A stretch of DNA of 64,000 nt from Xanthomonas cissicola (GTDB taxonomy: Bacteria > Pseudomonadota > Gammaproteobacteria > Xanthomonadales > Xanthomonadaceae), in contig NZ_VZPL01000003.1 of NCBI RefSeq assembly GCF_008801575.1, positions 1-64,000 on the forward strand, in the 5' to 3' direction. The position numbers and the translations under genes are program-made. The stretch's first letter is position 1. Each line of letters begins with the position of its first letter. Shown in pieces: positions 1-64,000 of this stretch. The notes beneath the pieces are model-generated. The model ran no database searches. It was given only the letters and a program-made list of their open reading frames with translations, and was not told the DNA's origin.

Positions 1-135
1 CCCACCAAGGACGCCGCACGCGCCGAGGTGTTCGACTACATCGAGATGTTCTACAACCCACAACGCCGTCATGGTTCAACTGGCGACCTGTCCCCTGTAG
101 AGTTTGAACGGCGCTACGCGCAACGAGGGTCTTGA
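1..135 (+). CDS. IS3-family transposase OrfB, C-terminal part
   Basis: This is the C-terminal 44 residues of a DDE transposase that cuts and joins DNA during IS transposition; the gene continues upstream of the window. The frame is open from base 1 to TGA at 133-135. The visible part carries the family signature around FYNPQRRHGS and the ending SPVEFERRYAQRGS, as in IS3-family (IS51/IS3 group) OrfB proteins, where it forms the end of the rve catalytic core. The catalytic DDE residues themselves lie outside the window. The IS terminal repeat follows within about 26 bp, the usual layout. Confidence 0.85.
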   Translation, partial: PTKDAARAEVFDYIEMFYNPQRRHGSTGDLSPVEFERRYAQRGS

Positions 136-161
136 GTGTCTACGGAACCCTGGGCGTATCA
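1..161 (+). mobile_element. Right end of an IS3-family insertion sequence
   Basis: The window opens inside an IS element. It contains the last 45 codons of an OrfB-type transposase followed by a terminal sequence. Read from the outside inwards, the end starts TGATACGCCCAGGGTTCC, and IS3-family inverted repeats normally begin with TGA. The boundary at 161 is where coding sequence of the glycosyltransferase gene on the other strand resumes. The left end lies outside the window, so the exact IS name and the target duplication cannot be read here. Confidence 0.8.
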
Positions 162-598
162 CCCAGTAGAAGACGGGCCGCAATGTTGGCTGCTTGGCTC
201 ACACGAAGGCGATAACCGTCATAGTCACACGAGCCGCCCGCCATGTATCGAGAGCCAATTGCAAAGTCATATCCCTGTCCAATCTTGTCTAGTAGGCCTG
301 GAATACTAGATGGTTCATGCGAGCCATCAGCATCCATAGTGACAAGTCTATCGTAGCTGTGATGAATTGCGTAACAGAAAGCAAACAGATGCGCAGTTCC
401 TAGCCCCATTTTCCCTGGTCGCTGAACGATTGTAAGGTTAGACAAACCCAACATTTTCATCGCCTCAACAGTGCCATCTCTACTCCCATCGTCCACGATC
501 AAAATATCCACCCCAGGGACGGCTGCGCAAATACCCTCCAGAAGCTTATTGACGTTGCCTGCCTCATTATAGGTCGCAGAGAGAATTAATGTTTTCAT
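140..598 (-). pseudogene. GT2 glycosyltransferase (DPM1-like), truncated by IS insertion
   Basis: This is a family 2 glycosyltransferase resembling polyprenol-phosphate mannosyl/glucosyl transferases. It begins MKTLILSATYNEAGN and has the metal-binding DAD motif in TMDADGSHEP, so the nucleotide-sugar fold starts normally. The genuine sequence stops after about 146 residues. The last residues, DTPRVP, and the stop codon are read from the terminal repeat of the IS element. Family members are about 230-250 residues, so the C-terminal third is missing. Together with the broken GtrA-like gene just upstream it would have formed a lipid-linked sugar donor system that decorates O-antigen. Loss of function is likely but inferred. 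Confidence 0.8.
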
Positions 599-669
599 TT
601 AGTAGACTTCTTATGCACTTGGATTTCTTGCATGATGCAGCAGCCGAAATCGAGATAAAGATCGCGCGA

Positions 670-1139
670 TTAACCATTCGCCGCAGCAGTTCGCCTCGAC
701 AACAACTTCCAAACAAATTTGTAGGACATGAAGTAGTTCCATAGTGATCCCACAACAATGCCAGCTAGCGCAGAAACCATGGGCATATGAATGTCGTCAT
801 ATACCTCACCAGAAACAATCAGGCTTACACCAAGGCCTACAGAGGTAATAAACAAGTAGATAAAATAGCCGAAGATCCAGCGCCGCCCTGTCAATGTAAC
901 CACACTGAAAGTGGCTTTATTGTTGGTGAAATAGTTAAACGAAGCAGCTACAAGCATTGCTATGCAATTCGCCCAACGAAAGCTAGGCCCCAAGTGTAAA
1001 GCGACATATTAAGAACAGCCATATGCACAATGACGCCGAGCGAGCCAACTATCAGAAAAGAAATTAATGTAATCGGCAAATAGCCCTTCAGAAACCGGAA
1101 CACATAGCCGCCGAGTTTTTCAATAATTCCTGCAAGCAC
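670..1139 (-). pseudogene. GtrA-like membrane protein with a frameshift
   Basis: GtrA-family proteins are small four-helix membrane proteins thought to flip polyprenol-linked sugars across the inner membrane. The reading frame starts at a GTG at 1139 (VLAGIIEKLGG) and runs through the first helices (PITLISFLIVGSLGVIVHMAVLNMSLYT). It then shifts by one base near 990-1000 into the frame that continues GPSFRWANCIAMLVAASFNYF and reaches the end of the family at 670. The two halves join seamlessly when one base is ignored, so this is one broken gene rather than two. It lies directly upstream of the truncated GT2 gene and downstream of rmd. A sequencing error is the main alternative. Confidence 0.7.
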
Positions 1140-1223
1140 TATGATTCACCTGGTCTGGACGCGCTTTGACGTGTCATTTCGTAAAAGTGATCACCCATCA
1201 CGCAAGTCACAGGCGCTAGACAA

Positions 1224-6853
<5,630 letters not shown>

Positions 6854-6854
<1 letters not shown>

Positions 6855-8140
6855 TAGTGCCTCCTCTCGACGATCGCCTGCTCAAGCTGGATAAGAATCC
6901 GATTGGCACGGGGCGAGAGCTGTGCTCGCTTCTGGGCATTCGTAGGCATGCCGTCGACGGATACCGCCGAAGGCCCCATCTCGATTGCAAGCCCTGCGCG
7001 AACGGCGAATCGCTTCAATCGCAACATTAGCATGGGCTGCTTCCGCAGAACGGCCGTGAGCGGCTTTTTGATCGCAGGGCGGATCAGAGCGAATCGTATC
7101 GCGCGCGCAAGCAAGCCTCGCGCTCTGTGCGTAGATGCACTGACCAATATCTTGGCGCTTTCGCGCAACCCGAGGCGCAAAGGTGACGTCCATTTCCAGC
7201 TACGGCTCGATTTAATCAGCGAGATCTCAGATCGCATCTCTTCCGCCGTATGCCACCAGTAGTGGGCCACTCGCTCGCTTTCGCGCAACGCGTCTCGCGC
7301 CTCAGACAAGGCGATGACTGAAGAGGCAATTTCCCGCTGCGCGATAGCCAACTTATCGTTGACATTAGAGATTTGGCCACCAAGCTCGGAAATCTGGTCG
7401 CGCGCGCCATCGAGTTCCAACGCGAGCTTCCTAGCTTGCTCGCCGCGCTCCCAATCGGCGTACCTAACAAATTCATCAAAGCAATTAGGCGGCACGGCAA
7501 AGCGGCCGGTAAGATCGGCATGCTCTCGCGCAAGATAGAAACGATTCAACCCGTCGAAATAGACATCGTCGTATCCCGCATCGAGCAAGAGATGGGACCA
7601 CTCGTGCGACACGTCGGTCTGGGTGTTCGGCATCGTTGATTCGACCACTACCACCCATGGCCGGATCTTCGAAAAATCCATTCCACGCAGCACCTCGCCC
7701 TCGGCACCCTCCACATCGATCTTTAGGAAGTGAACCGTGCTCAGTGCAGCCCGCTCAACGACATCGGTCAACGTCCGCATAGGCACGGCGGTCTCCGAAA
7801 CCCTTGCTCCTTGAGCGGCATATTGGCGCGCCATCGCGGCGTCCATCGTCGAAAGGCCTGTATCGAGCACCCGATAGAATGTCACTTCGCCTATGCTTGA
7901 ACCGACTACAACGGGGAGGTTGATGTCATCAGGACGATCAGCCGCCAATAGCGCATGCCACTCTTCAACAGGCTCAATGTTGATTCCTCGCCACCCACGT
8001 TCATAGAACGCACGCGTTACGGAATCATGGATTGGGTGCTGGGCCCCCACATCGACATAGGCCCCGTTTTCAACTTCAGAGAACGCACGGCGAAGAATGA
8101 CGTCTTCGAAGTTCTGCGCGTAGCTGATAAACGTGGACAT
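6854..8140 (-). CDS. FkbM-family methyltransferase with C-terminal coiled coil
   Basis: This 428-residue protein has an N-terminal SAM-dependent FkbM methyltransferase domain (~1-220; VDVGAQHP motif I and the conserved KIDVEGAEGEVL). A predicted coiled coil follows (~237-310), and then SRSWKWTSPLR, a motif common in O-antigen and polysaccharide enzymes. The start chosen is the ATG at 8140, which overlaps the wzt stop as TGATG; an in-frame start 33 bases further upstream would overlap wzt without need. In ABC-dependent O-antigen systems a terminal methylation stops chain growth and a coiled coil measures length (E. coli WbdD). This protein is a good candidate for that role by context, but lacks a kinase domain. 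Confidence 0.8.
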
Positions 8141-9360
8141 CAGCGGAGCACCTTGATAACTGGGGGAATCCAAGCAACCCCAACAAAGTCGGGGCTATTT
8201 ACATTGATTACAGAAAACGTCAAAGCAAGTTCCCGCCATTCGTAGTTGTTAACCAAGTGGGTTTCCGTACTAACCAAGGCGGTGGCGACTGAATAGCTAC
8301 CAGGACCCAATGCGGCTTTGAAGCTTATCTCGTACTCGATGAGCTCCCCGGCCTGCAACTGTCCAAGCGACTGTTCCGTATAGTGAGTGTTCGTACCAAA
8401 AACCGCTTGACCGAGCCGATCCTTGATCATATATCCAAGAACGAGACGCTCAATCTCCGCGTGCAGTTTGACGGATATGCGCAGCGATACCTGCTGCCCA
8501 ACCTCGACAACCTCGACGGATATTCCGACTTCATTGAAAAGCGAGATCGAATCGACCGTCGCCTCCCGCGAACCTGATACCACCTGTTCGCGCCCGGACA
8601 CATGCTTGTTCACCACCAATGAGGCGTTCTCACGTTCGGCAATCAGGGCATTGTAGTAATCCATCACATCGTCAGGCGCGGCGTCCAGCAGCACCTTTCC
8701 CGAATCGAGCAGGATAGCCCGATCGCAAATTGCCTGAATTGCTGAGCTGTCATGAGAGACAAGCAGCAGAGTGGTACCGAGGTCGCGGAACTCGCGGATC
8801 CGCTTGAACGACTTGTGCTGAAAGTAAGAATCGCCCACTGAAAGCGCTTCATCGACAATAAGTATGTCCGGGCGAAACGCCGTTGCAACGCTGAAAGACA
8901 CCCGCATTTGCATGCCGCTCGAGTAAGTACGCATCGGCTGATCGAAGTATTCGCCGACCTCGGCAAATTCTTCAATCGCAGACATTACGGCTTCAATTTC
9001 AGCATGACCATAGCCCATTAGTCCTGCAGAGTGATAGGCATTTTCCCGGCCTGTCAGATCAGCGTTAAACCCCATCCCCAGTTCAAGAATTGCCGCAATC
9101 TTTCCGGTGCAGACAACGGAACCTTCTGTTGGACGGGTCGTTCCGGTGATCAGTTTGAGCAGCGTACTCTTTCCCGCACCGTTATGACCGACGATGCCAA
9201 CGGTCTCGCCGGAAGCAATTGAAAAACTCACCCCACGTAATACCCAATGTTCCTCCGATGGCCGCGTCGGCAAACCCAACCACGACGCAACACGTGCCCA
9301 CTCACTTCCCCACCGGCGATATGCCTTTCCAATGCCATCTACAGCCAACATACCACTCAT
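8140..9360 (-). CDS. wzt: O-antigen ABC exporter, ATP-binding protein with sugar-binding tail
   Basis: This ATPase of 406 residues energises export of finished O-antigen across the inner membrane with Wzm. Walker A is GHNGAGKST, the signature is YSSGMQMRV and Walker B is ILIVDEAL, all in the first 240 residues. The C-terminal ~150 residues form the extra domain found in Wzt proteins that recognise a modified non-reducing end of the glycan (as in E. coli O8/O9a). Presence of that domain and of the adjacent methyltransferase gene suggests that only capped chains are exported. The ATG overlaps the wzm stop (ATGA). Confidence 0.93.
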   Translation of the reverse strand: MSGMLAVDGIGKAYRRWGSEWARVASWLGLPTRPSEEHWVLRGVSFSIASGETVGIVGHNGAGKSTLLKLITGTTRPTEGSVVCTGKIAAILELGMGFNADLTGRENAYHSAGLMGYGHAEIEAVMSAIEEFAEVGEYFDQPMRTYSSGMQMRVSFSVATAFRPDILIVDEALSVGDSYFQHKSFKRIREFRDLGTTLLLVSHDSSAIQAICDRAILLDSGKVLLDAAPDDVMDYYNALIAERENASLVVNKHVSGREQVVSGSREATVDSISLFNEVGISVEVVEVGQQVSLRISVKLHAEIERLVLGYMIKDRLGQAVFGTNTHYTEQSLGQLQAGELIEYEISFKAALGPGSYSVATALVSTETHLVNNYEWRELALTFSVINVNSPDFVGVAWIPPVIKVLR

Positions 9361-10151
9361 AAGACGTCCACCATTTCAGGACTTGCCTTTCTAAACATGA
9401 GCAAAGCAAAGCTCATCAAGAGCAGAGCGGCAAGCACCAACCATCCTAATGCTGTCCACTCTGGCGGCTTACCAAACACCAAAATATTTTGATAACTGGT
9501 GATTAGCGGATAAAGCGGGTTCAATCTAAAGAAGTGCTGCACCGAAGCCGGCAGAATGTTTACGTTGTAGACCACAGGAGTGAGCCAGAAAAGCGCTTGT
9601 AGCACGACTGGAACAACCTGACCGACATCGCGCATAAACACATTCAGTATCCCCAAGACCATGCCAATACCTAGACCCAAGCACAGCGTTATTAGCATCA
9701 GCACAGGCAGCCATAGAGCCTGAATATCGGGCATGTGCCCCAGCACAGCAAAGACGCCAAATATCGCAACTCCTAGAAGCGCGTTATTGACGAGCACGCT
9801 CCCCCCTGCAATGAAAGGCAGGCAAATCCTCGGAAATGCCATTTTCTTCATCAAGTTACCGCTTTCGATGAAAAGGTTAAGGCATTTTCCAAGTGTCTCC
9901 GCAAACAACGTCCATCCAAGCGTGCCTGCCATCAGATAAAGAGCGTAAGCATATTTATTGTCGATGCCGGGCAGTTTCGCGGCCAGCACTTCCGAAAGGA
10001 TCAACGCGAAGATCAACACCTGCGCCAGAGGATGGATAATCATCCACAGCCCGCCTAGCTTGCTGCGGATGAAACGCAACCTCAGTTCATTGCCTATGGA
10101 TGAAAATACGAAAAAGCGGTAGCGCCACAGCGCCAGAAGCATGTTTTTCAC
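9357..10151 (-). CDS. wzm: O-antigen ABC exporter, permease
   Basis: This is an inner-membrane permease of 264 residues, the partner of Wzt in exporting undecaprenyl-linked O-antigen. It has six hydrophobic segments and the ABC-2 family features: an N-terminal amphipathic LRLRFIRSKLGGLWMIIHPL stretch and a C-terminal membrane block. The frame opens with GTG at 10151; an ATG nine bases later (10142) is an alternative, and neither has a strong ribosome site. It is the first gene of the O-antigen operon and begins only 47 bp after metB on the same strand. The operon may therefore be read through from metB or use a promoter inside it. Confidence 0.92.
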   Translation of the reverse strand: MKNMLLALWRYRFFVFSSIGNELRLRFIRSKLGGLWMIIHPLAQVLIFALILSEVLAAKLPGIDNKYAYALYLMAGTLGWTLFAETLGKCLNLFIESGNLMKKMAFPRICLPFIAGGSVLVNNALLGVAIFGVFAVLGHMPDIQALWLPVLMLITLCLGLGIGMVLGILNVFMRDVGQVVPVVLQALFWLTPVVYNVNILPASVQHFFRLNPLYPLITSYQNILVFGKPPEWTALGWLVLAALLLMSFALLMFRKASPEMVDVL

Positions 10152-10198
10152 TTGGGTGTCCGTTCGTTACAGATGAGACAGGCGATGTCTGCGCGTGA

Positions 10199-11386
10199 TC
10201 AGAAGTTCAACGCCCGCTCCAAATCCCCACGCAAATCCTCCACATCCTCGATCCCCACACTCAAACGCACCAGCGCATCGCTGATACCGAGCTGGTCGCG
10301 TCGGGCCACCGGAATGGAGGCGTGCGTCATGACGGCGGGATGATTCACCAGGCTTTCCACACCACCGAGCGATTCGGCCAGGGTGAACAATTCGGTCTTT
10401 TCGCAGAAACGCTTGGCTGCGTCGAAGCCGCCCTTGAGGACGATGGAGACGATGCCGCCGAAGCCGGACATCTGGCTCTTCGCGAGCGCATGTTGCGGGT
10501 GCGAGGCAAGGCCGGGGTAAATGACCTTTTCGATCGCAGGGTGGGTTTCCAGCCATTGCGCAAGCGCCAGGGCGTTTTCGCAGTGCGCACGCATGCGCAG
10601 CGGGAGGGTCTTGAGGCCGCGCAAGGCGAGGAAGCTGTCGAACGGGCCCTGGACGCCGCCGATGGAGTTCTGCAGGAACGCCATCTGCTCGGCGAGCTCG
10701 GCGTTGTCGCCAACGACCGCGATACCGCCGACCATGTCCGAGTGGCCGTTGAGATACTTGGTGGCCGAGTGCACGACGATGTCCGCACCCAGGCTGAGCG
10801 GGCGCTGCAGCATCGGGGAAGCAAAGGTGTTGTCGACCACGATCAGCAGGCCGCGCTTGCGCGCGATCTCGGCAATGGCAGCGATATCGACCAGCTTGAG
10901 CATCGGGTTGGTCGGGGTCTCGATCCACACCATCTTGGTATCGGGGCGAATCGCCGCCTCGAACGCAGCCGGGTCGGTCAGGTCGACGAAGCTGAAATCC
11001 AGGCCGGCAGTGCGGCGACGCACGCGCTCGAACAAGCGAAAGGTGCCGCCGTACAGGTCGTCCATCGCCACCACGTGGCTGCCGGCATCCAGCAACTCCA
11101 TCACCGTCGAGGTGGCGGCCATGCCGGAGGCGAACGCAAATGCGCGCGTACCGCCTTCCAGCGCGGCGACGCAACGCTCGTAGGCGAAGCGCGTGGGGTT
11201 ATGGGTACGCGAATACTCGAAACCCTGATGCTCGCCGGGGCTGGACTGCGCATAGGTGGACGTCGCGTAGATCGGCGGCATCACCGCGCCGGTGCTCGGA
11301 TCTGGCGACTGCCCTCCATGGATCGCCAGCGTTGCGAGCGACAGCGCGCGCTCGCCGTCATGGCTATGAGTGGTGCGATTGGACAT
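10199..11386 (-). CDS. metB: Cystathionine gamma-synthase / gamma-lyase family enzyme
   Basis: This PLP enzyme of 395 residues belongs to the Cys/Met metabolism family. MetB makes cystathionine from an activated homoserine and cysteine; close relatives split cystathionine to cysteine. The PLP lysine is K210 in SATKYLNGHSDMVGG, and YSRTHNPTR and ASGMAATST are the substrate and phosphate-binding segments. The start is the ATG at 11386 (MSNRTTHSHDG); an upstream in-frame extension lacks family similarity. It lies 100 bp after the cystathionine beta-synthase gene, which favours a reverse transsulfuration role (CGL-like) for the pair. Sequence alone does not separate synthase from lyase activity. 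Confidence 0.88.
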   Translation of the reverse strand: MSNRTTHSHDGERALSLATLAIHGGQSPDPSTGAVMPPIYATSTYAQSSPGEHQGFEYSRTHNPTRFAYERCVAALEGGTRAFAFASGMAATSTVMELLDAGSHVVAMDDLYGGTFRLFERVRRRTAGLDFSFVDLTDPAAFEAAIRPDTKMVWIETPTNPMLKLVDIAAIAEIARKRGLLIVVDNTFASPMLQRPLSLGADIVVHSATKYLNGHSDMVGGIAVVGDNAELAEQMAFLQNSIGGVQGPFDSFLALRGLKTLPLRMRAHCENALALAQWLETHPAIEKVIYPGLASHPQHALAKSQMSGFGGIVSIVLKGGFDAAKRFCEKTELFTLAESLGGVESLVNHPAVMTHASIPVARRDQLGISDALVRLSVGIEDVEDLRGDLERALNF

Positions 11387-11485
11387 GGAGGTTCCCGAAA
11401 AAGTGGGCGATTGTAACAAGCAGGTCTGAATGGCCCGTGCCGCGCGTCGCATCCGAGCGCGCGGCGGTGCCGGATTACTGCACGA

Positions 11486-12856
11486 TCACTGCACGCGGCG
11501 GCGCAGGTAGTTGAGCAGGTCGATGCGGGTGATCAGGCCAAGGAATTGCGTGCCGTCCATGACGATGGCGACCTGGCCACGGTCGAACACCGGCAGCAGC
11601 GCTTCGATCGGCGAAGCCACGTCCAGACGATCCAGCTTGCTGACCATGGCCGTGGAAATCGGGTCGCGGAAGCGGGCTTCGTCGCCATAGACATGCAGCA
11701 ACACGTCGCTTTCGTCCACGATGCCCACCAGTTCGCCGTCGTCGATCACCGGCAACTGCGACACGTCGTACAACTTCATGCGCTGGTAGGCAGTAGTCAG
11801 CAGATCCTCCGGGCCCACCACCACGGTGTCGCGCTTGTTGTACGGGCGCAGGATCAGGTCGCGCAGATCGCCGTGTTGCGGGCGCTCCAGGAAGCCGTTG
11901 TCGAGCATCCAGTAGTCGTTGTACATCTTCGACAGGTACTTGTTGCCGGTATCGCAGACGAACACCAGCACGCGCTTGGGCGTGGTTTGTTCGCGGCAAT
12001 ACTTCAATGCGGCGGCCAGCAGGGTGCCGGTGGACGAGCCGCCGAGGATGCCCTCCTTGGCCAGCAGCTCGCGCGCGGTATGGAAGCTTTCCGCGTCGCT
12101 GATGGAGTAGGCCTTCTTGACCCGCGAAAAGTCGGAGATATCCGGGAGGAAATCCTCGCCGATGCCTTCGACCAACCAGCTGCCGGACTTTTCGCTGACC
12201 GTGCCTTCTTCGATGTACTGGGTCAGGATCGAGCCGACCGGGTCGGCCAATACCAGTTCGGTGTGCGGCGAGGCGCTGGCGAAGGCGCGCGACAGGCCGG
12301 TCATGGTGCCGGAGCTGCCGCAGCCGAACACGATGGCGTCCAGCTGGCCGTCCATCTGCGCCAGGATTTCCGGGCCGGTGCCGAATTCGTGCGCGGCCGG
12401 GTTGTCCGGGTTGCCGAACTGGTTGATGAAGTAGGCGCCCGGGGTCTCGGCAGCGATCTTGGCGGCCAGGTCCTGGTAGTACTCCGGGTGGCCCTTGGCC
12501 ACGTCCGAACGGGTCAGCACCACCTGGGCGCCCATGGCCTTGAGGTTGAAGATCTTCTCGCGGCTCATCTTGTCCGGCACCACCAGGATCAACCGGTAGC
12601 CCTTCTGCTGGGCGACCAGTGCCAGACCCAGGCCGGTGTTGCCGGCAGTGCCTTCGACCAGGGTCGCGCCCGGGGTGAGGTCGCCACGCTGTTCGGCCGC
12701 CTCGATCATCGACAGGCCGATGCGGTCCTTGATCGATCCGCCGGGGTTGGCCGCCTCCAGCTTGAGGAACAGCTCGCAGACGCCGGTGTCCAGGTGCTGT
12801 GCCTTGACGATCGGCGTGTTGCCGATCAGTTCGAGTACGGAGGAATGGATCGCCAT
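11486..12856 (-). CDS. cbs: Cystathionine beta-synthase
   Basis: This 456-residue PLP enzyme condenses serine (or O-acetylserine) with homocysteine to cystathionine. The catalytic lysine is K43 in NPGGSIKDR, GTAGNTG binds substrate and GCGSSGTMTG holds the PLP phosphate. After residue ~335 there are two CBS domains (YDVSQLPVIDD and the RIDLLNYL end), the regulatory module found in eukaryotic-type CBS rather than in plain cysteine synthases. Its neighbour metB would process the product, so the two genes form a transsulfuration unit. Confidence 0.9.
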   Translation of the reverse strand: MAIHSSVLELIGNTPIVKAQHLDTGVCELFLKLEAANPGGSIKDRIGLSMIEAAEQRGDLTPGATLVEGTAGNTGLGLALVAQQKGYRLILVVPDKMSREKIFNLKAMGAQVVLTRSDVAKGHPEYYQDLAAKIAAETPGAYFINQFGNPDNPAAHEFGTGPEILAQMDGQLDAIVFGCGSSGTMTGLSRAFASASPHTELVLADPVGSILTQYIEEGTVSEKSGSWLVEGIGEDFLPDISDFSRVKKAYSISDAESFHTARELLAKEGILGGSSTGTLLAAALKYCREQTTPKRVLVFVCDTGNKYLSKMYNDYWMLDNGFLERPQHGDLRDLILRPYNKRDTVVVGPEDLLTTAYQRMKLYDVSQLPVIDDGELVGIVDESDVLLHVYGDEARFRDPISTAMVSKLDRLDVASPIEALLPVFDRGQVAIVMDGTQFLGLITRIDLLNYLRRRVQ

Positions 12857-13142
12857 CGGAATATCGTCACTGCGTCGCGCGGGGCTTGGCCGCCCATTAT
12901 CCGACGAACGGCTGGGGAATGCTCATTCAGACTGGAACCGATCGCGCCGGCCAATGAACGGGCGGGCTCAGCCAGCGCTGCGCCACTACCACCGGCATGA
13001 GTGCGCGGCTGCCAGGCGGGCATCGCGCCCTGCCGCCAGGCGCGTGACACGGGTTGCGCAAATAAAGACGCGGACGGTGGCAAGCCGACGAGGAGGCCGC
13101 CACCGCCCGCGGCGGTGAACTTGTTCTAGCGGTGGGGAAGGA

Positions 13143-13361
13143 TCAGTGGGTGAGCTGGTCGTACATCCGGGTGAGCTTTTCTTTCGCCTGCAACTTCTCG
13201 CGCTTCATCTGGCCCAAGGTCACGTCGTCGATGGGGAGCACCCCAAGTTCGGCATCCATGCATTTCTTGTTCAAGAGCTTGTGGCGTTGGTACAGCTGCT
13301 TGAACTCGGGATCGGACTTGACCAATGCGTCGATTTCGGTCTGCGGTTGCCCTTCGAACAT
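13143..13361 (-). CDS. YdcH/DUF465 family small protein
   Basis: This is a 72-residue, highly charged helical protein (MFEGQPQTEIDALVKSDPEF...). It matches the YdcH/DUF465 family: an N-terminal helix with the DPEFKQLYQRHKLLNKK segment and a Lys/Glu-rich C-terminal helix, probably folding as a helical hairpin. No molecular function is established for the family. A strong ribosome site, AAGGAGGT, sits 8 bases before the ATG at 13361, which fixes the start; the open frame extends further upstream but without family similarity. A terminator for the preceding gene lies just upstream, so this is probably its own transcription unit. Confidence 0.85.
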   Translation of the reverse strand: MFEGQPQTEIDALVKSDPEFKQLYQRHKLLNKKCMDAELGVLPIDDVTLGQMKREKLQAKEKLTRMYDQLTH

Positions 13362-13389
13362 GGCGTTACCTCCTTCACTTGAAACACTT

Positions 13390-13426
13390 AAAACAAGAAC
13401 GCCCCGGCCGCGGGCGGCACGGGGCG
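13390..13426 (-). terminator. Rho-independent terminator after the OmpA-like gene
   Basis: On the minus strand a seven-pair stem (CGCCCCG/CGGGGCG, 13426-13420 with 13406-13400) with a 13-base GC-rich loop is followed by TTCTTGTTTT. It would end transcription coming from the OmpA-like gene, separating it from the YdcH gene. The sequence between 13427 and 13706 shows no convincing gene. Confidence 0.6.
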
Positions 13427-13706
13427 CTGCTTGGGGATGGAAGACTCGCGGATCACAATGGCAAGCGCACTGGCGGAACCAAAAAGCTGTCCACCGAATT
13501 GCGTTGATGCGTGCCCTTGCGTCACTGGCCCGGCCCTCCGTACTTCCAGGCAGCGGAGTGCTGCCCGGGAGTACGACCCTACGCCGGTCGCGGAGGGGGT
13601 TCAAGGCCAGAACGGCTGCTTTTGCCGTTCCCTGCCTCAATCAGTGACCGCGGTTCAACCGGGCGTCATGCCCGGGTTAAAAGACCTTAACTTCCAACCA
13701 CTTGCA

Positions 13707-14597
13707 TTACGGCGCGACAACCACCTCGGCAGCGCGCGTCTTGCTGGCGGCGGCCTTGGTGCCATTGACCTGCAGCCGTGCGCTGGCGACACCGGCAGCC
13801 ACCAAGGCGTCGCGTAACGCTTCGGCCCGCTTCTTGGCGGTGGCCGCATCGCTGTCGTAGCCGACGATGCTGACCCGGCCTTTCTTGCCGATATTCAGAT
13901 ACTCGGCCAGTGCCTTGGCCTGCCCCGCGGCATCGCCGGACAGCGCGGCCTTGCCACCGAAGGCGCCACTACCCAACGAAAACACTTCGCCGCGGCTGTC
14001 GAACTTGGCGGAAGGCAACTTGGCCCCGGCCACCAGCTCGGCTTCTTCATGCGCCAGTTGCACCGCTTTTTGCTGGGCCGCATTGAGCTTGGCGGTCTGC
14101 TTGCCGGCCACGCTGGTCAGCGCCAGCTCGGCGTCCTGGCGGGCCAGGGTCTCCTGTTCGGCCGCCTGCCGCATGCGCTCGGCCTCTTCGGCCTGGATCT
14201 GCGCCTGCACGCGCAGACGCTCGGCTTCCTGGCGCGCGCGCGAGGCGTCGCGGCGGCTGGCTTCGATCAGCAGGTCGTTGCGGGTGCCTTCCAGCCGATC
14301 CAGCTCGCGCCGCGCCAGTGCGGTGCGGGCGGTGAGTTCGGCGATTTCGACCCGACGGTCGGCCAAAAACACCAGCTCGTCGCGGTCGCGCCGCTTGGCC
14401 TCGGCCAGCGCCGCCACGCTCTGCTGCGCCTGCAGCCGCTCGAAGCGGGCCAGTTCATTGGTCTGCGGGTCGTTCTGCAGCGCGGCCAGGCGCCGGTTGA
14501 GCGCGTCGGCCTGCGGGTCGTCCTTGGCCGCCATTGCCAGCGGCGGCAACGTGACCAGGCTCAACACACCGAGATACAGCAAGGGGCGCAGTTTCAT
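13707..14597 (-). CDS. OmpA-like C-terminal domain protein with coiled coil
   Basis: This is an exported protein of 296 residues. It has a signal peptide (MKLRPLLYLGVLSLVTLPPLAMAA), a long alanine/glutamate/arginine-rich coiled coil (~40-190) and a C-terminal OmpA/MotB-like domain (~205-296; ALAEYLNIGKKGRVSIVGYDSD, then KKRAEALRDALVAAGV) that in relatives binds peptidoglycan. It starts with an ATGA overlap with the preceding DUF4398 gene, so the two are co-translated and probably act together in the periplasm, spanning from membrane to cell wall. The precise role is unknown. Confidence 0.8.
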   Translation of the reverse strand: MKLRPLLYLGVLSLVTLPPLAMAAKDDPQADALNRRLAALQNDPQTNELARFERLQAQQSVAALAEAKRRDRDELVFLADRRVEIAELTARTALARRELDRLEGTRNDLLIEASRRDASRARQEAERLRVQAQIQAEEAERMRQAAEQETLARQDAELALTSVAGKQTAKLNAAQQKAVQLAHEEAELVAGAKLPSAKFDSRGEVFSLGSGAFGGKAALSGDAAGQAKALAEYLNIGKKGRVSIVGYDSDAATAKKRAEALRDALVAAGVASARLQVNGTKAAASKTRAAEVVVAP

Positions 14598-14977
14598 CGG
14601 CCGCCCTCCCCGGTATTGAGAGTGTTCTGCAACTGCGCCACTTCCTTCCGGCGCTGTTCCAGTTGCGCGGTGACCACCGCTTCTTCGCTGCGGGCCTTGG
14701 CCAGGTCGGCGTCGGCAGCTGCGCGCAAGGCGATCTGGGGCACCTGCTTGCGCTGGCGCTTGTCCAGTTGCGCCTGCTGGGCCTGCATCAATTCCTGGCG
14801 CGCCAGGTTGACCAGATCCGGAGCGTATTGGTCGGCATCGGCCTGGGTGGCGCGTTGCACGGCCTGTTCGGCGGCGGTGAGCTCCGGTGCCACCTGGGCG
14901 GCGGCCGGAGAGGAAAGAACCATGAAACAGGCGATGCCATACAGGGATCGCCGCAAGTATGCGAAGCTAGCCGTCAT
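14594..14977 (-). CDS. DUF4398-domain periplasmic protein
   Basis: This 127-residue protein has an N-terminal membrane or signal segment (LYGIACFMVLSSPAAAQ) and a helical DUF4398 region (ELTAAEQAVQRA...NLARQELMQAQQ) with repeated Ala/Gln/Arg heptads. DUF4398 proteins are small helical envelope proteins often paired with OmpA-like partners, as here. The start chosen is the ATG at 14977; a longer in-frame extension upstream looks non-coding. The gene ends in a 4-bp overlap with the OmpA-like gene. It is divergent from pilU with about 100 bp between them. Confidence 0.75.
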   Translation of the reverse strand: MTASFAYLRRSLYGIACFMVLSSPAAAQVAPELTAAEQAVQRATQADADQYAPDLVNLARQELMQAQQAQLDKRQRKQVPQIALRAAADADLAKARSEEAVVTAQLEQRRKEVAQLQNTLNTGEGGR

Positions 14978-15075
14978 TAGGGGAGCCGTAGCGAGAAGTC
15001 TCGAGCACGGCCATTGTCGGAAGCCTGCGGCGGACTTGCAACGAGACGCTGCTGTTTGTTGGGGAACCATTGCGC

Positions 15076-16209
15076 ATGGATATCGGCTACTTCCTGAAGC
15101 TGATGACCGAAAAGAATGCCTCGGACATGTTCTTGACCACCGGCGCGCCGGTGTACATCAAGATCGAAGGCAAGCTTTACCCGCTCGGCAATACGGGGTT
15201 GCCGCCGGGGATGGTCAAGAAAATCGCTTACTCGTTGATGGACGAAGGCCAGGTACCGCAGTTCGAGCGCGAGCTCGAGCTCAACATGGCCATCGCCCTG
15301 CCGGACGCCGGCCGCTTCCGCGTGAACGTGTTCAAGCAGCGCGGCGAGGTGGGCATGGTGATTCGCGCCATTCGCAGCCGGATTCCCAGCATCGAAGAGC
15401 TCAACCTGCCGCAGGTGCTCAAGGACGTCATCATGACCCCGCGCGGGCTGGTGCTGGTGGTGGGTTCGACCGGCTCGGGCAAGTCGACCTCGCTGGCGTC
15501 GATGATCGACCACCGCAACAGCACCACCACCGGGCACATCCTCACCATCGAGGACCCGATCGAATATCTGCACAAACACAAGATGTCGATCGTGAACCAG
15601 CGCGAGGTGGGCCTGGACACCCACGCCTTTCAGAGCGCGCTGAAGAACGCCATGCGCGAGGCGCCGGACGTGATTCTGATCGGCGAGATCCTGGACGCCG
15701 AAACCATGGAGGCGGCGATCGCCTTCGCCGAAACCGGCCACCTGTGCCTGGCCACGCTGCACTCCAACAATGCCGACCAGACCATCGAGCGCATCCTCAA
15801 TTTCTTCCCGGAAAGCGCGCACAAGAACGTGTTGATGAACTTGGCGCTGAACCTGCGCGCGGTCATTTCCCAGCGTTTGGTCAAGGGCGTGGACGGCCGT
15901 CGTCGACCGGCCACCGAAGTGCTGCTCAACACGCCGATGATCCGCGACCTGCTGCGCCGCGGCCAAGTGCACGAGGTCAAGCAGGCGATGGAAGAGTCGC
16001 TGGAAGAAGGCATGCAGACCTTCGACCAATGCCTGTTCCGGATGGTGAAGTCGGGCGAAATCGAGCAGGAAGAAGCGCTGCGCGCTGCCGACTCGCGCGA
16101 CGGCCTGGCCCTGAAGTTCCGCCTTTCCGAAGGCGGCTCCGGCGAGCACGACCCGTACGCGGACTACGAAGCGGCCGCGGCACCGAAGATCAGCCACGGG
16201 TTCATCTAA
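15076..16209 (+). CDS. pilU: Type IV pilus retraction ATPase PilU
   Basis: This 377-residue secretion-type ATPase of the PilT/PilU family powers retraction of type IV pili with PilT and so supports twitching motility. Walker A is GSTGSGKST (130-138), and the Asp box and Walker B lie in ILTIEDPIEYLH and PDVILIGEI. The His box is in GHLCLATLHSNNA. The extended, acidic C-terminus after residue ~345 and the start MDIGYFLKLMTEKNASDMFL match PilU rather than PilT. The ATG at 15076 is preferred over a TTG six bases earlier. No other pilus gene lies next to it in this window. Confidence 0.9.
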   Translation: MDIGYFLKLMTEKNASDMFLTTGAPVYIKIEGKLYPLGNTGLPPGMVKKIAYSLMDEGQVPQFERELELNMAIALPDAGRFRVNVFKQRGEVGMVIRAIRSRIPSIEELNLPQVLKDVIMTPRGLVLVVGSTGSGKSTSLASMIDHRNSTTTGHILTIEDPIEYLHKHKMSIVNQREVGLDTHAFQSALKNAMREAPDVILIGEILDAETMEAAIAFAETGHLCLATLHSNNADQTIERILNFFPESAHKNVLMNLALNLRAVISQRLVKGVDGRRRPATEVLLNTPMIRDLLRRGQVHEVKQAMEESLEEGMQTFDQCLFRMVKSGEIEQEEALRAADSRDGLALKFRLSEGGSGEHDPYADYEAAAAPKISHGFI

Positions 16210-16319
16210 TCGGTTCGGCGGCGGCGATCGGCGATCTCGCGGCGCCGGGGCGGCTGGCCCTGGTCTTTCAGGGCGACTCTGCGACGGGCCCCTCGTTCGC
16301 GATGCCGATGCGACCAGCG

Positions 16320-16413
16320 CCCTCATCCGGCGCTGCGCGCCACCTTCTCCCGCTTGCGGGAGAAGGGAAGATCGGTGGCCTCCCGCTTGCGGGAGAAGGG
16401 AAGATCGGCGGCC
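16320..16413. repeat. REP-like palindrome with a 33-bp tandem duplication
   Basis: The palindrome CCTTCTCCCGCTTGCGGGAGAAGG spans 16343-16366 and is preceded by CCTCATCCGGCG. The 33-bp unit starting TCCCGCTTGCGGGAGAAGGG is repeated head to tail at 16348-16380 and 16381-16413 with a single mismatch. This is the dispersed intergenic palindrome seen in many Xanthomonas genomes. It lies between convergent pilU and maiA and could fold in RNA from either side. Confidence 0.85.
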
Positions 16414-16509
16414 CGTAGTGCTTTTGGGCGTCGGTTTCGAAGCCTTCGAACATACGTTCCGACGTCGGCTTGGCATGGCGCCAACAGCCCGAACCGGATG
16501 AGTGCCCGC

Positions 16510-16560
16510 CTGCCCTTCTCCCGTGTGACGGGAGAAGGTGCCCGAAGGGCGGATGAGGGC
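16510..16560. repeat. Inverted partner of the REP-like palindrome
   Basis: The ten-base arms CCTTCTCCCG (16514-16523) and CGGGAGAAGG (16529-16538) surround TGTGA and are followed by GCCCGAAGGGC and GGATGAGGG. The GGATGAGG flank is the inverse of the CCTCATCC flank of the first element, so the two copies face each other about 150 bp apart, like a BIME pair. The intervening 100 bp shows no gene. Confidence 0.75.
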
Positions 16561-16574
16561 TGTGACAGCGTCCC

Positions 16575-17237
16575 TCAGGCCACCGCGTCGGCCTGCATCT
16601 CCGGGCGCGCCGCATCGAAGGCCGGCAACTGCAGGCAGGCCTGCTCGATGCGCCGCAGGGTCGGATATGGCGCCAGATCCACCTCGAACCGGTGCGCGTT
16701 GTAGAGCTGCGGAATCAGCACGCAATCGGCCAGGCCCGGTGCATCGCCGTGGCAGAAGCGCCCGGTCTGCGCATCGCGCGCCAGCTGCGTTTCCAGTGCC
16801 GCAAAGCCACGCTCCATCCAGCGCCGTGTCCACTGCTGGCGTTGTGCGCCATCCAGCGCGAACTCGCGCTCCAGCACCTGCATGACGCGCAGGTTGTTGA
16901 GCGGGTGCACATCGCAGGCGATGAGCTGCGCCAGTGCGCGCACCCGGGCGCGTTCGGCAGGCGCGCGCGGGAGCAGCGCCGCGGTGTCCGCGAATGCCTC
17001 TTCCAGATACTCCAGAATCGCCAGCGACTGTGCGATCACCGCATCGCCATGCCGCAACGTCGGCACCAGTTCCTGCGGATTGAGTTGCGCATAGGCCGGC
17101 GCGTGCTGCTCGCCCCCGTCACGCATCAGATGCACCGGGTGGGAAATGTAGTCCAGCGCCTTCAACCCCAGACCGATGCGCACGCGATAGGCCGCGCTCG
17201 AACGCCAGTACGAAAACAGCTCCAGGGCCGCGCTCAT
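16575..17237 (-). CDS. maiA: Maleylacetoacetate isomerase
   Basis: This zeta-class glutathione transferase of 220 residues isomerises maleylacetoacetate to fumarylacetoacetate in tyrosine/homogentisate breakdown. The N-terminal active-site motif is SYWRSSAAYRVRIGLGLK (family SSCxxRVRIAL, with the two serines kept and Ala at the cysteine position). The helical C-terminal domain ends near residue 215. ATG at 17237 gives the canonical N-terminus. It follows fahA by about 30 bp on the same strand, which places both enzymes of the last two steps in one operon. Confidence 0.9.
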   Translation of the reverse strand: MSAALELFSYWRSSAAYRVRIGLGLKALDYISHPVHLMRDGGEQHAPAYAQLNPQELVPTLRHGDAVIAQSLAILEYLEEAFADTAALLPRAPAERARVRALAQLIACDVHPLNNLRVMQVLEREFALDGAQRQQWTRRWMERGFAALETQLARDAQTGRFCHGDAPGLADCVLIPQLYNAHRFEVDLAPYPTLRRIEQACLQLPAFDAARPEMQADAVA

Positions 17238-17268
17238 GCGCGACCGCCCGCCGTCGCTGCACCGCAGG

Positions 17269-18258
17269 TCATGGCAGCGGCTGCCGCTCGACGCGCTGTT
17301 CGATCGCACCGAAGATGCTGGCGCCGCTGGCATCGAACATCTCGATCCGCACCACGTCGCCAAACGCCATGAACGGCGTGCTGGGCTTACCGTCGCGCAG
17401 CGTCTCGACCACGCGTTGCTCGGCAAAACACGAGGCGCCCAAGGTGGTGTCCTGGTTGGCGATGGTGCCCGAGCCCACAATCGTGCCGGCCGACAGCGGA
17501 CGGGTCTTGGCGGCGTGGGCGATCAACTGGGCGAAGTCGAACTGCATGTCGTTGCCGGCTTCGGGAGCGCCGAACCAGGCGCCGTTGACGTGCGTCACCA
17601 GCGGCAGATGCAGCTTGCTGTCGCGCCAGGCATCGTCCAGCTCGTCGGGGGTGACGAACACCGGCGACAGCGCCGAACGCGGCTTGGATTGCACGAAACC
17701 AAAGCCCTTGGCGAGCTCGGCCGGAATCAGGTTGCGCAGCGAGACATCGTTGACCAGCCCGACCAACTGGATGTGCGCTGCTGCCTGCTCGGGCGAAGCG
17801 CCCATCGGCACATCGTCGGTGACGACCACAATCTCCGCTTCCAGGTCGATGCCGTAGTCCTCGCTGATCACCTTGATGGCATCGCGCGGGCCATAGAAGC
17901 CGGCGCTGGTGGCCTGGTACATCAGTGGGTCGGTGTAGAAGCTTTCCGGCACTTCGGCATTGCGCGCGCGGCGCACCCGCTCCACATGCGGCAGGTAGGC
18001 GCTGCCGTCGACGAACTCATAGGCGCGCGGCAACGGGGCGGCCAAGGCCTGCACATCCAGATCGAACACACCATCGGCGCTGCCGTCGTTGAGCGAGGCC
18101 GACAAGGCATTTAGGCGCGGCGCCACATTGCTCCAGTCCTCCAGCGCACGCTGCAGGGTGGGCGCGATGCCGGTGGCGCGCACGGCGGTGCGCAGGTCGC
18201 GCGCGACCACGACCAAGCAGCCGTCGCGACCGCCTTCCTTCAGGGAACCTAGCTTCAT
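17269..18258 (-). CDS. fahA: Fumarylacetoacetate hydrolase family protein
   Basis: This 329-residue enzyme hydrolyses fumarylacetoacetate to fumarate and acetoacetate, the last step of tyrosine degradation. The FAH fold is shown by the metal-binding acidic cluster in EDYGIDLEAEIVVVTDD, the FGAPEAGNDMQFDF stretch and the GSGTIAN glycine motif. ATG at 18258 (MKLGSLKEGG) is chosen because AGGA lies about seven bases upstream; another ATG two codons earlier is less well placed. It is the first gene of the fahA-maiA unit; homogentisate dioxygenase is not in the window. Confidence 0.88.
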   Translation of the reverse strand: MKLGSLKEGGRDGCLVVVARDLRTAVRATGIAPTLQRALEDWSNVAPRLNALSASLNDGSADGVFDLDVQALAAPLPRAYEFVDGSAYLPHVERVRRARNAEVPESFYTDPLMYQATSAGFYGPRDAIKVISEDYGIDLEAEIVVVTDDVPMGASPEQAAAHIQLVGLVNDVSLRNLIPAELAKGFGFVQSKPRSALSPVFVTPDELDDAWRDSKLHLPLVTHVNGAWFGAPEAGNDMQFDFAQLIAHAAKTRPLSAGTIVGSGTIANQDTTLGASCFAEQRVVETLRDGKPSTPFMAFGDVVRIEMFDASGASIFGAIEQRVERQPLP

Positions 18259-18292
18259 GACCATCCTGTGCTGTGCTGTGGCTGATCGGACG

Positions 18293-18321
18293 ATTGTACG
18301 GCTTGCCGCAACAGTGGTTGC
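18293..18321 (-). promoter_or_regulatory. Possible fahA promoter with GCAAC-N4-GTTGC inverted repeat
   Basis: A TACAAT -10-like hexamer reads on the minus strand at 18298-18293, and a perfect inverted repeat GCAAC-AGTG-GTTGC lies at 18308-18321 in the -35 area. This looks like an operator for a repressor of the tyrosine-degradation unit, but no regulator gene is adjacent. Tentative. Confidence 0.35.
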
Positions 18322-18363
18322 AACTGAAACAACTGACCGTGGCCACAACCGCGAAACCGCGGT

Positions 18364-18393
18364 TTTGTGCAGCGCGCCAAACGCGAGTACACT
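18364..18393 (+). promoter_or_regulatory. Putative rhlE promoter
   Basis: TTTGTG at 18364-18369 and TACACT at 18388-18393 are 18 bases apart and face rhlE. If used, the mRNA would carry a leader of about 240 bases before the ATG at 18641. No other gene is seen between 18259 and 18640. Confidence 0.4.
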
Positions 18394-18640
18394 TGCCGGG
18401 TCTGCATGCGGCCGTCCGTTTCCCTTAGGGACAGCCGGCGAGGCCAGGATCGATCGATCCGCTCGCCCGCCCCACCCGACGCCTTTCGTGGTGCCGACAA
18501 ACCCATCGCTTCTTGATCGGGTTGATCCACCATCTCGCAGCGCGGTTCACGGGAACGCTCCGAGCCTCACTTTCTTGCATCTGCAATGCGTTTGCGCTCC
18601 GGGCTTGGCTTGGCGGCGACGCTTTACTTGGAGCTTCCTG

Positions 18641-20023
18641 ATGTCTTTTGAATCCCTGGGCCTTGCGCCCTTCCTGCTGCGCGCGCTGGCCGAGCAGGGC
18701 TACGAAACCCCCACCCCGATCCAGCAGCAGGCGATCCCGCTGGTCCTGGCCGGTCACGACCTGCTGGCCGGCGCGCAGACCGGCACCGGCAAGACCGCTG
18801 CCTTCGGCCTGCCGCTGCTGCAGCACCTGGGCACCGCGCCGCAGACCGTCAACGGCCCGCGCAAGCCGCGCGCGCTGATCCTGACCCCCACCCGCGAACT
18901 CGCCACCCAGGTGCACGACAGCCTGCGCGGCTACAGCAAGTACCTGCGCATCCCCAGCGCGGTGATCTATGGCGGCGTGGGCATGGGCAACCAGCTCGAT
19001 GCGCTGCGTCGTGGCGTGGACCTGCTGATCGCCTGCCCGGGCCGCCTGATCGACCATATCGAACGTCGCAGCGTGGACCTGTCCGGCATCGAAGTGCTGA
19101 TCCTGGACGAAGCCGACCGCATGCTCGACATGGGCTTCTTGCCCTCCATCAAGCGCATCCTGACCAAGTTGCCGCGCCAGGATCGTCAAACGCTGCTGTT
19201 CTCGGCGACCTTCGAAGAGAACATCAAGCAGCTGGCGCTGGAGTTCATGCGCAACCCGATGCAGATCCAGGTCACCCCGAGCAATACCGTGGCCGAGAGC
19301 ATCACCCACCGCGTGCACCCGGTCGACGGCGCGCGCAAGCGCGATCTGCTGCTGCACCTGCTGGCGCAGGATAGCCGCGAGCAGACCCTGGTCTTCGCCC
19401 GTACCAAGCACGGCAGCGACAAGCTGGCGCTGTTCCTGGAGAAGTCCGGCATCAAGACCGCGGCGATCCACGGCAACAAAAGCCAGGGTCAGCGCATGCG
19501 TGCGCTGAGCGACTTCAAGGCCGGCCGCGTGACCGTGCTGGTGGCCACCGATATCGCCGCGCGCGGGATCGATATCGATCAGCTGCCGAAGGTCATCAAC
19601 TACGATCTGCCGATGGTGGCCGAGGACTACGTGCACCGCATCGGCCGCACCGGCCGTAATGGCTCAACCGGCGAGGCGATTTCGCTGGTGGCGCAGGACG
19701 AAGCCAAGCTGCTGCGCCAGATCGTGCGCATGCTGGGCCGCGATGTGGAAATCCGCGACGTGCCGGGCTACGAGCCGCAGACCCCGATCCGCTGGGGCAA
19801 CAGCGCGCCGGGTCGTGCCGAGCAGCCGGGTGGCGATCGCGCGCCGCGCAAGAGCCATGCCCGTCGTCCGCACGGCGATGCACCACGTCAGGCGCACGCG
19901 CATGCCGGCCCGAAGAAGCCGGGTGGCCAGCGCAGCAACGGGCCACGTCAGGCCAACACTGGCGCGGGTGCAGGCCGGCGCGATGGTGGTCGTGGTGGTC
20001 AGCGTCCGAGCGGTACGCGCTGA
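18641..20023 (+). CDS. rhlE: DEAD-box ATP-dependent RNA helicase RhlE
   Basis: This 460-residue RNA helicase unwinds duplex RNA in ribosome assembly and RNA decay. The Q motif (FLLRALAEQGYETPTPIQQQAI), motif I AQTGTGKT, motif II LDEADRMLDMGF, motif III FSATF, motif V ARGID and motif VI HRIGRTGR all lie within the first ~370 residues. The tail (~385-460) is rich in Arg, Gly, His and Pro and is probably an RNA-binding extension. The ATG at 18641 follows TTGGAG by six bases; a longer in-frame extension upstream has no helicase similarity. A strong terminator follows. Confidence 0.93.
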   Translation: MSFESLGLAPFLLRALAEQGYETPTPIQQQAIPLVLAGHDLLAGAQTGTGKTAAFGLPLLQHLGTAPQTVNGPRKPRALILTPTRELATQVHDSLRGYSKYLRIPSAVIYGGVGMGNQLDALRRGVDLLIACPGRLIDHIERRSVDLSGIEVLILDEADRMLDMGFLPSIKRILTKLPRQDRQTLLFSATFEENIKQLALEFMRNPMQIQVTPSNTVAESITHRVHPVDGARKRDLLLHLLAQDSREQTLVFARTKHGSDKLALFLEKSGIKTAAIHGNKSQGQRMRALSDFKAGRVTVLVATDIAARGIDIDQLPKVINYDLPMVAEDYVHRIGRTGRNGSTGEAISLVAQDEAKLLRQIVRMLGRDVEIRDVPGYEPQTPIRWGNSAPGRAEQPGGDRAPRKSHARRPHGDAPRQAHAHAGPKKPGGQRSNGPRQANTGAGAGRRDGGRGGQRPSGTR

Positions 20024-20067
20024 ATCCTGCGCGCCGGCACATCCGGCGCCAGGTTGGCGTTGAACTG

Positions 20068-20094
20068 AAAAGCCGCCCTTCGGGGCGGCTTTTT
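20068..20094 (+). terminator. Rho-independent terminator of rhlE
   Basis: The hairpin GCCGCCC-TTC-GGGGCGGC with a tight loop, flanked by AAAA and TTTTT, lies 45 bp after the rhlE stop. It is nearly symmetrical, so it may also stop transcripts of the M28 peptidase gene on the other strand. Confidence 0.85.
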
Positions 20095-20223
20095 CGTGGG
20101 CGCACTGCAGCAACTGCGCTGTGGCGAACCGGGCCGCGTGCAACACGCATCGTCCACGCCTGGCGGCCGTGGCGTCATCGCTGCCATGCAGTGCTGCCAG
20201 TCGTGCTGTGCAGCAGCGCCAAG

Positions 20224-22521
20224 TTAGCCTTCGATCAGCGCAGTATTGCGATCGATCGCCTCGCGGTAGCGGTCCAGCACTGCGGCGGTCTGCACGATGT
20301 ACCGGCTCAGGTCCTCCCATCGGCGGTCTTCCAGCGCTTCGCGGATACCGGGCAAGGTCTTGACCTCGTAACCGGTGGCCAGACCGGGGGCGTAGATCAG
20401 ATTGCGGTACCACGGCCGGCCCGGCAGACCAGCCTCGGCCAGCAGGGTTTGATCGATGCGCTGCAGCGAGGCGTTGAGCTTGCTGCGTACGTGCGCATCC
20501 AGATTGCCGCCGCGTGCGGCCAATGCCGTGTCGTAACGCTTGGCACTGCCCTGCAGGCGCGTGATCGCCTGATCCAGTGCAGCGAAATCGATCTGCGGCA
20601 CCGCCGCTTTCGGCTCGGGCGCACGCTGCGGCCGGTTCGGGTTATCCACCGCCGCGTAGGCGCCGGCCTGCAGCAACTCGGCCTGCGTGCGCGCCGCAGT
20701 GCGGTCGCTGTCTGCCTGTTGTTTGAGCTCCTGCGCATAACCGGCCACCGCATCGGCGAAGTCGCCGAAACGCTGCGGCAACACCGGTGCGTTGGCGACG
20801 CGCAGGACCGTACGGCCCACGGTTTGCGACAACAGCGGCAGATAGGCGAACTGCGGATCGATGAAGCGTGCGAAATAATCGTAGGAGTCGTACAGCGAGT
20901 GATAGACACCACTGCCTCCGCCCTGCCCGCCATAGCCCAGATCCAGCGTGGCCAGTCCCAGATGCTGCAGGAAGGGGCTGTAGTCGCTGCCCGAACCGAG
21001 CGCCTTGAGCGGAATGTCGCCGCCGCCCGCAGCGGTTTTTGCGATGTCCTTCTGCGCCGGCTTGGCGGCGGGTGCCAGTGCGTCGATGCGCGCACGCGCG
21101 CGCTGACGTTCGAGCACGCTTACGCCGCTGTCCGGGTCCTGCACGTCGGCCGCCACGCTGTTGACCAGGCGTTGCAACGCGTGACTGCCACCGGCGTTGA
21201 GAAAGCCGCGTCCATTGCCGTCGGTGTTGACGTACAGCACCGCTTTGCGTCGCAGCTCGTCGGCGTGTTGCTCGGCCCACTCGGTGGAGCCGAGCAGGCC
21301 GGCCTCTTCGCCATCCCAGCTGGCGTACACCAGCGTGCGCTTGGGACGCTGGCCCTGTTTGGCCAGCTCGCCAATCGCCTTGGCTTCGGCCAGCAGCGCG
21401 GTGGTGCCCGATAGCGGGTCGGCCGCACCAAATACCCAGCCGTCGCGGTGATTGCCGCGCACCACCCATTGATCTGGATATTCACTGCCGCGCAAGGTGG
21501 CGATGACGTTGTAGATGGTCTGGCTGCCCCAGTCGGCATCCACCTTCAGATGCACGCGTGCCTTTGCATCGCCGCCGATGCGATAGGTGATCGGCAAGGC
21601 GCCGCGCCAGTCTTCCGGTGCTACCGGGCCGCCCAACGCGGCCAGCAGCGGCTGTGCGTCGCCCCAGCTGATCGGCAGGGTCGGGATCTTCAACACGCTG
21701 CCGGCCTGTTCGATCTTCAGGCGCTTGGCGCCCTTGCTTGCGCCCACGCCCGGCGTCAGCGGATCGCCTGGGTAGATGGCGAAGTTGGCAACCGAGCCGC
21801 GTTGCACGCTCCACTGATTGCGCGCCGGTCCATCGGGATAGGCCTGATCCTGAAAATAGCCGTCGTCGCGCGGATCGGAATAGATGATCGCTCCGATCGC
21901 GCCATGCTCCTGCGCCAGCCGCGGCTTGAGCCCGCGCCAACCCTTGCCGTAGCGCGCAATGACGATCTTGCCGCGCACATCCACGCCGTTGCGCGCCAGC
22001 GCTTCGTAGTCTTCGGCAATGCCGTAGTTGACGTAGACCAGGTCGCCGGTGACATCGCCGTTGCCGCCATAGATCACGTACGGCGGCAGCACGTGTTCGG
22101 TCTGCGTGGAGGTGTTGTCGCCTGCCAGCGGCGGCTCTTTCAAGCGCGCGATATAGGGCTTGGGGCCAAGCAATTCCAGCTGCGAGCTCCTGGGCGACGG
22201 CCACAGCACCTCGAAGGTTTCGATCCGCGCATCCCAGCCGTAGTCGCGCAGGCGCGTTTGCAGATCGCGGGCGTTTTCCAGGTTGTGCGGTGCGCCGACC
22301 TGATTGGGCGCCGACGACCATTGCTTCAACCAGCCACGATAATCGGCGTCCTTCAGCCCGTCGTCGAAGCGTGCCTCCAGCGCGCGTTGCGCCTGGGCGG
22401 CCGCGGCGTCGTAACCGGGCAGCGCGCCCGCGTGAGTTGCAGGTTGTGCGGCCGATTGCGCGGCTACAGAAGGTGCGGCCAGGGCCATGGCGATCAGCCA
22501 GGCATGCTGCGAAGAAGTCAT
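20224..22521 (-). CDS. M28 family zinc peptidase (glutamate carboxypeptidase II-like)
   Basis: This exported metallopeptidase of 765 residues has a signal peptide (HAWLIAMALAAPSVAAQ), a PA (protease-associated) domain in the first half and the M28 catalytic domain (zinc ligands in HRDGWVFGAADPLSG, general base and ligand in SWDGEEAGLLGS, final histidine in VYHSLYDSYDYF). A C-terminal transferrin-receptor-like dimerisation domain follows. This is the full architecture of PSMA/GCPII-type enzymes, which trim C-terminal acidic residues from peptides. The start at 22521 gives the clean signal peptide. A TonB-dependent receptor gene lies upstream on the same strand (174 bp gap), which may import the products. 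Confidence 0.88.
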   Translation of the reverse strand: MTSSQHAWLIAMALAAPSVAAQSAAQPATHAGALPGYDAAAAQAQRALEARFDDGLKDADYRGWLKQWSSAPNQVGAPHNLENARDLQTRLRDYGWDARIETFEVLWPSPRSSQLELLGPKPYIARLKEPPLAGDNTSTQTEHVLPPYVIYGGNGDVTGDLVYVNYGIAEDYEALARNGVDVRGKIVIARYGKGWRGLKPRLAQEHGAIGAIIYSDPRDDGYFQDQAYPDGPARNQWSVQRGSVANFAIYPGDPLTPGVGASKGAKRLKIEQAGSVLKIPTLPISWGDAQPLLAALGGPVAPEDWRGALPITYRIGGDAKARVHLKVDADWGSQTIYNVIATLRGSEYPDQWVVRGNHRDGWVFGAADPLSGTTALLAEAKAIGELAKQGQRPKRTLVYASWDGEEAGLLGSTEWAEQHADELRRKAVLYVNTDGNGRGFLNAGGSHALQRLVNSVAADVQDPDSGVSVLERQRARARIDALAPAAKPAQKDIAKTAAGGGDIPLKALGSGSDYSPFLQHLGLATLDLGYGGQGGGSGVYHSLYDSYDYFARFIDPQFAYLPLLSQTVGRTVLRVANAPVLPQRFGDFADAVAGYAQELKQQADSDRTAARTQAELLQAGAYAAVDNPNRPQRAPEPKAAVPQIDFAALDQAITRLQGSAKRYDTALAARGGNLDAHVRSKLNASLQRIDQTLLAEAGLPGRPWYRNLIYAPGLATGYEVKTLPGIREALEDRRWEDLSRYIVQTAAVLDRYREAIDRNTALIEG

Positions 22522-22695
22522 TGTGAGTCCTTGAAGAAAGGGTTCGAGGCGAAGCGCGATTAGTCGTTCAAAGCGATGGCAGGCAGGCCACCATCGCACG
22601 AACGAGGTCGCGAACCTGACGGTGCAGCGGGCGGTGGCGCGATGGCGGTGTTAATGGCAACTCTCCATCACGCGCATCGGCGCTGCGTGCGCGAA

Positions 22696-25338
22696 TCAGA
22701 ACCGGTAATCCACCCCCACCGTGAAATAGCGGCCGCGCAGGTCGTATTGGGTGAAGTCGTAAGGCGCGCGAATCCCGGGGAACGACGCATCGACCGGCGG
22801 CTGCTTGTCGGCCAGATTTTCGATCTTGGCGTAGAGCGTGAGCGCGTCGATGCCGGTGTAGCCCAGATACAGATCGAACTGGTTGTAGTCGCCCACGCGC
22901 GACTGCACGGCGCTCGCTGCCGCGCTGGCCTTCTGGTCGTAGCCGCCGGTGTAGTACCAGGTCAACGCGGCACTGATGGTACCCAGATTCCAGTCCAGCG
23001 TGGTGGTGGCCTTGTTGCGGGGCAGCGACGGGCCGAGATTGCTGCCGGCGTAATCCTGCAGCGGGCCACCGACCACGGTGGGCCGACGGTAATCGCGGAC
23101 ATGCGTGTAAGCCGTGTTGAGCCCGAAGTTGTCGGCCGCCTCGGTGCGCCAACGCTGGCGCAGTTCGACATCGATTCCGGAGGTGCTGAGCTCGCTGAGA
23201 TTCTGATAGCGGTTGTACACCGCCACCAGGGTGCCGCACTCGTTGCGCACGACATCGGCCGGATTATTGTTCTGCACGATGGTGGCGTTGTTGCCGGTGC
23301 CGACCAGGTTGTCCAGTTCGATCTTGTACCAGTCCACGCTCAGGCTGGTCTCTGCCCATGGCGACAACACCACCCCCAGGTTGTAGCTGCGGGTGCGCTC
23401 GGGGTCGAGCGCGGTGTTGCCGACAGTGAAAAAAGTCGGGTTCTGGCGCGAGCCCGGCACATCCGGATCGTAGGGATCCACCACCGAGCCGTAGGAAATA
23501 TTGGTGCTGGCCGCATTCTCCGACAGCGACGGCGCACGAAAACCGCGCGAGGCCGCCGCGCGCACCAGCACCGCATCGAGCGGTTGCCAGCGCAAGCTCG
23601 CCTTGGGCGAAAATGCATCGCCGAAATCGCTGTAGTGATCGCCACGCCCGGCCAGTTGCAGCTCCAGCGATGGCAGCAGCGGTACGTTGACTTCGGCATA
23701 CAGCGCAGACACCTTGCGCTCGCCGTCCACCGCAGCAATTGCCGGGCGGATCTGCAGGCCTTGATCGATCTGCAGCGGATTACGCGACACCAGTTCTTCC
23801 TGCCGCCACTCGGCACCGGCGGCGAATCCGACGCTACCGGCCGGCAGCTCGAACAGATTGCCCGACACCTTGGCATCGACACCGCGCAAGGTCGATTGCG
23901 CAGGCCGCAAGGTGCTGAGGTTGATGCCATCGATCACCGCCTGCGGTGTGACCGCTGGATCAAGCAGGTTGTAGCTGCCGTCGGCCAACGCCTGCGCCAA
24001 GGTGAAGCGGTTGGCAAAACCGCCGGACACGGTTTCGTGCTCGGTGCTGCGTGCGGCGAACGCCGCCGCCTCCCAGTCCCAGCGTTCGGTGGTGCCGCGC
24101 ACGCCACCGAGAAAGCGGTAGGACTGCGAGCGATTGGTTTTGACCGTCTGGCCCAGGTCGAAGAAGGTGTATTCGATCGGCACCGCCGTGCCGTACGGGT
24201 TGTAGGGGCTGGAAGCCGGCAGCAGGTTGGAGACCGGCTCGGCCAGACCGGTGCTGGCGTTCAACGCAAAGCGGCCGCCTTCCAAGGTGAAGTACGGGCT
24301 GGAGCCGAAGATCGACACGCCCTTGACCTCGCTGTAGAGCGCCTCGCCGAACGCTTCGACAGAATCGCTGAGCCGGAAGGTGGCGTTGGTGTAGGCCTGA
24401 TAGCGCTTGGTGGAGGGAATCAACGTGGTGAACGGCGCCTGGTTGAAGCCGCAGGTGTCGCCGGCCAGCCCGTCGATCGGCGCGCTGGCGGTCAGCACCG
24501 TGCCGGCAGGGCAGTTGCCCTGCGCATCGAGCATCGGCACCGAGCGGCCGCCGACCAGGTAACGTGCGCCCTTGGCCGACCAGCCATTCCAGCGCCCGCC
24601 CGGCAGATCGCTATAGATGCCCGAGCGGGTCAGTGCGCGCTGGTCCTGATCGAGACGGTCGCGGTTGTAGGCGTCGAAGCTGAAAAGGATGTTGTAACCG
24701 TCGCTGTCCAGATCGCCGATCCCGCCGACGAATTTGGCACGCTGCGTGTCCATGCCGCCCTGATCGGAGGTACCACCGCTGAGGCCCAGTTCGGCGCCCT
24801 GAAAATCCTGCCGGGTGATGATATTGACCACGCCAGCCACCGCGTCGGAGCCGTACACCGCCGAGGCGCCATCCTTGAGCACTTCGATGCGCTCCACTGC
24901 CACCAGCGGCAGCGCGTTGAGATTGACGAAGGTGTCGCCCAGGCCATTGGCGGGAAAGCCGTAATTGGCCAGGCGGCGACCGTTGAGCAGGACCGGCGTG
25001 TTCTTCTGCGACAGCCCGCGCAGGCCGATGCCCGCCGAGCCGGACGCCCAGCCGTTGTTGGTGGTTTCATTGGTGGCGTTGCCGGTGTTGGCCGAGATGG
25101 AACGCAGCGCGTCGGCCACGGTGACCTTGCCGGACTGCTCCAGTTGCTGGCGGTCGATCACCTGCACCGGGTTTGGGCCTTCGCTGTCGCTGCGCTTGAT
25201 GTTGGAACCGGTGACGCTGACGGTAGCCAGGGTCTTGCCGGTGGCGGGTGTTGCCTCGTCGGCATGTGCAAGCGGGATCAGCACCGACAACACGGCAAGA
25301 GACAGCAGATAAGGCATAGGGCGCTTCACGCACGGCAT
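22696..25338 (-). CDS. TonB-dependent outer membrane receptor
   Basis: This is an outer-membrane, ligand-gated porin of about 880 residues. A signal peptide (basic VKRP, then YLLSLAVLSVLIPLAHA) is followed by an N-terminal region with a TonB-box-like TLATVSVTG. The plug domain (~55-175) contains GLRGLSQKNTPVLLNGRR and VAVERIEVLKDGASAVYGSDAVAGVVNIITR; the beta-barrel ends YFTVGVDYRF with terminal Phe. The start is uncertain: ATG at 25338 keeps a charged signal n-region, ATG at 25317 removes it. The ligand is unknown; no iron box is obvious upstream and the next gene is a peptidase, so a peptide or plant-derived substrate is possible. Confidence 0.88.
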   Translation of the reverse strand: MPCVKRPMPYLLSLAVLSVLIPLAHADEATPATGKTLATVSVTGSNIKRSDSEGPNPVQVIDRQQLEQSGKVTVADALRSISANTGNATNETTNNGWASGSAGIGLRGLSQKNTPVLLNGRRLANYGFPANGLGDTFVNLNALPLVAVERIEVLKDGASAVYGSDAVAGVVNIITRQDFQGAELGLSGGTSDQGGMDTQRAKFVGGIGDLDSDGYNILFSFDAYNRDRLDQDQRALTRSGIYSDLPGGRWNGWSAKGARYLVGGRSVPMLDAQGNCPAGTVLTASAPIDGLAGDTCGFNQAPFTTLIPSTKRYQAYTNATFRLSDSVEAFGEALYSEVKGVSIFGSSPYFTLEGGRFALNASTGLAEPVSNLLPASSPYNPYGTAVPIEYTFFDLGQTVKTNRSQSYRFLGGVRGTTERWDWEAAAFAARSTEHETVSGGFANRFTLAQALADGSYNLLDPAVTPQAVIDGINLSTLRPAQSTLRGVDAKVSGNLFELPAGSVGFAAGAEWRQEELVSRNPLQIDQGLQIRPAIAAVDGERKVSALYAEVNVPLLPSLELQLAGRGDHYSDFGDAFSPKASLRWQPLDAVLVRAAASRGFRAPSLSENAASTNISYGSVVDPYDPDVPGSRQNPTFFTVGNTALDPERTRSYNLGVVLSPWAETSLSVDWYKIELDNLVGTGNNATIVQNNNPADVVRNECGTLVAVYNRYQNLSELSTSGIDVELRQRWRTEAADNFGLNTAYTHVRDYRRPTVVGGPLQDYAGSNLGPSLPRNKATTTLDWNLGTISAALTWYYTGGYDQKASAAASAVQSRVGDYNQFDLYLGYTGIDALTLYAKIENLADKQPPVDASFPGIRAPYDFTQYDLRGRYFTVGVDYRF

Positions 25339-25572
25339 CCACGAACAGGGGGGCCGTGCAGTGGGCCATGTACGCTTTACTAACAAAAATTACATATCTG
25401 CATACAGATATGCGTCACGGTGACACACGCTGACACACGAGGACGTTGCCAGCGCACCGGACCTGGCCGGTGCTGCCCTGACCTATCGCGTGCAAGCGGT
25501 CGCCATCGCCTGGAGATGCGGAAAGTACTGCAGCGTTGCGCGTGCCGTGGGCTCCATACGGCCCGGCGCACT

Positions 25573-25588
25573 TACAATGCCGCGCATG
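25573..25588 (+). promoter_or_regulatory. -10 element giving a possibly leaderless queD mRNA
   Basis: TACAAT at 25573-25578 ends seven bases before the chosen ATG at 25586, and no ribosome site lies in front of that ATG. A transcript starting at the normal distance from this -10 box would begin at or next to the start codon. No clear -35 box is seen. Confidence 0.4.
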
Positions 25589-25939
25589 GATATCTTCAAA
25601 GTCTTTACCCTCGAAGCCGCGCACCGGCTTCCCAACGTGCCCCCTGGGCATAAATGCGCGCGCCTGCACGGCCATTCGTTTCGCGTCGAGCTGCATGTCA
25701 GCGGCGAACCCGGCGCCGAGACCGGCTGGATCATGGATTTCGGCGACATCAAGGCCGCTTTCCAGCCGATCTACGACCGCCTGGACCACCATTACCTCAA
25801 CGAAATCGAGGGACTGGAAAACCCCACCAGCGAGCGCCTGGCGATCTGGATCTGGGACCAGCTCAAGCCGGCGCTGCCGCAGCTGAGCGAGATCGTGGTG
25901 CATGAAACCTGCACCTCCGGCTGCCGCTACCGCGGCTGA
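25586..25939 (+). CDS. queD: 6-carboxy-5,6,7,8-tetrahydropterin synthase
   Basis: This 117-residue enzyme converts dihydroneopterin triphosphate to 6-carboxy-tetrahydropterin on the way to preQ0 and queuosine in tRNA. The zinc histidines are H13 (AAHRL), H28 and H30 (LHGHSF), and the catalytic cysteine is C24 (KCARLHGH). The DHHYLN and HETCTSGC segments complete the active site. The length is typical of QueD. The start [13 protein letters not shown] is preferred; an ATG nine bases earlier is in frame but lies within the likely promoter. Confidence 0.92.
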
Positions 25940-25966
25940 GCGCACGGCGCACTTGTGTGACCTGAC

Positions 25967-25990
25967 GCCGCCCGCTGGGGCGGCTTCGTC
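25967..25990 (+). terminator. Hairpin after queD
   Basis: Stem GCCGCCC/GGGCGGC with loop GCTG at 25967-25984, followed by the weakly T-rich TTCGTCGTTT. It lies about 30 bp after the stop and is probably a modest terminator. Confidence 0.5.
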
Positions 25991-26061
25991 GTTTCCGGAG
26001 CCAGCTAACCGGTTGATATGCAAACACTTTGACAGCTGTTTCGAAAATCTTCAGCAAACGT

Positions 26062-26090
26062 GTTGCATCGCAACAATATAGGTGTATGCT
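26062..26090 (+). promoter_or_regulatory. Putative phasin promoter with operator-like repeat
   Basis: TTGCAT (26063-26068) and TATGCT (26085-26090) are 16 bases apart. The -35 box is inside a perfect inverted repeat GTTGC-ATC-GCAAC (26062-26074), and GCAACGCAAC follows the -10 box at 26091-26100. The region is clearly richer in A/T than its surroundings. A repressor such as PhaR is known to control phasins elsewhere; binding here is inference. Confidence 0.5.
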
Positions 26091-26132
26091 GCAACGCAAC
26101 AAACGGTCACGGCTTTCCCCAAGGGGTTCGCA

Positions 26133-26468
26133 ATGTCGGCGCAGTTCGAAAACAGTTTCACCAGCCAGTTCGCTTCTGCCGCAGCACGTGCCAACCAGTT
26201 GGCATTGGAAACGCTGGAACGCAACGTCAACGCAACCAGCAGCTTTTTCGGCGAGTTTGCGCAGGCACGCGATCTGGGCGCGTATCAGACGCTTTGGCCG
26301 AAAGGCCTGCAGGTAGCGCGCGACAACCTGGAACGCTTGGCCTCGGTCAACCAGGAAGTGGTCGGGCTGGGATTGAAGATGTCCAGCGAGCTTGGGCAGT
26401 TTGCCAAGCAACAGTTCGAAAACGGCAGCGATCAGGCCGGCGCATCAGGCAAGACCCGGCGTAAGTAA
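26133..26468 (+). CDS. Phasin family protein
   Basis: This 111-residue, all-helical, amphipathic protein resembles phasins, which coat polyhydroxyalkanoate granules and control their number and size. The features are an Asn/Gln/Ala-rich helix (FENSFTSQFASAAARANQLALETLERNV), a second helix with QVARDNLERLASVNQEVV and a basic tail KTRRK. The ATG at 26133 has AAGGGG seven to ten bases upstream. A promoter with an operator-like repeat precedes it and a strong terminator follows, so it is monocistronic. Confidence 0.8.
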   Translation: MSAQFENSFTSQFASAAARANQLALETLERNVNATSSFFGEFAQARDLGAYQTLWPKGLQVARDNLERLASVNQEVVGLGLKMSSELGQFAKQQFENGSDQAGASGKTRRK

Positions 26469-26520
26469 GCGCCAATAAAATTCAGCGTCTTTGCATGGGT
26501 CCCTCCCCCCGTGCAATCCG

Positions 26521-26555
26521 GCCCGACAGATCCCTCCCTCTGTCGGGCTTTTTTA
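26521..26555 (+). terminator. Rho-independent terminator of the phasin gene
   Basis: Perfect nine-pair stem GCCCGACAG/CTGTCGGGC (26521-26529 with 26540-26548), a ten-base loop and a TTTTTT tract. It lies just before the 3' end of bioD on the opposite strand and separates the convergent genes. Confidence 0.9.
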
Positions 26556-26581
26556 TTGCCTGCGCAAGCGCGCCGTGCCAG

Positions 26582-27256
26582 CTAGCGCGGCAACTGCAGC
26601 CCGTGCGCCTGGGTGGCAGCGTCGGCGCCCGGGCGCCACGGGATCCGGCCCCAGTACGGCATCGCCAGGCGCTGGCGCAGCATGCCGATGTTCTCTTCGA
26701 TGCGCTCCATCTGCGGATCCACTTCATTGGCGATCCACCCGATGCACTGCAGCCCATCGGCAGCAATGGCAGCAGCAGTGAGGCGCGCGTGGTTGATGCA
26801 GCCCAGCCGCACGCCGACCACCAGCACCACCGGCAGCTGCAAGGCGCACACCAGATCGGCTTGATCCAGCGTCGCACTCAGCGGCGCGGCCCAGCCACCG
26901 ACGCCTTCCACCACCACCACCTCGGCCTGCGTGCGCAATTGTGCGAAGGCCTGCACGATCGGCTCCAGCGCCAGCGTCACGCCGACCTCAGCTGCTGCCA
27001 GCTCCGGTGCCAGCGGCGCCGGCAAGGCGTAGGGATTGAGCACGGCGTAATCCGGCTGAGGATCGCTGGCCGCCTGCAGCGCGAGCGCGTCTTCGTTACG
27101 CCAGCCGTGGGGCGTGTGTTCGCAGCCGCTGGCCACCGGCTTCATGCCGACGGCGCGATGGCCGCGTGCGCGCAACGCGTGCAACAGCGCGGTGCTGCCC
27201 ATGGTCTTGCCGATGCCGGTATCGGTGCCGGTGACATAAAAAGCTGGATGCTGCAT
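26582..27256 (-). CDS. bioD: Dethiobiotin synthetase
   Basis: This 224-residue enzyme carboxylates 7,8-diaminononanoate to dethiobiotin using ATP, the penultimate step of biotin synthesis. The P-loop is VTGTDTGIGKT (residues ~8-18), the substrate lysine lies in MKPVASG, and VEGVGGWAAPL is the second conserved block. ATG at 27256 gives the standard N-terminus (MQHPAFYVTGTD); an upstream in-frame extension is discarded. No other bio gene is adjacent. The 360 bp between it and msrC contains no recognised feature apart from the msrC promoter. Confidence 0.92.
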   Translation of the reverse strand: MQHPAFYVTGTDTGIGKTMGSTALLHALRARGHRAVGMKPVASGCEHTPHGWRNEDALALQAASDPQPDYAVLNPYALPAPLAPELAAAEVGVTLALEPIVQAFAQLRTQAEVVVVEGVGGWAAPLSATLDQADLVCALQLPVVLVVGVRLGCINHARLTAAAIAADGLQCIGWIANEVDPQMERIEENIGMLRQRLAMPYWGRIPWRPGADAATQAHGLQLPR

Positions 27257-27603
27257 ACGCCTGATCCTGCGGCCGCGCCGCCATTGCCGTGAGGGCGCGC
27301 AGCATAACGTGCACACCGGATCCATGGCTGAGGCCGGTTGTTTCTCGTTTGCCTGCGGGAGCACGCTGCCTACGTGCGCGGCCCTGGCTGCCTTGGCCGA
27401 TGATTGCGATTCAGCGGTGGAACCAGCTGGAGCAGATGCCGATGTCCGCGGTCGGGCACGCGAGATAAGAGCGCGGTGTCGAACATGCGTACCGCTTCGG
27501 CGCATTCTGCATGTTGTAATGCCCGCGGGTCGGAGCGCCCTGCGGATGGCAGCTCTTGCGCGTTCCCTGCCCGCTCGCAACCACGCTGCAAGACGGCCAC
27601 TGC

Positions 27604-27618
27604 TAAACTTTGCCGATG
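27604..27618 (+). promoter_or_regulatory. -10 element giving a possibly leaderless msrC mRNA
   Basis: TAAACT at 27604-27609 ends six bases before the ATG at 27616 and no Shine-Dalgarno sequence is present, the same layout as at queD. This suggests that translation starts at the 5' end of the mRNA. Confidence 0.4.
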
Positions 27619-28098
27619 TTCACCACCTCTTCGCTGACCGGCAGCAAGCCGGAACAATATGCCCAGCTCACCGCCCAGGCCCAGGCACTGGTGCACGGCG
27701 AGCCGGACCGGATCGCCAATGCCGCCAATCTGGCCGCGCTGATCTTCCATTCGTTGCCGTCGCTCAACTGGGCCGGCTTCTACTTCTACGACGGCCGCGA
27801 GCTGGTGGTGGGGCCGTTCCAGGGCCTGCCGGCATGCGTGCGCATTCCGCTGGACAAGGGCGTGTGCGGTGCAGCTGCCAGTACCCGGCAGAGCCAGCGC
27901 ATTGCCGATGTGGACGCGTTCCCTGGGCATATTGCCTGCGATTCGGCATCGCGCTCGGAGCTGGTGATTCCACTGGTCAAGGGCGATGCGCTGATCGGCG
28001 TGCTGGACCTGGATAGCCCGGAGCTGGACCGCTTCGATGCCGACGACCAACGTGGCCTGGAAGCCATTGCGCAACTCTTCGTAGACGCGCTGGCGTGA
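27616..28098 (+). CDS. msrC: Free methionine-(R)-sulfoxide reductase (GAF domain)
   Basis: This 160-residue single GAF-domain enzyme reduces free methionine-R-sulfoxide. The three cysteines of the family are present: C74 (LPACVRIPL), C84 (KGVCGAAAS) and the catalytic C108 (HIACDSASRSE). NWAGFYFYDG and LIGVLDLDSPE are the usual GAF segments. The start at 27616 is preferred over a TTG six bases upstream. The stop overlaps the GTG of the next gene by four bases, so the two are co-translated. Confidence 0.9.
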   Translation: MFTTSSLTGSKPEQYAQLTAQAQALVHGEPDRIANAANLAALIFHSLPSLNWAGFYFYDGRELVVGPFQGLPACVRIPLDKGVCGAAASTRQSQRIADVDAFPGHIACDSASRSELVIPLVKGDALIGVLDLDSPELDRFDADDQRGLEAIAQLFVDALA

Positions 28099-28481
28099 CC
28101 ACCGAGCGGATGCGCAACATCGGCCCGAAGAGCGCGGCGTGGCTGCGCCAGGTCGGGCTGCGCACGCAGCAGGACCTGCAAGCGGTGGGTGCGGTGGGCG
28201 CATTCGTCAAGGTGCGCCGCGCGGGCTTCAAGCCCAGCCTCAATCTGCTGTATTCGCTGGAAGGTGCGTTGGCCGATTGCCATTGGCAGGACGTGCCGGA
28301 AGCGCGCCGGCACGCCTTGCTCGCCGAATACGAAGCGGCCAGCGCGCTGCTACCGATGCGCGGCCGCGCCATCGGCGGACCGGTGGAAACCGTGCATTAC
28401 GCGCGTGCCGACGACGACGATATGCACGGCGATGCGGACACTGCGGCCGATGACGCCGCGGAGACGGCACACGACGACTGA
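28095..28481 (+). CDS. TfoX C-terminal domain protein
   Basis: This 128-residue protein contains a stand-alone TfoX C-terminal domain, a helix-hairpin-helix-like fold (RNIGPKSAAWLRQVGLRTQQDLQAVGAVGAFVKVRRAG) that in TfoX/Sxy is linked to competence regulation. The N-terminal TfoX domain is absent. It ends in a very acidic tail (DDDDMHGDADTAADDAAE). The GTG start at 28095 overlaps the msrC stop. A link to competence is only by domain similarity. Confidence 0.78.
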   Translation: MTTERMRNIGPKSAAWLRQVGLRTQQDLQAVGAVGAFVKVRRAGFKPSLNLLYSLEGALADCHWQDVPEARRHALLAEYEAASALLPMRGRAIGGPVETVHYARADDDDMHGDADTAADDAAETAHDD

Positions 28482-28519
28482 GCGCGCGGCGTGCGGCACC
28501 GTCCATGCGGCGCGTGGCG

Positions 28520-29482
28520 TCAACGCGCGGCGGCGTCCCGCAGCGTGGGTGCGAGCGAGGCACCCAGCGTCTGTCCGTGCGTAAGACCGGGAAGCGGCCG
28601 ATAGTCGGCCTTGATGCCCGGTAACGAGGACAACAGCGCGACGAGCTTGGGGACTGCGTGCGGATCTGCGCGTGGCCTTCCGGGCCGCTCGGTTGGCATG
28701 GCGCGTGCTGCTGGGTTGCGTGTGGGAGGTTCGCCCTCGCCTGCCATCATCGTCACGCTCCGCAATACCTGCGGCGTGTATGCGTCTGTCGCTTGCGCAG
28801 CATCCACCAGGCGGTGCGCCTGATCGACGATGAAGCCATCGCCCCACCATAGCGACGGATCCACCGCGACGTAGTGTTGAAACAGCTGCGGCTGCGTCAG
28901 CAGCATGTGCAACACGAACAGCCCACCGTACGAGTGGCCCCACACGGTCTGCCGGCGAGTGTCCACCGCCACGCGCGCCTCCACCTGCGGGCGAATGCGC
29001 GTCGCGATCAGTTGCGCGAACGCGGCCGCGCCGCCGGTTCGACGTTGCGGATTCAACGGATCGGTCTCCACGCGGCCATCGCCGTAACGCGCGGGTGTGT
29101 AATCCAGGCTGCGGCCGATCGCATCGATGCGTAGCGCGCTGTCATCGGCAATGAACACCAATACCGGTGCATCGCCGTGCGTGGACAGGCTGTCGAGCAG
29201 ATGCGCGTCCAGCTCCATCAATGCCGCGTTGCCATCCAGCAGATACACCACCGGATAACCGGCCGCCGGCGGTGGCGCTTTTGGCACGGCGATCCGTATG
29301 CGATACCGCCGTTGCCCGTCGGCAGCCGTCAGTTGCAGCGCGCTGAACGCATAGGACGCACTGGCACGGTCGGCAACGGTGCTGCCGATCGTGCGAGACA
29401 GATCCGGCTGCGCGAGTGCCGGCGTGACACACACGAGCCATAGCGACATGCAAACCCAAACGGTCCACCGATAGCGATGCAT
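28520..29482 (-). CDS. Exported alpha/beta hydrolase, probable siderophore esterase
   Basis: This 320-residue secreted hydrolase has a signal peptide (WVCMSLWLVCVTPALAQ), an oxyanion segment VVYLLDGNAALME, the nucleophile elbow GHSYGG and a C-terminal histidine in LPGLTHGQT. The fold is that of the Fes/IroE esterase group, which cleaves cyclic catecholate siderophores. It follows a TonB-dependent receptor gene by 59 bp on the same strand; the receptor promoter overlaps a Fur-like box. This matches the PfeA-PfeE arrangement of Pseudomonas. ATG at 29482 has AGGAGA upstream. A general esterase role cannot be excluded. Confidence 0.8.
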   Translation of the reverse strand: MHRYRWTVWVCMSLWLVCVTPALAQPDLSRTIGSTVADRASASYAFSALQLTAADGQRRYRIRIAVPKAPPPAAGYPVVYLLDGNAALMELDAHLLDSLSTHGDAPVLVFIADDSALRIDAIGRSLDYTPARYGDGRVETDPLNPQRRTGGAAAFAQLIATRIRPQVEARVAVDTRRQTVWGHSYGGLFVLHMLLTQPQLFQHYVAVDPSLWWGDGFIVDQAHRLVDAAQATDAYTPQVLRSVTMMAGEGEPPTRNPAARAMPTERPGRPRADPHAVPKLVALLSSLPGIKADYRPLPGLTHGQTLGASLAPTLRDAAAR

Positions 29483-29541
29483 CGAAGCTCTCCTCACGCG
29501 CACCGCCCGCCCGGCAGCGGCAGTGTTGTGGTGGCCAAACA

Positions 29542-31809
29542 TCAGAAACCAAAGCGCAACGTCGCCCAATACGCGCGCCCCGGTTCGTTATAGGTGGCCG
29601 CGCCTGCTGCACCACCGGTGTTGTTGGTGCCCTCGCGAAACAGCCGGGTGTCGAACAGGTTGTCCACGCCCACGCCGAGGCTGACCGTGCGGGTGACGCG
29701 GTAGCGCGCACTGATGCTCCATACATCGTAGGGCTCGCGCGTGTCGGAGGCGATGGCGCCGCCGCTGGTGCTCGACTGCGTGGCCGATTCCTGCTTGCCG
29801 TAGAACGTGCCGGCGAGCAGCAGCGACAACGCTTGCGTCGGTTGCCAATCCAGCGTGGTGTTGACCGTGTATTCCGGGATCACCGACAGCGGCTGACCGG
29901 TCGCGGTGTTCTTGTTCTCGATCATGTAGGTGATGTTGCTATTCCACTTCAACACGCGACCCTGCTCACCCAGCAACGGCAGGGTGAGATTGCCTTCCAC
30001 GCCCTGCACGATCGCCTCCGATGCATTGGTCCACTGAAAGACCTGCCCGCGTCCATCGGCGGTGGTGCCGACCGGCACCAGGCCGGCGACGATCTTGTCG
30101 TCGTACGCGTTATGGAAGTAAGTCAGCGAGGCATGGTGGCCGCTCTGCGGTGCCCACTCGATGCCGATCTCCTTATTGATGCTGGTTTCCGGATCGAGGG
30201 TGTCGTTGCCCTGGATATAGCAGCCCGAACCGAGGTTGGGGAACAGCACCGGGCAGCCATTGCCGCGCGTGTAATACAGATAATTGGTGTTGGACTGATA
30301 CAGGTTGGGGGCCTTGAAGGCGCGCGCGATGCCGCCCTTGAGCAACCAGTCTTCGCTGAGCCTGTACTGCACGTTGAGACTGGGGCTGAGGTTGTTGCCG
30401 AACTGACTGTGGTGATCCAGGCGTACGCCTGGCGTCAGCGTCAGCCGCTCGCTGGCGTAGATGTTGTCTTCCAGATACACGGCACTGAGCGAGGCTTGGC
30501 TGCGTGGACTGCGCGTGCCTGCATCCAGACCGGGGAAGCCGCCACCGGCGCTCACCGTCTGCGACATCGAATACGCATCGTTGAGACGGCTCTGGCGGCG
30601 CTCGAAACCGAATGTCAGCACCTGTTCGGCCCATGCCTGCAGTGGCAGGTTGAACTCGCCGTCGATGTTGAGGTTATCGAGCGTGGCGGTGGAATCGAGC
30701 AGGTTGGCGGCGATGGAGCCTTCCGGGCCACCGGCCAGGCCTTCGTTGAGGCGGGTGTTGTCGGTGCCTTCGTAGGCAGCGGTGAGGCGCGAGGTGCCCA
30801 GCGCCCAGGTGCCGCGATGGGTGAGCGAGAACGTGCGGCGCAACATGGTATTGGTTTCGCTGCCGAACAAGGCAGTGAGATCTGCGCCGGCCAGACCATC
30901 GGCGCTGACCGCGCGATCGCCCGCATACAGATTGCCCTGGCGGCTGAAGCCGGCATCGAGTTCGATCACTTGCCCTTCCATCGGATCCCAGCGCAACAGG
31001 CCATTGATGTCCTTGTTGCGCACGCCCTCGCGCCCGGCCGGCGGCACTGCGGCGGCGTTACTCGCAAAGCGGCGATTGAGCTCCAGCGAATCCGGATCGG
31101 TCTTGTTGAGATTGCCGTACAGACGGAACGAAAACGTGTCCGACAGCGGGCCACTGAACTGGAATCCGGTGCGCTGACCACCGCCTTCGGCGCTGTGCTG
31201 CGGGACCAGACCGAACAGCGTCATCGCACCGGTCAGATCGCCGGTGGGTCTCTTGGTGATGATGTTGACCACGCCACCGGAGGCGCCCGAGCCATACCGC
31301 GCTGCCGCCGGGCCGCGCAGCACCTCGATGCGCTCCACCGCATCGGCCGGCACCCAGTTGGTGTCGCCGCGTGTATTGCGCTCGCCACTACGCCCCATGC
31401 GCACCGCATCGCGCGATCCCACCGGCTTGCCATCGACCAGAATCAGCGTGTTTTCCGGCCCCATGCCGCGCAGATCGATCTGGCGGTTATTGCCGTACTG
31501 CCCGGAGGCACTGTTGCCGGTGAGATTGACGCCGGGCATGCTGCGCAGCAGCTGCGAAAGATCGTTGACCGGCGCGCGCCGTTCGATATCTTCGTCGGTG
31601 ATGACCGAAGTACCCAGCGCCTGGCGCGCAATCTGCGCTGCAGTAACGTGCACGGTGTCCAGCGATTGCGGATCGGCGACGATGTCTTCGGCGGAAGCGC
31701 TGAAGATGCAGCTGCCGCAACCCACCGCAACGGCCAGCACCAGCTGACGATGGGACAAGATGGGACAACGTGCAGGCACAGACATCCATGGCCGGCGTGA
31801 TGCGGACAT
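29542..31809 (-). CDS. TonB-dependent receptor, FepA/PfeA type
   Basis: This 755-residue outer membrane receptor is probably for a ferric catecholate siderophore. It has a long signal peptide, a plug domain (SLDTVHVTAAQIA TonB-box region, LLRSMPGVNLTGNSASGQYGNNRQIDLRGMG, ERIEVLRGPAAARYGSGASGGVVNIITKRP) and a beta-barrel ending in YWATLRFGF. The IDLRGMGPENTLILVDG and RNTRGDTNW segments are typical of enterobactin receptors FepA/PfeA/BfeA. ATG at 31809 has GAGAGG upstream. Expression is likely iron-repressed through the Fur-like box at 31943-31961. Confidence 0.88.
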   Translation of the reverse strand: MSASRRPWMSVPARCPILSHRQLVLAVAVGCGSCIFSASAEDIVADPQSLDTVHVTAAQIARQALGTSVITDEDIERRAPVNDLSQLLRSMPGVNLTGNSASGQYGNNRQIDLRGMGPENTLILVDGKPVGSRDAVRMGRSGERNTRGDTNWVPADAVERIEVLRGPAAARYGSGASGGVVNIITKRPTGDLTGAMTLFGLVPQHSAEGGGQRTGFQFSGPLSDTFSFRLYGNLNKTDPDSLELNRRFASNAAAVPPAGREGVRNKDINGLLRWDPMEGQVIELDAGFSRQGNLYAGDRAVSADGLAGADLTALFGSETNTMLRRTFSLTHRGTWALGTSRLTAAYEGTDNTRLNEGLAGGPEGSIAANLLDSTATLDNLNIDGEFNLPLQAWAEQVLTFGFERRQSRLNDAYSMSQTVSAGGGFPGLDAGTRSPRSQASLSAVYLEDNIYASERLTLTPGVRLDHHSQFGNNLSPSLNVQYRLSEDWLLKGGIARAFKAPNLYQSNTNYLYYTRGNGCPVLFPNLGSGCYIQGNDTLDPETSINKEIGIEWAPQSGHHASLTYFHNAYDDKIVAGLVPVGTTADGRGQVFQWTNASEAIVQGVEGNLTLPLLGEQGRVLKWNSNITYMIENKNTATGQPLSVIPEYTVNTTLDWQPTQALSLLLAGTFYGKQESATQSSTSGGAIASDTREPYDVWSISARYRVTRTVSLGVGVDNLFDTRLFREGTNNTGGAAGAATYNEPGRAYWATLRFGF

Positions 31810-31932
31810 TTTCAAACCTCTCGACAGGAGATAGACCTCTGGCGACGGCTTGAGGTGACACGGTGGGGGTGCTGCGTGCAGCAGGCTCACGACGCGTGTG
31901 CGAGGCAGTGCAGCAGTCAAGATTGTCCGGGC

Positions 31933-31961
31933 ATTCTACACAGATGCGATTCATTCTCAAA
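31933..31961 (-). promoter_or_regulatory. Fur-box-overlapped promoter of the siderophore receptor operon
   Basis: On the minus strand TTGAGA (31960-31955) and TAGAAT (31938-31933) are 16 bases apart. The core TGAGAATGAATCGCA (31959-31945) agrees at 13 of 15 positions with the Fur consensus TGAGAATnATTCTCA and covers the -35 box and spacer. This predicts repression by iron-loaded Fur and a leader of about 115 bases. Confidence 0.7.
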
Positions 31962-32190
31962 TCGAATCGTGGTGATGGCGCAGCCGCATGCCGGCAGTGC
32001 AGTCCTGCGGCACCTCATACAGTCACGTCCGGCGCACGCATCGCGGGCATCTGCATCAACTGCGTATAGACGCGACGGTCGCGCAAATGGTGTCAATCAA
32101 ACGCGCCGAACGCCGTGACGCAGAGCGGTGTTGCTGGCTACGCCTTGATAAAGGCGGTGTCTGCAACACACGCCAATCGCGCAGCGCGCC

Positions 32191-32841
32191 TTACCTCAAC
32201 GCAAGCAGCTCGCGCATGTCGTCGATGATGGCCACGGCACCGGCGGTCTGCACATCGAAGCCACGCAGGTAGCCATAACACACCATCGCCAGCGGCATGT
32301 TCGCGGCGTTCGCAGCGGCGGCATCGGTGGCCGAATCGCCGACCATCAAACACTGTTGCGGGCGACGCTGAAAATCATGGGCAAGCTGCAGCAGCGGCGC
32401 CGGGTCGGGCTTGCGCTGCGGCAACGAATCGCCACCGAGCACACGGCTGAAGTGCGCGGCGATGCCCAGATGCTCCAGCAACGGCGCGATAAAACGCGCT
32501 GGTTTGTTGGTGCACAAGGCCAGCGTGACGCCCGCATTGCGCAAGCCCGTCAGCGCCTCGGCAACGCCGGGATACAACTGCGGGTCGTGCAGCAGGCTCG
32601 CCTCGTAATGGCGCATCATCACCGGCATCGCCGCATCGGCATCGCAGGTGCTGCCGGCTTCGCGCAGTGCGATGGCAAGCAGGACATGCACACCTTCGCC
32701 GATCCAGCCGCGGATCGTTTCTTCGCTGAACTGCTGCAGCCCCAATTCCTGCAAGGTGCCGTTGAGAGCCTCGGCAATATTGGGTGCGCTGTCCACCAGC
32801 GTGCCATCCAGATCGAAGATCACCAGCGAATACGGAAACAT
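32191..32841 (-). CDS. gph: Phosphoglycolate phosphatase (HAD family)
   Basis: This 216-residue HAD hydrolase dephosphorylates 2-phosphoglycolate formed during DNA repair and metabolism. Motif I is FDLDGTLVDS (residues ~9-18), motif II is CTNKPA, motif III is the lysine in QRKPDPAPL and motif IV is VGDSATDAAAA; the cap domain lies between motifs I and II. The ATG at 32841 gives the standard start MFPYSLVIFDLDG. It stands before dinB on the same strand, but 143 bp apart, so co-transcription is unproven. A related sugar phosphatase is possible. Confidence 0.87.
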   Translation of the reverse strand: MFPYSLVIFDLDGTLVDSAPNIAEALNGTLQELGLQQFSEETIRGWIGEGVHVLLAIALREAGSTCDADAAMPVMMRHYEASLLHDPQLYPGVAEALTGLRNAGVTLALCTNKPARFIAPLLEHLGIAAHFSRVLGGDSLPQRKPDPAPLLQLAHDFQRRPQQCLMVGDSATDAAAANAANMPLAMVCYGYLRGFDVQTAGAVAIIDDMRELLALR

Positions 32842-32983
32842 TCGGACGGCCTCGTGTGCGGGAGAGGCGCAGTGTACGCAGTGCAAGATTCAGCGCGCGT
32901 CACTGCGAAGCGCTGGGGATTGCTCGCCGCCTGCGTCAGATGCAGCCATCGCCGCATGCGACACGCAATGCGGCACGGACCGC

Positions 32984-34063
32984 TCACTCCAACGGCGGCA
33001 TCTGGCCGAACAGCTGCCCCTGCACCGCGCCATTCTCGACATCGCTGAAACCGCCCAAGCCCACACCGACCAGGCGATAGCGCGTCTGCGCGGGCAGCTC
33101 CACGCGGCGGGTCAATGCCAGGGCGATCTGCGCCAGCGCCTCCTGCGAGGTAGGCGGCTGCTCGGGCGTGTAGGAGCGCGTCAGGATGCGAAAATTCGAG
33201 GTCTTCAATTTCAGCACGACGGTGCGGCGGATGCGTTCGGTGCGGCGCGTGGCCAGCCAGGTTTTTTCGGCCAGGCGCAGGATGTGCGGGGCCAACGCAT
33301 CAAGCGCCAGGTCTTCGCTGAAGGTGTCTTCCGAGGAGACCGATTGCACTTCCTGATCCGGCTCGACCGGGCGCTCGTCGATGCCGCGCGCGCGGCGATA
33401 CAGACTCTGACCGAAACTGCCGAAATGCGCCTGCAGTTCTTCCAATGGCCGCTGGCGCAGATCGGCCACGGTGACGATGCCCAGCGCCGCCAACTTGCCA
33501 TCCATCACCTTACCCACGCCGGGAATGCGATTGACCTTGAGCGGCAGCAGAAATGCATCCACGCGGCTGGGCGCGATCACGAACTGGCCATCGGGCTTTC
33601 GCCAATCCGACGCGATCTTGGCCAGGAACTTGTTCGGCGCGATGCCGGCCGATGCCGTGAGCTGGGTTTCTTCGCGGATCTGTGTGCGGATCAACTGCGC
33701 GACCTCGGTGGCCAGCTGCATGCCGGTTTTGGCGTGCGTGACGTCCAGATATGCCTCGTCCAGCGACAACGGCTCCACCAAGTCGGTATGACGATGGAAA
33801 ATTCCGCGCACTTGCCGCGACACCGCCTTGTAGCGCGCAAAATCCGGCGGCACGAAGATCGCATCCGGGCACAGGCGTTCGGCACGCACGGCCGGCATTG
33901 CCGAGCGAATGCCGAAGATCCGCGCTTCGTAGGAGGCCGCGCACACCACCGAACGCGCACCGCGCCAGGCCACCACCACCGGCTTGCCACGCAGGCTAGG
34001 GTCGTCACGCTGCTCCACGGACGCGTAGAACGCATCCATGTCCACGTGCACGATCTTGCGCAT
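32984..34063 (-). CDS. dinB: DNA polymerase IV (Y family)
   Basis: This 359-residue translesion polymerase has catalytic acids in VHVDMDAFYASVEQ (D8) and SLDEAYLD, a steric-gate region FYASVE, a helix-hairpin-helix in VNRIPGVGKVMDGKLAALGI, and a little-finger domain after ~240. The C-terminal QGQLFGQMPPLE resembles a beta-clamp binding peptide (QLFG). ATG at 34063 is chosen (MRKIVHVDMDAFY); the longer frame adds residues with no family match. No LexA-like box is clear upstream. The 345 bp between dinB and fabA shows no gene. Confidence 0.93.
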   Translation of the reverse strand: MRKIVHVDMDAFYASVEQRDDPSLRGKPVVVAWRGARSVVCAASYEARIFGIRSAMPAVRAERLCPDAIFVPPDFARYKAVSRQVRGIFHRHTDLVEPLSLDEAYLDVTHAKTGMQLATEVAQLIRTQIREETQLTASAGIAPNKFLAKIASDWRKPDGQFVIAPSRVDAFLLPLKVNRIPGVGKVMDGKLAALGIVTVADLRQRPLEELQAHFGSFGQSLYRRARGIDERPVEPDQEVQSVSSEDTFSEDLALDALAPHILRLAEKTWLATRRTERIRRTVVLKLKTSNFRILTRSYTPEQPPTSQEALAQIALALTRRVELPAQTRYRLVGVGLGGFSDVENGAVQGQLFGQMPPLE

Positions 34064-34408
34064 CAAGCGGATTCTCTGTCGCAGGTCTGCGCTCATGATA
34101 AGCCAGCGCCGTCTCACATCTTGCGTCGAGAGACTTCACCGCGCATTCGTAAAGCGAGCACGAGCGCGCGCCGAACACCAACGGTTGCGCATCCGATGAC
34201 AGCGCGTGCAAAGCCGACAACGCGGGCCTGCACGCACGCATCGACCGCAGGCCCGAGCGCTGTGATGTGGCATGCAGCAGCGTATCTGCGCGCTGCGCAG
34301 TCAGCGGAAAACAGCACGCATGCGTACGGATAAAACGTTTGATTGAACCGCGCGACCTCATGCACCCTTCCCGGCCTCGCCTTTCGCTCCTTGCAGGAAA
34401 CGTTCGTC

Positions 34409-34924
34409 ATGACTCGTCAAAGTACGTACTCGCGCGACCAATTGCTGGCCAGCGCGCGTGGGGAATTGTTTGCGCCCGACAGTGGCCGTCTGCCCAATGA
34501 TCCGATGCTGATGTTCGACCGCATTACCGAGATCAGCGACACCGGCGGCGCACATGGCAAGGGCGTGATTCGTGCCGAACTGGATATCCGCCCTGACCTA
34601 TGGTTCTTCGGCTGCCACTTCATCGGCGACCCGGTGATGCCAGGCTGCCTGGGCCTGGATGCGATGTGGCAGCTCACCGGCTTTTTCCTCACCTGGATCG
34701 GCGCGCCGGGCCGTGGCCGCGCATTGGGCTGCGGCGAGGTCAAGTTCACCGGCCAGGTGCTGCCCAGCGCCAGGCTGGTGCGCTACGAGATCGATGTCAG
34801 CCGCGTCATCAACCGCAAGCTGGTGATGGCGCAGACCGATGCACGCATGCTGGTGGATGGGCGCGAGATCTACACCGCCAAGGATCTGCGTGTGGGCATG
34901 TTCACTTCAACGGAGAATTTCTGA
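34409..34924 (+). CDS. fabA: 3-hydroxydecanoyl-ACP dehydratase/isomerase
   Basis: This 171-residue hot-dog fold enzyme dehydrates 3-hydroxydecanoyl-ACP and isomerises the trans-2 product to cis-3-decenoyl-ACP, the branch point to unsaturated fatty acids. The catalytic His70 and Asp84 lie in [32 protein letters not shown] precedes the ATG at 34409. Its stop shares bases with the start of fabB (TGATG), the classic fabAB pair for anaerobic-type unsaturated fatty acid synthesis. Confidence 0.97.
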
Positions 34925-36132
34925 TGCGTCGCGTCGTCATTACCGGAATGGGCATCACCTCATGCCTGGGCAACGATCTGGACACCGTCTCCAGCGCATT
35001 GCGCGAGAGCCGCTCTGGCATCACCGCGCTGCCCGATCACGCCGAAGCAGGCCTGCGTAGCCAGGTCGGCGGTGCGGTGGCGCTGGATCTGGACAGCCTG
35101 ATCGACCGTAAGCTCAAACGCTTCATGGGCGATGCCTCGGCCTACGCGTACTTGGCAATGCGCGACGCGATCGCCGATGCGGGCCTGGATGCCGAGCTGG
35201 TCAGCGGCCTGCGTACCGGCGTGATTGCCGGCTCCGGTGGCGGCTCCAGCCAATGGCAGGTGGAAACCGCCGATCTGCTGCGCAACCGTGGCGTGCGCAA
35301 GGTGGGCCCATACATGGTGCCGCGCACGATGTGTTCGTCAGTGTCCGCATCGCTAGCCACTGCGTTCAAAATACGCGGACTGAGCTACTCGCTGTCGGCC
35401 GCGTGCGCGACGTCTGCGCATTGCATCGGTGCGTCGGCAGATCTGATCCGGCATGGCGCACAGGACGTGATGTTCGCCGGTGGCGGCGAAGAACTGCACT
35501 GGACGATGAGCGTGATGTTCGATGCGATGGGCGCGCTGTCCACCGGTTTCAACGATCGCCCCGCCGTGGCCTCGCGCCCGTACGATGCGCAGCGCGATGG
35601 CTTCGTCATCGGCAGCGGCGGCGGCATGCTGGTGCTGGAAGACTACGATCACGCCATCGCACGCGGCGCACGCATCCATGCCGAACTGCTCGGCTATGGC
35701 GTGACCTCCGACGGTGCCGACATGGTCGCGCCCAGCGGCGAAGGCGCCGTGCGCTGCATGCACATGGCCATGCAGGGGCTGCAGCATCCCATCGATTACC
35801 TCAACACGCATGGCACGTCCACGCCGCTGGGCGATGTCACCGAACTGTGCGCGGTGCGCGAGGTATTCGGCGACAACGTGCCGCCGCTGTCTTCGACCAA
35901 GGGGCTCTCCGGGCACTCGCTGGGCGCGGCCAGCGTGCACGAGGCGATCTACAGCCTGCTGATGCTGCGCGATGGCTTCATGGCCGGCTCGGCGCATATC
36001 GACGACCTCGATCCGCGCGCCGAAGGCTTTCCCATCTTGCGGCAGACGCAGGACGCGACCTTGAACACGGTGATGTCCAACAGTTTCGGCTTTGGTGGCA
36101 CCAACGCGGCACTGGTCTTCGGGCGAACCTAA
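34924..36132 (+). CDS. fabB: 3-oxoacyl-ACP synthase I
   Basis: This 402-residue beta-ketoacyl-ACP synthase elongates the cis-3-decenoyl-ACP made by FabA. The catalytic triad is Cys161 (SAACATSAH), His296 ([11 protein letters not shown]) and His331 (GHSLGAAS). The glycine-rich [12 protein letters not shown] ends the second thiolase-like half. ATG at 34924 overlaps the fabA stop; a longer open frame running back through fabA in another frame is discarded. No obvious terminator follows. Confidence 0.96.
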
Positions 36133-36221
36133 ACCATCTGCCCGCATCGGTGCCATCCAAGCCGATGCAGGCATTCACACGATGTCGTCTGTCGCGCTGC
36201 AGCGCCTACGTAAACCGCCGA

Positions 36222-37046
36222 TCAAGAGTCCTGCCCGAGACTGCTGGGCCGACTGCGGTCATCAGACGATCCTGCGGCTGCAGAGGGGGTTTCATGCGGA
36301 CGCGCCATCCAGGCCGATCCGAACGCGGCAGCCGCGCCGACGCCCCAGACCACGGATGAGGCGGTGCTAAGTTTCACCGCCGTGAGCGGCGCGTCCTGCT
36401 GAGCGGCCGTAGTGGCGGCAGCGGCAAGCCCGGCAGCGGCGATGTTTGCTGCACCGCTGACGCCCTGCAGCACCCGGCTTGGAAGAACGGTGGCGGTATC
36501 GCTGGCAGCACGCACCAGGTTGGCCCCACCGTTCAATGCCCAGGCCGCCGCCGATGCATACGCCACACGGGTGCTGTCGTTTCCGTTCAGCGAAGGAGCC
36601 AGCGCACTGAGTACGCCAGCGGCAGCGCCTACCATATTGGCGCTTGAAACCAATGCATTGGCGGGCACGTTGCCGGCCTGATTGATGACCGCGCCACCAG
36701 CCCACAGGGCACCACTGACAATACTGGTGAGCTCGGCTGGCCGCTGCTGCGACGCAGACAGTTGTGCAGCGGCCACCGAGAGCCCCGACGCCGCTGCGTC
36801 CACTAATGGGCCGCCGTATGCGCCCACCTGCTGCAATAAGCCCGGCGCATCGGCATGCGAGGGCTCTGCAGAAACGTCGGTATTGGCCCGAATCGCCGCA
36901 CGGGATGGTGCCCGTCCAAGCGAAGACAACGCATTTTCGCTGGAGGGTGTGGCAGGTACCGATGCAGTTTGACTATCGATACCCGCTTCCACATCAATGC
37001 CGGTCGCCGCATGCGACGTCATGGATGACACGTTGCCAATCACCAT
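36222..37046 (-). CDS. Unrecognised Ala/Ser-rich protein
   Basis: No family was recognised for this 274-residue protein. The first ~60 residues are rich in Ser, Thr, Ala and Asp with no hydrophobic signal (MVIGNVSSMTSHAATG...). The middle (~70-240) is Ala/Gly-rich with several moderately hydrophobic helices (SGLSVAAAQLSAS, VLSALAPSL, AANIAAAGLAAAATTAA, VVWGVGAAAAFGSAW). The tail is Ser/Asp/Arg-rich (SSDDRSRPSS). The N-terminus resembles secretion signals of type III effectors, but no PIP box (TTCGC-N15-TTCGC) is found in the AT-rich upstream region. The ATG at 37046 starts the family-like soluble N-terminus; a longer frame to 37130 is possible. Confidence 0.65.
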   Translation of the reverse strand: MVIGNVSSMTSHAATGIDVEAGIDSQTASVPATPSSENALSSLGRAPSRAAIRANTDVSAEPSHADAPGLLQQVGAYGGPLVDAAASGLSVAAAQLSASQQRPAELTSIVSGALWAGGAVINQAGNVPANALVSSANMVGAAAGVLSALAPSLNGNDSTRVAYASAAAWALNGGANLVRAASDTATVLPSRVLQGVSGAANIAAAGLAAAATTAAQQDAPLTAVKLSTASSVVWGVGAAAAFGSAWMARPHETPSAAAGSSDDRSRPSSLGQDS

Positions 37047-37205
37047 TTTTGACTCCTGGCCGCGTTGGACACGATCGGACTCTAGCAAGTGCCTAAATAA
37101 AAAAGCTGCAATCCAGTAGGAATGAAGCATAAATTTCGCATAACGCTTGCGTGGACTGCACCGTTCACCAATGCAATGCAGATGCCAATTGGCCGTACAG
37201 GCCTC

Positions 37206-39230
37206 TCAGCCCGCCATGCCGTTATGCCGTAGCAGCGCATCGATGGTCGGGGCCCGACTGCGGAAGGCGCGGAAGTTCTCTGCCGCCGGACGACTGCCGC
37301 CACGCGCAAGCACCTCGGCGCGGAACCGTGCGCCGGTCTGCTCCAGTTGATCTGGCGCTTCTTCGAATGCGGCATAGGCATCGGCGCTGAGCACTTCGGC
37401 CCATTTATAGCTGTAATAGCCGGCCGCATAGCCGCCGGCAAAAATATGGCTGAACTGATGCGGAAAGCGATTCCATGCCGGCGGCCGATTGACCGCCACT
37501 TCGTCGCGCACGCGCTCGATCAATTGCAGCACGCTGTCCTGGGCCGGGTCGTAGCTGCCGTGCAGCTGCATGTCGAACAAGGCGAATTCCAGCTGGCGCA
37601 CGGTGAACATGCCGCTCTGGAAATTACGCGCCGCCAGCAGCCGATCGAACAGATTACGCGGCAACGGCTCGCCGGTCTGCACGTGCGCGGTCATCGCCTG
37701 CACGCGCGCCCACTCCCAGCAGAAGTTTTCCATGAACTGGCTGGGCAACTCAACCGCGTCCCATTCCACGCCGTTGATGCCGGCCACGCCCAGCTCGCCA
37801 ACGCGCGTGAGCAACTGATGCAGGCCGTGGCCCATTTCATGGAACAGCGTGGTGACTTCGCCGTGGCGAAAGGTGGCCGGCGCATCGCCGCTGCCGCGCC
37901 CGAAGTTGCACACCAGATACACCAGCGGCGTCTGCACGCCGTTGGCGGTGTTGCGGCGGTTGCGGCAATCGTCCATCCACGCGCCGCCACGTTTGCCTTC
38001 ACGCGCGTACAGGTCCAGATAGAACTGGCCGACCAGGGCGCCGTGCGCATCTTCCAACCGGTAAAACCGCACATCCGGGTGCCAGACCGGTGCGCTGTCG
38101 GGTTTGACGGTGAGCCCATACAGGCTGTGGATCACATCGAACAGGCCGGCCAGCACCTTCGGCTCGGTGAAGTACTGCTTCACCTCCTGCTCGGAAAAGC
38201 TGTAACGCGCCTGCTTGAGTTTTTCCGAAACGTAGGCCAGGTCCCAGGCCTGCAGTTCATCCAGACCCAACTCGTCGCGCGCAAAGGCTTCCAGTTCGGC
38301 GCGGTCGCGCTGTGCATGCGGCTTGGCGCGCGCAGCCAGATCGCGCAGGAAGCCCATCACCTCGTCGGGGCTCTGCGCCATTTTGGTAGCAACCGAATAG
38401 TCGGCGTAACTGGCAAAGCCAAGCAGCTGTGCCAACTCGGCGCGCAGGGCCAGGATGCGATCGATGTTGGCGCTGTTGTCCAGCGTGGCATCGCCGAATT
38501 CGGACGCGCGCTCGGCATTGGCGCGATACAGCCGCGCGCGCAGGTCGCGGCTGTCGGCATCGCTCTGCACCGGCAGATAGCACGGCATCTGCAAGGTGAA
38601 TTTCCAGCCCCGCACGCCGTCCTTTTCGGCGGCCGCGCGTGCGGCGGCAATCACTTCGGCCGGCAGTCCCGACAGCTGGGTTTGGTCTTCGGTCAGGTAC
38701 GACCACGCATCGGTGGCGTCGAGCACGTTCTGCGAAAACCTGGCTGCCAATGCCGAGAGTTCTTCCTGGATCTGCGCGAACCGCGCCTTGGCGGCATCAT
38801 CGAGTTCGGCACCGTCCAAGCGGAAATCGCGTAGCGCATTGTCCAGCACCTTGCGACGCGCCTCATCGAAGTGTGCGGCTTCCGGCGATTGCGCCAGTGC
38901 CTTGTATTGCGCATACAACGCCAGGTTCTGCGCCAGCGCGCTGCCGAAGCGGCTCACCTTGGGCAGATTGCTGTTGTAGGCCTCGCGCAGCTCGGGCGTG
39001 TTGACCACCGCCTGCAGATGCCCCACCTGCCCCCAGGCACGCCATAGCCGCTCGGTGGCATCGTCCAGCGGCGTGACGAAGCTGTCCCAGCGCACCGGGC
39101 TGACCTGCTCGGCTGCCTTCACCGCCGCCTCGGCCTCGGCGAGCAATTGGTCGATCGCCGGGCCCACGTGTTCGGGGCGGATCGCATCGAAGGACGGCAG
39201 TCCGGACAGATCGAGCAGCGGGTTGGTCAT
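37206..39230 (-). CDS. prlC: Oligopeptidase A (M3 family)
   Basis: This 674-residue cytoplasmic zinc peptidase degrades oligopeptides, including cleaved signal peptides. The zinc motif HEMGHGLH and the third ligand in the following GINGVEWDAVELPSQFMENF identify the M3A family; the TNPLLDLSGLPSFDAIRPEHVGPAI start and the GGYAAGYYSYKWAEVLSADAY end are those of PrlC/OpdA. ATG at 39230 is preferred over a start five codons upstream. It ends 160 bp from the preceding gene on the same strand. The 200 bp upstream of it shows no feature. Confidence 0.93.
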   Translation of the reverse strand: MTNPLLDLSGLPSFDAIRPEHVGPAIDQLLAEAEAAVKAAEQVSPVRWDSFVTPLDDATERLWRAWGQVGHLQAVVNTPELREAYNSNLPKVSRFGSALAQNLALYAQYKALAQSPEAAHFDEARRKVLDNALRDFRLDGAELDDAAKARFAQIQEELSALAARFSQNVLDATDAWSYLTEDQTQLSGLPAEVIAAARAAAEKDGVRGWKFTLQMPCYLPVQSDADSRDLRARLYRANAERASEFGDATLDNSANIDRILALRAELAQLLGFASYADYSVATKMAQSPDEVMGFLRDLAARAKPHAQRDRAELEAFARDELGLDELQAWDLAYVSEKLKQARYSFSEQEVKQYFTEPKVLAGLFDVIHSLYGLTVKPDSAPVWHPDVRFYRLEDAHGALVGQFYLDLYAREGKRGGAWMDDCRNRRNTANGVQTPLVYLVCNFGRGSGDAPATFRHGEVTTLFHEMGHGLHQLLTRVGELGVAGINGVEWDAVELPSQFMENFCWEWARVQAMTAHVQTGEPLPRNLFDRLLAARNFQSGMFTVRQLEFALFDMQLHGSYDPAQDSVLQLIERVRDEVAVNRPPAWNRFPHQFSHIFAGGYAAGYYSYKWAEVLSADAYAAFEEAPDQLEQTGARFRAEVLARGGSRPAAENFRAFRSRAPTIDALLRHNGMAG

Positions 39231-39429
39231 GGAGCGCTCCGGCAATGGACTGGATAAGTAGATTCAAAGATCGGCAAACGTGGCAGGCAAACCGTGGCGC
39301 ACAACCGCCAGCAGGCTGAGCACGGCGCCAGGGGCACGGTGCCCGCCCGTACCTGCCGACTGCGGACACCGATCGCACCGGCGTGGCGGTGAGCGCAGCG
39401 CCTTGATGCTCACGTCCCGGATATGGCGG

Positions 39430-40533
39430 TCATTCCAGCGCCGCACAAGGCAAGGCAGGCAAATCGCTGCCGTTCACGGCCAGCGCAATGGCGGCATCGC
39501 TGTCGCTGACATCGATCGCGCGCGCCTCGTACCAGGCCGGGTCGTAATAACTGTGCGCGTAACGTTCGCCGGCATCGCACAGGATGGTGACGATGGAGCC
39601 CTGCCGGCCCTCGTCGCGCATGCGCCGGGCGGCGTGCAGCACGCCGACGAAGTTGGTGCCGGTGGAGCCGCCCACGCGGCGGCCAAGCGTGGCGCTGACG
39701 TGGCGCATCGCCGCCAGGCTCAGCGCATCGGGCACCTTGATCATCACATCCACGCAGCTGGCGATGAAGCTCGATTCCACCCGCGGGCGGCCGATGCCTT
39801 CGATGCGCGAGCCGCCGGTGATGGCCAGCTCCTTGGGGCATTGGCCGTCCACTGCGCGGCAATAGCCGTCGAAGAACACCGACACTTCCGGGTCGGCGCA
39901 CAGGATGCGGGTGGCATGGCGCCGATAGCGCACGTAGCGGCCCAGGGTGGCGCTGGTACCGCCAGTGCCGGGGCTGCAGACGATCCAGTCCGGGATCGGG
40001 TGCGGCTCTTCGGCCAGTTGCTTGAAGATCGATTCGGCGATGTTGTTGTTGGCGCGCCAGTCGGTGGCGCGCTCGGCGTAGGTGAACTGGTCCATGAAGT
40101 GCCCGCCGGTCTCGCGTGCGAGCTGGTGCGAGGCGCTGTCCAGATCGCAGGCGCGCTCGACCAGGTGGCAGCGGCCGCCCTGGAATTCGATCGCGGCGAT
40201 CTTCTCCGGCGAGGTCGAGGCCGGCATCACCGCGATGAAGGGCACGCCGAGCAGGCGCGCGAAATACGCTTCGGAAATGGCCGTGGAGCCGCTGGACGCC
40301 TCGATCACCGGGCACCCGGCGCGCAGCCAGCCATTGGTGAGCGCGTACAGGAACAGCGAGCGCGCCAGGCGGTGCTTGAGGCTGCCGGTCGGGTGGCTGG
40401 ACTCGTCCTTGAAGTACAGGTCGATGCCCGGATAGCCCGGCAGTTCCATCGGAATCAGGTGGGTGTCGGCCGACCGATTGAAATCGGCTTCGATCTTCTG
40501 GATGGCGGCGGCCACCCACTGGCGCTGCGACAT
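39430..40533 (-). CDS. PLP-dependent cysteine synthase-family enzyme, Cds1-like
   Basis: This 367-residue fold-type II PLP enzyme has the PLP lysine in [14 protein letters not shown], the substrate loop [15 protein letters not shown] and the phosphate-binding GTGGTSAT. The long conserved strings [32 protein letters not shown] and [10 protein letters not shown] match the group of the mycobacterial L-cysteine desulfhydrase Cds1, which releases H2S from cysteine, rather than CysK/CysM. The ATG at 40533 gives [17 protein letters not shown], the family start. It is divergent from the copper operon with 90 bp between. Desulfhydrase activity is inferred from similarity only. Confidence 0.8.
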
Positions 40534-40556
40534 GGCAGGACTTGGCTGCAAAAGTA

Positions 40557-40572
40557 GCGGTAATTCTACCGC
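40557..40572. promoter_or_regulatory. Inverted repeat between the Cds1-like gene and copL
   Basis: Perfect inverted repeat GCGGTA-ATTC-TACCGC in the 90-bp divergent intergenic region. It is well placed to be an operator for one or both directions; the regulator is unknown. Confidence 0.4.
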
Positions 40573-40623
40573 CGTCGCCTGCCCGCCTACGCAGCCAGCG
40601 CATCGGGCGGACAGCTGGGGCCG

Positions 40624-41079
40624 ATGCTATGCTCGCCGCACCTGTCACTGCCTCGACTGTCCGTGCTGCATCGCCTGCTCCGCCTGCTGCTGTGCCTGTG
40701 CCTGGTTGCCAACACGGCCACCGGCGCGTGGGCGTCTGTGGGCATGGCCATGCCGGCAATGGCGTCGGGCACGAGGCCCGCCGCGCCCATGGCGGGCACT
40801 GCCGCGACCACGCAGACGGAGCAGCCGGCTGCCCTGCCGTGCCATGAGGCGATGCCTCCGCCGACTGCCATGCAGGTGCACGATAAGGCCACGCATGCGC
40901 ACGCGCCCGACTGCTGCAAACTGGGCAGCTGCGATTGCCTGCAGCACTGCAGCCTCGCCTTGTTGACCTTGCCTGCCGTACCCGCGGGCCTGCTCGGCCA
41001 CCCGGCGCTGCCGGACACATTGACCGAGGGGCGCAGCAGCCCGCTGCCCGACCAACCGGTGCGACCTCCCATCGCCTGA
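40624..41079 (+). CDS. copL: CopL-family copper regulatory/metal-binding protein
   Basis: This small exported protein has up to 151 residues. A hydrophobic leader ([20 protein letters not shown]) is followed by a Met/His/Cys-rich part ([48 protein letters not shown]) suited to binding copper. In Xanthomonas CopL is needed for copper-inducible expression of copAB. The ATG at 40624 has GGGG just upstream; an in-frame GTG at 40663 would give a more compact signal peptide and remains possible. copA follows 106 bp downstream on the same strand. Confidence 0.8.
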
Positions 41080-41185
41080 GCGCCGGCGGCCCTGCCTTGG
41101 CCGTCCTCGGCCCCGCGCGTACTTGCGGGTTCCCTCAGTTGTGCGCTGCGCCCATCTCTTGCCGATGGAGCGCGCAGGAGATGTC

Positions 41186-42967
41186 ATGTCTTTCGATCCC
41201 CCGTTTTCCCACGGCTCAACCGCCAGCGGCCTGAGCCGGCGCCGCTTCGTCCAGGGCCTGGCCCTGAGCGGCATCGCCGCCAGCGGCCTGTGGCGCAACG
41301 ATGCGCGCGCCGCGGCCCAGGCGAACACGCCCGTGCTGCGCGGAAGCAGCCAGTCGCTGCAGATCGGCCGCCTGCCGGTCAACTTCACCGGGCGCCCCCG
41401 CTCCGCAATCGCCGTCAACCAGAGCCTGCCGGCACCCACCCTGCGCTGGCGCGAGGGCGACATGGTGAGCGTGCGCGTGCGCAACGCGCTGACCGACCAA
41501 CCCACCTCGGTGCATTGGCATGGCCTGTTGCTGCCGGCCAACATGGACGGGGTGCCGGGCATGAGTTTCGACGGCATCGCGCCGGGCCAGGAGTATCACT
41601 ACCGCTTTGCGCTGCGCCAGTCCGGCACCTACTGGTACCACAGCCATTCGATGTTTCAGGAGCAGTCAGGGCTGTATGGCGCCATCGTCATCGACCCGCT
41701 GGTGCCGCCGCCGTACCGGCACGATCGCGAACATGTGGTGCTGCTCTCGGACTGGACCGATCTGGACCCGGCCGCCCTGTTCCGTCGTTTGAAACAGATG
41801 CCGAGCCACGACAACTACGCGCAGCGCACCGTCGGCGATTTTCTACGCGATGCGCGCGACGGCGGCCTGCGCGCCACGCTGGCCGACCGCGGCATGTGGG
41901 GGCGCATGCGCATGACGCCCACCGACCTGTCCGATGTCAACGCCAACACCTACACCTACCTGCTCAACGGCGTGGCACCGGCCGGCAATTGGACCGGCTT
42001 GTTCAAACCCGGCGAGAAGGTGCTGCTGCGTTTCATCAATGGCTCGTCGATGACCTACTTCGACATCCGTATCCCCGGCCTGCGCATGACCGTGGTGGCC
42101 GCCGACGGGCAATACGTGCATCCGGTCAGCGTGGACGAACTGCGCATCGCCGCGGCCGAAACCTTCGACGTGATTGTCGAACCGCTCGGCCAGGATGCGT
42201 TTACGTTATTCGCGCAGGACATGGGCCGCACCGGCTTCGCCTGCGGCACGCTGGCAGTGCAGCACGGCTTGCAGGCGCCGATTCCTGCGCTGGATCCGCG
42301 CGCCATCCTGACCATGCAGGACATGGGGCATGGCGATGGCATGGATCACGCGCTGCCCGCAATGCATGGCGCGCCCGGGATGCTGGCGGCGCATGGGATG
42401 CACACCATGCACTCGCATGACGATGCCAAGGCACACGACAAGGCGCCGCATCATTCCGCCAGCGAAACCGGCAACCCGCTGATCGACATGCGCAGCAATG
42501 CCACCGCACCGCGCCTGGACGACCCCGGCGTGGGCCTGCGCGACAACGGCCGCCGCGTGCTGTGCTACGCCGATCTGCATAGCGTGCTCGACGACCCGGA
42601 TGGGCGCGAACCGGGCCGTGACATCGAGCTGCATCTGACCGGGCATATGGAAAAATTCGCATGGTCCTTCGATGGCATCGCGTTCGCTTCCGCGCAACCC
42701 TTGCGGCTGCAATACGGCGAGCGCCTGCGCATCGTGCTGGTCAACGACACCATGATGCAGCACCCCATCCATCTACATGGCATGTGGAGCGACCTGGAAG
42801 ATGCGCACGGCAACTTCCAGGTACGCAAGCACACCATCGACATGCCGCCCGGCACCCGCCGCACCTACCGCGTGCGTGCCGATGCGCTCGGCCGCTGGGC
42901 GTATCACTGCCATCTGCTGTACCACATGGAAGCGGGCATGATGCGCGAAGTGCGGGTGGAAGCATGA
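41186..42967 (+). CDS. copA: Copper resistance multicopper oxidase CopA
   Basis: This 593-residue periplasmic multicopper oxidase oxidises Cu(I) and sequesters copper. A Tat signal SRRRFVQGLALSG (17-29) exports it folded. Copper ligands are HWHG (H110, H112), WYHSHS (H152, H154), HPIHLHG and HCHLLYHME. A Met/His-rich insert (MQDMGHGDGMDHALPAMHG... to HTMHSHDDA, ~390-435) is the family's extra copper-binding region. ATG at 41186 follows GCAGGAGATGTC. The stop overlaps the start of copB (ATGA). Likely the chromosomal copper-homeostasis copy rather than a plasmid resistance copy. Confidence 0.95.
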   Translation: MSFDPPFSHGSTASGLSRRRFVQGLALSGIAASGLWRNDARAAAQANTPVLRGSSQSLQIGRLPVNFTGRPRSAIAVNQSLPAPTLRWREGDMVSVRVRNALTDQPTSVHWHGLLLPANMDGVPGMSFDGIAPGQEYHYRFALRQSGTYWYHSHSMFQEQSGLYGAIVIDPLVPPPYRHDREHVVLLSDWTDLDPAALFRRLKQMPSHDNYAQRTVGDFLRDARDGGLRATLADRGMWGRMRMTPTDLSDVNANTYTYLLNGVAPAGNWTGLFKPGEKVLLRFINGSSMTYFDIRIPGLRMTVVAADGQYVHPVSVDELRIAAAETFDVIVEPLGQDAFTLFAQDMGRTGFACGTLAVQHGLQAPIPALDPRAILTMQDMGHGDGMDHALPAMHGAPGMLAAHGMHTMHSHDDAKAHDKAPHHSASETGNPLIDMRSNATAPRLDDPGVGLRDNGRRVLCYADLHSVLDDPDGREPGRDIELHLTGHMEKFAWSFDGIAFASAQPLRLQYGERLRIVLVNDTMMQHPIHLHGMWSDLEDAHGNFQVRKHTIDMPPGTRRTYRVRADALGRWAYHCHLLYHMEAGMMREVRVEA

Positions 42968-44058
42968 GCCGCTTTCGCATGCAGGTATGGTTCGCGGCTG
43001 CGTTCTTGGCGAGCGCATCTGCGGTTGCGCAGGAGCATCAGCACGATGCGATGGAGGAGGCACCGCAGGACATGCAGGAACAGGCGATGCAAACGGCCGA
43101 TGGCGCACATGAGACCCCCGCATCATCTCAGGCCGCACCCATCGACCACACTCACATGTCGCACGCTGAGATGGGCACCGATGCCATGGACCATGAATCG
43201 ATGAAGCAGGGATCCATGGACGATGCAGCCATGCACCACCAAGCGATGGATCACGCTTCGATGGATCACTCGAAGATGCACCACACGCAGCCAACACACG
43301 CTGCGCAAGCTCCTGCATCACTCACCGAGACACGCACTAACCCGCTACCACGCGCCCCCATCCCCCCAACCACGGCGGACGACATCGCCGCTGCATTCGC
43401 ACCATTGCGCACGCATACGATGCACTCGGCAGGTATCAACCATTATGTCCTGCTCGATCGGCTGGAGGCTTCCAACACTAACCGCGGTAGCGGCCAGGCC
43501 TGGGAATCACGCGCATGGATCGGTGGCGACGTCGACCGGCTCTGGCTGCGCAGCGAAGGCGAGCGGCACGACGGGCGCACCGAATCCGCCTCGCTGGAAG
43601 CGTTCTATGGCCATGCCATTTCGCCGTGGTGGGATGTGCTTGTCGGCGCGCGCCAGGACATCGGCGCAGGAGAACATCGCAGCTGGGCGGCTTTCGGCGT
43701 GCAAGGACTGGCGCCCTACAAGTTCGAAACCGAAGCCACGCTGTATGTGGGCACCGGCAGCCGCGCGGCGCTGCGGCTGGAAGGCGAATACGAGGTACTG
43801 CTAACCAACCGCCTGATCCTGCAGCCGCGTGTGGAAGCCGACATCGCGCTTACCGACGACAACCGCCGCGGTATTGGCAGCGGCCTGGAACAGGTCGAAC
43901 TTGGCTTGCGCCTGCGCTACGAGATCACCCGCCGCTTCGCGCCGTACATCGGCTGGGTGCACAGCCGCAGCTTCGGCGATAGCGCACAGCGCGCGGCGAT
44001 GGACGATATCCGCGCGCGCGACAGCCGCTTTGTTGCCGGAGTGCGCGTTTGGTTTTGA
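42964..44058 (+). CDS. copB: Copper resistance outer membrane protein CopB
   Basis: This 364-residue protein has a signal peptide (QVWFAAAFLASASAVAQ) and a long Met/His/Asp-rich stretch (~25-110, repeated as HxxMDHxSM-type units such as MDHESMKQGSMDDAAMHH). The C-terminal CopB beta-barrel domain (~135-364) ends in FVAGVRVWF with terminal aromatic residue. It is thought to bind copper at the outer membrane. It is co-translated with copA through the ATGA overlap. Confidence 0.93.
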   Translation: MSRFRMQVWFAAAFLASASAVAQEHQHDAMEEAPQDMQEQAMQTADGAHETPASSQAAPIDHTHMSHAEMGTDAMDHESMKQGSMDDAAMHHQAMDHASMDHSKMHHTQPTHAAQAPASLTETRTNPLPRAPIPPTTADDIAAAFAPLRTHTMHSAGINHYVLLDRLEASNTNRGSGQAWESRAWIGGDVDRLWLRSEGERHDGRTESASLEAFYGHAISPWWDVLVGARQDIGAGEHRSWAAFGVQGLAPYKFETEATLYVGTGSRAALRLEGEYEVLLTNRLILQPRVEADIALTDDNRRGIGSGLEQVELGLRLRYEITRRFAPYIGWVHSRSFGDSAQRAAMDDIRARDSRFVAGVRVWF

Positions 44059-44209
44059 GGCAGGTGGTACCGCGGTTGGCCCTCTCCATCAACGCTCGCG
44101 CATCCCACCCGCTGCCAGTCGGCCATGACACGCCGACAACCCTGCCCTGGCTAACATCGCCCATTCGCGCAACACGCCGCACCCCCACAATCCACACCAG
44201 GAGACCGCC

Positions 44210-44734
44210 ATGTCTTTGAACGATCTGCAACACGTGCCAGGCGCCAATGCCGCGCCCGCCGAGACACACGGCTTCGTGTTCAACCACACCATGCTGCGCG
44301 TCAAGGATGCAACGCAGTCACTGGATTTCTACACGCGTGTCCTGGGCTTCCGCCTGCTCGACACACGCGATTTTGCCGACGCAAAATTCAGCCTGTATTT
44401 TCTCGCGCTGCTACCCGAAGGCACCGCCATTCCCGATGACGACGCCCAGCGTCGGCTGTGGATGGCAGGTATCCCCGGCGTGCTCGAACTCACCCATAAC
44501 CATGGCACCGAAACCCAGGATGGCCCGGTCTATCACGACGGCAACAGCGACCCGCGCGGCTTCGGCCACCTCTGTATCTCGGTGCCGGATATCCATGCCG
44601 CCTGCGCACGTTTCGACAGCCTCGACGTGCCATACCAAAAACGCCTGGAAGACGGCCGCATGAAGCACCTGGCCTTCATCAAGGACCCGGATGGTTACTG
44701 GGTGGAGATCATTTCCAATACGCCGTTGGCGTAA
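44210..44734 (+). CDS. gloA: Lactoylglutathione lyase (glyoxalase I)
   Basis: This 174-residue metalloenzyme converts the methylglyoxal-glutathione hemithioacetal to S-lactoylglutathione. Metal ligands lie in FNHTMLRV, VLELTHNHG, GFGHLCIS and YWVEIIS; the NHGTETQDGPVYHDGN insert is that of the longer, zinc-type (eukaryote-like) glyoxalase I found in gamma-proteobacteria such as Pseudomonas and Xanthomonas. AGGAGA precedes the ATG at 44210. It is separate from the cop operon (150 bp gap). Confidence 0.94.
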   Translation: MSLNDLQHVPGANAAPAETHGFVFNHTMLRVKDATQSLDFYTRVLGFRLLDTRDFADAKFSLYFLALLPEGTAIPDDDAQRRLWMAGIPGVLELTHNHGTETQDGPVYHDGNSDPRGFGHLCISVPDIHAACARFDSLDVPYQKRLEDGRMKHLAFIKDPDGYWVEIISNTPLA

Positions 44735-44876
44735 GTCCAACGCTCAGCGGCAAGCTGGCGCGTCAGCGGGGACGGGATGGCAACCAGCCGATACCAATGC
44801 CGAACGCGACGCGTCCCTTGCCTCGAAGCCCCGCGCCGCAACGACGCGCGGTAACCGCCAGGCCCGGTGCAGCGAC

Positions 44877-44904
44877 TGGACACAACGGCGGGCTGGAGTA
44901 GACT
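44877..44904 (+). promoter_or_regulatory. Putative promoter of the lipoprotein-toxin unit
   Basis: TGGACA (44877-44882) and TAGACT (44899-44904) are 16 bases apart; the expected start point is about 24 bases before the lipoprotein ATG. Nothing else is seen in the 200 bp after gloA. Confidence 0.45.
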
Positions 44905-44934
44905 TTCGCCGCCCTCCGCAATGGATGCACCCCA

Positions 44935-45837
44935 ATGCTCGTCAGGAAGATTTCACTGGTCCTTGCGCTAGCAACGATCGCCGCCTGCACACAGGCGACA
45001 CCGGACGCCACCGCTCCGAAGACCGCCGCAGCCGCGGCCGGCACCCCTACAAAACCGTCAGAAAAGGATGCATCTCCCATGCAGGACGCAACCCAGGGAT
45101 CGACCCAGCAACTGCAGCCGCCGCGGACCGACAGCGTGCTGTATTTCATCAGCAACGTGGACGGCGATGGCGCAACCTCGTACGAGGTCGCCAATGGCAG
45201 CTGGATTCATTATTGGTACGGCTTCCAGTTCGAACTCGGTGGTACGCGGTATTACACCGGCTTCGCCTGGGAAACGCCCGAGCGCTTCGGCGCAGAAAGC
45301 GAAGACCACTCTCCTGCGCCCGGCACCAAGGTGACGTTGGCCCATGCCACTTTCGTGACCAGCGAACCGGGGAGCAAAACGCCGTGGAAGCTGCTTGGCG
45401 CAGAGCCCTACATCGGCGAATTCGGCGGCTTGGAACAAGGCAACACCGTCGACACCACGCGTCAACCACAGACCTTTGTCACCGATGACAGCCGGCTGGT
45501 GCTGGCCGTGCCGACGTGGAGCCTGCAGTCGGGCGTGCGCATCCTTTCCTACGACGCACTGGTGTTCAACCCGAAAGAAACCGATAACGTCAACGACAAG
45601 CATTGGACCTATATCGGCAACATTCCGGCGGGTGAGGACAACAGCGCCAATTGTGGCGAAGATGCGCCCGGGAAGATTGCCTGCGTCAAGAACAGCAGCA
45701 CGCTTGCGTTCGTGAAGCAGCCCGGCCTGCCCGCGCTGCGGGTAACCGTCTCTGCCGATCCGCCGACGAGCGGGGGGGACGCGACGGTTCAATATCGCTA
45801 CGATGCGGCCAGCAAATCGTATTTGCCGACCCCTTGA
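44935..45837 (+). CDS. Lipoprotein of unknown function, candidate immunity protein
   Basis: This 300-residue lipoprotein has signal peptide MLVRKISLVLALATIAAC with lipobox IAAC (C18); Thr at +2 favours outer-membrane sorting. A 45-residue Ala/Thr/Pro/Gln linker precedes a globular part beginning SVLYFISNVDGDGATSYEVANGSW. No known family was recognised. It lies 79 bp upstream of a peptidoglycan-hydrolase toxin gene on the same strand, with one promoter in front. Immunity proteins of Xanthomonas type IV secretion effectors are typically periplasmic lipoproteins encoded just upstream of their effector, so protection of the cell's own wall is the likely role. Confidence 0.7.
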   Translation: MLVRKISLVLALATIAACTQATPDATAPKTAAAAAGTPTKPSEKDASPMQDATQGSTQQLQPPRTDSVLYFISNVDGDGATSYEVANGSWIHYWYGFQFELGGTRYYTGFAWETPERFGAESEDHSPAPGTKVTLAHATFVTSEPGSKTPWKLLGAEPYIGEFGGLEQGNTVDTTRQPQTFVTDDSRLVLAVPTWSLQSGVRILSYDALVFNPKETDNVNDKHWTYIGNIPAGEDNSANCGEDAPGKIACVKNSSTLAFVKQPGLPALRVTVSADPPTSGGDATVQYRYDAASKSYLPTP

Positions 45838-45872
45838 TACAGGACCAAAGGAATTGGTTCGGGCGGCGTACC

Positions 45873-45894
45873 GCTGCAGCCGCGTGGCTGCAGC
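45873..45894 (+). other. Intra-operon hairpin between immunity candidate and toxin
   Basis: Perfect nine-pair stem GCTGCAGCC/GGCTGCAGC with loop GCGT, 35 bp after the lipoprotein stop and about 20 bp before the toxin ATG. No T-tract follows, so it is not a standard terminator. It could lower toxin expression relative to the lipoprotein or protect the upstream mRNA. Confidence 0.6.
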
Positions 45895-45916
45895 ACTCAA
45901 TCAAGGACCTTGAGCG

Positions 45917-47809
45917 ATGCCGACGAACTACTCACGAGCCCAAGTGCTCGACATCATCGAACGCGAAGCGGCCGAGCGGAATATTCCGCGTGACGACTTC
46001 CTGCGTTTTGCCCACGTAGAGACTGGCGGCGCCTTCGACGAGTTGGCCAGCCGCGGCCCCGGTGGTGCGAAAGGACTGTTCCAGTTCACTCCGCCAACCG
46101 CCCAGCAGTACGGCATTGCCGGACGCGAACTGGACGCGGTGGTCAACACCGACGCAGCAGCGCGGCTGTATCTGGATAACCGGACGAGCCTGGTCAATCG
46201 GCACGAACGCGATGGGCGGCCCTACCTGTCGGGCAAGCCGGAGCCCGATGGCCTGGATATGTACCTGGCCCATCAGCAAGGCGCCGGTGGCTACCGCTCT
46301 CTGCAGACCGCGATCGCCACGGGATCTTTTGGCCTGGAAAGCACACGCGCCAATATTCTCAACAATGTCGGCGAGAAAGAGCTGAAGTCGTTGACCGGCG
46401 TGGATTCGGCAACGTTCCGGCGCATGTCCGACAAGGATATGGCACAGACGTTTGTGCAGTACTGGGATACGAAGATGGACCGTATCCGTATTCCCGAAAA
46501 AGGCATCGAGCCCATTTCGGCCACGCAGCAGGCACCGTCGCACGCTGCGCCAGCGCATTCCGCGCCTGCCCAGCCGGAGAAACCCGCAGCGCAAGGCATC
46601 GCGCTTCACGCGGCCTACGACCTCACCAATAAATACGACCACGTCAAATACGGCCTGGGCGCGAAAGATCCCGACAAAGGCAGGGTCGATTGTTCGGGCT
46701 GGGTGGTCGAGATGCAGAACGCGACCATGGATGAGATCAACAAGGGCGCCGGCAAGGCCATCTTCACCAAGGACGAAAAGTTCAGCCCTGGTTTCGACAG
46801 CGCGTCCGAACTGCTGCGCAAGGCCGAGCTGCGCTCCGGCGTGCTGATCCAAGGCAAGGACGTGACTGCCCAGAGCCTCAAAGAAGGCATGATCATCGGC
46901 GAGGACAATGGCCCGCAGAGTTGGGACAAGGGGCGTTACAAGGGCATCGACCACATCACGATGGTGGTGCGCGACCCCAAGGATGGCCAGCTCAAGATCA
47001 GCCAATCCCGTGGCGGCGAGGGTGTTGAGCTCAGCTCGCTGGATTTCTACCTTGAGCGCAAGCACGCCAAGGGCGTCAAGCTGTATGCGAGCGACCCGCT
47101 GTCTGAGGCGCGCGACCTGCTGCAGGAGCGCAGCCAGAACAAGCAGCAATCCCACCCAGCGTCCGAGCACAAACCCAGCCAGGCACACGCCGCCGCGGAT
47201 GCGCCGAGTGTCCTGCGCGAAAATGCGCGTGGTGCAGAAGTGCGCACCTTGCAGCAGACGCTGCAGCAACTGGGCTACAAGGACGCAGCCGGCAACGAAC
47301 TCAAGGCTGACGGTGCCTATGGCCAACGGACCAGCGACGCGGTCAAGGCATTCCAGCGTGCGCATGGGCTGCAGGACGATGGCGTGGTTGGCCGCGATAC
47401 GCAGGCTGCGCTGAAGCAGGCGGAAAAGACGCCACTGCTCTCGGAGAAAACCAACCCCGACCACCCGCTGTTCAATCAGGCCCTCAACAAGCTGGAACAG
47501 CTCGGCCCCAATGCCTTCGCCAATCGGCAGCAGCTGGTAAATGCAGCCGGCCACATGACCTTCGAAGCCAAGGTCAGCGGCATGCAACGCATCGACATGG
47601 TGGCGCAAAGCAAGGATGGCAACGGACTGTTTGCCGTGCAGGGTCAGCCAACCGACCCGGCGCATCAGCGGATCTACACCGAAAAGGCAACCGCTGCGGA
47701 ACGTCCGCTGGAGCAAAGCAGCAATGCGGTGCGGCAGGATGCGCAAACGCAAACGCAGGTCCAAGATCAGCACGAGCAACAACGTAGCCAGACGCGCAGC
47801 GTCGGTTGA
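45917..47809 (+). CDS. Type IV secretion antibacterial effector (X-Tfe) with peptidoglycan hydrolase domains
   Basis: This 630-residue protein has no signal peptide. Four parts are visible. A lysozyme-like lytic transglycosylase domain (~20-190) has catalytic Glu35 in HVETGGAFD and GAKGLFQFTPPTAQQYG. An NlpC/P60-like peptidase domain (~226-395) has candidate Cys259 in RVDCSGWV and His346 in GIDHITMVV. A PG_binding_1 domain spans ~431-500 (ARGAEVRTLQQTLQQLGY). The C-terminal region (~511-630) has NPDHPLFNQA, SGMQRIDMVAQS, LFAVQG and a Gln-rich tail, the hallmarks of the XVIPCD domain that docks effectors to VirD4 of the Xanthomonas T4SS. It probably kills competing bacteria by cutting peptidoglycan. 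AAGGACC lies before the ATG. Confidence 0.88.
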   Translation: MPTNYSRAQVLDIIEREAAERNIPRDDFLRFAHVETGGAFDELASRGPGGAKGLFQFTPPTAQQYGIAGRELDAVVNTDAAARLYLDNRTSLVNRHERDGRPYLSGKPEPDGLDMYLAHQQGAGGYRSLQTAIATGSFGLESTRANILNNVGEKELKSLTGVDSATFRRMSDKDMAQTFVQYWDTKMDRIRIPEKGIEPISATQQAPSHAAPAHSAPAQPEKPAAQGIALHAAYDLTNKYDHVKYGLGAKDPDKGRVDCSGWVVEMQNATMDEINKGAGKAIFTKDEKFSPGFDSASELLRKAELRSGVLIQGKDVTAQSLKEGMIIGEDNGPQSWDKGRYKGIDHITMVVRDPKDGQLKISQSRGGEGVELSSLDFYLERKHAKGVKLYASDPLSEARDLLQERSQNKQQSHPASEHKPSQAHAAADAPSVLRENARGAEVRTLQQTLQQLGYKDAAGNELKADGAYGQRTSDAVKAFQRAHGLQDDGVVGRDTQAALKQAEKTPLLSEKTNPDHPLFNQALNKLEQLGPNAFANRQQLVNAAGHMTFEAKVSGMQRIDMVAQSKDGNGLFAVQGQPTDPAHQRIYTEKATAAERPLEQSSNAVRQDAQTQTQVQDQHEQQRSQTRSVG

Positions 47810-47828
47810 TTGGTGCAATAAAAACACA

Positions 47829-47862
47829 GAAGGGGCGCCGATCGATGGATCGGCGCCCCTTC
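47829..47862. terminator. Long perfect hairpin between convergent genes
   Basis: A 15-pair perfect stem starting GAAGGGGCGCCGATC with loop GATG lies 20 bp after the toxin stop. The T-rich tract (TGTTTTTATT) lies on the side used by the minus-strand gene, so it is a good terminator for that gene and a weaker one for the toxin operon. Confidence 0.7.
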
Positions 47863-47903
47863 GGGTTACGCCTGCATTGCTTGTTTTTTCGAATCACATC
47901 GAG

Positions 47904-47919
47904 CGCCGGATATCCGGCG
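47904..47919. repeat. Perfect 16-bp palindrome
   Basis: CGCCGGATATCCGGCG is self-complementary without a spacer and lies between the 15-pair hairpin and the stop of the minus-strand gene. It could be a protein-binding site or part of a composite terminator. Confidence 0.5.
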
Positions 47920-47936
47920 TCAACAGGGGTGATCCG

Positions 47937-49076
47937 TCAGTTGGACGTCGCAACAGCCGCTCTGTCAGGGAACCACTGCGGCAACTGCTCGGCGAATTTC
48001 GCTGCACATTCGTCGCTATAGGCCTGTGCTGCTTGCTTGACCAATGCGTAATCGTTGGCTTCCCATTCTTCCAGCGAGGCAGTGCGCGGTGTCGGCGCAC
48101 AGTCCAGACTGACCGGGCTCGCCTTGCGCTTCAAAAAGCCGCTGCGCTCCCCACCGATCGTCACTGCGTAGCGCAGCTCGTAAGGCGACTTGGTATCGGC
48201 CAGGCTCTGATAGACCAGCAGCCAGTCCGACATCAGCACCTGCAACGGGAACGGTTCTACCGGCACGGCCCCCGGATGCCCAGTGAAGTAGGTCTTCAAA
48301 TGCGCGTTGACCGCATCGCGCTGCAATTGATAGCCAGGATTCACCAGGCCTTCCATCTTTTCGCCTTTCAGCTGATCTTTTCCGAAGGCAGAGACCGCAA
48401 CACCGCGCGCAAATAGGCTGGTAGCGATTTGCAAGCCGACGACCATCCCGGTATGTCCGCGGCGGACGACACGTAGCATCTCGTCGCCGTTGGGCAAGCC
48501 GTTCGAGCCCACGCGCATGCTGGAATGCAATGGGAGTTGCAAGGCCCAATCTGCCGAGGGCGTCATGACAGCCCCTGCATCGGACTGCGGATTTGGTTGC
48601 GCGTCTGTTGCGGCGACCGACACAGTGCCTGCAACTGCAGCAGCCGCATACGCAGTTGCCGCGGAGAAATCCCCGCTTGCAAACGCAGGCACCACCGCCG
48701 TGGCTTCGGTCATGCGCGCAGAGGTACAGAACGTGCCAGCCGCCCGCATCTGTGCTTCATGGAAGCCAATGCCGTTGATCTGGTGCACGACGGCATCCTT
48801 GCCGTACTGTTCCACCAGCTTGCCGATCAACGCATCGGAGGGCGATTGCTGTGCACAGACCTTGGCGGCTGCGATGCGCGACCAGGCGAACTGCAGCGCA
48901 GGATCCCAGCCCATCGCATCTTCGCCCACGAATCCGTGGTCGTAGTGATACGCATAAATGGCAGGGTCGATCTCCTGCAGCGTCATTCCGCCCTGGCCGG
49001 CATAGCCCAGCGGCACGTCTTGGGCAACAGCAAGCCCCGGCAATGCCAACAGCACCGCAGCGATACACGTCTTCAT
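47937..49076 (-). CDS. Secreted protein of unknown function
   Basis: No family was recognised for this 379-residue protein. A signal peptide (MKTCIAAVLLALPGLAVAQD) predicts export to the periplasm. The N-terminal part contains YAYHYDHGFVGEDAMGWDPALQFAWSRIAAAKVC, the middle has an Ala-rich low-complexity stretch (~125-165), and the C-terminal part contains VEPFPLQVLMSDWLLVYQSL and several Cys residues that could form disulfides. AGGGA lies before the ATG at 49076. It converges on the toxin operon; whether it belongs to the same defence/attack system is unknown. Confidence 0.75.
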   Translation of the reverse strand: MKTCIAAVLLALPGLAVAQDVPLGYAGQGGMTLQEIDPAIYAYHYDHGFVGEDAMGWDPALQFAWSRIAAAKVCAQQSPSDALIGKLVEQYGKDAVVHQINGIGFHEAQMRAAGTFCTSARMTEATAVVPAFASGDFSAATAYAAAAVAGTVSVAATDAQPNPQSDAGAVMTPSADWALQLPLHSSMRVGSNGLPNGDEMLRVVRRGHTGMVVGLQIATSLFARGVAVSAFGKDQLKGEKMEGLVNPGYQLQRDAVNAHLKTYFTGHPGAVPVEPFPLQVLMSDWLLVYQSLADTKSPYELRYAVTIGGERSGFLKRKASPVSLDCAPTPRTASLEEWEANDYALVKQAAQAYSDECAAKFAEQLPQWFPDRAAVATSN

Positions 49077-49260
49077 GAATCCCTGTCCCTATGGATAAGT
49101 ACGCCGCGCTGCATGTCCCCCATGCAGCGCGACCGATGCGTCACCGCTCGCACACGACGGCTTCCAACCTGCAGGACTCTGATCGACGGGTAATGGCACA
49201 ACGCACCCGGCCGATCGTCCTGCAGGGATAGTGTGCCCGCACACGGCAGCCATCGCAGTC

Positions 49261-49294
49261 GGGGCGGTCCCCACGCATGTGTGGGGACCGCCCC
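49261..49294. repeat. Perfect 14-bp-arm hairpin
   Basis: GGGGCGGTCCCCAC (49261-49274) pairs perfectly with GTGGGGACCGCCCC (49281-49294) around GCATGT. No T-tract follows on either strand. It lies directly beside the larger inverted repeat described next. Confidence 0.8.
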
Positions 49295-49297
49295 TTC

Positions 49298-49439
49298 GAG
49301 TAGCCAACAAAACGACTGCGCAGCCGTCAGGCGGGCGCGGCGGGTGCTCGGAATCAGCATTTACCACTCCTACACTGCGATTCTGAGCGCGCCGTCCGCG
49401 CCCACCTGACGGCTGCTCGCTACGTTTTGTTAGCCGCTC
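49298..49439. repeat. Large imperfect inverted repeat, attC-like
   Basis: Two arms of about 64 bases (49298-49361 and 49374-49439) pair over most of their length around a short A/T-richer loop. The outer parts read GCCAACAAAACG and CGTTTTGTTAGCC, and the inner parts share CAGCCGTCAGG and GGGCGCGG. Size, imperfect pairing and the AACAAAACG/CGTTTTGTT ends recall integron attC sites. The terminal seven-base boxes (AGCCAAC, GTTAGCC) do not fit the attC consensus exactly. It begins 15 bp after the stop of the gene at 49455. A MITE or an RNA structure are alternatives. Confidence 0.6.
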
Positions 49440-49454
49440 TAAGATGCTCACTGC

Positions 49455-49928
49455 TTAGGCATGCAAGATTCCGCCTGGGCCTGGTTGCCAATCGCGTGGC
49501 GTGCGCAATGCGGCCAATACACGCACCAGCTCGCGATAGCTCTGGGCCAGTTGCGCGAACAGACCCGCATCGCTGCAGCGGGTATCGGCCACTTCGGAAT
49601 ACGCGCCCCTGCCCAGATCGATGAAGTAATCCACACTGAGGCGCCGGCGTTGCGCCACACCGGGAAACAGGCCTGCAATCAGCAGGCAGCCGTCGCCCAC
49701 ATCACGCAGTGCGTCGGCCCGCACGCTACCGATCTGGTCCTGCGCATGCAGCCATGCCAGCGCCTGCGTGCGCGAAAGCAGATGCGCATCGCGCTGGAAG
49801 CGCAGCAACACGAACACCAGATAGTGCTCGCGCGATTCGTCCAGCGGACGCGCGATCCGCTGCCCCGCCTCGCGCACCAACGCCTGCCACAATTCGGCCG
49901 GCGCCCCCTGTTTGAAAGACTCGTGCAT
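49455..49928 (-). CDS. Conserved-looking hypothetical protein
   Basis: No family was recognised for this 157-residue soluble, helix-rich protein without signal or membrane segment. Segments of note are EHYLVFVLLRFQRDAHLLSR, GDGCLLIAGLFPGVAQRR and VDYFIDLGRGAYSEVADTRC. The strong ribosome site AGGAGGACGT directly before the ATG at 49928 and normal codon use support a real gene. It stands alone; the attC-like repeat follows its stop. The 336 bp between this gene and glmS contains nothing I can support. Confidence 0.7.
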   Translation of the reverse strand: MHESFKQGAPAELWQALVREAGQRIARPLDESREHYLVFVLLRFQRDAHLLSRTQALAWLHAQDQIGSVRADALRDVGDGCLLIAGLFPGVAQRRRLSVDYFIDLGRGAYSEVADTRCSDAGLFAQLAQSYRELVRVLAALRTPRDWQPGPGGILHA

Positions 49929-50264
49929 ACGTCCTCCTGCGTGGTGTGGACCCTCGCCAGGAGCTTATGCATAACTTGGGCCACTGCGTTGGCAGAGGCT
50001 GTGGTGGAGCGCTAAGGACGGCCGCTGGCAGTGCTGCCGCGCCTTTGGCGGATGGATAGGGCCACTGCTGGAAAGGGCATGGCCACGTGCAAAGGCAAGA
50101 TGTCGGCGACCGCTTTGCGAGGAACTGAACCTCGCGCGTTGCGCACTAGCGCGGCCAGCACGACGTCGCAAGCAATCGCCATCCTGGAACATGACAGCGA
50201 CAGAGCCGACCATGCACTGACTGCACGCAGCAGGCAGTGCGCGCAGCCGCCACCGCGGCAGCGC

Positions 50265-52094
<1,830 letters not shown>

Positions 52095-52117
52095 AAGACA
52101 GCTCTCGCAAAAGAAGT

Positions 52118-52205
52118 CGGACATTTTAGCGTGTCCGCTCTTGTCCGCTGCATGACCGTGCCCGGACAGCGTGTCCGCCACCAGTGTCCGCGGACACTGC
52201 GGACA
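52118..52205. promoter_or_regulatory. Cluster of eight TGTCCG/CGGACA half-sites (candidate upstream activator sites)
   Basis: TGTCCG occurs at 52132, 52142, 52172 and 52185; CGGACA at 52118, 52163, 52191 and 52200. Three inverted pairs are visible, including the perfect palindrome AGTGTCCGCGGACACT (52184-52199). The cluster ends about 45 bp upstream of the sigma-54 promoter at 52252, the normal zone for enhancer-binding proteins, and the operon it faces encodes an NtrC-family regulator. It also lies directly upstream of glmS. Confidence 0.75.
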
Positions 52206-52251
52206 CTGGCCATCACGCCATAAAATCCATCTCTTTCAATGAGTTGAGCGT

Positions 52252-52267
52252 TGGCACAGGTCCTGCT
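52252..52267 (+). promoter_or_regulatory. Sigma-54 (-24/-12) promoter of the ABC efflux/two-component operon
   Basis: TGGCACAGGTCCTGCT matches the RpoN consensus TGGCACGnnnnTTGCW except at two positions, and has the exact GG-N10-GC spacing (GG 52253-52254, GC 52265-52266). Transcription would start about 20 bases before the ATG at 52300. Confidence 0.75.
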
Positions 52268-52299
52268 TTATTGCAGTGACGCCACCGAGCCAGCCGATC

Positions 52300-53571
52300 A
52301 TGATTCGCGATACCTCCGCCCAGGACCAGGTTCTCCGTACACCCGCCCAGCGCGCACCGTGGCGCCGTTGGCTGTGGCCCGGTATCGCCACGGTGGCGGT
52401 GCTGGCCGGCATCGGCTGGGCCGTGACTGCGTGGAGCGCCGGCAGCCGCTCGTTCGACGCCAGCCGCGTGCGCATCGCCACCGTCACCCAGGGCGACCTG
52501 GTGCGCGACATCGCCGCCGACGGCCGCGTGATCGCTGCCAACAGCCCGGTGCTGTACGCCATCTCGGCCGGCACGGTGACGCTGAGCGTGGTGGCTGGCG
52601 ACGTGGTCAAGCAGGGCCAGGAACTGGCGCGCATCGACAGCCCCGAGTTGCGCAGCAAGCTCGCGCAGGAGCAGGCCACCCTGGCGGGCCTGGAAGCCGA
52701 ATCCAGCCGCGCGGCCCTGGATGCCACCCTGGCGCGTGCCAACGCCAGCAAGCTCACCGACCAGGCCCAGATCGACAAGCAGGCCGCCGCGCGCGACCTG
52801 GAGCGCTACCAGCGCGGCTTTGACGGCGGCGCCGTGCCGCAGGTGGAACTGGCCAAGGCGCAGGACACCTTGAAGAAGACCGATATCGACCTGCAGCATG
52901 CCCAGCGCGATGCCGCGTTGAAGAGCCAGGGCGCGGACCTGGATTCGCGCAACAAGCGCCTGCTGGCGGACCGCCAACGCGCTGTGGTGGCCGAAGTGCA
53001 GCGCCAGGTGGACGCGCTCACGCTGCGCTCGCCCTTCGATGGTCAGGTCGGCCAGGTGCAGGCCGTGCAGCACACCCAGGTCGCTGCGAACGCGCCGATT
53101 CTGGGCGTGGTGGATCTGTCCAAGTTCGAAGTGGAGATCAAGGTGCCGGAGAGTTTCGCGCGCGATCTGGCGATCGGCATGCCGGCCCAGCTCACCAGCG
53201 GCAGCGGCGAACCGTTCGCGGGCGCCGTCTCGGCGGTGTCGCCGGAAGTGGTCAACGGCGAAGTCACTGCGCGCATCCGCTTCACCGACAAGCAGCCGCC
53301 GGGCCTGCGCCAGAGCCAGCGCATGAGCGCACGCGTGCTGATGGATACGCGCCGCAACGTGCTCAAGGTCGAACGCGGCCCGTTCCTCGAACAATCCGGC
53401 GGCAGCTATGCCTATGTGATGGATGGCAACACGGCGGTGCGCCGCCCCGTGCGCATGGGCGTCAGCAGCCTGGGCGAAGTGCAGGTGCTCTCCGGGCTAC
53501 AGGTCGGCGACCGCGTGGTGGTCTCCGGCGCAGACAACTTTGGCGACGCGCCGCGCGTCACCGTCCACTGA
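52300..53571 (+). CDS. Periplasmic adaptor (MacA/HlyD family) of an ABC efflux system
   Basis: This 423-residue membrane-fusion protein has a short cytoplasmic N-terminus, one transmembrane helix (~22-44; WPGIATVAVLAGIGWAVTAW), a lipoyl/barrel-sandwich half-motif (IAADGRVIAANSPVLYAISAGTVTLSVV), and a coiled-coil hairpin (~95-235). The second lipoyl half (TLRSPFDGQVGQVQAVQHTQV) and the beta-barrel and membrane-proximal domains follow. It would link the inner-membrane permeases to an outer-membrane channel. ATG at 52300 is preferred over a GTG at 52276. It is the first gene of a seven-gene unit behind a sigma-54 promoter. Confidence 0.88.
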   Translation: MIRDTSAQDQVLRTPAQRAPWRRWLWPGIATVAVLAGIGWAVTAWSAGSRSFDASRVRIATVTQGDLVRDIAADGRVIAANSPVLYAISAGTVTLSVVAGDVVKQGQELARIDSPELRSKLAQEQATLAGLEAESSRAALDATLARANASKLTDQAQIDKQAAARDLERYQRGFDGGAVPQVELAKAQDTLKKTDIDLQHAQRDAALKSQGADLDSRNKRLLADRQRAVVAEVQRQVDALTLRSPFDGQVGQVQAVQHTQVAANAPILGVVDLSKFEVEIKVPESFARDLAIGMPAQLTSGSGEPFAGAVSAVSPEVVNGEVTARIRFTDKQPPGLRQSQRMSARVLMDTRRNVLKVERGPFLEQSGGSYAYVMDGNTAVRRPVRMGVSSLGEVQVLSGLQVGDRVVVSGADNFGDAPRVTVH

Positions 53572-53619
53572 TTCGATCGTTCCCACTCGTCGCACACTCT
53601 CTTCGCAAAGGAATCGGCA

Positions 53620-54339
<720 letters not shown>

Positions 54340-54350
54340 GGAGCCCACCC

Positions 54351-55652
54351 ATGTTCGGCTACTACTTTCATCTTGCGGTGCGCAGCTTCCGCCGCAACAA
54401 GGTACTCACCGCATTGATGGTGCTGGCCATTGCGCTGGGCATCGGCGCCAGCATGACCACCTTGACGGTGTTCTATGTGTTGTCGGGCGACCCGATCCCG
54501 CAGAAGAGTGATCGGTTGTTCAATGTATTGGTCGACCCGCAGCCGAAGGCCGGTTTTCAGCCAGGCGAAGAACCGGACGATCAAGTGACCCGCTTCGATG
54601 CCGAGGCATTGCTGCGTGAGAAACGCGGCAAGCGACAGGCCATGATGACCGGCGGCAACCTGGCGATCGAACCGGAAAAGAGCGGGCTGAGCGCCTTCAA
54701 GTCGGAAGCGCGCTACACCTCGGCCGATTTCTTTCCGATGTTCGAGCCGCCCTTCCTGTATGGACAGGCTTGGTCGCACAACAGCGACGACCGCCACGAA
54801 CGTGTCGTGGTCATTACCAGGACGCTCAACGACAAACTGTTCGACGGCGGCAACAGCGTGGGCCGCGAACTACGCTTGAACAAGAACACCTTCCGCATCG
54901 TCGGCGTGCTCGACGCCTGGCAGGTCAATCCGCGCTTCTACGACCTCACCGACAGCTACGGCTCCGACGAACAGCTCTATCTGCCTTTCTCGGCGGCGAT
55001 GGATCTGAAGATGGATCACTACGGCAGCACCAACTGCTTCGGCGAAGTCGAAACCGGCGATACCACCGCGCTCAACGCGCCCTGCACCTGGGTGCAGTAC
55101 TGGGTGGAGCTAGACAGTGCCTCGCAGGTCGGCGACTACAAGGCCTATCTGGATAACTACTCCAACCAGCAACGCGCCGCCGGACGCTTCGAACGCCCCA
55201 ACAACGTCCGCCTGCGCAACGTGATGGAATGGCTGGACCACAACAAGGTGGTGCCGAGCGACGTGCGCCTGCAGCTCTGGCTGGCGATGGGCTTCCTGCT
55301 GGTCTGCCTGCTCAATACCGTGGGCCTGTTGCTGGCGAAGTTCCTGCGCCGCAGCGGCGAGATTGGCGTACGCCGCGCCCTGGGCGCATCGCGCGGTGCC
55401 ATCTTCGCGCAATGCCTGGTGGAAGCCGGGACGGTGGGGTTAGCCGGCGGCATCGCCGGACTGGGACTGGCGTGGCTGGGACTGTGGGCGGTCCGCCAGC
55501 AGCCGGTGCCCTACGCCAAGCTCGCTCATCTGGATCCGAAGATGCTGCTGCTGACATTCGTGCTGGCGCTGGTCGCCAGCGTCCTGGCCGGCCTGCTGCC
55601 ATCGTGGCGCGCCATCCAGGTCGCACCGGCGCTGCAGCTCAAATCGTCCTGA
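54351..55652 (+). CDS. ABC transporter permease, FtsX/MacB family (1)
   Basis: This 433-residue inner-membrane permease has the MacB layout: an N-terminal helix (NKVLTALMVLAIALGIGASMTTLTVFYVLSG), a large periplasmic domain (~45-300, including the core region with Cys residues in STNCFGEVETGDTTALNAPCTW), and three C-terminal helices with the FtsX signature RRSGEIGVRRALGASRGAI. The ATPase is a separate gene, unlike classical MacB. Likely substrate classes are peptides, lipoproteins or antibiotics; nothing in the sequence decides. Confidence 0.9.
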   Translation: MFGYYFHLAVRSFRRNKVLTALMVLAIALGIGASMTTLTVFYVLSGDPIPQKSDRLFNVLVDPQPKAGFQPGEEPDDQVTRFDAEALLREKRGKRQAMMTGGNLAIEPEKSGLSAFKSEARYTSADFFPMFEPPFLYGQAWSHNSDDRHERVVVITRTLNDKLFDGGNSVGRELRLNKNTFRIVGVLDAWQVNPRFYDLTDSYGSDEQLYLPFSAAMDLKMDHYGSTNCFGEVETGDTTALNAPCTWVQYWVELDSASQVGDYKAYLDNYSNQQRAAGRFERPNNVRLRNVMEWLDHNKVVPSDVRLQLWLAMGFLLVCLLNTVGLLLAKFLRRSGEIGVRRALGASRGAIFAQCLVEAGTVGLAGGIAGLGLAWLGLWAVRQQPVPYAKLAHLDPKMLLLTFVLALVASVLAGLLPSWRAIQVAPALQLKSS

Positions 55653-55707
55653 CCCTCACGCCCGCCGCGGCGCGGCGGGCACGGTCCCTCATCGAAGGTT
55701 ATTGCCC

Positions 55708-56934
55708 ATGGACATCCGTCCTATCGTTTCCACGCTGCGCCGCCACAAGACGGCATCGGCACTGATCGTGCTCGAGATCGCCCTGGCCTGCGCGATCGTT
55801 TGCAACGCGCTGTTTCTGATCGGCAACCGCATCGAGACCTTGCAGCGCATCAGCGGCCTCGCCGAATCGGAACTGGTCAGCATCCGCCTGGGCGGCATCG
55901 GCACCCAGGTCAACGCCGATGCGCGCACCCGCGAGGATCTGGCGGCACTGCGCGGCATTCCCGGCGTGCGCGGCGCGATCATCACCAACCAGGTTCCTTT
56001 CGTGAACTCCTCCTCCAACACCGGCCTGACGTTGACCCCGGATCAGGAGCGTTCCACCCTCAATGCCGCGCAATATCTGGTCAGCGAAGGCGCCGTGGGC
56101 ATCATGGGGTTGCAGCTGGTGGCCGGGCGCGATTTCAACAAGGACGAATACATCAGCCTGGAGACGGCGGACAACGACAAGAGCGTGCGCGCGAAGGGAT
56201 CGTCACTCATCGTCACCCAGGCGACGGCGGACAAACTGTTTCCCGATCACAGCGCGCTGGGCAAGACCGTGTATTCGGGCGATATCCCGCTGCGCATTGT
56301 CGGCATCGTGCAGACCCTGGTGCGCCCCAACAATGTCAACGGCATCGACAAGATTAATTATTCGATGCTGCTGCCGATCCGCGCACCCTACACCGATGGC
56401 CAGTACCTGCTACGCGTCGGCGACCCGGCGCAGCGGCAGGAAGTCCTGCAAGCGGCGGTGAGCGCGCTGATGAAGCTGGACAGCAGCCGACTGGTGCTGA
56501 AACAGGAAACCTACTCCGAGATCCGCGACAAGTACTTCCGCAACGACCGCGCGATGATCTGGTTGCTGGGCGCGGTCTGTGTCGCGCTGCTGGTGGTCAC
56601 CGCGCTGGGCATCGTGGGCCTGGCCAGCTTCTGGGTGCAGCAGCGCACCAAGCAGATCGGCATCCGCCGCGCGCTGGGCGCCACCCGCGGGCAGATCCTG
56701 CGCTACTTCCAGATCGAGAATTTCCTGCTCGCCTCGCTCGGCATCGTGCTCGGCATGCTGATGGCGTACTCGATCAACGTGTGGTTGATGGCGCGCTACG
56801 AACTGCCGCGCCTGCCGGCAGTCTACCTGCCGATCGGTGCGGTGCTGCTGTGGGCGCTAGGCCAGCTGGCGGTGTTCTGGCCGGCACGCCGCGCCGCCGC
56901 TGTGCCGCCGGCGGTCGCCACCCGCAGCGCATAG
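55708..56934 (+). CDS. ABC transporter permease, FtsX/MacB family (2)
   Basis: This 408-residue permease has the same architecture as the preceding gene: N-terminal helix (SALIVLEIALACAIVCNALFLIG), periplasmic domain and three C-terminal helices with RTKQIGIRRALGATRGQILRYF. The two permeases differ strongly in their periplasmic parts, so they probably form a heterodimer. ATG at 55708 is chosen over a TTG two codons earlier; GAAGG lies upstream. A GC-rich inverted repeat (CGCCGCGGCGCGGCG-like) lies between the two permease genes without a T-tract. Confidence 0.9.
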   Translation: MDIRPIVSTLRRHKTASALIVLEIALACAIVCNALFLIGNRIETLQRISGLAESELVSIRLGGIGTQVNADARTREDLAALRGIPGVRGAIITNQVPFVNSSSNTGLTLTPDQERSTLNAAQYLVSEGAVGIMGLQLVAGRDFNKDEYISLETADNDKSVRAKGSSLIVTQATADKLFPDHSALGKTVYSGDIPLRIVGIVQTLVRPNNVNGIDKINYSMLLPIRAPYTDGQYLLRVGDPAQRQEVLQAAVSALMKLDSSRLVLKQETYSEIRDKYFRNDRAMIWLLGAVCVALLVVTALGIVGLASFWVQQRTKQIGIRRALGATRGQILRYFQIENFLLASLGIVLGMLMAYSINVWLMARYELPRLPAVYLPIGAVLLWALGQLAVFWPARRAAAVPPAVATRSA

Positions 56935-56982
56935 GCAGGCAAACGCATTATCGCCATCGACAAACTTCCTGGACCACCATCG

Positions 56983-57468
56983 ATGAAGAACAACCGAGCC
57001 CTTCTGTTCGCCGCCCTGTCCCTGCTCTCCCTGCCGGCCCTGGCCGAGACACCGGTCACCGCTGCCGATCTCCAAGCCACCATCGCCACCCTGGACCAGG
57101 AGGTCTTCGACAGCTTCAACCGCTGCGCCGACCCGGCGCAGCTGGAAAAGCATGCCAGCTATTTCGATCCGCACGTCGAGTTCTATCACGACACCGGCGG
57201 GGTTACATGGAACCGCGAGGACATGCTGGCAAACACCCGCAAGTACGCGTGCGGGCACTACACCCGAGAATTGATCCCCGGCAGCCTGAAGGTCTACCCG
57301 GTTCGGGATTTCGGCGCGATCGCGCAAGGCCAGCACCGCTTCTGCGATCGGGCGACCGGCAAGTGCGAAGGCGCGGCCGACTTCCTGATGATCTGGCACC
57401 TGCATTAGGGGCAGTGGATCATTACCCGCGTACTGAGCTACGCCCACCGCGCCGTAGCGGGCAGCTAG
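56983..57468 (+). pseudogene. Secreted NTF2-like (DUF4440) protein interrupted by an in-frame amber codon
   Basis: The start codes for a signal peptide (RALLFAALSLLSLPALAE) and an NTF2-like fold: ADLQATIATLDQEVFDSFNRCADPAQLEKHASYF, HVEFYHDTGGVTWNRED and the GAIAQGQHRF strand. At 57406-57408 a TAG follows MIWHLH. The same frame then continues GQWIITRVLSYAHRAVAGS and stops at 57466-57468. Family members end with a strand of exactly this type (W-x-ITRVxSYxH), so the last strand is coded after the stop. The protein made without readthrough is 141 residues. It lies within the efflux/two-component operon, so polarity or loss of a periplasmic accessory function is possible. Confidence 0.8.
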
Positions 57469-57503
57469 CCGCTACGATGGCATCCCATCCAACCTGATCC
57501 GCC

Positions 57504-58843
<1,340 letters not shown>

Positions 58844-58847
<4 letters not shown>

Positions 58848-60202
58848 ACTTTCGTATGCGGAGCCGCTCTTTCACGTTTGCGCTGTTTTTACGCTTGCTG
58901 CCGGTGCTCGCGCTGGCAGCTGCATTGCCGTGGTTCATGGCGTACTGGCTGGACCGCGGCTGGCAGGTGGCGGCGATTTCGGTCGTCGTGCTGCTGGCGG
59001 CGATGTGGTTCAGCCTCACCCGCGCCACCGCGCCGATGCGCTCGCTGTTTCGTGCGCTGGCGGGCACCACCAGCAGCTACCGCGATGGCGAGTACAACTT
59101 CGGCGTGTATTGGCGCTGCAACGACGAACTGGCGCAACTGGTGCAGGCGCATGCCGAGCTTGGCGATGTGCTGCGTGCGCAGCGTAGCCATCTTGTGCAG
59201 CGCGAGCTGATGCTCGACACCATGCTGCAGAACACGCCGGTGGCCATGCTGCTGGTGGTCGCCGGCGGCGATGGCCTGCGGCGGATCGGGTTTTCCAACA
59301 ACGCCGCACGCAAACTGCTGTATGAGGGGCGCAAGCTGGAAGGCCAGCATCTGGACGATGTGCTCGGCCGCATGCCGGCCGAATTGCGCGACGCATTGGC
59401 ACGCGGCGGGGACTGCCTGTTCGCGGTACGCGAAGATGGCGACGACGAAGAAGACGAGCAGATCTATCACCTGTCGCGGCGTAGCTTTCACATCAACGGG
59501 CGCGGACACGAGCTGTTGTTGATCCGCACCTTGACCACCGAGTTGCGCCGCCAGGAAGTGCAGACCTGGAAGAAAGTCATCCGCGTGATCAGCCACGAAT
59601 TGAACAATTCGCTGGCACCGATCGCCTCGCTGGCGCATTCGGGTGCCGAGCTCCTGCGCCGCGAACGCACCGATCGCCTGGGGACGGTGTTCGAGACCAT
59701 CGAAGAGCGCGCGCGTCACCTGGAAGGCTTTATCCGCGGCTATGCGCGCTTTGCCAAATTGCCGCAACCGCAGCTGCAGACCATCGAATGGGCGCCGTTT
59801 CTGCAACGCTTGCAGCAACAGATTCCGTTCAAGGTGCAGGGCACGCTCACCGATGTCTCCAGCCGGATCGATGCAGCGCAGATCGAACAGGCGCTGCTCA
59901 ATCTGCTGAAAAATGCCCACGAGGCCTGCAGCGAAGCGCAGCCACCCAACAGCGACGTGGCGCTGCGGGTCACGCGCGTACCCCAATGGCTACGCATCGA
60001 GGTGCTCGACCGTGGTAATGGCATGAACGAAGCGGTACTGCACAACGCGCTGATGCCCTTCTATTCGACCAAGCGCAATGGCACAGGTCTTGGCCTTGCG
60101 CTCACCCGCGAGATCGCCGAAGCGCACGGCGGCCGCATCTCGCTGCATAACCGCGAACAGGGCGGACTGTGCGTGACCTTGCTGTTGCCATTGGCGGCTT
60201 GA
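58844..60202 (+). CDS. Membrane sensor histidine kinase
   Basis: This 452-residue kinase has two N-terminal transmembrane helices (~13-57; FLRLLPVLALAAALPWFMAYW and VAAISVVVLLAAMWF) with a very short periplasmic loop, a PAS-like region (~120-225; MLDTMLQNTPVAMLLVV), the H box VISHELNNSLAP (His251), the N box ALLNLLKNAHEA and the G boxes NGTGLGLAL. The NtrB-like H box fits pairing with the NtrC-type regulator just upstream. The short loop suggests that it senses the membrane or its partner transporter rather than a periplasmic ligand. It is the last gene of the operon. Confidence 0.94.
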
Positions 60203-60304
60203 ACACACCGCATTACTCAGGCAACACGCTCCGCGTATTCATGCCGCTGGCTGCGATGCGCACGCACGGCGCAGACTGCACCGCGCAGTGAACAGTCGCA
60301 GCCG

Positions 60305-61675
60305 CTACGGCGATTTCTTGGTCGGCCGCTTCCAGCCTTCGACCACGGTCTGCCGCGCACGCGTCACACTGAGCTGACCCGCAGGCGCATCGCTCGTGAT
60401 CACCGAGCCGGCACCGATGGTGGAATTGGCGCCAATCTCGATCGGTGCCACCAATGCGCTATTGGAGCCGACAAAGGCGCCATCGCCGATGGTAGTCTGC
60501 GACTTGTTCACCCCGTCGTAGTTGCAGGTGATGGTGCCGGCACCGATGTTGACCTTGCTGCCGATCACCGCATCGCCCAGATAGGTCAGATGGTTGGCCT
60601 TGCTGCCGACGCCCATGGTGACCTTTTTGGTTTCCACGAAATTGCCGATATGCACGCCATCGGCCAGCACGGTGCCGGGGCGCAGGCGCGCGAATGGGCC
60701 GATCTGCACCGCGCCCTCGGTGATCACGCCTTCCAGATCGCTGTGCGCACGCACCTGGGTGCCGGCACCGAGCGTGACGTCACGCAAGCGCACGAACGGG
60801 CCGATCACCACGTCATCGCCCAGGGTCACATTGCCTTCCAGGATCACATCGATATCCAGCTGCACATCGCGGCCCACCTGCACGCTGCCACGCTGCTCCA
60901 CACGCGCTGGGTCGGCCATGCGCACGCCCTGCAGGCAAAGCGTGCGCGCGGCGCGCAGCTGCCAGGCACGCTCAAGCTGGGCGAGTTGCCACGGGTCGTT
61001 GGCACCCTCCACGTCCTGCGGGTCGGCCACATGCACCATGTCGGCCGGCGTGAAATCGGCAGCGGCGCTGGCGAACACGTCGGTGAGATAGAACTCGCCT
61101 TGCGCATTGTCGTTGGACAAGCCAGCCAGCCAACGGCGCAGTGCGGTGGATTCAGCGGTGAGGATGCCGGTATTGATGGTGCGAATGCGGCGCTGCTCGT
61201 CATTGGCATCCTTCTGCTCGACGATGGCGGCCACCTTGCCCTCCGCATCGCGCAGGATGCGTCCATAGCCGGTGGGATTGGCCAGTTCGGCGACCAGCAC
61301 CGCCATGCGGCCCGGCGCATGCAGCAGCTGCAGCAGGCTCTCGCTGCGGATCAACGGCACATCGCCATACAACACCAGCACGGTTGCCGCATCGGGAATC
61401 GCGGGCATTGCCTGCTGCACGGCATGTCCGGTGCCCAACTGCTCGCGCTGTTCGGCCCACTGCAGATCGCCTTGATCGGCGAAGGCTGCCTGCACCTGAT
61501 CGCCGACATGCCCGTATACGATATGGATCGCCGCCGGCTGCAGCTGCCGCGCAGTGGCGATCACATGCGCCAGCATCGGCTGGCCCGCCAGCGGCTGCAG
61601 CACCTTGGGCAGCGAGGAGCGCATGCGCTTGCCTTCGCCCGCGGCCAGGATCACAACGTGCAGGGGCAGGGTCAT
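60305..61675 (-). CDS. glmU: Bifunctional UDP-GlcNAc pyrophosphorylase / GlcN-1-P acetyltransferase
   Basis: This 456-residue enzyme has an N-terminal uridyltransferase domain ([35 protein letters not shown]) and a C-terminal left-handed beta-helix acetyltransferase ([37 protein letters not shown]). Together they convert glucosamine-1-P to UDP-GlcNAc, completing the pathway begun by GlmS. The ATG at 61675 ([13 protein letters not shown]) is the family start; the open frame runs further upstream without similarity. It lies on the same strand as atpC but is separated from it by other genes. Confidence 0.97.
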
Positions 61676-61819
61676 CAAGACATTCCAGGCATGGAGATGT
61701 CCAAATTCTAGTCGCTGCGCCCCGTCGCGTCGTTGCCCGAATGCAGCGTTCGCCCGCGCTAACAGCGTTTGCGCCGCGCTGCCGCTAGGATAGGCGCCCC
61801 TTTCCTCTGCCCCGCACGC

Positions 61820-62203
61820 ATGAGTCTGTTCCGCCAAGGCAGCCAGTTCATGATCATTGGCGCCCTGCAGCTGGCCGTCGATTGCGGCATCTTCATCGCC
61901 GCCACCGCCGCGGGCATGCCTGCGGTGCCCGCCAATCTGCTTGGACGCATCGGCGGCGCCATGCTCGGCTTCTGGCTCAACGGCCGCTACACGTTCGCCC
62001 AGCAAGGCGACGCGCGGCTGGGTTGGCGACGCTTCCGCCGCTTCGCGGCGATGTGGCTGACGCTCACCCTGATCAGCACCTGGCTGCTCTCGACCACGGT
62101 GGACCTACTCGGGCTGCGTCAGGCATGGCTGGCGAAACCGCTGGTCGAAGGCGGCCTGGCGATCGTGTCGTTCTTCCTGGGCCGGCATGTGGTGTATCGC
62201 TGA
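61820..62203 (+). CDS. GtrA family membrane protein
   Basis: This 127-residue protein has four transmembrane helices: [59 protein letters not shown] and [18 protein letters not shown]. The FWLNGRYTF motif after the second helix is the family signature. GtrA proteins are proposed to flip polyprenol-phosphate-linked sugars. Unlike the broken copy at 670-1139 this one is intact, but no glycosyltransferase partner is adjacent. ATG at 61820 chosen. Confidence 0.85.
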
Positions 62204-62722
62204 TCGATGCATGCGCAGGCGCTGCGTAATTGCCCGGCCGTGTGGCGATATGACGCAGAAGGGACACTGCTTGCGCACAGGCGTCCAGCAGCAGAATAGC
62301 TGCATCGTCTCACGTGATGCTCGACCGCACGTAGGTCTTTGTAAGCTCTTCCACGGCATCCATGCCGCGTCGGATCCTCACGGTGAGCGAGCATGGACCA
62401 GTCGCGTTGGCCGGTGTGCGTGGCGTTCGACCAGGCTGCCAGCAACCTTTCTAGTGCAGCGTCCTCGCCGATTGCGTGACAGTGGACGGCAGGGATGCCG
62501 CCATCGCCCCCTCAGACGGGTTGACGCCGCGTTCCGCGAGCGACCAGGGCACCACGCCTTGGACACGCCCAGCGTTCGATCTGGACCGCTGACTGCATCC
62601 ACCCAGATGCGGCCGACAAGCCCGCTGCACTCACCGTCAGGCGAACGCGCGCAGGGTTTGTCGGCCGCTCTGAAGCGCATGACAGCGAGTGGTTCATCGC
62701 AGACCGATTCCACCGCATCAGA
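62204..62722. other. 519-bp region without a supported gene
   Basis: No frame here shows a recognisable domain, convincing ribosome site or normal codon use. The sequence is less GC-biased at codon third positions than its neighbours and may contain a decayed gene. No clear repeat or terminator was found. Confidence 0.4.
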
Positions 62723-63292
62723 TCAGTGGCAAAAATCGCCCAGGCCACGCACCAGTGCCGCGCGATGCAGCGCATCCAGCTGCCACTGCTCTGCGTAATG
62801 CGCAGCGGCGCGCGCGGTGCTGGCCGGGCAGTCGGGCGCGCTGCGCGCTGAGGCCACATCGGCCAGCGCATCGAGCAATTCGCCCTGCAGTTGATCCAGG
62901 CGAGCGCGCAGCGCGGTGAGGTCCGGACGCGCAGTATTAGGCGCGCGTCCGCGCTCGCGCCAACGGTTCAGCAGCGCATACTGCACCGACTTGTTGGCCT
63001 CGATTTGCGCGCCAAAGAAACGCGCCGCGTCGTCGGCATCCAGCCCATGCGCCGGCGCCTGATCGCGCACGCTTTGCAACACAGCCGCCTCGCGCGCCTG
63101 ATCCAACACCGGCTTGCCGCTGTCCCACTTGCTTAGCGCTACCGCGTCGCCAATGGCATTGCGCTGCACGATGCGGTCCATCAACAGATCCAGCGGCGGC
63201 TGGCTGCGCGCCGGCAATGCGCACCCCAGCAGTCCGGCGGCCAACAGGCCGCTCACCATGTACGCGCGAATGCCATCGATCGAACGGGTCAT
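62723..63292 (-). CDS. Secreted chorismate mutase (AroQ-gamma type)
   Basis: This 189-residue protein has an N-terminal signal peptide (RAYMVSGLLAAGLLGCALPARSQ) and an all-helical chorismate mutase of the periplasmic/secreted gamma class: LLMDRIVQRNAIGDAVALSKWDSGKPVLDQAREAAVL, then FFGAQIEANKSVQYALLNRW. The conserved Arg, Lys and Glu of the active site lie in these helices. The enzyme converts chorismate to prephenate outside the cytoplasm; such enzymes occur in plant pathogens, including Xanthomonas. GAGGAAGG lies before the ATG at 63292, rejecting longer starts. Alternative: lipoprotein, since LLGC occurs in the signal region. Confidence 0.85.
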   Translation of the reverse strand: MTRSIDGIRAYMVSGLLAAGLLGCALPARSQPPLDLLMDRIVQRNAIGDAVALSKWDSGKPVLDQAREAAVLQSVRDQAPAHGLDADDAARFFGAQIEANKSVQYALLNRWRERGRAPNTARPDLTALRARLDQLQGELLDALADVASARSAPDCPASTARAAAHYAEQWQLDALHRAALVRGLGDFCH

Positions 63293-63410
63293 GCCACCTT
63301 CCTCAACGTGCCGGGATAACGTTGCCATGCACCGCTGCCGTGCCGCGATGCGCCAAGGCACGCAGTGTGCCTGCCGCACGCTGTGGCGGATTCGCGCACC
63401 CGCACGCAGC

Positions 63411-63449
63411 GCTCCAAAAACGAAAACGCCGACACGATGGCCGGCGTTT
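63411..63449 (-). terminator. Terminator of the atp operon
   Basis: On the minus strand the stem AAACGCCG/CGGCGTTT (63449-63442 with 63431-63424, ten-base loop) is followed by TTCGTTTTT. It lies about 75 bp after the atpC stop. Confidence 0.8.
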
Positions 63450-63523
63450 CGAACTTCTGATCTGCAGATGAACTTGCAACTGTCGGACGTGCACACCCAC
63501 CCTGGAGGCGGGCAGGCCACCGC

Positions 63524-63946
63524 TTAGTGCTTGAGGTTGCGACGCAAGCGCTCCAGCGCCTGCAACTGCACTGTCGCTTCGGCCAGCTGACGCTGTGCCT
63601 CGGCCACGTCCACCGTGTTGCCACGATTGGCCAGCAGCCGCTCGGCCTCTTCCTTGACCTTGCGCACGGCCGCCTCGTCGATGTCCTGCGCACGCACCGC
63701 GGTGTCGACCAGAATGGTCACCACTTGCGGCTGCACTTCCAGGATGCCGCCGGAAATGGCGAAGTCCAGCTGTTCGCCATTGGCGGTGGTCACCACCACC
63801 TTGCCCGGCTTCAGGCGCGTGATCAGCGGCGCGTGCTTGGGCGCAATGCCCAGCTCGCCCAACTCGCCGGTGGCCACGACCAGCGTCGCCTCACCGTGGA
63901 AGATTTCCTTCTCGGCGCTGACGATGTCGCAACGGATAGTGCTCAT
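63524..63946 (-). CDS. atpC: ATP synthase F1 epsilon subunit
   Basis: This 140-residue epsilon subunit of the F1 rotor couples gamma rotation and inhibits ATP hydrolysis. It has an N-terminal beta-sandwich ([45 protein letters not shown]) and C-terminal helical hairpin ([22 protein letters not shown]). GTGAGG precedes the ATG at 63946. It is the last gene of the atp operon; atpD should lie just beyond the window end. A terminator follows. Confidence 0.97.
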
Positions 63947-63949
63947 GAT

Positions 63950-63966
63950 GCCTCACTCTGTGAGGC
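63950..63966. repeat. Short hairpin upstream of atpC
   Basis: GCCTCAC/GTGAGGC around TCT, seven perfect pairs. It overlaps the atpC ribosome-binding region (GTGAGG on the minus strand), so folding in the mRNA would hide that site. Confidence 0.55.
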
Positions 63967-64000
63967 GGGGAATCGGGAATCGGGATTCGGGAATGGGAAG
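63967..64000 (+). repeat. GGGAATC heptad repeat, potential G-quadruplex
   Basis: Five G-tracts of three or four are each separated by four bases (GGGGAATC, GGGAATC, GGGATTC, GGGAAT, GGG) in the presumed atpD-atpC spacer. Runs of this heptad are frequent in Xanthomonas intergenic DNA. It may continue past the window end. Confidence 0.8.

What the first reader, a model, noticed from the sequence alone, without database searches (positions are those of the whole stretch)
52118..52267. Near-consensus sigma-54 promoter with eight TGTCCG half-sites controls an efflux/two-component operon
The operon codes for its own NtrC-type activator and kinase. The region in front has an RpoN promoter with exact GG-N10-GC spacing and a dense array of inverted half-sites at enhancer distance. 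This predicts positive autoregulation and gives a testable DNA target for an undescribed regulator.
Basis: partly seen in the sequence, partly recalled or inferred. Interest (0 to 1): 0.75.

Follow-up and report, generated by a model that had tools for sequence, protein, structure and literature searches.

The report
Conserved sigma-54 switch for an exporter
In Xanthomonas and its relatives, one DNA code (TGTCCG clusters in front of a sigma-54 promoter) appears to let a two-component regulator switch on its own MacB-type exporter operon and, elsewhere on the chromosome, an unstudied secreted repeat protein.

Summary
In detail: eight exact TGTCCG half-sites (52118-52205) and a GG-N10-GC sigma-54 element (52251-52267) precede an operon of MacA-like adaptor, ATPase, two MacB/FtsX permeases, a DUF4440-like protein, NtrC-type regulator and kinase. 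The sigma-54 match alone is not above chance in the window; conservation carries the case. In 80 of 80 close loci the adaptor gene has the element plus at least 3 half-sites, as do 30 of 34 distant ones whose regulator has the helix SRQ..YRR. Of 30 strong sigma-54 sites in the genome only two carry the array: this operon and an unlinked gene for a secreted-looking repeat protein (NCBIfam XAC0231 family); 27 of 30 homologues of that gene have the same promoter design. So the regulator most likely drives itself, the exporter and a secreted partner. The repeats score like TonB boxes of the genome's own receptors. Signal, binding and function are untested. A general sigma-54/MacB-permease link is in print (PMC12316311); this motif and regulon I did not find in ten paper searches.

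The parts
52118..52205 (.). Enhancer array: eight exact TGTCCG/CGGACA half-sites; core TGTCCG-N7-TGTCCGCGGACA-N3-CGGACA at 52172-52205
   Evidence: core conserved in the alignment of 27 of the 81 loci
52185..52196 (.). Central perfect palindrome TGTCCGCGGACA, the only copy in the genome
   Evidence: one place in 5.35 Mb; exact in 76 of 81 loci
52251..52267 (+). Sigma-54 (-24/-12) promoter TTGGCACAGGTCCTGCT; start predicted about 52277 (inference)
   Evidence: TGGCAC-N6-TGC in 80 of 81 loci
52123..52128 (-). -10-like element (TAAAAT) of divergent glmS, at the upstream edge of the array
   Evidence: conserved; inference; the consensus scan found no sigma-70 site
50265..52094 (-). glmS, divergent neighbour
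   Evidence: TIGR01135 E 8.9e-259; a glmS hit in 80 of 80 close loci
52300..53571 (+). MacA-like periplasmic adaptor
   Evidence: TIGR01730 over cut-off
53620..54339 (+). MacB/LolD-type ATPase; best model the darobactin-exporter ATPase, below its cut-off
54351..55652 (+). MacB/FtsX-type permease 1
   Evidence: MacB_PCD and FtsX over cut-off
55708..56934 (+). MacB/FtsX-type permease 2
   Evidence: MacB_PCD and FtsX over cut-off
56983..57408 (+). DUF4440-like protein (just below the Pfam cut-off); not a constant part: tblastn hit in 12 of 80 close loci
57504..58847 (+). NtrC-type response regulator: receiver, sigma-54 AAA+ (loop GAYTGA), Fis-type HTH with SRQALYRR
58844..60202 (+). Histidine kinase: two TM helices with a 12-residue loop by hydropathy; ATPase domain over cut-off, HisKA just below
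60305..61675 (-). glmU; the exporter operon lies on the opposite strand between glmU and glmS

Best explanation
52118-52267 is the control region of a sigma-54-dependent, positively autoregulated exporter module. Step 1 (inferred): the two-TM kinase, which has no visible periplasmic sensor domain, responds to a membrane or exporter state and phosphorylates the regulator. Step 2 (supported by conservation, binding not shown): the regulator, through its SRQALYRR recognition helix, binds the TGTCCG cluster. Step 3 (inferred from family knowledge): its AAA+ domain contacts RpoN polymerase held at 52251-52267 and opens the promoter, making more exporter, regulator and kinase. Step 4 (supported by conserved promoter design): the same regulator also turns on an unlinked gene, next to a trmL-like gene, for a repeat protein with a signal peptide (XAC0231 family). 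That protein is either cargo of the MacAB-type exporter, taken from the periplasm, or a periplasmic partner. The array also overlaps the probable glmS promoter, so binding may affect glmS in this family.
For: Clustering beyond chance. Array plus sigma-54 element before the adaptor in 80 of 80 close loci; in 30 of 34 more distant loci with SRQ-type regulators; at least 3 half-sites alone occur in 63 of 5099 background windows; 2 of 7 loci with other helices qualify. It persists where glmS is not seen nearby, with adaptors 40-50% identical, and in another order (L136). The regulator family travels with exporter genes: 37 of 40 loci (one of the other three is cut at a contig end) and 19 of 21 (the other two are cut short). 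Own genome: 2 RpoN hits, 9 sigma-54 activators; of the 7 whose C-terminus was read only this one has SRQALYRR. Of 30 strong sigma-54 sites only two have at least 3 half-sites in the 200 bp upstream. 27 of 30 XAC0231-family loci have the same promoter design.
Against: No binding, transcript or mutant data. The sigma-54 match alone is at chance level. The AAA+ loop is GAYTGA rather than GAFTGA. Half-site spacing outside the core varies, so the binding unit is not fixed. 4 of 34 SRQ loci lack 3 half-sites or the element; L141 lacks a recognisable element. Helix type and descent go together, so that correlation is weak proof. In 18 of 80 close loci no near-full regulator gene is seen in the stretch held: in 3 the contig ends early, in 3 the hit is partial or at the stretch's end or absent beside broken neighbours, in 12 it is not seen within 9 kb. 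A looser order-wide pattern scan was no more frequent than its reversed control (own genome 4 against 6). Only 8 of 20 surveyed trmL slots carry the design.
Confidence: 0.78

Rival explanations
1. The array is bound by a different protein (another sigma-54 activator or a classical repressor), and the linked regulator acts elsewhere.
For: Nine sigma-54 activators exist in the genome; half-site orientation and spacing are irregular; in 12 of 80 close loci the array is there but no regulator is seen within 9 kb.
Against: The array follows the exporter-regulator module through divergent contexts and correlates with the SRQ helix (30 of 34 against 2 of 7); of 7 activators read only this one has that helix.
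Confidence: 0.12
2. The array mainly serves divergent glmS, as an operator over its promoter, and its effect on the exporter is secondary.
For: A glmS hit lies in 80 of 80 close loci; a conserved -10-like element lies inside the array.
Against: Arrays stay with the exporter where glmS is not seen nearby, and occur before the unlinked secreted-protein gene; the best conserved half-sites are those nearest the sigma-54 element.
Confidence: 0.05
3. The repeats are a structural or mobile element (terminator, REP-like or recombination site) that happens to lie before a sigma-54-like sequence.
For: The palindromes could form hairpins; one weak terminator-like hit on the minus strand at 52118-52137.
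Against: Near-fixed distance to a conserved -24/-12 element in 77 of 79 measured loci; TGTCCGCGGACA occurs once in the genome; terminator-like hits in the region are fewer than in shuffles (2 against 5.5).
Confidence: 0.03

Closest known systems
NtrC-family two-component activators with RpoN promoters (NtrC, ZraR, PEP-CTERM response regulator)
   Same: Receiver, sigma-54 AAA+ and Fis-type HTH; kinase beside it; inverted half-sites upstream of a -24/-12 promoter
   Different: Below the cut-off of each of the 25 NCBIfam models shown of 88 matched (best ntrC 340 bits, cut-off 559); GAYTGA loop; TGTCCG motif; heads an exporter operon
MacAB-TolC and MacB-family exporters, incl. darobactin exporter DarCDE
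   Same: Adaptor plus MacB/FtsX permease plus ATPase; MacB is argued to take Sec-exported STII from the periplasm (PMC5985334, passages)
   Different: Separate ATPase and two separate permeases; below the DarC/DarD and MacA/MacB model cut-offs; has its own sigma-54 two-component system
BceAB-BceRS modules of Gram-positive bacteria
   Same: [quoted passage not shown] that such kinases have a TM hairpin with a short loop is recalled
   Different: Regulator is NtrC-type with RpoN rather than OmpR-type (recalled); permeases are MacB-type with an adaptor; kinase-exporter contact untested
Sigma-54 control of COG0577 permeases (PMC12316311, 2025)
   Same: [quoted passage not shown]
   Different: In the passages read it names no enhancer motif, regulator, Xanthomonadales operon or secreted partner
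XibR of Xanthomonas campestris (PMC5130282)
   Same: NtrC-family regulator in the same genus
   Different: 433-aa orphan with GAFTGA, iron-binding (passages read); ours is 447 aa with its own kinase and GAYTGA

Membership tests
NtrC-type response regulator | Receiver, sigma-54 interaction AAA+ domain and Fis-type HTH in one protein | tested here: met
   PF00072, PF00158, PF02954 all over gathering cut-off
NtrC-type response regulator | GAFTGA sigma-54 contact loop (recalled) | tested here: inconclusive
   GAYTGA here and in most orthologues printed; GAFTGA in a few
Sigma-54 dependent promoter | -24 GG / -12 GC with N10, consensus-like flanks | tested here: met
   conserved in 80 of 81 loci, though not above chance alone
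Sigma-54 dependent promoter | Transcription lost without RpoN and without activator | not testable with these tools
   needs transcript mapping in mutants; two RpoN hits are present
Positively autoregulated two-component operon | Regulator encoded downstream of the promoter it binds | tested here: inconclusive
   Gene order met in the window, no terminator-like hit on the coding strand; 62 of 80 close loci have a near-full regulator in the stretch held; binding untested
MacAB-type exporter | Adaptor plus MacB-type permease with periplasmic core and ATPase | tested here: met
   MacB_PCD and FtsX in both permeases, ABC_tran, RND_mfp/HlyD adaptor over cut-off
MacAB-type exporter | Fused ATPase-permease polypeptide as in E. 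coli MacB (recalled) | tested here: not met
   ATPase and two permeases are separate genes
Bce-type flux-sensing module | Kinase with TM hairpin, short external loop, no sensor domain (recalled) | tested here: met
   Hydropathy only: two TM segments with loops of about 12 residues or fewer in most orthologues printed; about 20-40 in six Rhodanobacter-type loci
Bce-type flux-sensing module | Kinase activation requires the transporter ATPase | not testable with these tools
   needs an ATPase mutant with a reporter
XAC0231 family (NF052303) | Model match over curated cut-off | tested here: met
   212 bits, cut-off 140, for the own-genome protein; of two homologues tried one is over (169) and one below (74)

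The most novel reading that the evidence does not exclude
The module is a 'close the gate and pump out' envelope defence. The kinase reads the exporter's state, and the regulator switches on both the exporter and a periplasmic protein made of three or four TonB-box-like repeats. That protein occupies TonB and stops uptake through the genome's dozens of TonB-dependent receptors (67 Plug-domain hits) while the exporter clears what has entered.
Probability: 0.13. Interest if true: 0.88.

Novelty: new variant of a known kind. Interest (0 to 1): 0.68.

Why it matters
It turns an anonymous intergenic region into a testable regulon across an order of bacteria: a defined DNA code, a candidate regulator, an exporter and an unstudied secreted-looking protein. 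If the repeat protein is cargo, it gives a native substrate for a MacB-type pump; if its TonB-box-like repeats bind TonB, it would be an undescribed way to throttle TonB-dependent uptake.

Tried and rejected
Pattern of TGTCCG pairs in the own genome: 15 places, fewer than the reversed control (32), so pairs alone are not informative. A second dense cluster (G000:C85, five half-sites in about 100 bp) lies before what looks (recalled) like an AbrB/PIN toxin-antitoxin pair, and the script found no sigma-54 element near it; not taken as a target. XibR considered as the regulator and rejected by size, loop and lack of a kinase (passages). RpoN papers on X. campestris and Xylella: the passages shown did not name this operon. 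A copper-stress paper mentions a macAB homologue in X. campestris; whether it is this operon could not be told (passages). TonB-box similarity: with the strict threshold only 1 of 4 repeat proteins had a hit; ranked scores show the resemblance; six small peptides from other genera do not share it. Fixed binding-site geometry: not found beyond the core. Paper searches whose listings showed nothing on this motif or regulon; several matched far more papers than were listed (894, 20 listed), few were opened, and supplements were not available.

Full report
WHAT IS THERE. The window lies in what is by its relatives a Xanthomonas genome (closest loci 94-98% identical in the adaptor). Between glmS (minus strand, first codon at 52094) and a MacA-like adaptor (starts 52300) are 205 bp that hold eight exact TGTCCG half-sites (52118-52205) and TTGGCACAGGTCCTGCT (52251-52267) with GG-N10-GC. 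Downstream on the plus strand: adaptor, ATPase, two MacB/FtsX permeases, a DUF4440-like protein, NtrC-type regulator, kinase. Gaps are short, and no terminator-like hit lies on the coding strand. glmU follows on the minus strand.

IS IT CHANCE. The half-site cluster is not: 8 in 88 bp against at most 3 in 200 resampled windows. The sigma-54 match, taken alone, is (6 hits, 19 expected). I therefore relied on conservation.

CONSERVATION. In the window plus 80 loci from named records, nearly all Xanthomonas, Stenotrophomonas or Pseudoxanthomonas, TGTCCGCGGACA is exact in 76 of 81 and TGGCAC-N6-TGC in 80 of 81; the distance from palindrome centre to GG is 58-62 bp in 77 of the 79 measured. The aligned core is TGTCCG-N6/7-TGTCCGCGGACA-N2/3-CGGACA (27 of the 81 aligned). 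Scored by one script with a slightly looser element, 80 of 80 have the sigma-54 element and at least three GTCCG/CGGAC in the 170 bp before it. In 62 of the 80 a near-full regulator gene lies in the stretch held; in 18 it does not: three contigs end early (L034, L042, L049), three have partial or missing hits beside a stretch end or an incomplete neighbour (L002, L022, L024), and in twelve it is not seen within 9 kb after the adaptor. In most of those twelve permease 2 lies unusually far from the adaptor, so the regulator may lie further on, but this was not followed.

DOES THE MOTIF FOLLOW THE REGULATOR. Relatives of the regulator are found in 200 of 299 genomes of the order at E 1e-80, a cut that also lets in 40-49% identical paralogues, and in only 8 of 369 of the class at 1e-120, five of them in the order. 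I fetched 61 more loci. Exporter genes lie near the regulator in 37 of 40 and 19 of 21; the exceptions are L115 and L118, plus L135, L142 and L143, which are cut at contig ends. Of the 61, 41 hold an adaptor hit with at least 250 bp upstream; 20 were dropped for lacking that. Of the 41, 34 have the helix SRQ..YRR, and 30 of these have the sigma-54 element plus at least three half-sites; of the 7 with other helices 2 do. As a control, 63 of 5099 170-bp windows elsewhere in these loci reach three half-sites, without asking for a sigma-54 element. Arrays occur where glmS is not seen nearby and where the adaptor is only 40-50% identical, and in one locus of another order (L136). This makes a glmS-only or accidental reading unlikely. 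The correlation with the helix is suggestive, not proof, since helix and descent go together.

THE REGULON. The genome has two RpoN hits and nine sigma-54 activators. Thirty sites match TTGGCAYN6TGCW (17 and 13 on the two strands, against 5 and 3 for the reversed control). Only two have at least three half-sites in the 200 bp upstream: this operon (8) and a site at G000:C24:42640-42656 (5). The latter precedes a 153-aa protein with a signal peptide (read by eye; no predictor was run) and repeats TLETVQVHPAADQ / TLAAVQVRPSAEQ / TLAAVQVRPSAEQ, followed by a trmL-like gene (name recalled). It belongs to NCBIfam 'XAC0231 family', a name found in no paper of the library. Homologues were found in 31 of 149 genomes of the family; of 30 loci, 27 have a sigma-54 element and 3-6 half-sites upstream, and L198, L214 and L215 have no element by my pattern. 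All 24 positive genomes that were also searched have the regulator, but so do nearly all genomes of the family, so this says little. In 20 hand-picked stretches upstream of trmL-like genes, 8 have the element with at least 4 half-sites, one has 2, one 1, ten have no element. Beside XAC0231-type proteins some encode quite different small peptides with a hydrophobic N-terminus (63-82 aa). The stretch with one half-site (L275) comes from a genome in which the regulator was not found (G160); the ten without an element all come from genomes that have it, so this slot is not a universal target.

WHAT THE PARTS SUGGEST. By hydropathy the kinase has a TM hairpin, with a short loop in most orthologues printed, so little room for a periplasmic ligand domain; Bce modules, where a MacB-superfamily permease signals to its kinase, are the obvious precedent (PMC5985334, passages; the kinase topology recalled). 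MacB itself is argued there to take the Sec-exported peptide STII from the periplasm, which fits a Sec-secreted partner as cargo. Alternatively the repeats may act in the periplasm: a profile of 22 TonB boxes, read by eye from the genome's own receptors (67 Plug hits; 30 loci seen), gives the three repeats scores met by only 2 of 41,356 background positions. That background is the window's own open frames, which include receptor genes, so those two may be true boxes. Four other homologues score alike; a sixth, of another repeat type, scores lower. In the alignment of 29 homologues the repeats are the conserved parts. Against this, the trailing residues differ (RP instead of TG), with a strict threshold only 1 of 4 proteins had a hit, and the small peptides in other genera lack the motif.

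KNOWN OR NEW. Sigma-54, NtrC-type regulators and MacB exporters are known kinds. [quoted passage not shown] The TGTCCG enhancer, this regulator, and the link to XAC0231-family genes were not found in the searches listed. I rate it a new variant of a known kind.

LIMITS. All evidence is comparative. Loci from close species are not independent. The trmL and order-wide samples were chosen by hand. Half-site counts use exact pentamers, and some background windows may hold true sites.

Noticed in passing
G000:C24:42035-42740 (L157, L178, L188): Second candidate regulon gene: XAC0231-family protein with a signal peptide by eye and three TonB-box-like repeats, sigma-54 promoter and five half-sites; same design in 27 of 30 homologous loci.
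   Followed up: yes
L253, L254, L261, L263, L282, L283, L284: Small peptides with hydrophobic N-terminus (MKFE/MNFE/MNHE-type start, five of seven ending near C.LPPDG.VCP) under the same sigma-54/TGTCCG design, five of them just before a trmL-like gene.
   Followed up: partly
L262, L265: Secreted-looking proteins sharing a C-terminus WQSLVPGAIK / WQAFLPGMLK, also behind half-site clusters.
   Followed up: no
window 50265-61675: The exporter operon sits on the opposite strand between glmU and glmS, splitting what is a glmU-glmS order in other bacteria (recalled), so that glmS would need its own promoter inside the array.
   Followed up: partly
L027, L029, L030, L031, L035, L038, L039, L044, L045, L046, L060, L063: Close loci that keep the array and exporter but show no regulator gene within 9 kb after the adaptor; permease 2 is often displaced, as if extra genes had been inserted.
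   Followed up: partly
window 45917-47809: 630-aa protein with lysozyme- and peptidoglycan-binding-like parts and a C-terminal region resembling the XVIPCD signal of Xanthomonas type IV secretion effectors (recalled; not searched).
   Followed up: no
L093 1473-1574 (G000:C85): Five TGTCCG half-sites in about 100 bp before an AbrB-like/PIN-like gene pair (recalled), without a sigma-54 element nearby.
   Followed up: partly
L150 upstream of the sigma-54 site at 2717 (reverse-complement coordinate): A regulator with helix SRS..YRR may read a shifted code: CGAACA/TTCG repeats instead of CGGACA.
   Followed up: no
L059: Record titled Bacillus subtilis carries this Stenotrophomonas-like locus, so it is probably mislabelled or contaminated.
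   Followed up: no
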